Source: Paraphaeosphaeria minitans (lineage: Eukaryota; Ascomycota; Dothideomycetes; Pleosporales; Didymosphaeriaceae). Taken from it: 64,000 bases of DNA. Below the pieces are notes generated by a model. The model searched no databases, was not told the DNA's origin, and saw only the letters and a program-made list of their open reading frames with translations. A program made the position numbers and the translations under genes. The stretch is taken from assembly GCA_015832175.1 (NCBI GenBank), contig WJXW01000004.1:4030001-4094000 (forward strand), written 5' to 3'. Below, piece by piece: positions 1 to 64,000 of the stretch (position 1 is its first letter; every line of letters begins with the position of its first letter).

Positions 1-2335
1 GAGGTAGGTTATCACGCTGTAGCCGGCGCAGGATTTGATGTACGTGTCCATCGCTTCCTTGCGGACGCCGAGGGGCGCGGTGTCGTCGGGGTTGTTGGCT
101 CGCAGGTAGGAGAGGAGGCTGCCTTTGTGCTTTTGGAGGGCCGCTGCGAGAGACATGGAGGGTATGAATTGGAATGCGCCGGTCGAGGCCGAGGTTGCGA
201 GGATACGGTATGGGGTGAGTTTGAGGTCCAGGTTTTCTTTCTTCAGTAGCTGGTCCATCAAGGTTATGATTTGGATGACAAGCTGATCTTGTCGGAGATC
301 GTCTCCGGTTTTGAAGATGATCGGGTATTTTATGTTGGATGTGGTTCTCAAGTTGAGAACGATTGGCAGGAGAGATGATTTCAGTACGTTGCAATCGTCA
401 GTGTAGATACCGTTTATCAGCACGGATGGATCGAGTGGTAGTGGAAGAGGGTCGAAGTTGAGAAGGTCGTTCTTCGGGTCTGCGAGTGCTTTCTTGAGCC
501 GTGTTATCTTGGCTGGGCGGTCGCCGCCTCCGTAGCGCACCTCTTTCGACAGCTTTCCAAGCACCGTGAGAAGCTCAACCTGGCGGCGGAACGTTTTGCG
601 TATCTCCGTGCCTTCGGGCGTTGTCTCGAGCTCGGTCATGAAATCATACTCGACTTTTGCAAACAGTTCGCGATGCTCCGGTGCTTGATCGCTGCTGTTG
701 TCACTGACTTCAACTACTAGATACCAGAAGAGAAAGTTGCCCAACGCCAGGCTGTTAGCTGCACGTGTGACTAGGAAGCGAGCAAGCGAAGAGTCATCGC
801 CGTCGCCAGCCGCTTCATACTTGAGAGCCTGCACCAGCTGTAGCAGATAAAGCTGCAGCTCATCGTCGTCTGCCTTCTTAAGACGTTCGACAGCATAGCT
901 ACGCACAACGGGATGGTCGAACTGAGAGCCCAGCAACTCCAAAGCATCGTCGACGTCGATTTCCGCCCACTTGTCCAGCATGGGAGCAGCTTGCCGGGCT
1001 TCGCGTTCGTTATGCCAGTTGACGCACTTGACGAACTTGGTCAAGGCGCGTTTCTTGGTGGACAGAAAATAGCGGAACTTCCAGATCTCATCGCGTTCTT
1101 GTGTGGTAATCTCGTCAAGTGGTCCCCTGTTGAGTAGCCCAAATAGTTTGTCGCGAACGTGGACGTTGGGCTTCCTGTCGCGATCTAGGGAGTCTGTCTG
1201 TTGGCTGCGCATCAGCTCACGGTGCTTGTCTTCTGCAGGATTGGCGCGTCGTCCAATCTCAGGGTCATAGATGCGAATGAGACGGCCCGCTTCTGCATCT
1301 TGGTTGCTTATTCCAGGACCGAAAGACACTTCTGGAGGTGGTCGCAGTCGTATCTCGGAGTCGGAAAGTAGCTTGATATCGGAGACCGGAGGAGGAGGAT
1401 ACTCATTATCGGTGAATACGATGGAATGATCGAACCGCGGAAGCTCAATGTCTAGATAGAATATGTCATCCTCGGCGTCCTGGCCACCATGACCGTCGAG
1501 TCGATTCGGTCGTGACTTGCGGCCGTTCACAGCTGCATGCTCGGCTTTGATGGCTCTCTGCTTAATCTCCTCCATTTTTCGGAAGACCAATTTGTCGAGC
1601 CACTGTGTTTCTGGAATATCCCCCATCTCCTGCTTTTTCAACAACTCCTCCAGTCTCAGCATCTCGGCAATCTGCTCGTCCACTGCATGTTCTTGCGGGG
1701 CGTCATTTCTACCCTTGCGCGCTGGTGGTATGACCCACGGCGTGGTAGTATTCGAAAGGCCATCGGCGGCCTTGAAGCGATATATCCGACAGCGCTGGCG
1801 GCCATTGTGCAGAGTGTTGTCTTTGTCGAACAAGGGTATGGTAGTTCCCCCGAAGGGGATCGCGTGGCGGTCTGAATCCTTGTCTTCGGCGGGTGACAGG
1901 TCCCATATGGTTATTGCGAGCTGGGCGGATACAGGAAGGCTCGCGTAGGTAATGGGCAGCGGCAGCCACTCGCCCCAGATCCGAGCGTTCTTGAACGACT
2001 TGTACGCCGTCTGGACATCGACGGTGAGAGGCTTGCTGTCGGCCCAGATTTGGGCGGTGACGTACATCTCAGAGTTGGGGCTGATTTGGCCCAGTCAGCC
2101 ACGGCCTTTCCTGGAGGGCAAACTTCTCACTTTGTGATTGACGCCCGGTGTCTCAGATCCGGCCTCTTGAGCAGCACGGAGTACGGAATCGGCTTCTGGT
2201 GGCCATCTAGCCGGTCGCTGTACACTTTAGCGTCCATGCAAGAGCGGTGGATACAAAGGTGAGCGATGTGTACATTTTAACGTGCACCGAAAGCTCAGAG
2301 AGGTCGGTCGTGGTCGCAAAGTGAAAGGCTTCCAT
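1..2335 (-). CDS. VPS34: Phosphatidylinositol 3-kinase VPS34 (3' end beyond window)
   Basis: Class III PI 3-kinase, which makes PI3P on endosomal and autophagic membranes in complex with VPS15 and Beclin/ATG6. Three exons are read on the minus strand: 2335-2274, 2217-2131 and 2080 to the window edge, with introns of 56 and 50 nt, giving 743 visible residues. The N-terminal C2 region (about 20-270) includes a WADSKPLTV segment and YLDIELPRFDH. The helical accessory domain (about 390-550) includes LTKFVKCVNW and DDALELLGSQFDHPVVRSYA. The kinase domain begins near 590 and shows FKTGDDLRQDQLVIQ. The window cuts it at AGYSVITYL, just before the expected GDRH catalytic loop, so catalytic and activation loops are not visible. 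The start ATG is the first in frame and gives the usual short fungal N-terminus. It is divergent from NSE4, 404 bp away. Confidence 0.95.
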
Positions 2336-2739
2336 CGCCGGCGGGGAGCTCGGTGTGAGCTGTGGCCCGCATGAAGATGGTTGGTTTTGTGAGACTCAGG
2401 AGCTGATCAGTACGGTAGGACAGGACGGCGGCTTGTCCATCTATCTGCAGTGCGAGCTATCGCGCCGTAATATGGCAGTCGCAAAACCCTTGGATGCTCG
2501 TTTCACCGTTGTCTACAAGCCACGGCGCGCTGATGGCGACGCGGGAACGGTAACACGTGGGGGTTGGCTTGGCATACGCGCCCCCCGGTCGCTCCTCCCA
2601 TTTCTTATGACACCCAGTCGCGCTAGTCTCCGCCGGCTCGACTGGTCGCGTCCTCAACTCCTCAACACACAAACTCACCAACTCACGATAGCACGGAGAC
2701 GCTGCGGCCTCCCGTCCGACGCGTGCAGGAACACAAACA
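2336..2739. promoter_or_regulatory. Divergent promoter, VPS34 / NSE4
   Basis: This 404-bp gap lies between two divergent start codons and must hold both promoters. I see no TATA box or gene in it. Confidence 0.5.
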
Positions 2740-4483
2740 ATGGCCCGTCTCAACACGCAAACTTCCGCCACGCCCCTACAGAGCCGCGCAACAACCATCG
2801 ACACCCTTTATCGCGACCCGACCCCCGCGGCTCGAGGCAGCGCTGCGCGAAATTCGTCCTATTCTGTCATGAGCCCCGCCCTGTCGCAGTCCTCCGATAA
2901 AGAGAACGACATACCAGAGTCGCGTCAAAACACACCTCCGCCAGCTTCGAAGAGAGGTTTAATGACAGGAGCGCGTGCCCAGCGCCTTCCTACGCCCGAC
3001 TCGGCCTCCACTTCCAACCCGAATAAGCGCCAGCGCACAACTCGATACGATCCAATCAATTCGGAATTGCGCGGAAGTACAGCTGCCGGTATTGGAAAAT
3101 ACGAAGCTGGACAGAGTACAAGGGACAAGGAGGAGGACGCCAGCGCGGAAGAAGACGACGATTCCGAGCAGGCTCTGCCCACCCCAACCGATGCCGAAAT
3201 CGAAGATGACACGGAGGAACCTGGCCTACCTACACCTGAAGACGACGATGACGATCCGGATATGCGATATTACAACCCTCAGCAAGATCCCAGAAAGCGC
3301 CGGCAAATTCGCTCAAATTATCGCAACCTGCAGCGCGAGCTTGAAGGTACTGTTCTCGCCATCTCTTCGCTAAGTACGACTGACCCGGCTAGACAATCGC
3401 GATGAGTATATCAAACCCAACAGCAACCGTTTAAACGAGCTGGTTCCACAAGCGACCCACGTGTTCAGCAAAGTTCGCATGACCGCTGACGCTGTCCTGG
3501 ATTCGCACTTTCTGACCTCGGTGACCGACCTGTCTTCGAAACAGCTGAAAAACAGCGTGAACCAGGGCAATCACGGGATCGGCGTAGATCTAGACCAGTT
3601 TGTGTCGAGATGCATCTTCTTCATGAAGGAAGGAAGACCGCCTGGCGCCGAAGAAATTGCGCAACCCAGTTCACGCCGGCCCCGACAAACGCAGGTCGAT
3701 GAAGCTGACGAAGAGGGCGACGGTGACGGGGAAGGGCTGGATTGGGCGTACTTGGGCAGGCACGCTTGTTTCCCTTCGAATAGCCGTCCTCCTCTTTCAA
3801 GTTTTTTATTGGGGCCTCTCTCCGTCCATAAACGCGTCAGGAACACGACGCGCCGCGCCCGGGCACAACGACAACCGACGGGGCCTGCCACACGACCACA
3901 GGAGATCAAATTGTCCGAAATGGACAAGAGCGAAAGCTCCAATCTGACCCACCAAGTCAGGACTGTCGGAGAGCGACTAAAAGATCACCTCAATAGAGCG
4001 AGCGAGTTGGTGATGAACGAGCTCGAGCTCCTAACGAGTGACCCGACTGACGACGAAATGGGAGACGTCTTCAGAAAGCATCGCGTCTGCGCACTAGAGA
4101 GCGAAGAGGCGGCGGTGTCCTTGTTCGACTTTGCAATCAACCCACACTCTTTTGGGCAGACGGTCGAGAATCTCTTTTACATCAGCTTTCTGATCCGCGA
4201 GGGTGCGGCAAAAGTAGAAACAGACGCAGATGGTCTTCCACTATTAGGTGGGTTCACTAGACCACTTATCGTAGCTCGTCACTAACAATCAACAGCTCCC
4301 GAAGCAAGTACCGCTGATCAACGACGCGAACAGAATGTGGAAGTACAAAGGCGCCAAGCCGTCTTCTCGATTGACTATGCCACATGGCATACTTTGATAG
4401 AGGCATTCGACATCCAGGAACCTTTGATACCACATCGCGATCCTGAACAGACGACTATCGGAGCCAGCGGTTGGTACAGCTAG
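2740..4483 (+). CDS. NSE4: SMC5/6 complex kleisin subunit Nse4
   Basis: Nse4 is the kleisin of the SMC5/6 complex, which acts in DNA repair and replication in the nucleus. Exons are 2740-3346, 3393-4247 and 4296-4483 (introns of 46 and 48 nt), giving 549 residues. The first ~180 residues are low-complexity with acidic Glu/Asp runs (about 130-175). The kleisin N-terminal region follows (RRQIRSNYRNLQREL, then HVFSKVRMTADAVLDSHFL). The middle holds LDWAYLGRHACFPSNSRPP, typical of the family. The C-terminal winged-helix part has the diagnostic SFGQTVENLFYISFLIREG near residue 454, and the protein ends SGWYS. Reading across both introns restores the expected family order, which supports the splice sites. 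Confidence 0.93.
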
Positions 4484-5138
4484 ACCACTTTCGCTCATTA
4501 GATTGCTCGACGAATGCGTACGCATTGCTTTTGCTTATTACATTGCGCGACGATCCTACGTGCAACCAAGGCGATTTTCATTCACAAATTTTAGCGGCGG
4601 CGTTTACATTGGCATTGCGTGAGACACGCCGTCATCGCTCCATGGCTTCTGTTTTGATGGCTTGAAGATCATGCAAGGCATTACACACTTGACAACTCGA
4701 CCGGGGCGTTCGGCGGAGGTTATTATTCGTTGATACCCAAGATCTATCAGCGGTTTTTCTAAAAGGGGCTATGTGGGATTTGTACGATTACGGACAGGCA
4801 ATATTAGCCCGACCTTGATCTGTTCTTACGTGATATGCCTTGTAAACAGCACTCGGTGTGTTCGTTGAATTCGTACATACACCGTTTCCGATACACATAC
4901 CCTGCCGTTTTACGCCTCGAGAATGATGCGCTGATTGTACAGTCTCCGCCTTCCTTTGCAGACGTCGGTCAAACGCATTCGACAGCCACAAAAGTTTTCG
5001 GACACAACGCGCCGGATCAAGAGTCAGCGCTTTTTTAGCCATCCCAGCATATGTCACCGCAGCGTGTACATTCGTTGCCTCTAGTGAGGCCACTACCTAG
5101 CAGCGTAAGGCCCTAATGCTCTGTAGCAACACAACAGC
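4484..5138. other. Intergenic, no gene recognised
   Basis: This is probably the NSE4 3' UTR plus decayed sequence upstream of the monooxygenase relic. I looked here for the Rossmann GxGxxG end of that relic and did not find it. Confidence 0.5.
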
Positions 5139-5897
5139 ATGCGCGTAGTCTCACCGTATAGCAACGCTCGTCAAGTCTCATCATCTCTCAGATCATGGCT
5201 GCCTAACTGCGCGAAAAGAGCCGGAAGGGTAATTCGCGGCGGCTCGCTACTAAACTGCGCGGTCTTCCACGATACGCGCGTGGAGGAAATCAATGCCATG
5301 GACTGGAACGCGGATACCTCGCACGAGCGCGTGCTCCAGATGCTCGAGAACTGCCATGAGGTCGTTAAGCACATCCCCTGCACAGCGGAGCAGATGAAGG
5401 TGTACACCGTGACGCATCGCCCGCCGTCGAAGCGGATTTGGAGGGGAAGGATGCTGTGTGTTGGGGATGTCGTGCATCACATGCTTCCCACGCATGCGCA
5501 GGGCGGGTGCTCCGCGCTGGAAGACGCTGCCGCGTTTGAAATCCTCTTCGACGCTAGTACGATCTTACCCGACGCTGGGGATCTCGCAAAGAGACTGGGG
5601 TTGTACATGCAGTTGCGGTTGCCGAGGAGCGCGACGACGCAGATTCTGAGCAGCACTAATCCGTGGCTTACGATGGAACAGGTGGCGAAGAAGACGGGTG
5701 AGATTAGGCAGTTTTACCAGGGTGATCTGGTCGATTGGCCAAAGGGGCTGGAGCCTTGGAGTGCACCGATCAGACAGTTTTTCTAAGGGTATGATGTTGT
5801 TGGGGAGGCGAAGGAGGCGATGAAGTATAGGGAGTGTGGGAGATTGGCGGAGGGGTGGAAGTGGTTTGGGGAGGTGGAGAAGGCTATGGAGGGTTGA
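5139..5897 (+). pseudogene. Relic of FAD-dependent (salicylate hydroxylase-type) monooxygenase
   Basis: The open frame 5139-5786 matches only the C-terminal half of class A flavoprotein monooxygenases: GGSLLNCAVF, the substrate-side WNAD, then WRGRMLCVGDVVHHMLPTHAQGG, which corresponds to the family's GDAAHAxxP flavin motif followed by ALEDAAAFE. The N-terminal FAD-binding half (GxGxxG) is missing. The flavin motif is altered: GDAAH has become GDVVH. A TAA stop at 5784-5786 interrupts the frame, but the same frame continues for 36 more codons as GYDVVGEAKEAM and so on to a TGA at 5895-5897. GYDVVxEAxEA is the usual C-terminus of these enzymes, so the TAA looks like a nonsense mutation. What is seen is the truncation and the stop; loss of function is inferred. 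Confidence 0.75.
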
Positions 5898-6523
5898 AGA
5901 CTAAGTTGCCTGTGCATACATCGACGCAACTGGGTGGTGATGGTGATAGAGAAGCGATGACTATGGTCACGATGGACTGAGAATTCGGCGTATATTTCAG
6001 CATCCGGCATGTGGACTGGACCCCCAGAAATGAACTCGCTTCATGTTTTTTAGTCTCGAAGTTCTTCATACAGTCGTCGCAAGCGGCTGATGAGACCTCA
6101 CGCATTCATTCATGTATGCGACTCTCGATTTGCGGTCCCCTTTTCATCGGTCCATTTTCGATGTTCAAAACTCACGACCTAAGAGAAGGAGTTATTCAGA
6201 GTATCTCTAATCCACACTCACACTGGTGTTCTATAGGCAAAATGGCGCCATGAGCTCAAGAATGGGGGTAGCCCCACAAGTTCAGAGGCCGGATTAACAC
6301 CGTCACTGTGCGCCACTTTCGACGTCGCAAGGTTGGAATTATCTCATTCATTAAATAAGAGGTCATCTCAACAATGCAATCTCTCCTGCATCTTCGCCGA
6401 AGCTTTGCACCAAGTTAAAAACATTGCATCAACTTCAAACACTAAAAGAACAGCCCGTCTAGTTGTAAAAGAGTTCGTAACCAGCCCTCGTACGGTAATT
6501 CATGTCCTCCTCTCACAGAACTA
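5898..6523. other. Intergenic, no gene recognised
   Basis: AT-richer sequence between the monooxygenase relic and the NTF2-like ORF. An upstream exon of the latter could lie here, but none could be placed with confidence. Confidence 0.4.
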
Positions 6524-6919
6524 GTGTCCTCCGACAAAGACCAAATCACCACCCTCCTCCACGCCTACGGCAAAGTCCTAGCAACGCACTCCATGGAAGA
6601 TGTCCTCAACATCTACACCTCAGACGGCATCATCATGGCTCCCGGATTCCAACCAGCCGTAGGCTCGGAAGCACTCAAGTCATCCTACGAGCGGATTTTC
6701 TCTAGCATTAGACTCGAAATAGATTTTACTATCGATGAGATCGTCGTGATGAACGATGAGTGGGCATTTGCGAGGACGACTGCTGAGGGAACGAAGCATT
6801 GGCTGAAGAAGGGCACGCAGGAGTTTCATCATAACCAGGAGATATTTATTTGTCGTAAGGAGGGCGGGGAGTGGAAGATTGCGAGGTACATATTTTCGAG
6901 CATGAAGCCTTTGCAATAA
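6524..6919 (+). CDS. NTF2/SnoaL-like small protein, start codon uncertain
   Basis: An open frame of about 131 codons with the pattern of the SnoaL/DUF4440-type NTF2-like fold: an N-terminal helix (ITTLLHAYGKVLATHSMEDVLNIY), then DGIIMAPGFQPAVGSEAL, a central strand region, WAFARTTAEGT, and a C-terminal EWKIARYIFSSM strand. The family is a cone-shaped alpha+beta barrel used by small enzymes and binding proteins, so no specific reaction can be assigned. The frame opens with GTG at 6524, not ATG; the first in-frame ATG (6594) lies inside the first helix. Either an upstream exon supplies the start (a plausible acceptor, cctctcacag, ends at 6518), or the ATG was lost and this is a relic. It sits beside a monooxygenase relic, so it may be part of a dying metabolic cluster. 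Confidence 0.55.
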   Translation: MSSDKDQITTLLHAYGKVLATHSMEDVLNIYTSDGIIMAPGFQPAVGSEALKSSYERIFSSIRLEIDFTIDEIVVMNDEWAFARTTAEGTKHWLKKGTQEFHHNQEIFICRKEGGEWKIARYIFSSMKPLQ

Positions 6920-7674
6920 GAAAGAGCAGGAGAGCAGGGACATATCTATAAGCGTTCAAGGGGTATGGAAGATGACAGTACCACAATGAATATGGCTTGG
7001 ACGACACACGAGTCGTGCCTGTCGAAGCGTGACATTGGCTGGCCAGACCCAGTTTCATTTTGGCGTGGAGTCAATTACGGTGCAGTCTTCAACGGCGTGG
7101 GAATTGATGAAAGTAGAGAGTTGAGTGTACTTCGTAAGAGCTATTGTTTTAGCTATCGGATGACGTATAGGTATATCAACAATATGCTAAGCACCTTCCG
7201 GCTGAGCCCAGAAGCACCTTCTCAACAGAAATTTATGGCGAACAGTTCCATAACACAGATTTCAACAGAAGTAGGAATCAACGGCGCAGAGAAGGCAGCG
7301 TGGAAATCGACGCAGCGTTCAATTCGTGGCCACTAATCCCTTCCCCATAGTAAAATACGGGTTGGTTGAGTAATCGCAAGGGAACCACGGCCGGTGTGTT
7401 ATGGAAGCGGTGACGGGCGTTTGTTGGTGTTCGTAAAGTATCGGTAGTCTACCCTCAATTCCTCAACAGTCCACACATTGACCCGAACCCTGATTGGAAT
7501 CCCAGCGCAGCCGCACATGCTGCAAAGATAAAGTCGAAAAGCCGACTTCCTCTCAAACTCCCCTACAAACCTCCATGCCACAAAAGATTCCTATTGTGTG
7601 ACGACCAGCCACACCGCTCGAAACAACTACCACCAAATCTGCGGCAGTCACGCACGTACTGCCAAAAGCTTACA
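6920..7674. other. Intergenic, no gene recognised
   Basis: A 123-codon open frame at 6965-7336 has no recognisable domain and poor coding character. Nothing else was supported. Confidence 0.4.
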
Positions 7675-8394
7675 ATGCAAACACCTTCGGAGTCCGATAA
7701 ACGGCTCCCTTATCGCCGCGGGATGCCCATACTCCCAGTACTGCCGCTGGAAACCCACGAAGTTCCTCTACCGCCAGAGCTAGCGAGAATACGGCAACCA
7801 ATCAGAGATATACCGAGCGACGAGAGCGTTTACCGCAAACACTGGGCCATCGTGAAGAGAGTTCGAAGAGACCAAAATCCGGCAGACGCCCCTTGGACGC
7901 TCCTTGTTCACGCGTACACCGATGACGGTCGACATCTGGCCCGTTGGGAGGCAGTTACGCAGCGTTTGCACTTGCTGTTGTGCGAGGCAAACGTGCATTG
8001 TTACATGGAGATTTTAGATGAAGCATATGACGAAGGAATGCGGACGAGTTGGTTGGACCGACGGTCACACCGTTCCGCCCTCGACGTTTGGCCTATGGCA
8101 GCACATCATGTGCTTTCTCTGATAAAAACGCAAAATTGGGTCTCCCTGAGTTGTGTTTCACGAAGACCAGCAAGCAAGGACGGTGAAGGGCATCCTACAG
8201 TGCTCATATGGGCCTCAGACGCTGATGACGAGTTTTGGTGGAATGAGTTAACACCACGACTGAAGGAAGACATGGACCTCCTTGATCTTAACATTGAGCT
8301 TGTACACTCGAAGGAGCTTACGCAAGCCACATGCGAAGCCAAGAAAGGCGTGAACGACAGCAACCCATTGCCGCCTCCTACAACCATCAGCTAG
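7675..8394 (+). CDS. Unknown protein, 239 aa
   Basis: Single-exon open frame starting at the first ATG (MQTPSESDKRLPYRRG). I do not recognise a family. The sequence is mixed alpha/beta-like and soluble, with a Pro-rich N-terminus (about 15-35), then VYRKHWAIVKRVRR, WTLLVHAYTDDGRH and an HLLLCEANVHCYMEILD helix. A C-terminal part has TVLIWASDADDEFWWNELTPRLKEDM. It has no signal peptide, membrane segment or zinc motif. Even hydrophobic periodicity and a start in a normal context argue for a real gene, possibly lineage-restricted. A slightly longer frame from 7594 has only TTG as opener and was not used. Confidence 0.55.
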   Translation: MQTPSESDKRLPYRRGMPILPVLPLETHEVPLPPELARIRQPIRDIPSDESVYRKHWAIVKRVRRDQNPADAPWTLLVHAYTDDGRHLARWEAVTQRLHLLLCEANVHCYMEILDEAYDEGMRTSWLDRRSHRSALDVWPMAAHHVLSLIKTQNWVSLSCVSRRPASKDGEGHPTVLIWASDADDEFWWNELTPRLKEDMDLLDLNIELVHSKELTQATCEAKKGVNDSNPLPPPTTIS

Positions 8395-8595
8395 GTCGGT
8401 AGTCGAGCTAGGTAGGTAGCCGACGCACCGGGATCGCAATCGCCCATGCAACGTGGGTACCTACTTGTACATACAACTGATAGGTAGCCATTTAGTACAC
8501 GTTTCTGCATACCTAGGTTGTGGTAGTTATGAATCTGCATCTCTGAAAACCGAGAAGAAAGTAAAAAAGAAGAATACTTGCTTTCCTGAATGGTC

Positions 8596-8722
8596 GGCCG
8601 CTTGGTCTAGTGGTGTAAGTGCATGAACTCGCGCTGTCGAAATCTCACGTGTGCTAATTGCTCTTCCAGATGACGTATCCTTCACACGGATAAGGTCCAG
8701 AGTTCGATCCTCTGAGTGGTCA
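8596..8722 (+). tRNA. tRNA-Val(CAC) interrupted in the D-loop
   Basis: Removing 8615-8669 leaves a 72-nt cloverleaf. The acceptor GGCCGCT (8596-8602) pairs with AGTGGTC (8715-8721), with two G-U pairs. The D-arm is GTC/GAC with A14, G18G19 and A21 in place. The anticodon stem TATCC/GGATA (8676-8692) carries the loop TTCACAC, anticodon CAC. The variable loop is AGGTC. The T-arm is CAGAG-TTCGATC-CTCTG, and the discriminator is A8722. The A box TGGTCTAGTGG (8603-8613) and B box AGTTCGATCCT are intact, and a T8 terminator follows at 8730. The anticodon loop has no intron at 37/38; the interruption lies between positions 20 and 21. It could be a working gene needing unusual splicing, or a pseudogene. 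Confidence 0.85.
8615..8669 (+). other. GT-AG intron-like insert inside tRNA-Val
   Basis: This 55-nt segment begins GTAAGT, has tGCTAATt about 12-16 nt before its end, then a pyrimidine-rich stretch and CCAG. These match the donor, branch site and acceptor of the protein-gene introns in this window, and the length matches them too. A weak alternative fold (AAG/CTT and TGG/CCA short helices around the 5' junction) could be read as a relaxed bulge-helix-bulge for tRNA endonuclease, but it would shift the junctions and cost A21. Confidence 0.75.
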
Positions 8723-9669
8723 AGATTTCTTTTTTTTCTTTCCTTCTTCCCGTCACTTGTGAGGCGGAAGGTGGCTGCTTGGTGGGTTGGTGTTTGAAGG
8801 TGTGAATGGGGTTGTGTGGAGTCTTTCCTTTCGACGGCGGCTCGCCTGCGCACGTAGCGTCTCGCCTAAGTGGGCTAGCGGTGCCGGATGACGTAAGGAC
8901 GGGCCACTCCACGTCCGCGTGCGGAATGTCCGGAGAGCCGAGGTCACCCCATCTCATCATACGACCAACGCGACACGTATTCACGCCCGACACCTTCGGC
9001 CGCTTGGCTAGTTTCCAACAGCAGACTGCAGATAAAATGAGTTGATTCCAGGACGGCGAGTTGGATGGGCCCATCTCTGGACTGCAAGTGGAATGCCGAT
9101 TTCTGGAGTGCACGTGAATTCGAGACTGCACGTGAAGTGGACTGGACTGCCTACTAGATACCTAGGCTCGAGGCTCGGCAGGGACCGGCTTTATAGATTG
9201 GCCCGTTGTCGTCTCCCACTCTCGCCGGGCTGGGCTGCACGCAATGCCGCTCCTCCCCTCCCCTTCCCCTCTCCTCCCTGACATGCGCGGCCGAGAAGCT
9301 GCACTGCCCGCTGCGGAACGGTACGTCAGACATCTACTCCAAACCGGACGGAGAGGCCTGGCCTGGGGATGCGACACGAGAATGTATCGGATTGGCCGGA
9401 TTGGCCTGCCCGCTCCTCATTGACACCCGCCGACGAAGGACTGGCCCGGCCTGGTGATTGGTGGGATCATGCTTCGCGATGCCGAGTACAGCGAGCACCA
9501 TCACGAGCATGCGAGGCCACCGTCTCTCCACTTGCTTGGCCCGCGCGTGAGCCCGTATATACAAGTCCGCCTACCCACGTACATCTACCATTCCTCACTC
9601 GGACATCTACCCTACCTCGCTGAATCCACTGCATCCATCACGACATCTCTTCGTACAATCTACATCCTC
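8723..9669. other. Intergenic between tRNA and small membrane protein gene
   Basis: No gene was recognised. A weak TATA-like TATATACA lies at 9556-9563, about 107 bp before the next ATG. The sequence has several CACGTG-type palindromes, including two in 9110-9137. Confidence 0.4.
8730..8737 (+). terminator. RNA polymerase III terminator
   Basis: A run of eight T begins 8 nt after the tRNA discriminator base; this is the standard polymerase III stop signal. Confidence 0.8.
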
Positions 9670-10290
9670 ATGTCTCCTCGAGCTCCAACCACAGTGGCCC
9701 GCCGCTTCATCGCAACAGCAACAGCAACACACCACCCCGCTCCTGCCTTCAACCCTTCCCGAGTCGCCGTCCCCTTGATCGCCGCAGGAGCTGCTGCAAC
9801 AGCAGCCACCGCAGTCACAGCCTCAAGAGCCGCCCCGAAGCTTGGCCGCATCGCTAGATGGTACGCCCTCACGACCACTCCCTCTCACCAACCCATCACT
9901 GACTTGTCTAGGTACCTTCCCACCATGGCAGCCGTCGCCTTCGGCATGCTCTACATCCCAGAGACCCTCTTCATCGAGCCCTCCAAGCGCACCGTGACCC
10001 TGGACCAAGCCAACCGCTTCATCGGCATGGGCGTCGACCAGCAGCTCTCCGACCACAACCGCCGCGCAAACCTCGCCTACGAGCTCACCCAGGAGGAGCG
10101 AAACCAAGCCATGCTCGACTCGTTCGGCTCGCGGTCCAGCCTCGACGACATGGAGAAGGCCATTGCCGGGTACGAAGCGACTAGACCCAAGGGTCCCGTG
10201 GAGGCGAGGATGGCGCTTGAGAATGCCTACGGCGACAGGAGCAACCTGCAGCACTTGAAGAGGGCCATGCAGATCTACGAGGTGCAATGA
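9670..10290 (+). CDS. Predicted mitochondrial membrane protein, unknown function, 189 aa
   Basis: Exons 9670-9860 and 9912-10290 are joined across a 51-nt intron (frame restored as ARWYLPTMAAV). The N-terminus MSPRAPTTVARRFIATATA is basic, Ser/Thr/Ala-rich and free of acids, like a mitochondrial presequence. A small-residue hydrophobic stretch follows (about 33-50), and a second hydrophobic segment starts the second exon (YLPTMAAVAFGMLYIP, about 63-78). The C-terminal half is charged and helical, with two similar motifs (MLDSFGSRSSLDDMEKAIAGYE and MALENAYGDRSNLQHLKRAM), suggesting an internal repeat. I do not recognise the family; mitochondrial location is inferred from the N-terminus only. 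Confidence 0.7.
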   Translation: MSPRAPTTVARRFIATATATHHPAPAFNPSRVAVPLIAAGAAATAATAVTASRAAPKLGRIARWYALTTTPSHQPITDLSRYLPTMAAVAFGMLYIPETLFIEPSKRTVTLDQANRFIGMGVDQQLSDHNRRANLAYELTQEERNQAMLDSFGSRSSLDDMEKAIAGYEATRPKGPVEARMALENAYGDRSNLQHLKRAMQIYEVQ

Positions 10291-10588
10291 GTGAACGGAC
10301 GAAGAAGAGATGGAAAGTAAATTCAAATATCGACCCAAGGAGAGAATGCTTCCAATGCCCTGGAGGACATTGAACAGATTGGCGGAACGTCACGCGACAG
10401 GAGCCTCGATGGCGAGACAGATGAGATATACCCAGGGCTTGGACCCAAGAGGAGTGGCAGACGCGGGTTCGCGCGCTGCTGGATGATGAGGAACGAGGAT
10501 TGGAGAGGGATCCGGACGGGGTGTACGAGTAGGAAGGGACTGGTACGAACAGGAACGATGACAGCCATCAATAAACTCCACGTGTATA

Positions 10589-10619
<31 letters not shown>

Positions 10620-10913
10620 GTTCCACCATATTGTTTCGGTCCCGTCGTAAATACTTTCCGTCCTCGAAATCCCACCTTTGGCAGTTGGTTTCCGCGAGAG
10701 TAGGTCACGTGCCGTACCTCGATCCATTTGAGCAAGAGCCACCCAGGCGGCTCAACCCTGCAAGCTGCTGCTGAAGCCGCTCACCCACCGTTAGACTAGT
10801 CTTCGAACAGCAATCCGCGGCAATCGTGTATCAACACCAACCAATACTATACTTTCACGGGAAAACCGCACAGATCTACAGCGACATAATGCAAGAACAA
10901 CGAAAGTACCCAG

Positions 10914-10921
10914 TATATAAG
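10914..10921 (+). promoter_or_regulatory. TATA box of RING gene
   Basis: TATATAAG lies 144 bp upstream of the ATG at 11065; the spacing suits a TATA box with a leader of about 110 nt. Confidence 0.5.
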
Positions 10922-10993
10922 ATATTTCTTCTCTTTTCGAACGCTGGGTCAAATCACCTAGCACTGCTACAACTGCAGATCAACACCTTCTGA

Positions 10994-11061
10994 TATCCCG
11001 GCCTAAGAAGCGTCAACCCCTTTCCGGTATCCCAGCCTAAGAAGTGTAAACCCCTGAAGCT
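10994..11061 (+). repeat. 34-bp imperfect direct repeat in 5' leader
   Basis: Two adjacent copies each start TATCCC(G/A)GCCTAAGAAG and continue GTxAACCCC. The second copy ends 3 bp before the ATG of the RING gene. Confidence 0.7.
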
Positions 11062-11064
11062 AAA

Positions 11065-12069
11065 ATGCCGTCGTATCCTCCAGGAACCCTTGACAACGAT
11101 ATCGCACCAATCGACTCCGCCATCATCAACTCGTTCCGAAATGACTTTCGAAACACCTGGATCGACATGTCCTACGAACAGGAGCCTTTGGATGACTTCC
11201 TCATGTTGTTGGTTCAGCCTGCGCTTCGCCCCATGAGTGACGACATCCGGGCAAGCTATCAGTTGTACCTTCCCAGCTCGGTGTGGGAAGACTTGCCCTA
11301 CCAACCAGACACAAAGTTCGAGATGCTGATCCGACACTTCGAATTCATCCAGGGCCTCTTTCTGGCCGATCAAGCCGGTGCGACGCTATCATGGGTGCGT
11401 GTGATCTACTACATCTACTTTGCGCGTTCGCTTCTGGAGCGAAATCCCGCGCTTGAGCCCGACCTCATCAGTATCCTGGGCGAACTCGACGCCGCCTTGG
11501 ACATCCCGAACCCACCGCCCGAAGTCTACACTGACAAGTTCGAAAGCGTAGTCTCTTGGCTTCTCTCTCAGGCGGAGAGCATCCCCGGATACGACACCAA
11601 CGAACTTGTCATCATGAGCGTCGATGGCGTCTTCATGCATGAGGACCATGTCTCCGAGAACCGTCTAGAGCTCATCGTTCAAAGCTTCAACCTGCCCCAT
11701 GATGAATACCAATCGCAACTCGCGTTGGTCTGTGCGGATGAGAGCGTGCTGGATTGGGAGCTCGTGCCCGACCCGTTCATGATGGATGAGCCACTTGCGC
11801 CCGCGACGATGACGCATGAGCAAGCGCTGCAATACGTCACTGCCCTTGAGCACGTTGATATGCTCGGCCACCCATCAGCTACCGATCGCTGCCCGTTTTG
11901 TTGGGGGCTCTACGACGGTTCGGATGCCCATGCCGACCCTGAGCAGACCCACGATCTCACTGTTTGCCAGACGCCGTGTAATCACCTGTTCCATCGGGGA
12001 TGTCTCGCTCGGATCCTCGAACACTCATCAACGTCGTGCTCAGTCTGTTCCCGGGAGCTCGGCATGTAG
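11065..12069 (+). CDS. RING-type zinc finger protein, 334 aa
   Basis: Single-exon gene. The C-terminal 60 residues form a RING-H2-type finger: CPFCWGLYDG (about 276-285), a long spacer, CQTPCNHLFHRGCLARIL, then CSVCSREL at the end. This gives CxxC, C/H-x2-H-x2-C and CxxC ligand pairs, so E3 ubiquitin ligase activity is likely by family. The N-terminal ~260 residues are acidic and Leu-rich with no known domain. There is no membrane segment or signal peptide. The ATG is the first after a TATA box with a short direct-repeat leader. Its substrate cannot be inferred. Confidence 0.8.
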   Translation: MPSYPPGTLDNDIAPIDSAIINSFRNDFRNTWIDMSYEQEPLDDFLMLLVQPALRPMSDDIRASYQLYLPSSVWEDLPYQPDTKFEMLIRHFEFIQGLFLADQAGATLSWVRVIYYIYFARSLLERNPALEPDLISILGELDAALDIPNPPPEVYTDKFESVVSWLLSQAESIPGYDTNELVIMSVDGVFMHEDHVSENRLELIVQSFNLPHDEYQSQLALVCADESVLDWELVPDPFMMDEPLAPATMTHEQALQYVTALEHVDMLGHPSATDRCPFCWGLYDGSDAHADPEQTHDLTVCQTPCNHLFHRGCLARILEHSSTSCSVCSRELGM

Positions 12070-13271
12070 ATGTTCTCAAGTGCGAACCTGGATAGATATT
12101 GCGGATTCGAGAGCCCAAAGCAACGTGCAAGAACAATGTAGGCACACTGTATGTAAGTCATGATATCCCTTGGAAAGGCAGCTCAACCTTTCCGGGCATC
12201 GCTTTCGACAAAGAACATGCGGACTAGTTCCAAGGAGATCAAGCAGTCGGTCTGTTCCAGGAACTGCTGCTGAATGCGTGTCAAACCCAACCACAAACAA
12301 CGCCGTCATGCTGCCCTGCAAGCCCATCTTTAGTCGTGACTGTGTCGTCTAACCAACTCTCTTCTCGGCCATGTGCACTCACTCTGCCCAATGCGTCGTG
12401 AACGGGTCCCGTTCGACGAGTCGTTCACCCTTTCGCAAGTCAAGCATAGACTACCTACCTACTATAGCAATGCAAATTCTCCACCAGAAATCCGACCGTT
12501 TGACGTGAGGTAGAGAACCTTTGTGCACGAACCCAGGGACTCGAAGCATGGAATACCTACCTACCCATCCCTAAATACCTACGGCATCACTAGGATTTTC
12601 CGTTGCCGCGTAGGTACCCGTTCCGATACCGATATCCCCCTACCTACCTACTTATCGTACGGTACCTAGGTACGTACGTACCCATCATCACGAACCACGG
12701 TTCCGGAAGCCCGCCCAGAGTCTACCTACCAACCTAGGTACCTACCTACCGTCGAGACTACCCAGAACCAGCCAACCCAACACCTTCCAACGGAACCCCC
12801 GCTGGACACCGTCCCCCCGACGTCACTTCACCGCCACAACCCGTTCTTGCCAAGCCCGTGCGTCTCCGTCCCACCCAATGGAAACGCTGCCGACGTTTCC
12901 GCTCCGCTGGCGCCAAGGCCGTTTGTCGAGGTACTACCTAACCCCCGCGTGCTGCTATTTAGGTACCTACCTAGAGGTAGCCGCAACTTTTCGCTCTCAG
13001 CTAGAAGGGGCCGTCTCGGCGTTGCGTTTGGGGCTGCGCATGGGGAGGTGGGTAGGTAGTCTAGGTACACGATTGGCCCATGTCCATGTGGATGGGCTGT
13101 GGGCGTACGTCATGTTCCGAACTCGACTCGACCCTGCGTGCGTACCTAGTGTCCACTGGGTAGGTACGGTAGGTAGGTAGGTTAGTCTAGGCATGAGATC
13201 GTGGCGGAGAGCAGCATCCTACCCTAGGTAGGTAGCTAGGTACCGTACGGTAGGTAGGTACGGTATGTAGT

Positions 13272-13280
13272 TATATAAAA
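13272..13280 (+). promoter_or_regulatory. TATA box of Gly/Met-rich protein gene
   Basis: TATATAAAA is the strongest TATA match in the window. The next good ATG is 414 bp downstream, implying a leader of about 380 nt full of simple repeats, unless an intron removes part of it. Confidence 0.55.
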
Positions 13281-13323
13281 GAATCCCCAGTCCCCTTTGC
13301 ATTCACAATACAAACTCTTCATC

Positions 13324-13354
13324 ACCACCCACCACCACCACCACCACCACCACC
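13324..13354 (+). repeat. CAC/ACC trinucleotide microsatellite
   Basis: About ten CAC units in the inferred 5' leader of the Gly/Met-rich gene. Confidence 0.85.
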
Positions 13355-13454
13355 AGTCCAACGCGATTGAACTAGGGGGTCGCGATCCAACGCATACCTA
13401 CCTACCTACCTACACCTGCACCTACGTAACAATTTTTCATCTCGACTCACTCCC

Positions 13455-13480
13455 CGACGACGACGACGACGACGACGACG
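13455..13480 (+). repeat. GAC trinucleotide microsatellite
   Basis: About eight GAC units in the inferred 5' leader, between the CAC and CT tracts. Confidence 0.85.
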
Positions 13481-13515
13481 CCGACGACGCCTTTTCCCAT
13501 TGACCAAGCCCTGTC

Positions 13516-13650
13516 AAATTTGTTTTTCCTCTTCTTCTTCCTCTTCTTCTTCCTCTTCTTCTTCCTCTTCTTCTTCCTCTTCTTCTTCCTCTTCTTCTTC
13601 CTCTTCTTCTTCCTCTTCTTCTTCCTCTTCTTTCTCTTCTTCTTCTCTTG
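13516..13650 (+). repeat. CT-only tract, 12-bp units (ttcttcttcctc)
   Basis: About 135 nt in which almost every base of the plus strand is a pyrimidine, built of 12-bp units. It ends about 45 bp before the ATG at 13694. Long CT tracts are common near fungal transcription starts, but this one is unusually long and regular. Confidence 0.9.
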
Positions 13651-13693
13651 ATCGTCGTTTTCCACGCCCAACAAAGATACTACTACAAAAGCC

Positions 13694-13951
13694 ATGGGCT
13701 GCGGACCTTCCCGCATGTCGCGACGGGACGGCTACGTCGCGGGCCCTGCGTACGGGCGCGGCGGTCGGTATCCGGAAGTCGTACATGTGCATCACGGTGG
13801 GCCTGGGCGGATGGGGGGGCGGATGGGGATGGGGATGGGTGGCGGTGGAGGGGGGCGGATGGGCATGGGCGGGATGGGCATGCGGATGGGTGGTGGAGGT
13901 CGAAGAGGGTACGGTGGGGGTGGGGGTGGGTATGGGCGGAGGAGGTGTTAG
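13694..13951 (+). CDS. Small Gly/Met-rich protein with N-myristoylation motif, 85 aa
   Basis: The open frame starts MGCGPSRMSRR in a good ATG context (agccATGGGC). Gly2 followed by Cys3 and Ser6 is the standard signal for myristoylation plus palmitoylation, which would place the protein on a membrane. The rest is low-complexity: GRMGGRMGMGMGG-type repeats between residues 38 and 68, then GYGGGGGGYGRRRC at the end. No folded domain is present. The gene lies downstream of a strong TATA box and a long CT tract. It could be a small RNA-binding-like RGG protein or a structural Gly-rich peptide; function unknown. Confidence 0.6.
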   Translation: MGCGPSRMSRRDGYVAGPAYGRGGRYPEVVHVHHGGPGRMGGRMGMGMGGGGGGRMGMGGMGMRMGGGGRRGYGGGGGGYGRRRC

Positions 13952-14494
13952 TCGGGCTGCCGTGAGGATGCGAAGATGAAGATGAGAAGTAACCATCTGA
14001 GAAGATTAGGTAGAAGAACAGGGAGTTCATCCCACCCTTACCCTCGCGCTCTAGCTGGTCTACTAGGTTCTCACGTTGGGATCCCGTGGAAAGATGCGAG
14101 TGATGGATTGTCATCTGTCAGACACTTGCGTACGCGGGTGCTTTCTAGATGTCGACTCGCATGCCGCCCCTGCCCACCATACCCTGTAACCCAAGACGTC
14201 GCCCCCATCACAGGCGCCGTCTATCATGGGATGGGAGCTCGCGATGGCATTCCAGACGTCGCAGTGTCCTGAACCTAGCCATCACACCGCCTGCCACCCA
14301 CCTCTCTACCCGCCATATCAGAGGATCAGTGGCAAGATTCCTAGGGCTGCGCTCTACAGGGAGACGTTTGAGAAAGGAGTCGCTGATGTTTCCTACCACG
14401 ACGATCTCCTCACGGTAGAATCTGCGTGCGAGGCGCCGCGCCCATCTCCTCAGCTTCTCCCAGCACCCTTCTGCATCCCTCCTCCCACGCACGT
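13952..14494. other. Intergenic between convergent genes, nothing recognised
   Basis: This gap must contain the 3' ends of the Gly/Met-rich gene and of the Zn2Cys6 gene. No coding signal was found. Confidence 0.5.
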
Positions 14495-16117
14495 CTAAAT
14501 ATACCGACCACTCTGCTGCACCAACCGCTGCATTCCCTTCAGCGGCTCCATCGGCATCGGCGTACTGTACAGCCCCGGAATCCTCGCATTCTCATACACC
14601 CTCTCGCACCACCGGATCTCCTTATCCATCTTCTTCGCCTCGAAGTACTTGCGCGCGACCACAAGCGGCGTCAGGCTGCCAAGCCGCCCCACAAACCCGA
14701 CGTCCGTGCGGCAGTTGTATGGCACGCACCGGCAGCTGCTGTCGGCGTAGTTGCCCATCTCGCGGTCCCAGAGGTACATGTCCTTGGGTTCGAGGGTGCG
14801 GTGCTTCATGAGGAGCTTGAAGGTGTTGGACTGCAGGATGAGCAAAGACATCCAGTAGATCATGTAGCAGATGCCGGCGCCGAAGACGTAAAAGTTGTAT
14901 GCTGTGTCGAAAGTGCGATTTGAGCAGATGTCGGGGAAGCCATCGAATTCGTTGACGTCGACGGTGGTGTATCTGGGGCCGTGCTTTTCGAAATTGGCGA
15001 ACCATTGTTTGGCCCGAGCGGCGAGGGCGAGGGAGTCCTCGATGAGCTGGTTTGCGGACTCTGCGTCTCCGGCGGTGAGCTTGTCGGTTCGCTCCAGGAG
15101 GCGCGGTATCCGGATGCAGATGTCTATCAGGCCGACGTAGGGATCGACTTTAGAGGCTTTGGCGGTGACGGCCATCCACTCATCTGTGTCGAGCATTGAG
15201 CCTTTCCGCACGTGGTACCCGATGCTTAGCTGAATTTGCTGTGGTTAACGTTGGTTTTCGCTGCGAACACACGGGGGCGATACCGAATTATACCGTATCG
15301 CATGGAAGATCTGCATGCTGAGTCGGTTGCCGAAGGATTTTGGTCCGCGTTGCTTCAGTAGATGCAGCAGACCCTGAACGTGATAAAAGAATCCTTGCCC
15401 GCTAGTAATGCCTACAAAAACCTGCGTTGAACGTCAGATGTGGAGAGAAGCAGATACGGTTGAGCTACTCACTTCGTACAAAGTCAATAGATAGGTCGCA
15501 AGAAGCGTTTCGTCTTCCACTGCACGATCCGGATACTGGATCGTATTCATCATCTTCGAAAGCGCCGTCCCATAGAGCGATCTGGATCTATTTACCAGAT
15601 TGTAGTTTCGATTGGCCACAGCAAGTTGTGCGGCGGATAAAGCGTCGACCGCAGCCAAGAGAACATCGCTCGTCGCAGGAAGTTGCGGTAGCGTGAGCAT
15701 CAGTGCCGAAGGAGGCGGCAACGTATGCGCATCCGATCTGGGGAGATAGAGCCAGATCAACTCCCCAACGTGCTGCACACGCTCGATTGCAATCGGACTC
15801 ACTTGCCGTAACACAGGTGCCCCCGATGCCCTCGGTCTTGGTGGCTGCAGATGCTCAACCGCTCCCCGTCCCGAGTCTGCTGATGTTGGCTCCTCTTGCG
15901 TCTCCTGGTTGGCATATCTGTAGCGGTTGTCGTCTTCCTTGATAAGCGAGGGCCTCTCACTCTGCTCTTCAAACTCATGCAGGATGAAGGATTGGAGTGG
16001 GCGATATCCAGGGCATTTCGTGCCTCGCCGAAGACATGCATTGCATTCGGGCCTTCCCTCGTCGCAGCGGACTTTTCGTTTCCGACACTCGAAACAGCCT
16101 GTCGAGCGCTTTGGCAT
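14495..16117 (-). CDS. Zn2Cys6 transcription factor, 505 aa
   Basis: Exons 16117-15473, 15421-15284 and 15229-14495 (introns of 51 and 54 nt). The binuclear zinc cluster is at the very N-terminus: CFECRKRKVRCDEGRPECNACLRRGTKC (residues 8-35) with all six cysteines. The rest resembles the fungal_trans_2/DUF3468 regulatory region, with LLATYLLTLYE, FYHVQGLLHLLKQRGP, FGNRLSMQIFHAIRYNS and a long helical C-terminus. The protein should act in the nucleus as a sequence-specific regulator; the target is unknown. The neighbours (a small Gly-rich gene and SET9) do not suggest a pathway. Intron 2 was placed at GTATCG/TTCAG because this keeps the expected helix in frame. Confidence 0.88.
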
Positions 16118-17536
16118 TGGAACGTACCTGCCCTCTCAAGATGGCACTATTCGTCCGGGCAGATACTCAAAGCGTTTTCGGGTCGTCGGATGAGAAGCAG
16201 GCTATGCTCACGGCCCAGTGGACGGAGACATGCCATCGTACGTGCAGGTGGAGAAGGCCAGAATACCCTCGCGACATGACGCTAACAGCCAAGAAGTGCG
16301 CCGTTTCTAATAACGGCGACCAATCGCACTGTTCTAAGCGTCATGTGGACTGATGCCATGACGCCTCGGAGTTCTCGATAGGTATTCTTGCTTGGTCTTG
16401 CGTGTTTCCCACTCTCGGCTGCGGGTCGCCGGGAGTCTCCCGAAGAAACTCTCGTTGCCTCGTCAGTCCTCATTAGGGTTGGTCTTTGTACCTACCTACT
16501 ACCCAGGTACCTGTGCTTGCCGAATCCCACTTCTGCCATGCTCGTGGCCTCGGAGAAGTACGGTGGTAGAGTTCAGAACGGATGTGTGAAAGTAGGAGGG
16601 CCGCGAACAAAGACGGAGAAACCGACGATGCCGAGGATGAAGAGATGGGCTGATGACCTTGTGAGGACGAGAAGGGAAGGCGACACCCAGGATTCGGGGG
16701 TCAGCTAGCGTAGACACGTGACAAGAAGGGAAGGCGACACCCAGGATTCGGGGGTTAGCTAGCGTAGACACGTGACAAGCAAGGGCCGGGCCCGCCCTCT
16801 CATCCCGCAGACCTCGAGAGCCGGAACCCCCAGCGAGAGATGGAGCATGAACAAGAAGCCGATAGATAGGAGGCACTGCGGGAGGATGGAAGGGAGTCTT
16901 TATATGCTAGACTACGAGAGCCGCTGGTCCCCGTCAACGGCGGGCGCCACCGCACTACTGCATCAGTAGGTATGCCCGTTCGCTTCGACACGCTCTGTTC
17001 CCAGACGAACCTTTTTTGGAAGCTTCTGCGAACCCTCCGCGGTGCAGTCTCCAAGACGCAGACGCCCTATCTAGAGGTATCCATGCTCAAGCCGCAGCAA
17101 GTGTGGTAGGGCGGCACCGGGAATATTTCGAGGAGAAATAGCGCCGTGGCGTCCCCCCGTGTTGAGCAGAAGGAATTGCAAAGAGCAGGGTCCCCTCGAT
17201 AGTCACGACAAAACATAGGTACCGTGCCCTCGAAAACCCACCCTCTATGTGGTGATGCACTGCTGCAAAAAGAGCCCAATGGCCGAAACGTCCCCTCCGA
17301 AACAAAGTACTATAGCATCGTACAATGTCCAGAAAGATTGAATAAGCCAAAACGGCAGATAGCACCGGGGATATACTCGAGGCAATAGATAACCTCGCAA
17401 CTCCAATAAACACCAGCGAGCTTTATCTTCGGGAGCATCGTGATGGGAAATGCGTCCATCAGAGTAGCACAGCTGCTGTGTTGAATCATCTCGTACATGG
17501 TCGTGTGGAGACGCCGAATGTCGTTCCTTCCCAGAA
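16118..17536. other. Intergenic with 54-bp tandem duplication
   Basis: No gene was recognised. It holds the upstream region of the Zn2Cys6 gene, a tandem repeat at 16671-16778, a short CTAC cluster near 16491-16510 and the presumed 3' end of SET9. Confidence 0.5.
16671..16778 (+). repeat. 54-bp tandem duplication, two copies
   Basis: Copies 16671-16724 and 16725-16778 begin GAAGGGAAGGCGACACCCAG and differ at one base (TCAGC versus TTAGC), so the duplication is recent or conserved. It sits about 550 bp upstream of the Zn2Cys6 gene. Confidence 0.9.
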
Positions 17537-19600
17537 TCACATGGTAAGCCTTGTTCGCCTCCTCTTGCGGCCGCTCTCCACCTCCATACTCAATGACGAG
17601 TCACGGCAAGACCGCGGTGTTGAGAACCGCTCAATGATATCCTCCTTGAACTTGCGCCTTGGCTTCTCTTTCTTGATTTCCTTCTCTTCCTCGGGGTCCA
17701 CAAAGCGATGGATAGTGCGGTGATCGAGAACGCGCTCGTCAGTGTCGTGCTTACCCTCCCTATCCGTCTTGGGCCAGGAATATCCGTATAGCTTCGAATG
17801 GCGCTCGCAACGCGGACACTCCTTACGCGTTCCGCAATGGCTGTCTTCTTGCACGAATTGGTCGTCGCACGTCTGACACTCAACCCACTGGCGATCCTTA
17901 CCAGACAAGCGGGATTTCGATGTCATGTAGTCGCCTGGCTTGCGCGGGTTTTCTACCATGCCCTCCTCAGGTTCTTGATCTACTATCAGTGTCCCGACGA
18001 GATTGTGTACCATGTGGCGCGAACTCGACCGTGTATTCCGAGGTATCAGAGGCAGCTTCGGGCGCTTTCGTTTGACGATTTGCTGTAGCACATCGTCAAG
18101 ATCCAAACCGTCAGAAAGGTCACTCAGCTCGGACGAGGTATCGTTGGTGAAGAGCGAGGACCAAGGAGCATTTACCATTGTAATTTCGTCGCTGACAGTC
18201 GCAACACCTAGGGTTGGATTTTTTTGTATAGCATCAGGATCCACTTTGACCTTCGGGTTGTTCAGCCCCGATCCCTGCTCTTCGTCCACTGAAGTGGCGT
18301 CCGTAGACTGTGTTGACTTGGGCGAAGCAGCATCTGCTGAGGATTGAGGTGTCGTGTTCCGGGACGAAGAGTCGTCTTCGAGAACGATGTTGAAGAAGCC
18401 ACTGCGCTGATGGGTGCGCAGGTTTCGTGAAGTTGATGGAAGGTTGACAGCGGGGTCTTCTATACTGGAAACAGGTAATTCTTGTCGTAGACAAGAAGCA
18501 CTGATGGATTCCTTCAAGTTCGACCTTTGTGGTGGTGCGGTTCGTCTTGGAGGAGAAAGCGGCTTCGTGGTAGGTTCTGACTTTCTACGCTTGAACGCTG
18601 TGGTTGTTGCGCAATCGCCGGCTGCGCTGGGCTCTTCGTGCTTGCGCTTCCTTCGACGAAAAGAACTTTCTTCGTTATCGATGGCTGGCCTCTCCTTTTT
18701 TTCTCCCTCTCCATCATCGTTTTCGTCTTCGTCCTCGCTGTCCTCGATCGGTCTAAAGGGCGCCCATCCGTTCACCATTCGATCCTCGCAACTGTGGCAC
18801 AAGCACTCCTCATTGTCGATACCAAAATAATCCTCTCCGTACGATACTGTAATTTCTTCGCCTTCCTTGATTGGTTTGACCGCAACAATCTGCATACCAT
18901 CGTAGCCTTTCGTGGACAGCCTTGCGTTTGCGTCGCAGTCGTGATTGGCGAAACGCGCTGGACCAAGAAACAGAGAACGGGTCTTCTTTCGCGCGGATAT
19001 AACCAGACTGAAGTCTTTGCGAGCCAACTCCAGATTCTTCTCTTGCTCCTCGGTCATGGCGACCTGCACTCCAGTGAGGTACTTGATCTCTTCGCGGGGC
19101 TGGATGTCTCGGCGTGCGGTGATGGACGCCTCGTGGTCCGTTATGGTGTAGCGATTCGTCGTGGTGACCTCAAACGGGCAGTCCGGCAAGTATATAGAGA
19201 CATATCGGCGCAAATGCCTCTTGAAGTGCTCCCTGTCTGCGTCGTCCTTCAGCGTGGCGAGGAACTTCTTCAGGCCCGGCAGCTGGACCAGGCGATGCAT
19301 GGCCTCGGCAGAGTTCTTCTCGACAACGATGTGCTCGCGCAGGATGTTTGCAATGTCCTCCTCGTTCAGCCCTCTCGATCCGGAGAAGCGGCCGCCACGG
19401 TTCTTCCTGATGGTGGTCCAGTAGTAGACCTGCAGACGCGCCAATCAGCGGGTGGGTTCCATGGGTCCGGCGACTGGGCTGGCGCAAACGCAGCGTGTAG
19501 GACCTACCTTGTCGACGAGCGCATCTGTCAGTATGTCGTCGTACAGGGCCAGCTTCTCGAGCGTCAATGCGCCCCTTTTCGCCGTCTCTTTTGGAGCCAT
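17537..19600 (-). CDS. SET9: Histone H4-K20 methyltransferase SET9/KMT5
   Basis: SET9 methylates histone H4 lysine 20 on chromatin and works with the DNA-damage checkpoint. Exon 1 is 19600-19508 (MAPKETAKRGALTLEKL) and exon 2 is 19429-17537, separated by a 78-nt intron; total 661 residues. The SET domain spans about 110-240: ITARRDIQPREEIKYLTG, the cofactor/knot motif FANHDCDANARL near 191, then ITVSYGEDYFG and the Cys-rich ECLCHSCEDRMVNGW. The C-terminal 400 residues are charged and low-complexity, with a late CxxC pattern (QTCDDQFV...CPRCERH). Domain order and length match Suv4-20-type enzymes of fungi. It is divergent from uL14m. Confidence 0.93.
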
Positions 19601-20160
19601 AACTGCGCAGAGGTGTGATCAAGCCTCTTCTCAGGCCGCGCAAGCAAGAGCGTGTTTGCCGGGGGTGGATCGCGGTTGCTGTGCAAGCGGGCGGCGCGAT
19701 AGGGGTGGATGAGTGACGGATCAAACGAGGTCCAGCAAGTTTCTCCGTGCCGCTATTCGGCTAGTTGCTGCGAGAATGGGCGCAAACGAAAGGAGCGACG
19801 GTGCAGCAAAGCGCGAGGGGTGCGCAAAGGGAAGGAAAGGAAAGGAGAGAAGGAGAGGTGCAAATGGCGCGAGCGCAGGACGGTGTGAGGCTTGAGGCTG
19901 GGTGGATCAACGCCAACGCGGCCTGGCTTTCCCTTGCGGCTGCATCGGCTGGCCACTGGACGAGAAAGCGCGGAGAGCGACGGGATCAAGCGAGCTCGCG
20001 CTAGGGTGAATTCCTGGGCAGACGCCAATGCGCGCTCCACCCGACTGCAAACCGTAACCTGGGACGTCGAGCACCATCGCCAGCATCACAGCCCGCATCC
20101 GCGCCGAGACGCCGCTGGAACGAAGAAGCACTGCACCGTGGGACGCACGGTGCTTTCACA
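19601..20160. promoter_or_regulatory. Divergent promoter, SET9 / uL14m
   Basis: A 560-bp GC-rich gap between divergent start codons. I see no TATA box or other gene. Confidence 0.5.
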
Positions 20161-20700
20161 ATGATCCAGCTCAAGGTACGACACGCCCGCCTCAGCCCGG
20201 ACAGAGCCACTCATGCAGCGCAATCTAGACCCTCATCAATTGCATCGACAACTCGGGCGCCGCCATAGTCGAGTGCGTCAACGTCTTGCGCTCCAAGCGC
20301 CCCGCCAAAGTCGGTACGTGAGCCGTCAGCCGTGAGCCGTGAGCCGTGAACCGGGAGCCGGATGCCATCGCAGGGCGCCACCATGCTGACGGATGCAGGC
20401 GACCGGATCGTGGTAGTCGTCAAGAAGCAGCGCAACTTCGGCCCCGAGACGGGCAACAGCGTCTCCATCGGCGCAGCGAACAAAGTGCGGCGCGGAGATG
20501 TGCGGCACGCCGTAGTCGTGCGCACGGCGAAGAAGTGGCAGCGACCCGACGGCAGCGTGGTCAAGTTCGACGACAACGCCTGCGTGCTCATCAACAAGGC
20601 CGGCGAGCCCATCGGATCGCGAGTGAGCGGCGTGGTGGCGGCAGAGCTCAGGCAAAAGCAGTGGTCCAAGATTCTCTCGCTGGCCCCGATGCACGTGTAG
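20161..20700 (+). CDS. Mitochondrial large-subunit ribosomal protein uL14m
   Basis: Exons 20161-20175, 20229-20313 and 20399-20700 give 133 residues. The 15-nt first exon codes MIQLK. The joined protein reads [20 protein letters not shown], then [26 protein letters not shown] and [21 protein letters not shown], the standard pattern of bacterial-type L14 (yeast Mrpl38). L14 sits at the subunit interface of the ribosome and contacts the small subunit. Lack of the cytosolic L23 signature and the short N-terminus favour the mitochondrial form. Intron 2 (85 nt) is partly made of GAGCCGT repeats. Confidence 0.93.
20318..20361 (+). repeat. GAGCCGT 7-bp repeats in uL14m intron 2
   Basis: About six imperfect tandem copies of GAGCCGT/CAGCCGT fill the middle of the intron. 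Confidence 0.8.
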
Positions 20701-20913
20701 AGGGCAGCCAGGTCCAAGCGAAGGGAGAGAAGCATTGCATTTTCAGGAGTATGGGGGTATAGCTGTTGTACGAAAACACGTGTATGCCATTGTACAATAT
20801 CGCTGGGTATAAGATAGCATTCCGGACACCGTTGGTAGAGCCAAACCAAAAACACTAAACTCCATCCCAATGCTGAAGTCCATAGCCCGCGACGGGCACG
20901 TGCCGAAACCCTC

Positions 20914-21666
20914 CTACTGCCACACATGACTGCACTGTGTGCATACGTAGTACAATTTCTACGGCGCGTCAGTACAGCCGTGTAGAGGGAGGGATGCAAG
21001 CCTACCATGCCCGTGTGCGTGGTTCGCTGCTGGGACTGGAAGTAGACAATGTCCTGCTCGCCGCACGAGGGGCAGGCTTTGTCCTTGATGCGCGGCAACT
21101 AGATGCGACAAGAGTCAGCAAGCAGGCTCAAAGAGGAGCAGGCAAGCGACGAAATCAATGCGCGACTGTTGCTCAGTTCTTCGAGGATTGCTCGCCGCCC
21201 CCTCTCTGGATGTTGGAGTGCAGCGAGTGCTCGTCCTCTGCCTCGAGAACGAGGCCCGGCGCGCTCTCGTCGCCACAGTCCACGCAGACAATGTCCTGTC
21301 CGCACATGGTGCAGAAGTTCGGAAAGCCATCCAGCTCCATGAGACTGGCGCGTGAAAAGGAGCGGGTGAGACCAACCGTAGGATCCTGGCCAATGTCCGA
21401 AGTCACGCCAGCCGTGTCGCCGGCCGACGAGGCGATTTCGTTGCGCATGACGCAGGCCGAGGGGGCTTCTTCGGAGAAGGAACAGGTGCGGCAGGCGAAC
21501 AGCAGCTTGCTCTCGGCTTTGTCTTCGCGGGGGAAGAGCAGGTTGGAGCTGGCGGGGTCAGCAGCCGTGGGTGGCCAGAAGATGCGACTCACCATTCCGA
21601 GCAGAATCGGAAGAGGATTTTCTTGTTCTCGTCCGTCTCCTGTTGCTGGTCTGCAGGCGATGACAT
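20914..21666 (-). CDS. RPB9: RNA polymerase II subunit RPB9
   Basis: RPB9 is a small zinc-ribbon subunit of RNA polymerase II that helps start-site choice, fidelity and elongation. Exons 21666-21593, 21548-21377, 21098-21006 and 20958-20914 give 127 residues. Zinc ribbon 1 is FRFCSECSNLLFPRED...FACRTCSF; the linker includes DIGQDPTLPR; zinc ribbon 2 is ACPSCGEQDIVYFQSQ...LYYVCTQCSHVWQ, ending at the usual position. The introns are 44, 278 and 47 nt. The long second intron is open in the reading frame for about 70 codons and carries extra CxxC pairs (see findings). It is divergent from PIN1 and convergent with uL14m. Confidence 0.93.
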
Positions 21667-22126
21667 GGCGGGTGTCTTGTGTGGCGGGTTTCTCGTGGCT
21701 TCGAGGGAGCGCGGTGGCGTATTTGTGGGCTCTGTTTGGGGCTCCGGTCGCGACTATCGCTGGTATGACGGTGAGAGGGGTGCCGGTTTGTGGTCTGGCG
21801 GTGGTAACAGAGGTTCGCAGCGCGTGTCGACTTGCTTGCAGAGCCAAAGACGGTGCAGGCGGTCTGGGTGCCTCAAGCCTCCAAGACGCCTCCAAGACGC
21901 CGAGGTGGTGGGCGCAGAACGGGCCGTGCATTCCGTTGTTGGTGGGTGAATCAATGCTCCCCGCCTTCGAGAGCTCCGCGATCGTCCCAACCGGCAATTC
22001 AGCCTTTCCGCCCTGCAAGCTTCTTCACGGGCAGTCTCTGCAGCAGCAATCTACCCAAAGGCCACGCCGAATCAGCGCGCACACGTCCAATTCTCATATC
22101 CTCCACACGCCCAACACATCTCCATC
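21667..22126. promoter_or_regulatory. Divergent promoter, RPB9 / PIN1
   Basis: 460 bp between divergent start codons of two genes that both serve RNA polymerase II. No TATA box was seen. Confidence 0.5.
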
Positions 22127-22881
22127 ATGGTGAGTCCGGCCCATGCAACCGCGCATGCAGGCGCGCATACCTCCCTGGCAACGGGCACCAACACTGACAC
22201 GCGCAGTCGTCCGGGCCCGAAACTGGCCTCCCCGAGGGATGGGAGATACGCCATTCCAACAGCAAGAACCTGCCCTACTACTTCCACCCTGCGACCAAAG
22301 ACTCGCGATGGGAGCCACCGGCGGGAACCGACCCAGACAGGCTGAAGGCTTACATGGCCAAGTACCACAGCTCCAAGGGAATCACGCCGGCATACCTCGA
22401 CAACCAGGGCGGCGATAAGATACGCGCTGCACATCTCCTCGTCAAGCACCGGGACAGTCGCCGACCAGCCAGCTGGCGGGAGCCGCGCATCACGCGCTCC
22501 AAGGAAGAGGCGATCGAGGCTATAAAGGTGCACCTCGAGCAGATCACGGCCTACGAAAACGACTCGTCGGACCCCAACGGAAAATCGCTATCAGAGCTTG
22601 CCACGACCGAATCGGATTGCAGCAGTGCCCGGAAGGGTGGAGATCTGTGAGTGCTTTTGGGACGCTGGTTGGGAAACACGGACTGACTTGGGCGGCCAGG
22701 GGATTCTTTGGACGGGGAGACATGCAGAAGGAGTTCGAGGAGGCCGCCTTCCGCCTGAACAAGGGCGAGGTCAGCGGCATCGTGGAGACGGCTTCCGGGG
22801 TGCATTTGATCCAGAGGTTTGCATTCCCTTGAACGTCGTATTGCGACAAAGCTAATGGCAACGCACGTTAGGTTGGAATAA
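22127..22881 (+). CDS. ESS1: Peptidyl-prolyl isomerase PIN1/ESS1
   Basis: Parvulin isomerase that recognises phospho-Ser/Thr-Pro, chiefly on the RNA polymerase II C-terminal tail, in the nucleus. Exons 22127-22129 (only the ATG), 22207-22646, 22700-22816 and 22872-22881 give 189 residues. The WW domain is residues 6-38 (LPEGWEIRHSNSKNLPYYF and SRWEPP). The parvulin domain (about 58-189) has IRAAHLLVKHRDSRRPASW with the phosphate-binding basic cluster, GDLGFFGRGDMQKEFEEAAF, and SGVHLIQRLE at the end. Skipping the last intron would give an early stop after FAFP, whereas splicing gives the family-typical RLE ending. Confidence 0.93.
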
Positions 22882-23009
22882 ATGAGCAGGGTTTTTTTTT
22901 CTATAGCGTACCATCCTGCAGTGCAGTGCTCCTTATCAGCAGCATGGGCGCAGAACACGTGGCGGTTGGTCTGAAAAATGGCGCTGGGGTGTGCAATCGT
23001 GCCCAACAA

Positions 23010-23135
23010 GTGTGGGGTTGAGCAGTTGAAGTGTGGGCTTGGGCAGTCGGAGGGTTGGGTTGAGCAGGTGGAGTGTTGGGTTGAGCAGTCAGAGGGTGGG
23101 TTTGAGCAGTGAGCGTGTGGGTTTGAGCAGTCAGC
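23010..23135 (+). repeat. 21-bp minisatellite, six units
   Basis: Units follow GTGTGGGTTTGAGCAGTCAGC with variation. The period is a multiple of three, so long TAQ-rich frames appear on the minus strand; I regard these as by-products. Confidence 0.85.
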
Positions 23136-23574
23136 GTGTAGGTGTTTCGAATGGAAACACGTTCCCTGTCCACACTACCCCGCGAATGCCCCTCACCATT
23201 CTCTTATGATGATATAGCACAGGTTGGCTGATGGGCTGGGCAGTTGCGAGCTAACGCGCAGGCAAAAGACCATGCATGGGGTGTTGGCATGGTCGACTTT
23301 TGCGCGCGGATTATTGTTGCTCACACCACCTTTCAACCCAGGCATCCGGCATCCCATATCTAACGCACCCCAGGCATCGCAGAAGGCATCCCAGCACACA
23401 CACGCAAGGTTAACCAAGGCCAACCGCTGCCACGACGACCAAGCGATGCGGCTTTGCATCGGACAGCGCGCGAAATAGCAACATCGGGTAGGTATTGCGC
23501 CCCCCGGCTTCTTCCGAAGCATACTTGAAGTTTGCCTCATCTCGGTATGCACCCTTTTCACTTTTTGATTGCCC

Positions 23575-23900
23575 TACTGTTGGTAAAAGAGTCGCATCGA
23601 GAATACTCATACTGTTGGTAGGCATCGAGAACCCATGCTGTTGGTGGAAGGCTTGCATCGAGAATACTCATCCTGTTGGTAGGCATCGAGAAGTCACACT
23701 CTTGGTAGCCATCGACCATAGCCATACACTTGGTAGCCATCGACCATAGCCATATTCTTGGTAGCCATCAAGAACCAACACTGTTGGTAGCCATCGACTA
23801 CAGCCATAGGTACTCTTGGAAGCCATCAAGAACCCACACTGTCTGTAAAACACCCGCATCGACAACACCCACACCGTCAGTAAAAGGCCCGCATCGACAA
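23575..23900 (+). repeat. Degenerate 26-32-bp minisatellite, about eleven units
   Basis: Units centre on TTGGTAGCCATCGA with variable tails (accatagccat, gaacccacact). Exact periods seen are 28, 28, 26 and 32 bp. It lies 270-590 bp before the ATG at 24166. Confidence 0.85.
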
Positions 23901-24165
23901 TTAGGTGCACCGGTGCACCGACAGCGTCTTGCGGCAACTGCGACTGGGCATCATTTCCTGATACCCGCACCTGCCAAGCGCTTGATCCTCACCTCACGCC
24001 GCCCTTCCGTCGAGCACGACTCTTCCTCGTACAAGACTTCCTTCACTCGTTCGCTACAATACAAATACCTTGTTAATTCCCTGCCCGTGCTGCACCAACC
24101 AACACCATCACCAAGCAATTCCTTCAAAACTCTCCTTTGCCCACTGCCATTACCTCGACACCACC

Positions 24166-25222
24166 ATGGCCGACCCTAGCTCTCCCAACCTCACCTACAA
24201 CAACCCCGCCTTCTCCAAGAACCACGAGCGCCGTGGCTCTTCCCGCCGGAGCTTCACCTACTCCTTCGGCGCTCCTAACATCGATACACCGCGCACCCTC
24301 TGCCCTCGCGATGGCGACGCCTTCAGCTACGACCGCTCCCACCTCGCCGACTGGCACGTTCCCCAAGACATCTGGGAGCGCCTTCCCTCGAACATCCAGA
24401 CCACCCTCGCTGCCGTGCAGCAGGCTGGTGCGGCGGTGCTGACCGGTGAGTGACAAGTTGCGTCTTTGCTTTTGGGGGTGACACGACAAGCGGCTGAGTT
24501 GAGGACCCCACGAAGCACGTCCCTGAGCACGTCCCTGAGCACATCACAGCACACTCTTGAGCATGTCCTGAGCACGTTCCCCGTCTCTAATGCATCTGTC
24601 CTCGACCTGAGACTGACCAGCTTTAGCCTACTCGAGAATCGATGCCCACAAGTCAGCCCAGGGAAATGGCCACGCATATACCAAGTTCGAGGACGACGAG
24701 TTGATTGCTAAGCTCGGCGCTCTGCCGCCACCCAAGATGCGTACCATCAGCGATGCTAGCAGCGTGGTCCCGTCCGACGTCAACTCGCCAGTCTTCACTA
24801 CAACTTCAATGTCAGACGTTGGCACTCCGTCCATGGCCTCCTCGCAGGGCACGAACCCTGTTTCGCCCATTTGCCTCGGTCCTTCAGACCCTCTTCCCGC
24901 TGAGAAGGGCAACCGTTCCCGCGATGGGTCTTTCATCACTCCCATCGAGCCGCAAGACCAAGGCTACGTGCTCGAGATCTCCTCGTTGCGCACCGAGGCT
25001 CTCCCTCGTCTCAAGCACAGCGGCCACAAGCTTGACTCGGATTGGCGCGAGGCCAAGCGCACCAAGGATACCTTGCACCATCTCTCCGCCATCGACATCG
25101 CCACTTTTGAGAAATGGTGGGCCGAGAAGAAGCTCAACATCGACTCGCTCTATGAGCGCGGCCAGCACCTCAGTACCGGCCTGAACCTTTCGCCCAACGG
25201 CTTAGGCTGGGCGGCGCCGTAG
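24166..25222 (+). CDS. Unknown protein, 291 aa
   Basis: Exons 24166-24445 and 24627-25222 across a 181-nt intron, long for this window and partly made of CTGAGCACGTCC repeats. The start ccaccATGGCC is in a strong context. The N-terminus is Ser/Arg-rich (MADPSSPNLTYNNPAFSK, then RRSFTYSFGAP). A DIWERLPSNIQTTLAAVQQAGAAVL helix ends exon 1. The middle is Ser/Thr/Pro-rich and disordered, and the C-terminus has a charged helical block (RTKDTLHHLSAIDIATFEKWWAEKKLN). There is no signal peptide or membrane segment. I do not recognise the family; the many Ser-Pro and Thr-Pro sites suggest a phosphorylated regulatory protein. Confidence 0.75.
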
Positions 25223-26423
25223 ATGCTAGTGAGGTGGGGCTTGACCGCAAAAGAGCTGCTGTTTGCTCATCGCGAGTTGGAGTTCCACAGGTTGGAATGG
25301 GTGGAGATCATCACAACTCGGATATGTTAGTGAGGAGCTGGTCTTCTTAACCCCTCCTTTGACACAGTTTTTGGTTCTCTTCTTCAAAAAGTCCAAGTTC
25401 GACACTTTTCTACGTAGGGTTTCTTTGTCTTGTGCATTTCGAGCGAGGAGTTCAGGACGGGCATGGAAGGTTATGTATGGGCCGGCGAGCTAGGTGGTGG
25501 GGATGTCATATATCGGTCTCTACGTCTCCAGATCATGGGTCGGCGTCTACGGATGATCTAATCACGCGTGCACGCCCACCTTGCTGGGGACTCACCGTTT
25601 CCGAGGATTTCACGGGCCGACACCTTCCACCTGCTGGGCTGGCATGCTTCTTCATCTGTGTAGGGATAGACTTTGGTGGCAGACAGAACGACTTTGGCTG
25701 TATGGATGATCTCTCGATCAATTTGGGTCAGGTCAAATGCAATTCCTCACTTTTATCCCTTTCCAGCACATCATGGGCTGCTTCTCAACCGTTTTTTTTC
25801 TTATGGTCCGGTCGTTCTCCCTAACCTTACCCAACACCTCTTCGAGAATCCGCATTATCTCGTCAGCAGCCTGGGTACACTGTATGGACCGGGAACAAAT
25901 TACGCTACGTCGTCGGTCTTGACATTGCCACTACCTAGGCAATGGCCTCACCTGGGAGTCACATCGCATCACACACCACATCACAACGCACGTGCATATG
26001 GTGTGCCCCTTGTGGTCACCGATCCAAGTTGTTTGTAACGTATTCTCTGCCTCACTGGCTCGCGCTGACGTGTTCACAGAGGGCACGAAGGATCGGCACG
26101 TCCGCCCGAGAGTAGGCACGATCCCGCCGAGAGACATGCGCGACTGGGCCATTTGACTGCGCAGTGTGGCACACGGACGCATGAGAAGGGCGGCTGGTGA
26201 CTCGGGCAGCGCTTCGATGACCAGGACCTCAGACTCGCCGCGTGGCACCGAGAGAGGCACAGAAGCCACCATGTCTCGAAGGATGCCACGATAATGACGG
26301 TGCGTCTTTGAGGCGTAGGTGGGTAGGTAGGTAGGTAGGTAGGTAGGTAGGTAGGTAGGTAGGTAGGTAAATAGCACACGGACACACCGGGTCGTCAACG
26401 TCGATCTGCAGACGGCGGCGAGC
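25223..26423. other. Intergenic between convergent genes; (GTAG)n array
   Basis: No gene was recognised in this 1.2 kb gap. It contains a GTAG array at 26315-26369. Confidence 0.5.
26315..26369 (+). repeat. (GTAG)n tetranucleotide array, about 13 units
   Basis: A nearly perfect run of GTAG with one variant unit. The same tetranucleotide recurs through the window near 12.4-13.4 kb, 28.5 kb and 37.4 kb. Confidence 0.9.
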
Positions 26424-28458
26424 CTAATACTCGTCTTCGTCATCCACATGCGCCTGGTTCGGTCTGCGTCCCTCCGGCCTGTCCCCGGATCCACTCCCCC
26501 GGCCTCGCCTTCGAGGGCTCTGTCCCGGCGGCGGCGGCAGCGGTGGCGCCATGTGGAACTCGTTTTCTATGCCTGCGGTATCCCGGTCAGCACGCATTGC
26601 ATCTCGTTGGCTAAAGGAACGACTTACCGGGGCCAGGGGCCCAATTGCCCTCGTCGTCAGTCATGGGGCCGAAACGGCCGCGCCCGTCAAGCCCACTGCC
26701 CGTGCTCTCGTCGTCGAGATCGTAGCCTGGTGGTGGTGGTGGTGGTGGTGGGGGCGGGGCGTTGCCGCCGCCGCCGCCTCGGTGGCGCGGCTTGGGCATG
26801 GGCATTGGCATGGGTCCTCGTCGACCCGGACGTGGGGCGTACTCCATGCGTGGATCAAAGTCTGGCGCTCTACGGGGCGGTGGCCGACCTGGTGGGCCTC
26901 GTCGCTGCTTTGGACGTCGCAGTCCGGCGTTCCTGAGGTGCGGTAGCAGGTGAGGCATCCCGGGGGTGTGCATCATCGGGTCCAGCATGTCCTCTGCGTC
27001 TTGGAAGGAGAGGTCGTCGTCTGGATACATGCCGGCCATCCGGCCTGGCATGCGGCCGGGTCGCCCGCTCATCATCTGCTGCTGCATCCGCGGCGTGAAG
27101 TCCATGCCATACGGTCCCCCAGGGGCCATGCGCGGATCCATATCCATACCCGACCATGGCGCCTGGGACGGCATCCTCGCCATGTTCATGCCAGGGCCCA
27201 TGGCCGCACCTCCGAGCCGCATCTTTTTGATGTCTTCTCTCAACCCCTTCATCTCCTCCCTCATCTTTTCCACCTCCTTCTCCTTCCCCTTCCCCCCCGC
27301 TGCCTCTCCCTTTCCCTTTCCCTTCCTTTCCTTCTTCTTTCCACCCCCACCACCATCGCTCCCCTCCTCCCTCCCACACCTCGCGTGATCCCCGCAATCC
27401 CTTCCCAAATCATCCTTGAGCACGTACCGAATCTCCCCCCAGCTATTCCCCTCCTGGCCCCTCTCGCCCTCGCCCCCACCCGGACCCTGCCCTTGCTGCC
27501 GGTACAGCACGCGCGCCCCCTTCCGACAGTTGCAGTTGGTGGTGCATGTGCACGCATCTAAGAACGCGTTGTCCGAGGGGAGCCACTCGTGGCCCGACGG
27601 CCCGACGCGCTTGGAGGGGGTTTGCTGCGTGCGGTTGAGCTGTGCCGAGACGGGGGGTTGCGAGGAGGGCGCGCGGGCAAAGTGGACGCCGTTCGCGACG
27701 GCTGCGACGCCGGATGGGCGTGGGCGACGCGGTTTTTGCGGTTGGGGCGGCGGCGGCGGTGCGCGTGTTGGCATGCGTGGGGGAGGTTGTGCTTGGGCAT
27801 GAGGTGGGTATGGCGACGGCGACGGCGCTGGTGGTTGCATGGGTATAGGAGCATACCCAGGCATAGGAGCATATCCAGGCATCACACCCGGCTGCACTTC
27901 CCCCGTCAGATCCATCCCATTCTCCACCCGCGCTTCTCGCACAGGCATAGCCATGTACCCCGGGTGCTGCATCCCGGGCGCACCCCTCGTCCTCGCGCCC
28001 CGGACCTCGTACGGATACACCACGGGCACCACACCCTGCATCCCCGGAACATTCGCACCCGTCCCCACGCGCCCGCCTCCTCCCCTCATCCTCCCCAGTC
28101 CGACTCTTCTCCCACGCCCCACGTCCACGTTCACGTCCACACCAGCCTCACCCAGCGCCTCCTCCCCACCCTGCTGCTGCCGCCACCGCCCCCGCCGTCC
28201 CCGCCGTCCCTGCTGCCCCCGCCGCGGCTGCGCAAACGCAAGATACGCCCACGGATCCAACAGCCCAGGACGATGACCCGACGCGCCTCCGCCTCCGCCT
28301 CCGCCTCCGCCTGTGTACCTTGCCCTTGCCCTTCCCTTTTCCCCGCCCGGCGCCCACGCTCCGCCGGGGACGAAGATGGTGTTGTGCTTGCCCAGGGAGC
28401 CGCCGTTGAGCGCGAGGAGCGGTTGCTGCTGGTGCGAGGACGAGGACGAGTTGCCCAT
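26424..28458 (-). CDS. Low-complexity Gly/Pro/Met-rich protein with MGNSS N-terminus, 659 aa
   Basis: Exons 28458-26628 and 26572-26424 (55-nt intron). The start MGNSSSSSHQQQ is a classical N-myristoylation signal in a good ATG context. The conserved-looking core lies near residues 290-365: HEWLPSDNAFLDACTCTTNC followed by NCRKGARVLYRQQ, then GEIRYVLKDDLGRDCGDHARC; the clustered Cys residues could bind metal. A Lys/Glu-rich coiled-coil stretch follows (EKMREEMKGLREDIKKM, about 405-425), then Met/Pro/Gly-rich repeats and a poly-Pro run. Exon 2 adds an acidic tail ending DDEDEY. Function unknown; membrane attachment by lipid is inferred. A much longer N-terminal extension is open only because of an upstream 12-bp repeat. 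Confidence 0.75.
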
Positions 28459-29659
28459 GCTGCTCCGGGGGACGGACCGTGCCGTGCCGTGCCGGGCCGG
28501 GCCGGGTGCGGTGTGGGTCGGGCTAAGGTACGGTAGATACGGTAGGTAGGTGCTACAGGGGCGAGAGGATGCGCTTGGGAGCCATTGGAAAGCTGATGGA
28601 TAATGCGGAGGAGTGGGCGGGGAGGAGATGGTGAAGATCAAGATGATGATGATAGTGATTATGGGGATGGTGATGACCAAGAAGAGGATCAAGACGAGGA
28701 TCAAGAAGAGGACCAAGAAGAGGACCAAGAAGAGGACCAAGAAGAGGACCAAGAAGATGACCAATATCTCAATGATAGAGATGACGCTGATGAGGCGCAG
28801 AGAAAGCTCAACGGGGGGAGGAAGTGAGGGAGAATGGCAGCCTTTGGAGCACTAGGCCATGCAGACCGTGTGCTGGCGCTGGCCTGTGGGATTGTTTGCT
28901 TCCTGTCGCGTCGTCGACGTCGTCGTCGTACCTACCGCACCGCGTCACCTGCTGACTCTGTCTGCTGCCGAGTACCTACCTATCGTTCCCGGGCGACAAA
29001 CACCGAAAATCGTCGAATGTGGAAGCTTTTGATCAAACGGTCTCATGCTACCTGGGCTGACAGTCGCATATCGCACAAGCCATTCATGCCCCTAGAAAGC
29101 CGCAAAACAAATCCATCTCCCCATGACCGTCACGTGTGAGCCGAGGTCATCGCGCGTCACACAAGACACCAGGGTTTTTGAATAGTATCCATTACTTCCA
29201 TAGTTCTCTGCCTCGTCAGGTTCCATCTTCAGTCATTAAACAAAGTCAATACGCATAACCTCGCTCATATACCCGCCGTGACGCCAGATCCAAAGACCCA
29301 TACCCAAAATCAACGACAAGAATAAAAGCTAACTTCATCCTTGGGCTCCAATGGTGAACTCGACACAACATATGAAACTCCGCATGACGCGGCCAACGGT
29401 CTAGTGTGCTCCAGCATACATAGCGTACAACGGGTGCTCTCAATGACAGTGAATCAGCGCACAGCGCCTTTTCTCCATGAGCCCTTCAATGACCCAAAGT
29501 CGATCTTCAACCTGTCCAGCAATGGACCGAATAGTTTTCCCTACGACTCAGAAAAGCGTAAGCGAAAGTAAAGTGCGAGTGGTCCAAAGGGTGCCGGGTA
29601 TTGATGAAGATATGTTAAAATGTACTTCTGGGAAGTGGAATGAAAGGGCAATCAGAAGA
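28459..29659. other. Intergenic with 12-bp minisatellite
   Basis: No gene was recognised. It holds the promoter of the MGNSS protein, a short GTAG cluster near 28540 and the repeat at 28670-28771, then the presumed 3' region of BUD4. Confidence 0.5.
28670..28771 (+). repeat. 12-bp minisatellite (gaccaagaagag), about eight units
   Basis: Units GA(C/T)CAAGA(A/C)GAG. On the plus strand they make a DQEE-repeat frame (28603-28827), on the minus strand a hydrophobic one; neither has other support. Confidence 0.85.
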
Positions 29660-32600
29660 TTAGTAAATCATCGATCGAACCTGATCCCTGCGATTCGCCA
29701 CTCCTCCAGGAACTTCTTTCCGCCGCGGCGCGGTGCTGCTCTTGTGGTGCTCGTCCTTCTCGATCGGTGGCGGGGCTGGTGAGGTTGGAAGGGCTGACTT
29801 TGTCCGCGAGTGGATTGGACGCTGCTTCACAGGGCTCGAGGGTACATATTGGCCTCCATGACCTTCATGTGAGCGTGGTCGCTGTAAAGCACTATTCACC
29901 GCGTTGCTCTCACGCTTCGGCTTGGCCTGTAAAGGCTCTGGCTGAGATCGCTTCTCTTTCCGCTCCTTATCAAGGACCATCTCAGCCCAGCCACGTCCGC
30001 CGGCGATATCTTTGCCAACGCACTCGGACAAGACCTTCATCCACTCCTCCTTTTGTTCGCGAGTATCGGCGTAAAAGTCAATGACCTCTCCGTTGGCGAA
30101 TCGAATGCGGAAGCCTTCCTCGACGAACATGTAGCCTTCTTCTTCCTCGGCAAAGGCTGACTTGCGACGTCCACCCGTCTTCGTTGAAGACGGCTGTTGA
30201 AGAGCAGTCTTGTCATCGATGAGCTTGGTGGCCTTGGCAAGGTTGATTGTGGCACGAGGTTGCCGTGTGGCTTCGTGGAAGGCGGTCAACTTTGTACCGC
30301 TGAGACGGAAGAATCGACGACGCCAGTACTGAGTCGAAATTAGTATTCATCCAAACACATCCTGATGGCGCAATCACTTACCGGGCAGTCTCCACCCTGC
30401 TGACTCAGAGGTCCTTCCCAAGATTGGTTCTTGACCTCTTCTGCTTCTCGGAGCTCGCGAATGCAGGCATTCATGCTCTTGGGCATGTCCTCGTCCTTGG
30501 CGTGCTTGGGCTTTGGAACATACAACAGCTGGAGAGCAAGCTTGCCAACTCGGTAGGGCGGGCGGCGAACAACGCCACCACGCTTGCTCTTCACACTGCT
30601 GGCGCCCGTGTCGTCGACAGCCCACTCGTTGAAGCAAGGGATGTCGGCGTTCAGCGGCCGACCGTAAGCTTGGTTCTCATGGTTCTTGAGACAGACGTAG
30701 GCACGAGCAAAAGATCCATCGGGTCCAACCAAGTCATGGAGAAGGTCCCATGCGGTAGCTTGATGATTGCGTTTCGCCTTTGCCTGTGCTTCTTGCTGCT
30801 GCTGGAGAGCCAGACGCTCGGCTTCTTCCTGCTGCTTGCGCTCTTGCTCCTTTCGCTTCTTGGGAGATGAAAGGAGATTACGGAATGCGGAGTGTGACTT
30901 CTTGTGGTTGACAATCTTGACTGGCGCTGCAGTGACCGTTGGCTGCGCAGGAGGCTCAAGCTTGGTCTGCAGGGTGAGTTGGAACTCAAGGTCATCCAAG
31001 ACGACTAGCTCGAATTCTTGACCAATGGGCGCTGAATGGCCAAGCTCAAGCCACGAAGTCGTCACACAATGCAAACCATTATCGAGAGTCAGTTGGAACC
31101 ACGTACGCTCGGCTAGTTCGTCAAGTCAGCAGATAGCTCTGTCAAGTCCGTTGACAACTTACTCTTAGGAAGAGGTAGGTCAAGATCCTTAACGCCAACA
31201 ACCTTGACAAACAACCGTCCTCGCTCTTGCCCCTCTTCAAATTCGTCCACGTCGCCTTCCGCGACCGAGTCCAGATTACCTGCGACAGCGGATTCCTGTC
31301 CTGGCATGGGAGGAACTGGTCCAGAGGTCATGGCTTTTCGCGAGCCAGACGCTGTTCGAATGCTCCGCCGCCTTGACTTACCATTCCAAGGCTCCTTGGT
31401 CCAAGCAGGCTTGGTCTCTGCGCTGATCTTACGAGCATTCACGGCCGGCGCCTTCAAGCCTGTATCGACAGGCTGTTCGATCTTTACCGCTGGGGGCTTC
31501 TCATCACTGAACTGGCGGCTGCTTGCGTAGACCACCTTGGTGCTTTGACGCATGAGATAACCCTTCTGTAGATTGGGACTACTGTTAGCGGGTGCGTACG
31601 TATAGATGAAGCCTTCACCAGACATGTGTCTTGCTCCATCTTGCTTTGTGGCAGTTGACGTCGGGAATTTGGCAAAACGGGGTAAAGGAAAAAGGTTGTC
31701 TACCTTTTGAGCTTCGATGATGTTGTCAAACTCCTTGTCTAGACCGAAGCTTAGATCGTTCGAGTCGTCACCAAGCTGCAAGTCCAGCATGAGGTTCTCT
31801 TTGTTCGACAGGGTCATCTGCGAGTCTTCCTCGTCGACATGACCGAAGTCCGTGCTCAACGACTGGCGTGCAGGGCTTCGCCTAGGAACTGGAGGTGGAT
31901 GCTCGCCGCTCACCTGTCGACGTTGTGCCGCCATGTCGACATCCGCTGGTATCAAGGACGGACGTGCCCTGAGCTTACCACTGGCACCTTTGATGGTGGC
32001 CTCTTCGTCAGGAACAGGAGAGCCTTCTTCGTCCTCAGGAGGTGAGATGACGATAGGATGGCGAATGACTGAATCGGGAGTGCCGGGATCCTCGACCTCA
32101 GCCTCAGGATCTGTAACCTCAGGTGTCTCTGGACGCTGGAGGAACTGGCGCATAGCATCAAGCTTGGGTGCCGTATCCAAGGGGCTCAGCGCGGTCTGGA
32201 ATGAGGACCGGAGTGGATCAAGTGTCAGATCCATCTCGTTGTTTTGGAAGTCAGCGAAAAGCTCATCCCGCTTGGCCTCCTTCTCTGCGGCAGTCGGGGA
32301 AGAGGTAGCTGCTGTTGGAGTGGAGGGTCCAGAAGTGTCGATGGTGCTCTGAGAAGTTGGTTGCTCCTCGGGCTGCGGCGAATACTCGCTTGCATCATCC
32401 GAATCAAGCTGACTATTCTGGTGGATTTCGTGATGGATAACAGACGTCTCTTGATCCTCATCTTGGCCATCTTCTTCGAACTCGGACACCTCAGTGTAGA
32501 TATCTGCCGTCTCTGCGAACGAATAAGCGTCGATGACACTATCAGCCTCGCTTGGTGCCTCCGGGTGCTCGTCAAAGTTGGAGGAGACTTCGCGCGAAGG

Positions 32601-34328
32601 AATCGGCACATCTGGGTCCAGATCTGCCAGATCGCCGTAACTGCGCTCGGGGCTAGAATCTATGTCGTAGTCGTAGCCGTAGCCTTCACCGTCGTAGCTT
32701 TGTCCCTGCACCTTGCGGAGAATAGATTCGCGAGAGATGCGTGGAGTCTTCGGGCTATCGAGCTCAGTCTCAGTCACTTCCTCAATCTCAGCGACTTCGA
32801 CTTGCACGTCCATCTCGATCGTCTTGTCGTGGCTCTCCTGGGTTGGGGTGCTGAGGTCGCGCTCGTCGTCAAAGTTCATCAACCGTAGTCTATCCTCGAG
32901 AGACATGGAACCCTCGCGCATATTGAGAAGGTCAGCCTTTGAGATGCCGGCACCTGGTGGAAGCTCAGGAAGCGACCTACGCGACGCTGCGCGCTCTGCC
33001 GCGGCGGCAAGACCAACGCTTGAATCGCGGCGATCCTGGGCTTGCATGTCCGGCAAAGGAGGCAGAGGCCTGGATTCACCGTCGGACGCAGTAGATCCGT
33101 TGCGCGAATTGCTGACCCTGCCATTGGGATGTGCGTTTGGCATAGGGCTGTCGTCGCGACCGAAAACATCATCGTAATTGTCAATGAGGGACGTGTTTGC
33201 AGCCTCGGGGCTCATGCGGCGCCAGTCCTCAGGAAGAACGACCGGGGTCTTGTCCGTGTCCTCCAAGGATGCATCGAAGCTGTCGTCCTGGTCGAAGCTC
33301 ATGTCCTCCTCATCCGACTCGTAGCTGCCTTCTCGTGAACCGGAGGCCACTGAAGATGGATCAGGTGTAACCATCTCGTACTCATTGATGACTGGCGGGG
33401 CAGCATCGAAGGTGACGCTCTTGGCGTGACGGCGAAGAGGACGAGGTGTCTCGTGCTTCAGCTGGCTTTCGTCGTCGGAGAACATGCTGAAGTCCGGGTT
33501 GTACTCGATTGAGTTGAACCGCCCTGGGCTGGCGAGAGATGACTTGGTGGGTGAGATGCGGCCTGGGCCTTCCTTGTCTTCCCGCGTGGGCGAGCGCGGG
33601 CTGGAGGTCGAGGGAGAGTTCTTGCTCGGAGAGCTCTTCGAAGGGCTGAGGGTGGGAATCTTGGTCAAGCTCTCGCCGCGGCCGTGGCCTCGACTGTGGC
33701 CTTCGTTCTGCTGGCGTAAGCCAGTGAGCCCACTGCCGCCATAGGCGTTGCCCTGCACCTGGGTGCTCAACGGGCGTCCAGCGGCGAGAGGCCGGTTCGG
33801 GGCCTGGACAGAGTTGGGGTCGTACTCGTGCTTCTGCTCGCGGGCGTACATGCTGCTGTTCTTGACACGCGACGCCTTCTTCAGGTTCTCAATGGAGTTG
33901 CGCTTGGGCGAGAGCGACGGCTCGCGTTCGTACTCGTTCTCCGAGCCAAAACGGTTCTTGGGCGAGACGGTCTGCTCCTTCCAAAAAAGACGCGGGCTGT
34001 TTGGAAAAGCAGAGTCGAAAGGCGAGGACTCGTTAGCTAGGAATACCTTCTGGCCCACGTTAGCGACCTGTGGTAGCGCGGTTAGGCGGAATGCTGGCAG
34101 GGTTACCTTGGTGGACTGGGTGTTGAAGTTGCCAGAGTTACGGCGGCTCTCCGTGGAACCAATCTCGGAAAGAGGGCGCGACATGGTGCTTCCTTTTGCG
34201 GGCGAGGCTGTGGGTGTTTTGTTGATACGCAGCGGCGACACCTGCAGTTTGTTAGTGTGCTGGGACGCAGGCGCAGGCGCAGGCACAGTCTCGCGCAGGG
34301 CACAACTCACGGCCTCGTTGCGGGACAT
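29660..34328 (-). CDS. BUD4: Anillin-like bud-site/septum protein BUD4 with PH domain
   Basis: BUD4/anillin-like scaffold that works with septins at the site of septation. Exons 34328-34311, 34241-31163, 31112-30382 and 30328-29660 give about 1,498 residues, in frame throughout. The first ~1,000 residues are disordered, with a typical SPLRINKTPT motif near the start, SSPFDSAFPNSPRLFWKEQ and many acidic and Ser-rich blocks. The anillin-homology part includes GRLFVKVVGVKDLDLPLPK, then ERTWFQLTLDNGLHCVTTSW and IGQEFELVVLDDLEFQLTL. The PH domain starts at YWRRRFFRLSG (about residue 1276) and includes ATINLAKATKLID and FADTREQKEEWM-like EVIDFYADTREQ. A 69-nt first intron lacks stops and could be read through; its GTGAGT, CTAAC and CAG favour splicing. 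A further in-frame intron near 34080-34115 is possible. Confidence 0.9.
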
Positions 34329-34861
34329 TGACTCGACCAGCGCCGGCCAGCAGGACGGGTGGATGCACGTCGGCTACGGGCGCAGACGTCGGGCGCGGAA
34401 TGCGGTGAAGAATGGTGGGCCGCGCTCGAGGAGTGGCGCCACGGGCCGATGCGCGCTTTCAAAGACTGCAACAAAGCGAAGGACGGCCTGGCGCAAGGTA
34501 CCGCGGATTGTTGGCTGAAGATGTTGGGAGGAAGAAGAGGATGCGGTGCTGAAATGGGGCTGGACATGAGGGCCCAAGTACACAAGCATGGGTTGCGTCG
34601 GGGATGTGCCGTTGCTTGGGGCAACCACGACGGGCCGCACCTGCCGCCCCGCGTGATTGGGTAGTCGCGACCGGCGGCGCCAAAAAGTTTCGGAAACCCA
34701 GGCCGTGTCCATGATTCCTACGACATCGGAAATACAGTACCTACTGAACAATCTGGACCCCGGCCTGGATCCTCGTCTCCAACAGAGCCCATGTCCTCTG
34801 AGCTCCCGAACGTCTGCCGATTGACGACTGCTGAGTCTTCCGTGGTCCTCCTCCCGTGATC
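34329..34861. promoter_or_regulatory. Divergent promoter, BUD4 / MRH4
   Basis: 533 bp between divergent start codons; no other gene or TATA box was seen. Confidence 0.5.
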
Positions 34862-36874
34862 ATGATGGGCCTGCGTCACGCCGCCCGCGCCTGCCCCTTG
34901 TGTGAGGTGCGCTCCTTCCTAGGACGCCTACACCCGCACCCGCCCCAGCTCCAGCAGACCCAGCAGACGCAGACGCAGACGCGCTTCTACGCTCAGATGC
35001 AACGCGACCGCGCCGCCCGCTTCGACGATGCCGCCGCCCGCAGGCGTTCCGGAGGGCCTTCGCGACGCAGACCAGATGCATCGCGGCCGTCGCGAATGGT
35101 GCTATCTGACACGGTCGCGCGACCAGCCCGTCCTGCGCCAGATGGAATCCCGCCCAAGAAGAAGACGCGCGAGCCCTTTTCCCACCTGAACCGGACCAAG
35201 GCCACGGGAATCATGCACAAGAGACTAGACCTACGCCAGGACCAGAGACTGGACGCGGGACAAGACACGCAAAGGCGGCCGTCGTCGACCACCGAGCGGA
35301 GAGACGGCGACAGGAGATTCGACAGGAAACGGACCACGGGCTCCTCGGACTCGTTCCATGCCCTGAAGATGCAAAAGTCGCTCCACGAGATACCCTACCG
35401 GCTGAGGTCGGCCATCAAGGCCAAGGTCGACGAGATCGACTCGTTCGAACGTCTTCCGCTGATGGAGAGCGTGCAAAAGGCCATCAAAGACGCCCTGCCG
35501 GACCTGGAGTACCGTACGCCCACCCCAGCGCAGGCCGTCGCCATACCCGCCCTGCTGGGCCTTCAGAAGCAGCCACGTACCAGGAACCCCGTCAAGAAGA
35601 CCGGTCCCGAGTCATACCTCTTGGCCGCAGAGACCGGATCCGGGAAGACGTTGGCGTACCTGCTCCCGGTCATTGACGCCATAAAGCGCGAGGAGGCAGC
35701 GGAAAAGGATGACGCCGAGCGCAAAGCAGCAGACGACGCCACTGCCAGAGCTGCCGACCCGACTCGCAGAGACGACATCTTTGGTGTCGAGGAACCCGAC
35801 CTCAACAAGGCAGTGGACCCTGCCCGCCCTCGCGCCATCATTCTGGTCCCGTCTGCCGAGCTTGTCGCCCAAGTCGGCGCCGTCGCCAAATCCCTCTCGC
35901 ACGAATGCAAATTCCGTGCCGCACCCATCTCAGCAAAGAACTCAGCTACCGTCATCCGAAATCGTCTCTTCAATGAGAATGGCGTCGATCTGGTCATCTG
36001 CACGCCGCCCCTCCTCGCCAGCATCGCCGAAAGCAACCCCAACATCCTAGCGCGCGTCACCCATCTCATCGTCGACGAAGCCGATTCGCTCTTCGACCGC
36101 TCGTTCAAGCCCAGCACGACCGAGATCCTGGAACGAGCCACGCCGTCTCTGAAAAAGATCTTTCTTTGCTCTGCGACCATCCCAAAGTATCTCGACAAGT
36201 ACCTGGCCGAAAACTTCCCGGATATGCAGCGCTTGGTCACGCCAAATCTGCATGCTATCCCTCGACGAGTTGCGCTTGGCGTTGTCGACGTCAACAAGGA
36301 ACCCTACCGTGGTAACAAGATGCTCGCGTGCGCCGATACCATTTGGCAGATCGGAAAAGCGACCGCCGACTACGATCCCGCTGAAGGCAAAGAGGCCGTA
36401 CCCACCAAGCGCATCCTTGTCTTCGTCAACGAGCGCGACGATACTGACCACGTCGCCGAGTACCTAATCAAGAAGGGCATCGACGCCATGGCCTTCCACC
36501 GCGACACTGACCCGAACCGCCAAGCCAAGGCTCTCGCATCCTTCACCGGCACGGAAAAGATCAAGGAGCCCAAAGAGGGCGAAGTACGAAAGGAAACTGC
36601 CAAGACCAACGCCAGCGGCACATCGCGTCAACTACTCAATACTAAAGTCATCGTCACGACCGATCTCGGCTCGCGAGGTATCGACACTGTCTCCGTCCGA
36701 CACGTCATACTGTACGATGTACCGCATACCACAATTGATTTCATCCATCGTCTGGGCAGGACTGGGCGCATGGGTAGGAGAGGAAGAGGCATCGTGCTCG
36801 TCGGTCCTGGTGATCGAGCCGATGTTGTCAAGGAGGTCAGGGAAGCTATGTTCAAGGGCGAAGCCTTGATCTAA
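34862..36874 (+). CDS. MRH4: Mitochondrial DEAD-box RNA helicase MRH4
   Basis: ATP-dependent RNA helicase needed for assembly of the mitochondrial large ribosomal subunit. Single exon, 670 residues from the ATG at 34862 (another ATG follows directly). The N-terminus is basic and Gln/Arg-rich with RFYAQMQR, consistent with a mitochondrial presequence. The Q-motif region has TPTPAQAVAIPAL; Walker A is AAETGSGKT (about 255); motif II is VDEAD (about 404); motif III is SAT (about 437); the C-terminal lobe has ILVFVNERDDTDHVAEYL, VTTDLGSRGID and HRLGRTGRMGRRGRG (about 629). Insertions between motif I and Ia rich in Glu/Ala match the MRH4 subgroup. Divergent from BUD4. Confidence 0.92.
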   Translation: MMGLRHAARACPLCEVRSFLGRLHPHPPQLQQTQQTQTQTRFYAQMQRDRAARFDDAAARRRSGGPSRRRPDASRPSRMVLSDTVARPARPAPDGIPPKKKTREPFSHLNRTKATGIMHKRLDLRQDQRLDAGQDTQRRPSSTTERRDGDRRFDRKRTTGSSDSFHALKMQKSLHEIPYRLRSAIKAKVDEIDSFERLPLMESVQKAIKDALPDLEYRTPTPAQAVAIPALLGLQKQPRTRNPVKKTGPESYLLAAETGSGKTLAYLLPVIDAIKREEAAEKDDAERKAADDATARAADPTRRDDIFGVEEPDLNKAVDPARPRAIILVPSAELVAQVGAVAKSLSHECKFRAAPISAKNSATVIRNRLFNENGVDLVICTPPLLASIAESNPNILARVTHLIVDEADSLFDRSFKPSTTEILERATPSLKKIFLCSATIPKYLDKYLAENFPDMQRLVTPNLHAIPRRVALGVVDVNKEPYRGNKMLACADTIWQIGKATADYDPAEGKEAVPTKRILVFVNERDDTDHVAEYLIKKGIDAMAFHRDTDPNRQAKALASFTGTEKIKEPKEGEVRKETAKTNASGTSRQLLNTKVIVTTDLGSRGIDTVSVRHVILYDVPHTTIDFIHRLGRTGRMGRRGRGIVLVGPGDRADVVKEVREAMFKGEALI

Positions 36875-37423
36875 GAGGCTACGTCGAGTTGTATATTATG
36901 TAATGAAAGTGTATGATGGTGGTTGTACGATATCTGAAACATAGAGTAGACGGGAATACTCTGCATCTGCATCGCAAGGCGTTGGTAGGTACATCTATCT
37001 CATCATGTATCTTGTACTGTGTTTATTTTTCTCGTCTTCAACTTGCATCATCACTTCATACTCCACGCCGTAACAGACACACAGTCAGTGCCCACTGCTG
37101 AGCTTACACTTGGCGGAGGTTACAGCACTTACAAGTGCAATCGAAACCAATCCACCCGACACATCATCACGAAGATCACGGTGTTACAAGGCATGCTTAG
37201 GTGTGCATTTTTTCTAGTACGAGACCAGCTCGGATGGAATTTTTTATAACGAGACCCGCTCAGATACAAACAGGAAAGTATTGACTACTCCATGTCAACA
37301 CGAGATGTGAGCAATGCTCAGAGCCCAAACGGCCTACCAACGAGCAAACATTCGAGCACACAGTGTCATCAAATCGGCAACGACGCAGGTCCCAAAGCCC
37401 TAGGTAGGTAAATAGGTAGGTGA
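36875..37423. other. Intergenic between convergent genes, nothing recognised
   Basis: AT-richer 3' region with a short GTAG run near 37401-37420; no coding signal. Confidence 0.5.
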
Positions 37424-38143
37424 TCAACAAGGCTCGGCAACACTCCCATGCAACAACCGCCGCTCCCAATTCATCGTCCGCGCCGCCTTCTCGTTCTCCG
37501 CCGCCTGAGCCCTCAGCAAGACCCGCACCTGCGCCAACGGACCCCCGCTACCAGCGGGGCCGCGGCGATGCGTATCAGGCTCCAAGCGCGCCTCGGATCC
37601 TTCCCCATCGTCGGACTGGGCCTGCTCACCCACCGCCGCGCCCGGATGCTGCGCGAGGAAGTCGTACAGCCAGTCCCACGGCTTCGAGGGTTCCGAGTAG
37701 CGGTGCTGCGCTGTGGCGGCGGCGAGGTCCTCCGAGGCGTCTTCGAAGTGCGCGCGGCCTAGGCTGCCGAGGAGGGAGCGGACGTCGTCGTTGGGGGCAG
37801 TGTCGGAGTCGATGTAGGGGTCGTACTGCTTGAGGACGCAGAGGACGCAGAGGAAGGTGTCTGGGTCGATGTCGACGTTGGTGGAGGAGGGAGAGGAAGA
37901 GGTGTTGTCGACGTCCATGGGGGACATGCCGTCGGCGGAGGAGGAGTTGTCTGAGGAGCCGTCTGCGAAGACGCCGGGCTCGGTGCAGTTGCTTGCACAG
38001 CCCGTCGCACATCGGTCGACGACGGTGTGGCCGCAGTCAAGTGCGTGGTAGCATGTGCCGCGGGTGCAGGGCTTGTGAGCTAGGGCCGAGGACTGATAGT
38101 AAGGGCGGATGTCATCTTCCACAGTGATCTTCTTGTACCACAT
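37424..38143 (-). CDS. Unknown protein with Cys-rich N-terminal region, 239 aa
   Basis: Single-exon frame starting MWYKKITVEDDIRPYY. Residues 25-60 hold a cysteine/histidine cluster (CTRGTCYHALDCGHTVVDRC, then CASNC), which could be a small zinc site, and a CVLCVLKQ motif lies near residue 98. A Ser/Asp-rich linker separates them. The C-terminal half has WDWLYDFLAQHPG and a charged helical tail (VRVLLRAQAAENEKAARTMNWERRLL). No membrane segment or signal peptide. I do not recognise the family. The even codon pattern and intact frame suggest a real lineage-restricted gene. Confidence 0.65.
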   Translation of the reverse strand: MWYKKITVEDDIRPYYQSSALAHKPCTRGTCYHALDCGHTVVDRCATGCASNCTEPGVFADGSSDNSSSADGMSPMDVDNTSSSPSSTNVDIDPDTFLCVLCVLKQYDPYIDSDTAPNDDVRSLLGSLGRAHFEDASEDLAAATAQHRYSEPSKPWDWLYDFLAQHPGAAVGEQAQSDDGEGSEARLEPDTHRRGPAGSGGPLAQVRVLLRAQAAENEKAARTMNWERRLLHGSVAEPC

Positions 38144-39044
38144 GGTTGCTTTTGAGTTGATGTTTGTTCGTTCTTATCGGGGTTTTCTGTTCGATTCAAA
38201 CACTGCTTCAGGCTGTGCTTGTTGAGGTGGGTTTATTAGTTTCTGGCTTGGGTTTCTACACTCGAGGTGTATGATCTTTACAACTCTTAGGGGACGTTGT
38301 GTACGAGGGATTATGCAGACATGTTATAGTACGTTGGGGCGCTTAGGTGTGGCAATGGCTCCTCCGTTGATCATTGTATAAGCACAATGGATGGGGACTG
38401 TATGAACATTCAGGATGGGAACATGGAATAAGTGGATGGCTTGATGCGGATGTACTTTGGCGCTGAGGTGCGTTGCGGGGAGAAAGCAGATAACACCTTA
38501 TTATAGAAATCATTATTGTTAAGATAATGTGTGATCAGGTACAGTTCGATGAACGTATGTCGTTAAAAAAGACCAGCGCTTGCTTGACACAACACTAACA
38601 GCATGGAATCTCAGTTGCTAACGCGAAAAACCCGGACTCTAGTACGAGCGTCATTCTCCAGTACCTCACTTTACAGTACCTCTTCGATATTATGACCCAA
38701 GAATATATCGCAAGACTTCACATGGAGCGGCCCTTGCATTCTTTCTTTTTCTGTCAGCCACTGTGGCTCTTCGTCACCACACCACCTTCTTCGTCTTTCC
38801 ATACGCATCTTTGGAACTCCGTAGAAAACTCACTGATCTAATCTGAACTATGTGTAAGCCCACTATCCCGCATTCCGTTCACTTCTCGCTTTTCAATTTC
38901 CCACTGCACCCATCGGCAAGTTGACTTCTCAAAATCAATGGTGCAATTTGTCTCAGTGATGCGGACCTTACAATCCGTTGCACGGCCATTATAGGTGTCC
39001 AGCTCATTTTTGAGCGAGACGCACATCTGGGAGAGAAAGGGCTA
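38144..39044. other. Intergenic, AT-richer, nothing recognised
   Basis: About 0.9 kb of low-complexity AT-rich sequence between an unknown gene and the nitronate monooxygenase relic; no gene or repeat was identified. The displaced C-terminal frame of the relic extends a little into the right end. Confidence 0.4.
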
Positions 39045-40381
39045 TCAGGGGGTTGGGTACTCTTTCCCATAATAGACTGTACTGGCTGGACCGAGAGGAC
39101 CAGGCCAACACCTGTTCCTGAATAAGTGGACACCCCAAGCGCTATCCCCAGGCTTCAAATCCTCTTTGTACAACCTTACATTTTCGTCGTCTACCATGTC
39201 ACCCTCTTCATCATCATGGCCTTTGTTCCGGATCGCTCGCCCATCATATATGGCGGACCAATCGTGATTTTCCTTCAAACGACCACACAACGTAGATCTC
39301 GTCGTTGTCACTCCGCCGTCGCCCGTCTCCATGGTTTCCCCCTTCCAAACCTCCGGAATCCCAGCCTCTTCAGAGACCAGGAACCGCGTGCCCATGGCCA
39401 CACCGTCGGCACCCAGCACCAACGCTGCAGCCACATCGCGTGCATCTCCTATGCCGCCAGCAGCAAGGACGACATGAGCCCCAGCTTTACTGATCGCGGC
39501 AAGTCTATCTTTCACCTCCAGTACTAGCGACATTATACTGGCGGACTGGCGGCGACCATGCCCGCCGGCATCTAAGCCTTGCAGCACGAGAAAGTTCGGC
39601 TCCGCGAGCGCCACGCTGGGCTCGGCCTCCACCAAGCTCCCGACCTGCACGCAGATGGGGGCGAGCCCATCTGTCGCATCGCGGATCCGCATAGCCCACT
39701 CGCGCAAATCCTCTTCTGCTTTTGGTGCGAACAGCCAGACCACTGCCGGTTTGTGCGCTGAGATGACTGGTGCGAGAGACCGGAAGCTGGAGTTGAAAAG
39801 CTGGGGCCGACGCCGATTGGTAACTGTGGCGTATGAGGTACACGCGCAGGGCCTGTAGGTAGGCCTTACAGACGAGCTCCCGAGACGAGCTCACATGACT
39901 CAGACGAGCTTCCCACTTAGTACTACTTTCTTATGTAACCTAAGACTATATAGACGCACTTCTGAGCAGGCTTCTCCTGTCCAGTGACAATATACTTTGA
40001 TCACCCTAAGCAGTATTCTCCAGCTCACCTCCACATTAATACATCTCGCTATTGTTGTAGCGGGTCTGCGTACCGGCAGTTGAACGTCTTGTAGGAGAGT
40101 TGTTTTGACTCCTCGAGCCTATGATTGAGGGTTGCTGGGTCAGTGCCACCGGCGATGAAGCCAAGACGTCCTGCGCGGCTGACGTTGATTGCGAGGCGAG
40201 AGGTGGAGGCTTCTAACATTGTAAGGGTGTCTTGATGCATGGGAAGAATGACTGCAGTCTTTTCTTCTGAGATTTTGGCGTGGGCAAGGCAGCAGCGTGG
40301 GGTTGATGATATGATTTGCCGAGGGGAAGTTGTTGAGCTGGCCGTACCTGGCGGCGCGCACGATGGAGTGTTTTTTGACAT
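39045..40381 (-). pseudogene. Broken nitronate monooxygenase (2-nitropropane dioxygenase)
   Basis: FMN enzymes of this family oxidise nitronates. The pieces are in order on the minus strand but not in one frame. The N-terminal piece (40381-40049) contains KTAVILPM and VSRAGRLGFIAGGTDPATL, then stops. About 200 bp of non-matching sequence follow (39857-40068). The main piece reads QLPIGVGPQLF, HKPAVVWLFAPK, then VLQGLDAGGHG (FMN phosphate motif), AAGGIGDARDVAAAL and GADGVAMGTRFLVSEE. Near 39146-39149 a run of four C (G on the coding strand) puts the C-terminal TYSGTGVGLV motif into the next frame. An intron could explain the gap, but the phases at the obvious sites do not match. I conclude it is a pseudogene. 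Confidence 0.75.
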
Positions 40382-40801
40382 GAGGTCAGCGACTGTTTGT
40401 CTTTTCGCGGCTGTGGTCTGTAGGTTGTGGTACAAAGCCGGAGGGGCCTGCCTGCAATGTGTCAGAGGAGAGTGAGCAAACTTGAGCAACGTATACCGAC
40501 CTGTATAGAGGAACGCTTCTGCGACCTGACATATATTGAGAGGTGATGCGGTCACATTCATGATAGGGTAGAATAAGTGGAGTCTAAGCATTTGTGAGTA
40601 GTGCTACCTACGAGTTTTCCGCAACCAGCCGCCATATCCGCACGAAGTAAGTACACCGTGTCAGAGAACGATTGACGTTTGAAATTTTCGGCCAGGAATA
40701 TAAGACGTATCGCGCAGCCTCACACACTCGGGAGGAAAGCACAAACCAAACTTTCGGCCAGGCCCTCCCACGATCATCCGACCGAGAGTTCCTCTCCGGA
40801 C
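40382..40801. other. Intergenic between relic and MFS transporter
   Basis: 420 bp; presumed promoter of the MFS gene; no clear TATA box. Confidence 0.4.
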
Positions 40802-42436
40802 ATGGAAGACCAATGGCTTCGTATGGGCAACGACAGACCATATCCGAAGATCATCGAGGACCGCGAATCATACGTCGTCATTTTTGATGGCCCAAACGAC
40901 CCTTGGCATCCTATGAATTGGTCCTTCAGCAAGAAGTATGTGAACACCTCTACAATTAGGAGCTTTGTCACTGATCCAGATCGGACAGATGCTGGATAGC
41001 AACCATGGTGTGCTACTGCACGCTTGTCGCCACTTTTAACAGCGCTCTATTCTCCCCAGCCGCAGCACAGGCAAGCCAAGACCTCTTCGTCGGGAAAGAA
41101 TTCGGCGCTCTGGCAACGAGCCTCTACATTCTCGGGTTTGCTTTCGGGCCATTGATCTGGGGCCCAGGATGCGAGCTCATGGGACGCCGAACGCCGCTCA
41201 TTGTGGGCTCCTTAGGATCCGCGGTGTTCACACTGGGAAGTGCTGTCGCCAAAGACATCCAGACGCTGATCATCTGCCGGTTCTTCGCAGGGGTGTTTGG
41301 TTCCAGCCCCCTCTGTGTTGTTCCGGGAATCTTGGCGGATGTATTCGACGACTACCAGCGGGGACCTTCAATTGCAATATACGCACTCGCGGTGTTCGCG
41401 GGACCGTTGGCGGCGTCTTTCATCGGAGGTTACATTGTGGACAGCTATCTCCGGTGGCGATGGACACTGTACCTGCCCGCCCTCATGGGCTTCTCTGCAA
41501 TGTTTTTGCTTCTGTTGTTCCTAGAAGAAACGCACGCTGATACCGTCTTGTTAGCAAAAGCCGCACGGATTCGTCAAGAGACTGGTAATTGGAGCATTCA
41601 TGCGGAACATTCAAGAGTCGAGGTGGACGCGCAGGCCTTGCTTCGAAAATATCTAGTCCGACCTTTGCGTATGTTGGTCACAGAGCCTATTGTGCTGCTC
41701 GTATCGATCTACATGTCTTTTATCTACGGATTGACCTATTGCCTGGTCGGTGCATATCCATACGTGTTTCAGAACACATACCGTATGAACAAGGGGACAG
41801 CCGCCTTGCCACTAGTGGCAGTAATCCTCGGTCTTTGCCTGGCGGTCTGCTTCATCATTTGGCAGCAACTCCAGAGCCAGAAGACATTGCTATCAGGTAA
41901 CGGCGCCTCGGAACCAGAGGCCCGGCTGCTTCCCGTGATTGTTGGGGCTTTCGTATTCCCCATTGGAATATTCTGGTATGTGTGCTGGCGATCGTCGCGT
42001 CCGTCCTCCATCCTGACGCGTGGTTGATAGGTTTTCCTGGACAGCTTTCAGGCCATCGATGCATTGGATGGTACCCACAGCATCAGGAGTCTTGACTGGA
42101 TTCGGCCTCCTGTGTATCTTCATGCCCTGCTTCAATTACTTGGTAGAAGCGTATCTGCCATTGTAAGTCATTGATATCAAGCCCGGTCTCGGGTTGCAAC
42201 TGACTTGACGAAGAGCAGCGTCCACAGTGGCTGCGAATGTCATGCTTCGTTCAGGAATCGCTGCCGGGTTTCCGTTGTTCTCTGTTCAGATGTTCGCCAA
42301 CTTAGGCATACAATGGGCGGGAACATTGTTAGGCTGCCTTGCTATCGCAATGATACCTATAGCTCTGGGCTTCCGAGCTTATGGTGCTCATTTTCGACGG
42401 AGTAAACTTTTGTCTGGAAGCAAGGTCATTGTGTAA
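40802..42436 (+). CDS. MFS transporter, drug:H+ antiporter/polyamine type, 491 aa
   Basis: Membrane exporter of the DHA1 family. Exons 40802-40935, 40989-41975, 42031-42162 and 42214-42436 (introns of 51-55 nt). The N-terminal cytosolic end has NDPWHPMNWSF, typical of fungal multidrug/polyamine transporters (TPO/FLR1-like). Transmembrane signatures follow: FGALATSLYILGFAFGPLIWGP, GPGCELMGRRTPLI (motif A region), FFAGVFGSSPLCVVPGILADVF (motif C-like), WRWTLYLPALMGF, and late segments such as VMLRSGIAAGFPLFSVQMF and GTLLGCLAIAMIPIALGF. The substrate cannot be told from sequence. It is followed 358 bp later by a cytochrome b5 reductase and then a Zn2Cys6 factor. Confidence 0.9.
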
Positions 42437-42794
42437 AACATGACCGACGGGTACACCTCCTGTGCGGGGTCCAGGAACGTCCGATAATCAGTCGACTGGA
42501 TTTGTGCATTAGACCATTACTGTGGTAGACTGTCTGGAATGTCACTCCGGGTTCATTCGTGTCATTGTATCCAATCATGACTGGGCTAAACTGGTGTCGG
42601 ACCACCGCCGGCTCCTCACACGGAACGTCGGAGGGCATCAAAGTCCGATCCTGTAGATAGGTACCTAGCAGCTGCGTCAACAATAAATAGACACGACGCA
42701 CCTCAAAAGTCAAATTTAGACCACTTTCGCACTATCGTTCACGGCACTTTGCTGCTCCAAATTCTTCTTCAATCCCAGATCTGAAAAAGCAATA
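42437..42794. other. Intergenic between MFS and reductase genes
   Basis: 358 bp, no gene or clear promoter box recognised. Confidence 0.4.
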
Positions 42795-43767
42795 ATGGCG
42801 TTGTCTCTACGGCCACGAGCCATCGTCGCAAGTCTCACAGCTGGTAGCATCGGCGCTGGCCTCTTATTTTCAAGATTGGGCCGAGACGTCGATGCTGATG
42901 CGAATGCGCCGAAAAAGGTGTTTAGCAGAGGTCCAGCATTTGTGTCTTTGCCGTTGGAGAGCGTAGAGCAACTCAACCACGACACGAAGCGGTTACGGTT
43001 CTCGCTCCCGAACTCAACAGATGTTAGCGGTTTGTCACTGACGTGTAAGTTGTGTTTGGCAGCGACTTGTGCAATTGCTGATAACACTAAAGCCGCCGTG
43101 CTCACATTGTCCTGGCCGCAGGGCCAATGGACTCCTGTCGCAAGACCATATACGCCAGTTTCACGTTTAGGTAGAGTAACCATGAAGACTTTTGCGCGCA
43201 GATGCTAATGATTCTGAAGATGAACCTGGTGTTCTCGACTTAATGGTCAAACACTACCCGGACGGGAAGCAAAGCACACACCTGCACAGCCTCAAACCAG
43301 GCGACAAGTTGATCTTTGCTGCTGCAATCGGTGGCCATCAATGGGTTCCCAACAGCGTTCATCACGTGACGCTCATAGCTGGAGGCGCCGGTATAACGCC
43401 CATTTTCCAACTCGCACAGGGTATCTTGTCAAATCCAGATGATAAAACAGCGGTGACCATCGTGTACGGAGTCAATACAAACGAAGATTGCCATCTTACG
43501 AAGGAATTCGAAAAGTACGAGAAGGAATTCAGAGATCGATTCAAGGTTGTGTACACGGTCAGCCGGCCGGACGCGAAAACAACTTTGCGAAAGGGCCGTG
43601 TGACGAAAGAGCTGCTAGAAGAGGTGGCTCCACTGCCAAGTAACGGCGAGACAAAGGTTTTCGTTTGCGGACCACCGGAAATGGAGGCAAACCTGGTAGG
43701 ATCGCGCAAAGAACAAGGCATTCTGGAGCAACTTGGGTATCGCAAGGACCAGATACACACATTCTGA
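42795..43767 (+). CDS. NADH-cytochrome b5 reductase, MCR1-like, 295 aa
   Basis: Flavoenzyme passing electrons from NADH to cytochrome b5. Exons 42795-43044, 43093-43164 and 43202-43767. The N-terminus has a hydrophobic anchor (IVASLTAGSIGAGLLF, about 10-26). The FAD domain has SVEQLNHDTKRLRFSLP and RPYTPVS, the RxYTxxS flavin motif. The NAD domain has GGAGITPIFQLAQGIL, VYGVNTNEDCHL and VFVCGPPEM, ending QIHTF. All key motifs are present. The second intron is only 37 nt by this model, shorter than all others here; a 31-nt alternative gives a slightly different junction. It may be a paralogue rather than the main mitochondrial MCR1, since it sits beside a transporter, a regulator and a broken oxidase. 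Confidence 0.88.
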
Positions 43768-43885
43768 GCGTCTTGCGACGTCATAATCGAGTTCGACAGG
43801 CAACGTCGCCAAGCATGAAGCAAGGAAGCTTCTAGCTCTGTATCAACATTTGTGTCATGTAGCAACCTGGACCTAGCGCTGTAGT

Positions 43886-45547
43886 TTAGGCCGTCCCACT
43901 GAAGAAGTTCGTAATCTCAATATCTGTAAAGAACTCGTTGAACCACGGAAGATCGGCGAAAGTTTGAGCTTGATCGACAGAAAAGTGGCCATTCGTATCA
44001 TTCTCTGTTAGTGCGCCGATAGGATAAAGTTTCAACATCTCCGACTGCCTTACAACATTCGCCTCTTTCCGTTTTTGATGCATCGAAATGAGTGCGCGAG
44101 CTGCCGTGTACGCATCCCGAGTAGCCTTTGTTTGGTAGGTCTCGCTCACTCTCGAAAGACAGGACACAGTAGGCCCCAATAAAGAGAAAGACTTCGTGGT
44201 GTCGGCAGCGAGGAGGGTACAGACGGATTGGAATGGCACGTTGGCCATATGATGCCAGGGACTCCCAGCCTCTAACAGCGTGTGTACACCTTGTATTGCT
44301 TTCTCAATGAGCTGCACAACTTTGTCCAAAATATCATCTTGAACATGCCATCTAAGTGTGTATAGTCGGCGGAAAAGACACAGGGTCAAATTGCACAGAG
44401 CTAAGATAGATGGGGGTTGGGTATGGATCCGGTTCAGTATTTCCGAAATGGCCTGGATAAGTTCTGGACCACTTATGCTCTTAGTTGGGTCCAGGTTCTC
44501 TGTGTAAAACAGGAGACCGAGAAGCTCAGCAGTGTAGTCTTTGGGTCGAGGGGACGCAGGAACTGTGGACATATTCTGTAATGTGACACGGGTCCGGCCG
44601 AGATCGAAAGATAGCCAGACATTCAGATGGCGAGCGACCCCCAAGATTCTTCGATTCATATCTGGCGTGGAGGGTCGACCAGCTCTACGGAAAGGAGTCT
44701 CTGTGCCGATTTCACAATGCAAGCCCGCAGCATCTATGGTGTGGAGAGCTATGCAACTTGCCATCCAAGTTTCCTCAGGTCTGCCTGTCAGACGTAGGTA
44801 AACTGTACGGAGGACCCAAGCAGTGGCGGTATCATAGGTGATGTCTTCGGCAGCCAGATCAAGCAAGAGCTTTGCTAGCACAAAAAGACTCGTTTCTGTC
44901 TCTAGGCTTTGTAGGCTCGAGAACGCACAGCCTAGAGCCGCGATACCGCAGATCACTGCTTCTGGAATCGAGAGGCTGCTTCCAGAAACCCACAATTGCT
45001 GCATAGTCTGATCCACGAGTTCTCGGTCGACGAATCCGTAGCATGGATCAATTTTTTCGAAGTAAACAGCAACGATATCTTCCATTTCCGCCTGCGTTAC
45101 AATGTCCGTAATGCTCCGTAATGGCATATTCGTAGAGACTTGACGCTGGCCGAGGAAGACGTTCCAGCCCAGCATCTGGGATGGCGGAGCATTGCTTGGG
45201 TCCACTGTAATAGCGAAGGTTCGAACGAAGGCGGATCCTGAGTTGCTCTCTAATGATTGCGCAAATGGTGTTGGAGCCAATGCCGGAGGAGCTGGTGTTT
45301 GGTCTTGGAAGGCCCCACTGTTCTCTTGCGGACTTGAGGAAACTGGCTGAGATGGTAACGTGCTTGTGCCCTCAAGTCTTCGCTTGCGTGGATGCGATCG
45401 ATATGAACACTCATATCCGAAGTTCCGGCATAGCTCGCATGCTGGCTGGTCCCCATCACATCTCCGCTTTCGTTCACGACACGGCTCACATGCGATTCGC
45501 GATCGTTGCCGTAGCCGTCGTGACCTGTTCTCACTGGCTCCGCTCAT
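43886..45547 (-). CDS. Zn2Cys6 transcription factor, 553 aa
   Basis: Single-exon regulator. The zinc cluster is ACEPCRERKRRCDGDQPACELC followed by a sixth Cys in YECSY (about residues 19-48), with all six ligands. A Pro/Ser/Gln-rich linker follows, then the fungal_trans middle homology region (IVAVYFEKIDPCYGFVDRELV, about 144-165, and AAGLHCEIGTETPFRRAG). A short acidic/aromatic C-terminus (LPWFNEFFTDIEITNFF) could be an activation domain. It is convergent with the cytochrome b5 reductase (118 bp between ends) and close to the MFS gene, so local regulation of these is possible but unproven. Confidence 0.9.
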   Translation of the reverse strand: MSGASENRSRRLRQRSRIACEPCRERKRRCDGDQPACELCRNFGYECSYRSHPRKRRLEGTSTLPSQPVSSSPQENSGAFQDQTPAPPALAPTPFAQSLESNSGSAFVRTFAITVDPSNAPPSQMLGWNVFLGQRQVSTNMPLRSITDIVTQAEMEDIVAVYFEKIDPCYGFVDRELVDQTMQQLWVSGSSLSIPEAVICGIAALGCAFSSLQSLETETSLFVLAKLLLDLAAEDITYDTATAWVLRTVYLRLTGRPEETWMASCIALHTIDAAGLHCEIGTETPFRRAGRPSTPDMNRRILGVARHLNVWLSFDLGRTRVTLQNMSTVPASPRPKDYTAELLGLLFYTENLDPTKSISGPELIQAISEILNRIHTQPPSILALCNLTLCLFRRLYTLRWHVQDDILDKVVQLIEKAIQGVHTLLEAGSPWHHMANVPFQSVCTLLAADTTKSFSLLGPTVSCLSRVSETYQTKATRDAYTAARALISMHQKRKEANVVRQSEMLKLYPIGALTENDTNGHFSVDQAQTFADLPWFNEFFTDIEITNFFSGTA

Positions 45548-46185
45548 GGCTTGACTCGGTACTGTTGAATGCTGGTTGCCAACGTCGGAATCTGGCGGAT
45601 CTGGCGGAAGGATCGAGTGCGGACGCTAAATGGGCACGTGATCCCTGCCTGCTCGTGAGCCTCACCTGCTGTCATGTCTCACATCGGCGAATACATGAGC
45701 AATTCAAAACTAGGCTATGACTGGAAACTGAACCAGAAATGAGCTAATCTTCCGAGTAAATGTCAATGTTTTGGCAAGCAAAACCTCAACATGTGTCCAT
45801 GGCCGTCACCGCGTTCTAACGTCGACACGAAGCACCTTAGGCTTTCCGGCAATGATTTGAATTTAATCTTTAGACTTGCTCACATCTTTAATGAATATAT
45901 TGCTTTTCCAGGAATCCTTCTTTGAGCAGTGTCTTCGTCAAACCTGGAGCATAGCTTGAAGTGCGTGCTGGCCTGAGGTCCACGCGCTAGTGCCTGATTG
46001 GCTAGATATCCACTTTCAATGTTGTGATACACCGCCACAGAATTTTGTCGTCGTAGCACTCCTGTGAATGCGGAAAACACTTTAATCACAAAGTGGATAG
46101 TAAACGGACAGGAATAGAACACTATTCCGATAGCTCAGAAGTCCATCCACCAACACCAACCGGCACACAATATCCACCCAAGACC
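45548..46185. other. Divergent intergenic, nothing recognised
   Basis: 638 bp between the Zn2Cys6 gene and the Ap4A phosphorylase-like gene; presumed promoters of both. Confidence 0.4.
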
Positions 46186-47119
46186 ATGACCACACCCACA
46201 ACCATTCCTCCCAAAGATGCCATTCTCTCAACATTCGACGACCTAGTAGCCGCAGGAACCATCTTCTTTAGCCCCCATCGCACCATCAAACACGATGCAG
46301 ATGGATACCCAGTATTTCCCTCCATCTCCGCTGCCAACGTCAAAGCTTATTCTGTAAAAGCTCGAATTCCGCATATGTCCTGCCTTCTCCCGCAAACCGC
46401 ACCACATCGGCGCAAAACTGAATGCCACCCACAGCAACCACCAGCAGTGGGGTCCGGGCAGCGACCTTTTCTGTCCTGATCCGCGCATGAAGCTTGCCCA
46501 GCTGAACGGAACCCACGACCTCGCATTCAACATGTTCTGCACCGACCGCCCGCAGTTCCTCATTCTAACACTCGACTCCTACCGTCGGCAGTACGAGCTC
46601 CTCGATGCAGCAGACTTCCAAGCTGCCCTCGACATGCTGTGTATCCCTGGCCTCGGGGCCGAACTCTATATGATATTTAATGGCGGGGAAGCAGCAGGTT
46701 GTAGCCGAGAGCACAAGCATCTCCAAGGCCTTCGAGGACCTCCCCCAGCTTTTAGTCACTTTGTAGAGGAGGAGCTGAGGAGGACTGTGCCGTTCCAATT
46801 CTTCGCGCATCACTTCTTATCGGGGTTTGCAGGTGTGACGGGAGAGCAGATGGTACGTGTGTATGCAAGCTTGATCGAGCAGGCGAAAGAAACGCTGGGC
46901 CTTCCAAAAAGTGCGATTGTGGTTCCGCATGGGGCGTTCATGTGGAAGGACTGGCTGGTTGTGATTCCCAGACGGAAAAGCGGGATTGAGGGTACGAGAG
47001 CTAGTGCGGCCACGGCCGGGATGATGGGGTCTGTGTGGTTGAGCGAGGACGGGCCAGTTGAGGATTGGGTTAAGTTGGGACTGAGAGAGGTGCTGGGGGA
47101 GCTGGGGGTACCGCCATGA
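46186..47119 (+). CDS. Ap4A phosphorylase / ATP adenylyltransferase-like protein, 294 aa
   Basis: The HIT-superfamily Ap4A phosphorylases split diadenosine tetraphosphate with phosphate. Exons 46186-46311 and 46361-47119 (49-nt intron) join as HDADGYP-LEFRICPAFSRKP, which matches the family. The middle has FNMFCTDRPQFLILTLDSY and the active-site region YMIFNGGEAAGCSREHKHLQGL, where HKHLQ is the HIT-like histidine motif (yeast Apa1/2 have a related HKHLQ). The C-terminal domain has NPKSAIV-like LPKSAIVVPHGAFMWKDWLVVIPRRKSG, ending with the usual WVKLGLREVLGELGVPP. All parts expected are present; the protein is slightly shorter than yeast Apa1. Confidence 0.85.
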
Positions 47120-47329
47120 GTATGTTCATGGATAAAATAAATAAATTCATTACGATAATAGGAATGACGATCAAGGTTGCACACCGAAATCGTTTGATGT
47201 TCCAAACGCCGGGAACCGTTCACAGAGCTTATTTAGAATGCTTCATCGGAAGCCAAGCAACATATGACCGTCTCGTTCTACAAGCGCCATGCTAGTCGTC
47301 TAAGCATTGAAGGATAAGCTGGTACTTCC

Positions 47330-48507
47330 CTAGTGACCACCAGTCGTGGGCAGCTGCAATTATCGGTCAGTGCGTATACTTTGGGTGTCGCAGCGGCAGA
47401 ACTTACGCCGAGGTAGACCTTGAACGAATCGTAGATGAGCCACTGGAACGCCGTCAAGGTACCGATCATGAAGATACGAACGGGAAGACCGTTCCAGAGG
47501 CCACCGAAGCCTATCTTGCCGTAAATCCTGGTCATGGCTTGTCCAGCGCCTTCGCCAGGTTTGCGGTCCGAGTTCAACTTGGACACCATAACATCTGCGG
47601 CATGTCAGCATTCAGACACAATATATTTGAGCATGACTTACCTGCGGGGTGCGAAACAACCGCGCATCCAATACCCGCAATATAGCCACCCAAGAACGAC
47701 ACACCCGTCTGCTGCAGGGAGTTGAACGATTCCTTGGGCTTACCAAGGTACTTGTAAATCTGCTCCACCGTCTTCTCAAACGAAGTGAACTTCACCATCG
47801 TATACGGAATCTGGCGTCCCCACAGGGGATACAAACCCTTGTACAGTCCAGCGTAACCCTCCTGGCTAACGACCTTGCCCCAGCCTTCTCTCAAGCTATG
47901 CGCAAATGGCGGTAGCGTGGTCTGCATACGGACCTTGATGGCTTCGAGCGGACACAGCGCAATGTCGGCGAGAGCTTCGGCGGAGGCAGAGGCAGCAAGG
48001 AATACAACGGTCTTGTTGGCGTTTGGCGCGAGCTTGTCGCCATAGAGGTACTTGAAGACCTCGTAGAAGCCGTATTTGCCAGCGCCTTGCAGCGAGTAGC
48101 CAACGAAGGTGGGTGTCCAGCCAAAGAACACGCCGCGGAGGCCCTCCTTGGAGTAGATCATTTTCCAGGCTTGCGTGTTAGACTTGTAGAGCTTATCGTC
48201 CACTTGTCGACGGCATTTTACCTGTGACAGACCATCAGTATGCATGCATCCATGAACGCGGTGAAAGTCTGTCGGATGAGGATCAGATTGGGGGAAAAGA
48301 ACGGGCGACATACCAAGTCTAGAGGTGTGACCATTGTGTGTGTAGGACCGCAAGCTGAATCAATTAGCATATGTCACAGGAGGATGCCCGCTACCAATCC
48401 GCCATACCGATGATTCCACCCATTGTGCAGGCAGCGAAGTACGAGCCAGAGAACAATTCAATCTTCTTCGCCCCAGCGCTTTCTGCCTTTCCGCTTGCGC
48501 TCGCCAT
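47330..48507 (-). CDS. PIC2: Mitochondrial phosphate/copper carrier PIC2
   Basis: Inner-membrane solute carrier (SLC25) for phosphate and, in yeast, copper. Five exons: 48507-48408, 48354-48314, 48221-47642, 47594-47407 and 47353-47330, giving 310 residues. Three carrier repeats are visible. Repeat 1 has [16 protein letters not shown] and [12 protein letters not shown] (PxDxxKxRxQ-type); repeat 2 has [17 protein letters not shown]; repeat 3 has [47 protein letters not shown] is typical of phosphate carriers. Which of MIR1 or PIC2 it equals is a judgement from the short N-terminus without a presequence. Confidence 0.9.
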
Positions 48508-49229
48508 TGCTTCTGAGTTCGATCGTTGCTACTTCTTTCACGGCTGCGAGGGGTGCAGTTGTTATCGGATAGCTATCGCGTCTATGACGTGCCCTTTGTC
48601 CTGCCTGGGGATTTGATTTTCTAAAACGAAGGTTCCGTGGGGTATCAATTGAAGCAAGGAGAATCGTAAGGTCGGGAGACGGCAACGTAAGAACAAGAAT
48701 ACCAGGGGATTCCCAGAGTTCGAGGCTGAATGGTATTTATCGCAAGCTTGGTAGCGCATGGGAAGCTCCCGCAAGATCCGTTGCGATGACGTCGGATCCG
48801 CTTAATGAACGCGCTAGTTCCACGGGTCAAGGTCCCACCCAGAGCCTCGTACGAACATCAACCTCTGGTATTCTTGCGTAGTAGATGTGCAACTCGTGCT
48901 TTTGTTGGAACGAGAGCTCGCACGGGATCCTTCCAGCTGTCTCGGATTTCTTTTGATATATATATGTAGACCACATTTCAGGTGAACCCATCGTCTTTCT
49001 GAAGAACAGTTATCTGCGCGTCGATAGACAACAAGCGCATCGGCGGTTATACCTGTTGTACATATCTACATGTCGCCTCCAGTTTTGATCCAGACTCCTA
49101 CCTACTCAAACAAGGATATGTAAAAAAGAAGTCTCCTACAACATTTGGTATCATCCTGAACACCGCTCATTCATTAATCTGTCTTCCTCTTCGGATCGAC
49201 ACACGAGCAAACGCCAAAGAAATGCTGTG
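48508..49229. other. Intergenic, nothing recognised
   Basis: 722 bp; promoter of the carrier gene (-) and 3' region of the ZIP gene (-). Confidence 0.4.
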
Positions 49230-50670
49230 TCAATGGTGATGACCGACTTGTGTTACGAGGGGCACGAGCATGCCAGACAGTACAATGGCGATGTCGGATC
49301 TGGAAAGGCCGCTCGGTTGCGGCATGTGATGGTCAATGTAACCGGTGATTACGGGTGCTTCGTGGGAATTTGTGGCTTCGGTCATGGAGTGCATGGCCAC
49401 ATACCTGACTTGATCAGTAACCTGAGTGGTATACAAATGGGTACAAATGGGCGCGACACTCACAAGAACGTTCCACCGGAGAACAGCAGAACCCATCCAG
49501 TTGTCCATGCCAGACCATCATCTCCACCCAGGCGCCCGCGACCAAGCAGATGCACGATAGACCAGGTTACTACAGCACCGGCGGGGGCTGCCAAGCTGAA
49601 CATGGCGAGATGCGTACGTATTCTTCGCTTTGAAAACCCCTGCTTAAGCAGTACAGAGGTAAGACCAAACGCGGCAGGAGCTTTGTGCAGCATGATGGCG
49701 AAGAAGACGACAAGGGACAAGGACGTCGAAGGAGCAGTCGAAGAGGCCCCCAATGCGATACCATCAGCACACGAATGAATCACAAGTCCAATTGTAGTCG
49801 CAGATGAGCGTGGAGGCTTCGAAACGTGGGGTGGAAGAGGCGTGAGTGGTTCTGGCGGCGGCGACCCGGGAGTCAAAGCGTTCAAGCTCATCGAAGACGA
49901 ATTGTGTGGGCCACGATGCAGGTTCGATAGCGAGATGTGCAGCGACTGATATTGCGATTTTGCATTCGAGAGTGCCCCAGGAAGGTGGTCCACGACAAAC
50001 ATGAGGATGAAGCCGAGTATCAGCGCGATGCCAATATATCCGTGAGGTCCTTCCATGTCTGCATCCACCGGTGCTGCCACTTGCTCGTCCTCTTCCGGCC
50101 CATGCACGCGCGTATGGCCCTCCCTGTGGCCTTCGGTCGAGTCGTCGTCGCCGCCCTTCTGGGGCTCCTTGTGCTCCTCTTCGACCTTGCCCTTCTTGTT
50201 CTTGTCTGCGCGCTGCTTGTAGCTGTCGACCGGCGGCGTCTCCGGCGTCCTCTTCACAATGATACTAGCCGCACCCGTCTTTGCAAAGTCTGTCCGCAGC
50301 GCTTCAGCTCTGACAGGATCCGGCACGAACTCGGCAGGGTTGAGGGTCCCTTTCTGCTGGGCAATTCCGGACGGGATCTTGGGTTGCGGGTGTGGCACGT
50401 TATGGGCATGGCGTTTGATGGCGGCGCCATACATGGTCTCGATGCCCTCTGGTATGATTACGATGAGCGATGCGCCTACGAGAACGCCTGTGCCGAGCAG
50501 CGAAACGGTGCGGATCTGACGTGGAGACAGGTTGAAGGAGAGCGGTAGGATTCCAGCCAGAAAGGAGCTGCCTCTGTGAGCAACTGCGTCATGACCCCCA
50601 GAGTACACTGCACTCACGCAATACCCATGATGGTGCTCAGGGCGAGCAGCATAAACAGACCGTCCCACAT
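49230..50670 (-). CDS. ZIP-family metal transporter (ZIP9/SLC39A9-like), 445 aa
   Basis: Zinc (or iron/manganese) transporter of the ZIP family, probably in the Golgi or vacuole by analogy with ZIP9/Atx2. Exons 50670-50618, 50573-49464 and 49404-49230. The start MWDGLFMLLALSTIMGIA opens the first membrane helix; GSSFLAGILPLSFN and IRTVSLLGTGVLVGASLIVIIPEG are helices 1-3. A long charged, His-containing loop follows (about 90-220). The metal-binding helices are GLVIHSCADGIALGAS (helix 4) and FAIMLHKAPAAFGL (helix 5, HKxP). The C-terminus has IAIVLSGMLVPLVTQVGHHH. The key His/Asp residues are present. Divergent from HAT1. Confidence 0.9.
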
Positions 50671-51128
50671 GGCGGCGGCTGACCCGTGTCGGGGCCGTCT
50701 CAAACCAAGGCAAGAAAGTCAGAGAAGGAAAAAGGACTTGGGCAATGCTAGCGGAAGTCTATCGTCATTACTTGGCAAGTTGCGGCCCTGTCGCAAGAAG
50801 CGTGTGTGATGTTGGGGAAGGGGGCTGAGGCCTCGAGGGGCGGAGAAACAGCGGCCAAGCCTCAAGGCGCACATCCCAAACGCATGGCGGTGCTTGTTCC
50901 GGCTCCGCTTCTGCCCTTCCTCGCAGGGCTGAACGAGCCAAAAGTTAATTAGTGAAACCAGAGCAGAGCCAGAGCCAGAGCCAGAGCCGACGGCGCTAAA
51001 ACGCGTCTCGCGCGCCGAGCTGCTCCGACGCGACTCGCCATTTTGCTTGCGAACCAGCTCTCGTCTGCTTTCGCTTCACGCAGCAGCGTTATATAGGTAC
51101 CCGGACCCATCCCCTGATCCTGCCCACC
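50671..51128. promoter_or_regulatory. Divergent promoter, ZIP transporter / HAT1
   Basis: 458 bp, with a GAGCCA 6-bp repeat run at about 50960-50987; no other gene. Confidence 0.5.
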
Positions 51129-52814
51129 ATGAACGTCCAATTAGAGGAATGTGAGTTCTCACCACGCCCTACGATGGGTACCCAATCTCGCTGACCTCGT
51201 CCAGACATCACCAGCGCGAACGAGTGCTTCGAGCTCAACCTCACCCGTCCCTCCCAAGATCCAGCGCCCGAGCCTGCATTCAGTGAATCGTTCCATCCTA
51301 CCCATACCTATGCCTTTTTCGGCGAAGACGAGGAGATTATTGGCTACAAGGAGCCCTACATCAAGTTGACCTTTCGCGCAAACGACATGAAGCCTTCGCT
51401 GAAGGCAGGCTTTGAGGAGAAGGTCGAGCTCCCGGAGGAAGTCTATACCGAGAAACATCTCAAGGTCGACTTTGCGACTGTGTTCGAGGATTACCTTCCC
51501 GCCTGTAAGTGCCTCCCTCGTAACCCACCAGCTCACGCTTACTGACGCCCACCAGCTGTGTTCGACCGCTCCGAGACCCCGGTCGAAGGTGCGCGGACCG
51601 ATCCCACATCCAAGGACTGGAGGCCGCCCGGCAAGCAGCTGCACACATTTACACACCACGGCAAACAGTTGGAGATATGGGTTGCAAACTTGACAGATCC
51701 CACCGCGCGAAGTCTGTGGGACAACATGCGGATACTGCCTATACTCTTCATCGAAGGTGCGACCTTGCCTGAGCTGGATGTTGACTGGTCGAACGAGAGG
51801 TGGTCCTTGTACATGCTGTACGAAGTCACTCCCGCTGGTGATGATGTCTCGCCTTACACGCTCGCCGGCTTCTCTACCACATACCGCCTATGGCTGCTCC
51901 CAACCTTTGAGATCTTGCGCTCGACAAAGACCCTCCCTTCGTCTCCTGCCAGCACCAATGGCGACGCTGGTAAATGGGCTCCTTCAAAACTCACCCAAGA
52001 CCCGGAGACTTTCCGCATAACTGAGCATATCGACCCGCTGGAACAACCGTCGCGTGAACGAATCTCGCAGTTCCTGATACTCCCACCCTACCAGGGCCAA
52101 CATCTCGGAGCGACGCTATACCAGACCATTTTCGCACATCTCGTCAAGAGGCCATCTATCTACGAATTGACCGTGGAAGACCCAGACGAGGCATTCGATG
52201 CGATGCGCGATTACGGCGACATGGTGTATCTCCACACACTGCCCACTTTCCAGTCACTGACCATTCCCGCGACCATACCAAGAGAGAAGCTCGCGAAGAG
52301 TGCTCCTATACCGCGCGATGAAATATTGGGCAACGGCGTCGACCTCGGCCAGTTGCAGCGTGAAACCAAGATTGTGTCACGTCAATTCAATCGCATGCTT
52401 GAACTTCACCTCTTATCTACGATTCCGCCTGCCCATCGAAACAAGAACCGCATCACCCGCAAAGATAGATGCTCGAATGAAAACGACCGGCGCTACTACT
52501 TCTGGCGGTTGGCTGTGAAAGATAGGATATACCGCCAGAACAGAGACTCGTTGGAGAACATGGAGGAAGGAGAAGAAGCTCTCACAACCGCACAGAAGGT
52601 GGAAATGATTGAAAATGCTCTGGACAACCAGCAAGATGAGTACGAGGAGCGATTGAAGGGTCTGGAGAAGCGGGCAAAGTGGAAGAATGGACAGAAACTG
52701 CACGGTTCGAGCACCAGGTCCAAGCGGAAGAAGATGGTTGTGGAGGAGGATGAAGATGACGAATGGGAAGACATGGACGATGAGAGTGTCAGCTCGAAGA
52801 GAGCGAGGGTCTGA
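51129..52814 (+). CDS. HAT1: Histone acetyltransferase type B catalytic subunit HAT1
   Basis: HAT1 acetylates newly made histone H4 at lysines 5 and 12 with its partner HAT2. Exons 51129-51150, 51205-51504 and 51556-52814 give 526 residues. The N-terminal domain has SANECFELNLTRP and FHPTHTYAFFGEDEEIIGYKEP. The catalytic region has WSLYMLYEVTP, then FLILPPYQGQHLGATLYQTIF (acetyl-CoA loop, about 277-297), EDPDEAFDAMRDYGD with the catalytic Glu/Asp region, and a helical C-terminus. The last 80 residues are charged and end KRARV, a likely nuclear signal. Domain order and length fit the family. Confidence 0.93.
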
Positions 52815-53162
52815 ACGAAAAAGGGAAAAGGAGCGGCGTTCATGGCGTCTTACTACAGCAATTAGCTTAGCTTTGGCAACTGTATTGCGGACTGTGCAAT
52901 CAGTATGGATACCACCGGAGCCATCCGGGATTTGACGTCGATTTCGAATATTTCAAGAATCATTATTGACGACTTTGTATCAAATTGCAGTTGGAACCGA
53001 TATCTACTGGTTGACTTTACCCCCTCCACGCGAAAGTCTATCCCTGCACTACCCCCTCTATCGATAAGCCCCGCGTTTACCAAAATTAATCACTTTGTTG
53101 CGGACCTCCGTTGACCTCCGCACCTTCACAATTCACGTAAATCGCGCCCGCCTGCAGACAAA
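52815..53162. other. Intergenic, nothing recognised
   Basis: 348 bp between HAT1 and ADE8 (tandem); presumed terminator and promoter, no boxes recognised. Confidence 0.4.
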
Positions 53163-53865
53163 ATGTCTCAATCGCCATACAACCTCGTCGTCCTGGTCTC
53201 CGGCAACGGCTCCAACCTACAAGCCCTCATTGACGCCAGCGGCACCTCTGCCCTCCCAAACACCCGCATAACCCACGTGATATCAAAGTAGTACTCGCAC
53301 CTCAACCTACTCTAGCATGTACTCACGCACACGCAGTCGCAAAGCAGCGTTCGGTCTCGAGCGCGCTGCCAAAGCCTCCATCCCAACCACCTACCACAAC
53401 CTCGTCCCCTTCAAGCGGAAACACCCCCAGACCGACGCCGGCACAGCCGCCGCCCGCACCGAATACGACGCCGGCCTCGCATCCCTCATCCTCGCGTTCG
53501 AACCCAGGCCCGACGTCATCGTGTGCGCCGGGTGGATGCACATCCTTACGCCGGACTTTCTGAACCCGATTTCCGCCGCGGGAATCAAGGTCATAAACTT
53601 ACATCCTGCGCTGCCGGGGGAGTTTGCGGGCGCGGGCGCGATTGAGCGCGCGTGGGAGGCGGGCCGGAGCGAGGGGCTGAAGAGGACCGGGGTCATGATT
53701 CACGAGGTCATTGCGGAGGTGGATGCGGGGGAGGCGATTGTTACGAGGGAGGTGGACTTGAGAGACGGGGAGAGTTTGAATGATTTGGAGAACAGGATAC
53801 ATGAGGTTGAGCATGGGTTGATTGTGGAGGGGACGAGGACGACATTGGAGGGGTTTAAAAAGTAA
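53163..53865 (+). CDS. ADE8: Phosphoribosylglycinamide formyltransferase (GAR transformylase)
   Basis: Third step of purine synthesis: transfers formyl from 10-formyl-THF to GAR. Exons 53163-53287 and 53337-53865 (49-nt intron) give 217 residues. The N-terminus LVVLVSGNGSNLQALIDA is the phosphate-binding loop. The catalytic set is seen as VCAGWMHILTPDFL, KVINLHPALPGEF (Asn and His), and HEVIAEVDAGEAI (Asp). As usual for fungi it is a stand-alone enzyme. A polar C-terminal helix (ENRIHEVEHGLIVEGTRTTLEGF) completes the fold. Confidence 0.93.
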
Positions 53866-54950
53866 GCGATGGAGGGAGGGTGGGATGTTTGGTCAAAAGC
53901 GCACCCAGAAGAGTGGTGCGGACGGTTGGCAAGCTGAAGTGCGGGCATAGCGCGGGTCTGTACCGGTTTCGACAAGGCACTGCTCAAGACATGGTTATTG
54001 GTGGGGCTCAGATTGGGCAACCGATGTCTTAAAGCTGGTGGCAGGTTGTGACACTTTTCGAAGACGCTGATATAGATGTCTCGGTAGTCGTTGAAGACGA
54101 CGGTTCGCAGCGCCAATTGATTTTTTCCACTTGGTCACGGAAAACGCCTTCAAGTCACAGTGGTACTTGGCTGGATGAGCTGGCTTATGTACCTATCAGC
54201 TATATTCTACATTCAAACCAACAGCCCATTGTCCTTTCTCCGATATAAGGAAGACGGTTTGGATCGTAGAGTGGTCAGACCTATTCAATAGCCTGGAGGG
54301 ACTCGATGGCATATTATAGCTACGAGATTTCTCCCATTCACTCTTAATCCACGGCTAATTGACGCTTTTTCTAGATCGAATCTTGGGTTTCTACTTCCAT
54401 AGTCTGACGATCCAGATTCCCAACGAAATTCTTCCAGTACACTTTGGGGAATATGAGCATGGAACCCCAGTCGGAACAAGTGGCATCAATTGCGATCAAG
54501 TCACGGTCGACTCCACTTCAACGGCGTCGTGACAAGCCAAGAACCCCTTGCTTCTCCAGCATCTGCAGTTTCTCCATGTAATAACAGTGCATGGCAAAGC
54601 TCCCTGTGGCTGATATTCATGGGGGTTCTGTAGCTGCCCGAATGTTCGGGTCACACAGACGCGTTTAATGTCCCAGGGCCTATATGTTTCGTACTACAAT
54701 CGGACGCTTTGGACCTCATTTCAATTACAAAAGCCCTATAAAACTCACCGTTGGCTTGCATCTGTCTTTCACTATCGAACAGGATTGAGCGCTGGTGCGC
54801 GGTTGAGAACCGTTCGCACACATGCCACTCATTATATAAAGTCTCAGTCGCACTCTTCCATCCCTTCATATCGATCACCACAGGCGTTCTCTCGGCAGCA
54901 CACGTCGTCGATCTCTCATATCAAGAAGTATTTTCGCAGGCAGCTCCACC
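53866..54950. other. Intergenic, nothing recognised apart from a TATA box
   Basis: 1.1 kb without a gene; a TATA box at 54833 serves the secreted protein gene. Confidence 0.5.
54833..54841 (+). promoter_or_regulatory. TATA box of secreted protein gene
   Basis: TATATAAAG, 110 bp upstream of the ATG at 54951. Confidence 0.6.
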
Positions 54951-55525
54951 ATGCGTCTCTCCTCGCTCCGCACACTCCTAACAGCGGGTCTCGCTTCCCC
55001 GACCGTCTCCGCGCAAGCCGACTGCTGGAGCGGCCCCAAAATCACCTGCCGCAATGCCTTCGCCGACAGAACCGCGGCTCACAACGCCATCACCGCAGCC
55101 TGCGACGCCATGCCCTCCTGCGCGCCCGGCACCACCGTCACTGGTACCCCTTCCTACCCCTTCCCCCCTCCCACCCACCACCTTCTCCCCATTCCAGTCG
55201 GAGCTGATCAGGGATGCAGGCAAAGTCCCCGGCTACACCGCAACCCTCCGTCTCGGCACCGCCTGCGCGGGCGTCAACCCCTGGAGCAAGGACGCATGCG
55301 TGGCGCTGTTCGAGGGGACGCTGTATCCGCAGTGCAAGACGAATGAGAGCTTGCTGTATCCGGACTTCCCGCCGAAGCCGTGGCCGCCGGTTGCGCCGGT
55401 GAACTTTTCTTGTAAGTTGAAAGTGATGGGGGAAGTTAATTGGGAGACATGTGCTGACGAGGATAGTGGCGAGTAAGCTGAGTATGTGCGATGATAGCTG
55501 GTTGAGCTTTAATTTGGGTGGGTAG
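54951..55525 (+). CDS. Small secreted Cys-rich protein, 147 aa
   Basis: Exons 54951-55143, 55220-55411 and 55467-55525 (introns of 76 and 55 nt) keep one frame to a stop. The N-terminus MRLSSLRTLLTAGLASPTVS is a signal peptide, with likely cleavage after SAQA. The mature part has eight cysteines (DCWSG, ITCRN, AACDAMPSC, TACAG, DACVALF, PQCKT, SMCDD), enough for four disulfides, and a WPPVAPVNF segment. No transmembrane region follows. I do not recognise the family; size, secretion and Cys content are those of effector-like or wall-associated proteins, but no role is shown. Intron 1 was placed at GATGCAG because the earlier acceptor gives the wrong frame. Confidence 0.75.
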
Positions 55526-55791
55526 GCGACTGGTTCGGGGCTTGAGATCTGTAGTGGAGGGCTGGTGATCGGAGCTCTAGGGAATGGGTTGAGGTTGGAT
55601 GGCAGAGGTTGGGCTTTGGTGATAAACGATCGGCTGGGTGTATTAGTAAAGACGATGACTAGGTACATAGTGAAGCAGATGAGTGGGTTGCGAACCAACT
55701 GGCACTGTGAAAGCCTCCAAGACAGACCGAACTTCACAATTTCCTGCTTCGAGCAAAGAGTACTGCCAGTGCCACAGAAGCTGGTGCCACA

Positions 55792-57447
55792 TTATTCTAA
55801 TGGATGTCCTTTCGGGTCCTCTGCTGCAAGCGCCCCTTTGGGTTTCCTGGTCTGTATGGACCCAAGCCATGTCTTCCACTCTTCCCGACTCGCTTCAACC
55901 CCAACCTGTCTATAACCTTTTGTCTGTCTTTCTGTCATGAGCTTCACGGGCTCTCTAGGCGCTTGGTACAACACCAGATACAGCTCGACTTTCGCTCCAG
56001 CTTCTGCGTCTTCGATGACCTTCAACACACCCTTACCTATCTCTTCCAACGGTCCACCATGTTTGAGTAACAACTTGATCATCTCGCCTTGACCTATGGT
56101 CCCAGATTTGAGCAACATCGCAAGCGGAGTAGCACTGTTTGCGAACTCCCCGTCGCCCAGATGAATGTTCACATGCTTCTCCTCGAGAAGATATCTCGCC
56201 ACTGGCAGCCGTCTCTCGATGGGATTGGCGCTCGATCCAGCTGCTCGTCCCAGCGGCGTGGTGGAGAACTTGTGGCTGACGTGGTGCATGTCTGCGCCGT
56301 ACTCGTCAATAAGGAGCCTGCACGTCTCCGCACAGCCTTCTGCGCAAGCCGAAATGAGGCGACGATTTAGTCGGTCGTTCTTTGTGACGGTGGGTTCGTT
56401 GTGTTTGTCCGGAATCTTAGTCGGACTGGAGAGTAGGGTTTCCCACACGAGTTTAAACAGGTCTGGGATGTCGCGTTTCTCCATGGCATCCTCGGTGGAG
56501 TTGAAGATGTTGGCTTGTTCTGCCTCGGGTAATTCGACGTATTCGAAGGAGCCGTCTTCCTTTTGTTCGGTCAGGAATGGAAGCAAGAGGCGAACTGATT
56601 CGATCGATGTGAGCGATATAACAGGTGCGAGGTATTCAATGATTGCAGCTTTCTGCGTTCGAGTCACGGGCGAGCCGAAGCATCCACTTTGCAGGACGAA
56701 ATCAATCATGTCTCGCGGATCTCGGCCTCCTCGGCATTCCGCAGCCCATTGCAAATCCGAGGTCCCAATGTGCAACTTTCGTTCCACAGCCTGTGGGTGC
56801 TCCAGCACCTTTTTCACCATGGAAACTTCTCCAGACCGCAGTGCAGCATGCAAATCGTTAAGCGGGTCTGCTTCGAACGTGATGTTGGCGCCGTGTTCCA
56901 ACAGCCACTCGACGACTTCGTCGCGAGCAGCTACAAGAGCATTCGTGAGAGGCGTCGTGTCTCGGTCGTCTTTGGCGTTTATATCTGCACGTCCAACGTC
57001 GATGAGCACTTTGACACATTCCAGCTTGCCCTCCCACGCTGCGGTGTGCAGAGCATGTAGCATCTCGGCTTGAGGATAAGAGTAGTCTATACCGTCCTCG
57101 TCGGGCTCGTTGATATCTTCTCTTTTTGCCTCTTTGATATCGAGAGATATGCCTAGCTCGAACAACTCTATGAGAAGACACGGATCATTTTGGTCGACTG
57201 CCCACTCATGCATTGCTGGTCCGTATCGAGGAAATTTCTCCAGTATCTCTCTGAGCTTGGTCTTTCGCTCTTCGCCAGCCGGCATTCTGTGTACACGCTT
57301 GCGATGGAATGGGTTTCTACCACCTTGGTCATACCAGAAGGGGTCTTCCATGTGCTCTCGAGCGGGCGGCATACAAGAGATAGCCATGCCCTCTGGCACT
57401 TCCATGTCGAAGAGATCGAGTTCTTTTGCTGTAGGTAGTCGAGCCAT
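55792..57447 (-). CDS. Ankyrin-repeat protein, 551 aa
   Basis: Single-exon gene. Ankyrin motifs are spread through the protein: ALHTAAWEGKLECVKVLIDVGRADINAKDDRDTTPL (about 133-168, split here by reading), ALVAARDEVVEWLLEHGANI, DLHAALRSGEVSMVKKVLEH, and later ISACAEGCAETCRLLIDEYGADMH, then TPLGRAAGSS and LLLKHGG. Between them (about 235-350) is a helical stretch without clear repeats. No catalytic domain, signal peptide or membrane segment. Such proteins bind partners; this one's partner is unknown. A TATA box lies 50 bp upstream of the ATG on the minus strand. Confidence 0.85.
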   Translation of the reverse strand: MARLPTAKELDLFDMEVPEGMAISCMPPAREHMEDPFWYDQGGRNPFHRKRVHRMPAGEERKTKLREILEKFPRYGPAMHEWAVDQNDPCLLIELFELGISLDIKEAKREDINEPDEDGIDYSYPQAEMLHALHTAAWEGKLECVKVLIDVGRADINAKDDRDTTPLTNALVAARDEVVEWLLEHGANITFEADPLNDLHAALRSGEVSMVKKVLEHPQAVERKLHIGTSDLQWAAECRGGRDPRDMIDFVLQSGCFGSPVTRTQKAAIIEYLAPVISLTSIESVRLLLPFLTEQKEDGSFEYVELPEAEQANIFNSTEDAMEKRDIPDLFKLVWETLLSSPTKIPDKHNEPTVTKNDRLNRRLISACAEGCAETCRLLIDEYGADMHHVSHKFSTTPLGRAAGSSANPIERRLPVARYLLEEKHVNIHLGDGEFANSATPLAMLLKSGTIGQGEMIKLLLKHGGPLEEIGKGVLKVIEDAEAGAKVELYLVLYQAPREPVKLMTERQTKGYRQVGVEASREEWKTWLGSIQTRKPKGALAAEDPKGHPLE

Positions 57448-58162
57448 ATTGAAAAGAAAAGTCTAGCACCGCAGATAGAGCAAGTCTGGGGTTGCACTTA
57501 TATAGAGAATGTTGGGGGCCGCTGGCGCGCCTGATGTCAAAGGCAGCCGCAGGCTAGGGCAAGGCGGGGCCTAAATGCGTTCTGCAGGTAGTAAGCCTTA
57601 AACCTAACCAACCTACATCGCATTGACCGGTGAAAGTAAACTTGTCCTTGGAAATGCCAGATACGCCATGGTGAGTGTACACAAAGAAGATCGATTAGCG
57701 TCCAAGGTAGTAGTAGCGGGGTCCCTTTGGCTATACGATGATGAACATGGACGCAAAGGCAACGTCCTGTAGGAAGAACTCTCGCAGGTGGCTTAGGACT
57801 TTTATCTATGTCCGCAGTGTTCTTGTTGTCGGTAATGCCCAATTTTTCCACACGACAGCTGTTGATACGGACAGCTGAACGAACATTAGTGGCATCGTTT
57901 GATGGTTAGTAACCCGGCCCGTTTATGCGAACGCATTGTTTGCAGTTTCACAACTTGATAACCTAGGTAGACTCGAATACCGGCACGTAGGTGCGATGAG
58001 ACGACGATGAGACGACGTGCGGGCCCTGGGGTGTGTCCGAGCTGGAAGAATGTACTTTTCCTCAACAGGACAGGACAGGACAGGACACTAGGCCTAAACG
58101 GCAACATACCTAGGCTCGCCACTTCCGCGCGATCCCACATCTCGTTTCCATCGCCGAATCCT
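57448..58162. other. Divergent intergenic, nothing else recognised
   Basis: 715 bp; promoters of the ankyrin gene (-) and the Zn2Cys6 gene (+). A GGACA run occurs at about 58067-58085. Confidence 0.4.
57497..57504 (-). promoter_or_regulatory. TATA box of ankyrin gene
   Basis: TATATAAG on the minus strand, 50 bp upstream of the ATG; the leader would be about 20 nt. Confidence 0.5.
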
Positions 58163-60362
58163 ATGGAGCGCGCATCTTCCCAAGAAGAGTCCCCTGGATT
58201 AACCCCTGGTCTTCCCAAAAGGAAAATACCACCTTCGAACGACTGGCTTCCCCGTAAAGCAAAATTCCAACGCAAGCGTTCTGCTACCGCTTGCCAGCTT
58301 TGTCGCACCCGGAAGACAAAATGCGACAACAACCGCCCTATATGCTCAAAGTGCCATGAGCTCGGTGCAGAATGCATCTACCAAGATCAGGCTGATGTTG
58401 AACCGTATGTCTGTTTGTATGTTGGCTTTGCTGATACGAAGCATTAACAACCATACAGTCCTCCAAGTCAAATCCTACAGCGGCTGGAGTATCTTATTGG
58501 ACTGGTGGAATCCGAAGTACCCAAAGATGGTTATGATCATCCCACGCATGAGGCTTCCGCGGGTATTCTACCATCTTTAGCAGACACCAGTGAGACACTG
58601 CAGGATCCGTCCTTCCACAGCCTGGCCGCTGAGCACGTCTCCACACCCGCAAGCTCTGCTCACTTGCCTCAAGTGCCGCGACATGAGTACTTTGGCTCGA
58701 GCGAGGATGTACTCGGCTGGTCGATTCTTGCAGGTAATTATGATCGCCGTTGGATCGAGGCATTCATCTTCGACCCAACACTACCTAGCGATGACCTGTC
58801 TGGAACTCCTACCTCGCCTAGGGTCACCGATGACTCCCTGCGAAACAAATTTGAAGATCCGCGGCAGGATTCGCATGCGCATCCTGACATACGCGAGGAA
58901 GACGTACCACAACTGGTCGAAGCTTTCCTACTCAATGTTCACGTAAAGGTATGATGCTGATGCTAATATCACCAAACGATGAAACTGATGATCCAAATCA
59001 AGAATCCAATATTCGACCCAAACTACCTGCGAAGCATGGCGAATGCTGTTGTGGATCGAGGTTTCGACTGGGACGCATCTACCTGTTTAGTTCTTACTGT
59101 GTGTGCGCTTGCTGCGATATCTTCCACCTTTGCCTGCCACCCGATACGCGGAATAAACACATCCTCGGATGATCCAGTACTTTCAGAAACCAGCCTATCC
59201 ACCACTCCGGGATATCACATGGCTGAAGCATACTACATTGCCTCGCGCAAAAGAATTGGGTTGCTCAAAGACACACTGCTCGCAACGGAATGCCACTTCA
59301 TGTCTGGTGTCTACGAGATGTACTCATTACGGCCTCTTCAGGCAGCTATCTCATTCAACCGGGCGTGCGTGACATTCCAGACATTGACCTGGATGCGAAC
59401 GGAGTACTACATAACGGAAAGCCAACTCGGTAAAGCGAGAGCAAGTCGGTTGTACTGGTCCTGTTTGAAATCGGAACACGAGGTATCAATAGAGATACGG
59501 TTCCCTTCTTCAGGCTTGACGAAACTCAACTACACGAGTGCGTTTCCGCCGCCACCTTCGGCAACGAATACGGAGGACTGGTGCCGCATGTTCACCCAGG
59601 TAGAGGCGGATTCTCCTCACTCGACACATTCGTTATGGACACAGAACGAGTTCGAACATGGCTGGTATTACTATCTGGCAGACATCGCAGCTCGGCGCCT
59701 CTTGCAGCGAGTCATTGAACTTTTCTACAAAAAGAGTGAAGTCGCATGGCTCGAGTTCCCGTTCCCGACACTTGTCCACACAGTCGAAGAGCTGGACAGG
59801 CAGCTCGTGGAGTGGTAAATATAGCCCCGGGACGTGATTGGCCTTGTCGATATCCTACTGACAGTGGCAACTGTACAGGCACCGCGCTCTACCCGGCGTC
59901 ATTTCCTTCGACTTTGACAGTACCGCCTCCCACGACGAACTGGCGTTTCACCTCCAAGCCCGAGCTTTGGAGATCAAAGAGCGTATTTATCGTCCCTTCT
60001 TGTACCGCATGATCCATCAAAAGGGCAACTGCAACTTTTCCGAGCCAAATGCCCTCGAGCCGTTCGCCACATTGCATGCCATTACGTGCTCGAAGCTGAT
60101 CCAGCAGTGGAACGTACGGCATCGCCATCACGGCACTTGGCTGATGTCAAGGCAGAGCTTCGCGTGTGCTCTTTTCCTGCTTGCAGGAGGACTTGCTGGG
60201 ATTGAAGTCCTCCCTGTTGCGCAATGCAGCGACAGTGTCCAGGCCTCCATCGCTACTCTGAAGTTCTGGGAAGATGAGGCGCCCGATCTGAAGGCGTCCC
60301 GTCGGATCTTGCAGGACATTTACAGCCTGCTGCATGAGCAGCAAACATCGACGAGTGCGTGA
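58163..60362 (+). CDS. Zn2Cys6 transcription factor, 675 aa
   Basis: Four exons: 58163-58404, 58459-58948, 59003-59814 and 59879-60362, all frames matching. The zinc cluster is ACQLCRTRKTKCDNNRPICSKCHELGAEC (about 49-77) with six Cys; a basic stretch (RKAKFQRKRS) just before it is a likely nuclear signal. The middle homology region lies in exons 2-4, with PQLVEAFLLNVHVKNPIFDP, FDWDASTCLVLTVCALAA and CRMFTQVEADSP. A short coiled-coil dimer region (ILQRLEYLIGLVESE) follows the cluster. It is followed, 750 bp on, by a sugar transporter in the same direction, a common regulator/transporter arrangement; the link is inferred. Confidence 0.9.
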
Positions 60363-61114
60363 TTGCGATACTGCAGCGACACCATTACAGACCAGAAAAA
60401 GACAAACAAGTCGTATCCGACCGTCAATGAAGCAGCTGCTGGTGCGGTGCTGGTATGAACGAGGTTGGGATGACGGAACGGATTTCCGCGCAGTGGTGTC
60501 GCATCGAGGGACCACCAGGGTCATGGCCACTACGTCATCGGCACCAGTCCATCAGTAGCGCCGCGCGTGTGGAACGCTAGCTACGATAGACCAAGGTCCA
60601 CTAGTGTGTCCGAATAGCCCCGTCCAATCAGCGATCCGTCCAAACTAGCTCAGCACGTGAGGCGATGGAAAATTTAGCGTCGGCTTCAGTATCTAGTAAC
60701 CCTTCTAGATATCGCCTTTTTCCGTGTGGAAATGTGGAAATTTACTGCAACAAGACCTCAGTACCTCCGAATAGCCGCAGCCAATTGAAAGCCGCTATCT
60801 GTATGGTTATCCAAACCCGGGGTGGCTTACGAAGCCAAGGGCCCCGAAGAGCACGCAGCGCGCCAGCTTGACTGATTCATGGCGCAAAGTTCGCGGCTGG
60901 GGCCCCCGCAGCTAGCATGAGTCTTTATGCGGAGACTCTCCAGAGCCGCAGGAAACGCGACAACGCTAGATCCGGATTTCAAGCCTTACCTATAAGTACA
61001 CCATCGTCCCTTGCTCTGCAGAGACTCCACCTCCTCCGCAGAGGACGATTCTCCTCTCCTCGTGTCCTGGATCTTGCGACTTCCACACAAAAGACACCTC
61101 AGTCGTAGTTCATC
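60363..61114. other. Intergenic, nothing recognised
   Basis: 752 bp between the Zn2Cys6 factor and the sugar transporter; presumed promoter of the latter. Confidence 0.4.
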
Positions 61115-63005
61115 ATGGACAAGATTCATCGCTTCAATGTGGTGCATCGCTTTGAAAAGCGAGCACTGCTCATCGCGTAATAATACCTCATGGTCACATC
61201 TCTCCATCGCTAACGGCACCTTCTAGCATCAATTGCATAGCTGGCCTTTCCATCCTTTTCTTTGGGTATGATCAGGGAATGATGGGTAAGCACATCTTCT
61301 ATGACTATCTCAACAAGGCGACTAAGCAGGGCCAACAGGTGGTGTCAACACGGCATACGACTACTACACAAGAATGGGATTTGGACATAAAGGCGCAGAC
61401 GGTGGCGTGGTCGTTACCAACGATATCCTCCAGGGCGGTATCGTATCCGTCTACTACCTGGGTACACTTGTAGGTGCTCTCGTTGGAGGTTGGTTCGGAG
61501 ATCGTTTTGGACGCATCAAGACCATCTTCTTGGGAGCAGCAATTGGCGTTGTGGGTGCGACACTTCAGACTTCAGCCATGGATCACCAATGGATGATCTG
61601 CGCTCGTCTCGTCAACGGATGGGGCACTGGGATCCTCAATTCCATCATTCCTGTGTGGGCAACCGAAACTGCAGAGCATACCTCGCGTGGCCAATTCATT
61701 GCCATCGAGTTTACACTAAACATCTTTGGTGAGTGCCATTCCACACGATTGGCAACATTATCGAGGTTGAGACGCTAATAGTACTCCAGGTGTTGTCTTG
61801 GCCTATTGGATCGAATACGGATGCTCCTTCTACGGCGACGGGACTTCATCCTTCATCTGGCGCTTTCCCATCGCTTTCCAGATTCCCATGCTGCTCATGC
61901 TTATGATTCTTGTCATATTCTTTCCAGAAAGTCCCCGGTGGCTTGTCAAAGTAGGCCGAGAAGACGAAGCACGTTATGTTCTCGGGCGGCTCCGTGGAAA
62001 TGGTACTGGAGAAGAACAAGAGAAGGCAGAGGCCGAGTTTCAAGACATCGTCAACTCTGTCGAGATTGAACGCTCCGGAAGCAAGGGATCTCAGTCTTAC
62101 TTCCACATGTTCTTTGGCATTGGTTCAGGAAAGCTTCACACAGGCCGACGAGTGCAATTGGTCATTTGGCTCCAGATCATGCAGGAATGGGTGGGGATTG
62201 CAGGTGAGTTTTCAGTAAGAAGAAGAGCGAATTCGTTGAGACTGACATACTTAACCCAGGTGTGACAATTTATGCACCAACTATCTTTGGCATCGCAGGC
62301 ATGTCGCCTGAGAAACGTCAGTGGATCGCAGGCCTAAACAATATCTTTTACATGTTTTCGACTTTGATCTGCGTTTTCACGCTCGACCGGATCGGGCGAC
62401 GCTGGACTCTCTACTGGGGCTCAGTTGGACAGTGTATTGCGATGGCGCTCGCCGGCGGCTTCTCATACCTAGGTCGACAGGGTACCCTGGAAGATAATGC
62501 TGCCAAGGCCTCAGCATACGGAAACGCTGCCGTGTCCATGGTCTACATCTTCACGTTTATCTTCGGCGCGACCTGGCTGACAGTGCCGTGGCTATACCCT
62601 GCGGAGATCTTTCCACTTGAGGTGCGTGCCAAGGGCAATGCGTGGGGAGTCGTGGGTTGGTCAATCGGCAACGGATGGCTTACGCTCCTGTGCCCCGTCA
62701 TGTTCAAGGCGCTCAGCGAGAAAACGCTTTACATTTTTGCGGCCTGCAATGCAATCACCATCCCCATGGTGTGGGCATTATATCCCGAGACGAACCAACG
62801 CACACTGGAGGAGATCGATTTGCTATTTGCTGCGGACAGCATCTGGAACTGGGAGGCGGAGAAGAATTTCACAAGGTTGCAAGAACAGATGGGTGTGGGT
62901 ATGTCTGGCTCGCGTGCCGATGAAGAGGCGCCTCACAGCCGCAAAGGCAGCGTCGTTCGTGGCATGAGCCTGCACTACGAGGGTACAAAGCCGCAAGACA
63001 GATAG
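61115..63005 (+). CDS. MFS sugar transporter, 556 aa
   Basis: Plasma-membrane hexose/quinate-type transporter of the MFS sugar-porter family. Five exons: 61115-61176, 61227-61285, 61339-61728, 61790-62203 and 62260-63005 (introns of 50-61 nt). Family signatures are in place: LFFGYDQGMMGGVNTAYDYY, GDRFGRIK (motif A), MICARLVNGWGTGI, FPESPRWLV, LDRIGRRWTLYWGS, WLTVPWLYPAEIFPLEVRAKG (motif PxxxPAEIFP) and YPETNQRTLEEIDLLF. Twelve membrane helices are expected. The C-terminal 70 residues are hydrophilic with Ser, His and Arg, likely cytosolic. The substrate is not determined by sequence. Confidence 0.92.
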
Positions 63006-63517
63006 TTGGGCAATGATTCGACTAGAAGGATGCAAGCAGGCTCGGAATCGCTGGGTGTATTGGCCATGTCTCTATGTTCAGGCGTCAATTGTCTGGCAAA
63101 ACACACAAATTTCAAGGTTACAGTTGTGTGGCACATTGCTATATTCGAAACATTTCAGCAAGCTCAGAGATGTCATCAGATTTGCATGCGTATATCGGAG
63201 AGGTCATGTGCGGCAGTCGTGGCAGATCATGACATCTAACAATGCTCAGCTCGGATTTTACCCGGAAAAGCCAAGCGCCCCAACCCCGCGGTACACACCA
63301 GCGCAACCCAGGCTTCCATGGACACATCACTCCATTGTCGTAAGGAACCTCCGCGCTCGTTACTTCACGAGGAAAGCTGCTATTGATGCGCATCTAGACC
63401 TCAGTCGAAGTACCTCAGCAACAGCTCTCGTCAAATCATACTGTACGAGGTCTCCCTCAGGCGCTATCCAGCAAGCACTGTGCAATCCTGACGGAAACCT
63501 CCATTTAGAACAGAAAC
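63006..63517. other. Intergenic, nothing recognised
   Basis: 512 bp. A 189-codon open frame (63013-63582) runs through it but has no recognisable domain. Confidence 0.4.
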
Positions 63518-64000
63518 ATGCCAGAATTGACGGGACTTCCGGCAAAAATCTGGGAATTTGCTTTCTTTCCATACAGGGGTGACCCGGTTCCACAACGAGA
63601 GGCACAAGCCAAAGCGTGGCCAAACATTCTTTCAAAATTAGCGGATCTGGCCGAACGTGAAGACTGGATTGGGACGAATGCGGATGGTTCTGATGCGACG
63701 GAAAACCAGATCCTTCACAACTACATATCCTTCACATATTTTCGACTGGTGCTTGAGGGGAGAAAAGTGGTGGCTAGTGAGGATGGAAATTACGCTACCT
63801 TCAACACTGGGCTTCTGGATTCATTTGACCAAGAAATCTTCGGTTTCTTCCAAAGGAACACGCAGCCGGGGAAGCAACCTTGGTATTTTCTCCGATGGGC
63901 CATCGAGTCCGACCGCGAACTCATGACGTTTTTCAATCCCACACCAGACATGGCGGACTACGTAACAGCTGCATCCGACTTAGTATACGATTGGCGCCGG
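63518..64000 (+). CDS. DUF3825-like protein, 5' part (runs off window)
   Basis: Open frame from an ATG at 63518 to the window edge, 161 codons with no stop. The reading shows LADLAEREDWIG, then ILHNYISFTYFRLV, GNYATFNTGLLDSFDQEIFGFF, WYFLRWAIESDRELM and MADYVTAASDLVYDW. The chain EDW - NPIL/ILHNY - FNTGLL - FGFF - P...A.Y - L.YDW is the pattern I know from DUF3825, a domain of unknown function seen mainly in bacteria. No partner domain is visible before the edge. Assignment is from memory of the pattern, so moderate. The upstream half lacks introns. Confidence 0.65.
   Translation, partial: MPELTGLPAKIWEFAFFPYRGDPVPQREAQAKAWPNILSKLADLAEREDWIGTNADGSDATENQILHNYISFTYFRLVLEGRKVVASEDGNYATFNTGLLDSFDQEIFGFFQRNTQPGKQPWYFLRWAIESDRELMTFFNPTPDMADYVTAASDLVYDWRR

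Follow-up and report, generated by a model that had tools for sequence, protein, structure and literature searches.

Ordinary introns of eukaryotic nuclear tRNA genes lie between positions 37 and 38 and are removed by the tRNA endonuclease. Introns of a different kind, called non-canonical, have been found in Cyanidioschyzon merolae, in nucleomorphs and in Archaea, where they occupy sites in the D and T arms and where more than one of them may interrupt the same gene. Those of the red alga are located in the D, anticodon and T arms and are associated with bulge-helix-bulge (BHB) motifs (PMC9602550, PMC4090602), and in the Guillardia theta nucleomorph lengths of 3-24 nt have been reported (PMC4090602). 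A review of tRNA introns published in 2014 regards insertions in the D and T arms of eukaryotic tRNA genes as probable pseudogenes, with the exception of algae and nucleomorphs, and the string "spliceosom" does not occur in its main text (PMC4090602). A 2017 paper names U3 and U6 as the only small structured RNAs then known to be often interrupted by introns, and cites the removal of the fission yeast U6 intron by the spliceosome, a precedent for splicing of an RNA made by RNA polymerase III (pol III) (PMC5832005). Recent gain of spliceosomal introns in Dothideomycetes has been described for Introner-like elements (PMC4457414). Spliceosomal introns of small RNA genes are a known kind, and tRNA genes are a host class for which we found no report of them in the open-access papers searched, preprints excluded.

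Paraphaeosphaeria minitans (Pleosporales) is a mycoparasite used against Sclerotinia. We analyzed a 64,000-nt stretch of its genome (hereafter the window) containing a tRNA-Val(CAC) gene with an insert in the D loop, together with other tRNA genes of the assembly. As in the fungal U6 snRNA (in Schizosaccharomyces pombe and others), a pol III product, and in the U3 snoRNA, a short intron with GT, branch-site and AG signals is found here in a gene for a small structured RNA. However, the hosts are tRNA genes rather than snRNA or snoRNA genes, they include 12 isoacceptors interrupted at 11 sites, and the U6 match in the same genome is uninterrupted. The D- and T-arm locations and the presence of more than one intron per gene are reminiscent of the non-canonical introns, but spliceosomal signals are present instead of the BHB motifs described for C. 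merolae (PMC9602550), none of which was found here, and the length of 49-68 nt differs from that reported for G. theta (PMC4090602). Introner-like elements are known from the same class of fungi (PMC4457414), whereas the introns described here reside in tRNA genes, and those from different sites cannot clearly be regarded as copies of one another. We propose, with a probability of about 0.9, that the insert is a U2-type spliceosomal intron residing in a nuclear tRNA gene transcribed by pol III, that the genome contains at least 20 introns of this kind, and that the insert would be removed by the spliceosome.

Anatomy of the interrupted tRNA-Val(CAC) gene

The original prediction, made from the letters of the window, described a tRNA-Val(CAC) gene split by positions 8615-8669, with intact A and B boxes, a T8 terminator, and an insert similar to the introns of nearby protein genes. 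The gene extends over positions 8596-8722 of the window, on the + strand of contig C4, and comprises the following features:

8596-8614, + strand: exon 1 of tRNA-Val(CAC), positions 1-20 (5' strand of the acceptor stem, 5' strand of the D stem, and D loop to U20)
8603-8613, + strand: A box TGGTCTAGTGG, complete and uninterrupted
8615-8669, + strand: 55-nt spliceosomal-type intron between D-loop positions 20 and 21
8615-8620, + strand: 5' splice site GTAAGT
8654-8658, + strand: branch-site-like CTAAT, with the putative branch A at 8657, 12 nt before the intron end
8667-8669, + strand: 3' splice site CAG (the intron ends with TTCCAG)
8670-8722, + strand: exon 2 of tRNA-Val(CAC), positions 21-73
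8683-8685, + strand: anticodon CAC, assigned by ARAGORN on the joined exons
8701-8711, + strand: B box AGTTCGATCCT
8730-8737, + strand: T8, likely a pol III terminator, read from the sequence

ARAGORN identifies the joined exons as a 72-nt tRNA-Val(CAC) and calls no tRNA in the unjoined gene, and the score of the uncut gene under the tRNA model of Rfam, 19.9 bits, falls short of the cut-off, which is 29; in a scan of positions 8000-9300 with Rfam, a weak tRNA match is the sole match listed. In the joined product 20 of the 21 tested stem positions are paired. There is a single register of the insert that yields the tRNA-Val(CAC) product, and it is the one bounded by GT and AG. The insert leaves the A box complete and the B box unaltered. 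The cloverleaf, both boxes and the T-run terminator of a functional tRNA gene are all present, and the predicted coordinates and features, including the T8 at 8730-8737, proved to be correct.

For comparison with protein genes, candidate introns were collected by joining reading frames, which yielded 103 loci in the window, most of them plainly false. Nine were joined, six were scanned, and four, in which a Pfam domain spans the junction, were used; the candidate at 40936 was left out because its Pfam domain begins after the junction, and the one at 47595 does not count among the four. The four introns, and one further protein gene of the window, are:

61729-61789, + strand: intron of a sugar transporter gene, GTGAGT..GCTAAT..CCAG (Pfam Sugar_tr 13-272 spans the junction at aa 134)
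62204-62259, + strand: second intron of the same sugar transporter gene (Pfam Sugar_tr 5-334 spans the junction at aa 144)
51505-51555, + strand: intron of a HAT1-like gene (Pfam Hat1_N 6-170 spans the junction at aa 103)
30329-30381, - strand: intron of a gene for an anillin/PH protein, GTAAGT..TACTAAT..TCAG (Pfam PH 237-351 spans the junction at aa 248)
17540-19444, - strand: gene for a SET9-like protein, 100% identical to a P. minitans protein over 99% of its length

These introns are 51-61 nt long, start with GTRAGT, end with AG, and carry CT[AGT]A[CT] 10-14 nt before the end. The tRNA inserts match this small sample in both length and signals, in agreement with the predicted resemblance.

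The window gene is nevertheless a weaker exhibit than the genome-wide set presented below, and it may be poorly expressed. Neither a TATA-like nor a CATCA-like motif, both frequent at tRNA genes of this genome, was found within 80 nt upstream, and genome searches revealed no second copy with the same exons. Many other normal Val(CAC) genes, combined with the lack of a joined product from this locus, had been named in the original prediction as a sign of a pseudogene; a single further one was found, at C3:283067-283157, preceded by TATATA and containing what we read as an ordinary 37/38 intron. The missing upstream motifs and the presence of this second Val(CAC) gene make the window gene less certain, and it could be a decaying or very weakly expressed copy within an otherwise real phenomenon. 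We consider this rather unlikely, as its stems are paired, its boxes and T8 are intact and its splice signals are clean, and as the Arg(TCG) and Asp genes of the genome-wide set also lack a CATCA-like motif.

Splice signals in 20 tRNA genes

Nuclear tRNA loci in the 47.45-Mb assembly were collected with the tRNA model of Rfam (scores obtained for 62 of 1307 candidates), a fixed B-box pattern (65 places, from which those not tRNA-like were discarded by eye), DNA queries made of spliced exons (in two of which 40 of 51 and 40 of 57 candidates were scored) and an A-arm pattern. The union comprises 105 loci, of which four are mitochondrial-like, leaving 101 nuclear loci, to which a Glu gene lying next to another one has to be added. 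These numbers represent a minimum. They exclude two damaged places (L063 and L104), and for four of the loci, namely three copies of Asp and one of Glu, the assessment used match coordinates alone. Genes for His and elongator Met tRNAs were not found in this collection. Spliceosomal-type inserts are present in 20 genes among the approximately 101 loci, at 11 sites in the D arm, the anticodon loop, the variable loop and the T arm (in standard tRNA numbering, assigned by hand):

Val(CAC): contig C4 (window gene), site 20/21
Initiator Met: C1, site 38/39
Initiator Met: C9 and C17, site 46/47
Leu(CAG): C10, site 10/11
Trp: C5 and C14, site 23/24
Val(TAC): C6, site 15/16
Ala(CGC): C7, site 25/26
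Arg(TCG): C3, site 18/19
Arg(ACG): C16, site 52/53
Pro(AGG): C1 and C7, site 21/22
Pro(TGG): C1, site 20/21
Asp: C3, site 52/53
Gly(GCC): C3, C5, C8, C12 and C13, site 60/61

All 20 inserts start with GT, end with AG and contain CT[AT]A[CT], with the branch A located 9-13 nt from the 3' end. Eight inserts begin with GTAAGT, six with GTGAGT, two each with GTACGT and GTATGT, that of Ala with GTAAGC and that of Arg(TCG) with GTAAGA. The length is 49-57 nt in 19 of them and 68 nt in Arg(ACG), as opposed to the catalytic core of some hundred nucleotides of group I and group II introns, which were rejected on these grounds. ARAGORN detects a tRNA in each of the 20 joined sequences, with the expected anticodon in 18; in the remaining two, Val(TAC) and the Gly gene of C5, the intron of the anticodon loop is put in the wrong place. 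As taken here, the first exon of Val(TAC) begins one base late, which leaves the junction unaffected. From the unjoined sequences no call is obtained in ten cases, and most of the other calls have a wrong anticodon or wrong limits; the initiator gene of C1 is called whole, with a 53-nt anticodon-loop intron.

Ordinary 37/38 introns are also present in this genome. In addition to the spliceosomal-type intron, an ordinary anticodon-loop intron is found in 15 of the 20 interrupted genes, all but the window gene, Leu(CAG) and the initiator genes of C1, C9 and C17. The ordinary introns differ in their position, in their removal by the tRNA endonuclease and in their sequence: among 53 ordinary introns called by ARAGORN, two show GT..AG in any of nine registers, and none does when the branch motif is added. 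Four copies of tRNA-Phe have long ordinary 37/38 introns without GT..AG. In ten of the 20 inserts the register that restores the tRNA is unique and coincides with GT..AG, while in the other ten GT..AG is one of two to five registers restoring the same tRNA. A chance origin of the GT..AG ends was rejected on the basis of the 53-intron control and the ten unique registers, and the recurrence of the same signals in 19 further tRNA genes, as opposed to none of the 53 ordinary introns, places the window insert, too, beyond chance.

Another possibility is that the inserts are cut by the tRNA endonuclease at BHB motifs, as in C. merolae and Archaea, the GT..AG ends being incidental. The red alga provides examples in all three arms (PMC9602550, PMC4090602), and the insert of the C1 initiator gene, at 38/39, lies near the usual site; the other 19 are elsewhere in the tRNA, and none is at 37/38. 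Cleavage at a BHB was also the refuting alternative of the original prediction. With a geometry of our own, used with no positive control, strict BHB motifs are found at none of the 20 junctions, even with 1-nt shifts, and relaxed ones at one junction, compared to a mean of 1.5 in shuffled sequences. By contrast, GT, AG and the branch motif occur together in every insert and in none of the ordinary introns. Moreover, CATAA is restored in the C1 initiator gene by no cut other than the GT-AG one; cleavage at 37/38 would leave CATAG. Cleavage at BHB motifs is thus highly improbable.

Other loci in the collection show peculiarities of their own. The L106 locus (C14:416012-416172) resembles a tRNA gene whose anticodon arm is interrupted by some 80 nt lacking GT..AG. 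L104 (C12:1506495-1506792), together with a Glu-like match that extends to 1506805, looks like a damaged version of an Ile-Glu pair such as that at C4:352308, and L104 and the Glu-like match are likely tRNA pseudogenes, while L063 (C1:3121329-3121346) has a chimeric appearance, with the 3' half of a tRNA right behind a fragment resembling the 5' end of tRNA-Ser. All four tRNA-Tyr genes that were read (L079, L096, L111 and L113) have a GC-rich inverted repeat (similar to GCGCG...CGCGC) a few bases upstream. The Val(AAC) genes L067, L073, L075, L085 and L112 have no T4 run within 25 nt downstream, and three of them (L067, L075 and L112) share the stretch CTCCTGTT after a short inverted repeat. 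Two identical tandem Thr(AGT) genes adjoin an inverted Val(AAC) gene at C3:286483-286673. AT-rich tRNA genes of mitochondrial type (L010, L013 and L014) are located at C3:2840217-2853194, within a contig of 4.29 Mb, and point either to a large copy of mitochondrial DNA within the nuclear genome or to a join made during assembly.

Intron-free paralogs and the initiator tRNA

Wherever paralogs permit comparison, the insertion is precise. The exact junction, with 8-16 nt on each side, is found uninterrupted in paralogs of the Ala, Arg(TCG), Arg(ACG), Asp and Pro(TGG) genes and of four of the five Gly genes, and both Pro(AGG) junctions are uninterrupted in the locus L131. The initiator genes serve as empty sites for each other, since the gene of C1 is unsplit where those of C9 and C17 are split, and vice versa, which brings the total to 14 of the 20 genes. 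No paralog with an uninterrupted junction was found for either Trp gene or for Val(CAC), Val(TAC) and Leu(CAG). The fifth Gly gene (C8) fails the exact match solely because the GCATCGG/CCGATGC of the others is replaced in it by GCATTGG/CCAATGC. This compensatory change of an acceptor-stem pair, with one half on each side of the intron, is the only difference between the mature exons.

We infer that the introns were gained by insertion of spliceosomal introns, for which the original prediction proposed reverse splicing as a putative route. The five Gly introns, which share one site, have kept GTGAGT, CTAAC and AG, while their interiors have diverged. Recent copying among the tRNA introns in the manner of Introner-like elements was considered and found to be unsupported: only three of 175 pairs of introns from different sites exceed a z of 3 (3.2 to 3.6), and for the same reason no source intron was identified. 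The clearest similarity, with a z of 5.5, is that between the introns of the two Pro(AGG) paralogs, located at one site.

The initiator tRNA-Met is the strongest case for selection on the joined product. Three loci were found, all of them interrupted, at two different sites, and searches of the assembly did not reveal an uninterrupted initiator gene. To our knowledge the arm GGGCTCATAACCC is universal in initiator tRNAs; in the assembly it occurs without a mismatch only in two initiator copies, those with the intron in the variable loop. With all initiator genes found interrupted and none intact, the inserts would have to be removed: unless the assembly misses a gene or a diverged copy was overlooked, an organism unable to do so could not start protein synthesis.

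These observations bear on the explanation that intron-like DNA has been copied into the interrupted genes, which would be silent pseudogenes, a view that the 2014 review takes of insertions in the D and T arms in eukaryotes (PMC4090602). Intron-free copies are retained by Ala, both Arg types, Asp, both Pro types and one of the six Gly genes, hence the interrupted copies in these families could be unneeded, and the window gene has a Val(CAC) paralog and no upstream motifs within 80 nt. However, apart from all three initiator genes, the interrupted genes include, among the matches listed, both Trp genes and the only Val(TAC) and only Leu(CAG) genes. Furthermore, the stems have remained paired, with a compensatory change across a Gly intron, and the splice signals have been kept while the interiors diverged. 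We therefore regard this explanation as scarcely credible. The silent gene that the original prediction offered as its alternative does not account for the set of 20 and retains some plausibility for the window gene alone. Its preferred interpretation, an mRNA-type intron removed by the spliceosome, is strongly supported at the level of sequence by the 20 genes, the 53 control introns, the intron-free paralogs and the failure to find an uninterrupted initiator gene.

Transcription, processing and implications

With the intron in place, 18 of the 20 genes have a complete A box, and Leu and Val(TAC), in which the intron lies inside the box, match it at seven of eight positions. The intron does not alter the B box in 15 genes, among them Arg(ACG) and Asp, where its terminal G rebuilds GGTTCGA; in the Gly genes, five in number, the match drops from nine to seven of nine positions. 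The sites of insertion thus seem to be restricted to those that keep the internal promoter usable. Upstream, a CATCA-like motif is found in 17 genes and a TATA-like motif in seven (for nine genes the upstream sequence comprises 40 nt or less). A T5 run follows 17 genes, but not Leu and two Gly genes, for one of which 10 nt are shown. Inside the inserts the longest T run is of four, in Val(TAC). An origin of the introns in pol II transcripts, either UTRs or long non-coding RNAs, that overlap tRNA genes by chance can practically be dismissed, even though a 266-codon ORF on the same strand stops some 200 nt before the window gene, since removal restores the tRNA exactly in 20 genes, at 11 tRNA positions, many of which are uninterrupted in paralogs.

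Under the spliceosomal interpretation, pol III would transcribe the tRNA gene through the intron, as is suggested by the largely preserved A and B boxes and by the lack of a T5 stop run in any of the introns. The spliceosome would then recognize the GU..CUAAY..AG signals, release the intron as a lariat and join the exons, and the product would fold as a tRNA. In 15 of the 20 genes the tRNA splicing endonuclease would also cut at 37/38; as this enzyme measures from the tRNA body (PMC4090602), the spliceosomal removal of D- and T-arm introns should come first. Not every pol III gene is affected, as judged by the single U6 match (47 of 2663 candidates scored) and by 28 full-length 5S rRNA matches dispersed over many contigs (47 of 2502 candidates scored), all of them uninterrupted, although interrupted copies of either could be missed by such searches.

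The spliceosome probably helps to make tRNAs in this fungus. We further consider it likely that it is an essential tRNA-processing machine, on which the initiator and Trp tRNA genes found would all depend, that two unrelated splicing systems act on one and the same pre-tRNA, and that spliceosomal introns have repeatedly entered pol III-transcribed tRNA genes, at 11 sites, coupling the capacity for pre-mRNA splicing to the initiation of translation. Introns of nuclear tRNA genes are usually assigned to the tRNA endonuclease (PMC4090602); if our interpretation is correct, a further type of nuclear tRNA intron exists, and standard models can miss the genes that carry it, as exemplified by the score of the window gene. 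These genes would also provide a natural record of intron gain in which selection on the exons is known base by base. With fully known exons and many intron-free paralogs, they constitute a clean system for studying both the gain of spliceosomal introns and the action of the spliceosome on pol III transcripts. For P. minitans itself, the supply of tRNAs, including the initiator, would depend on the spliceosome.
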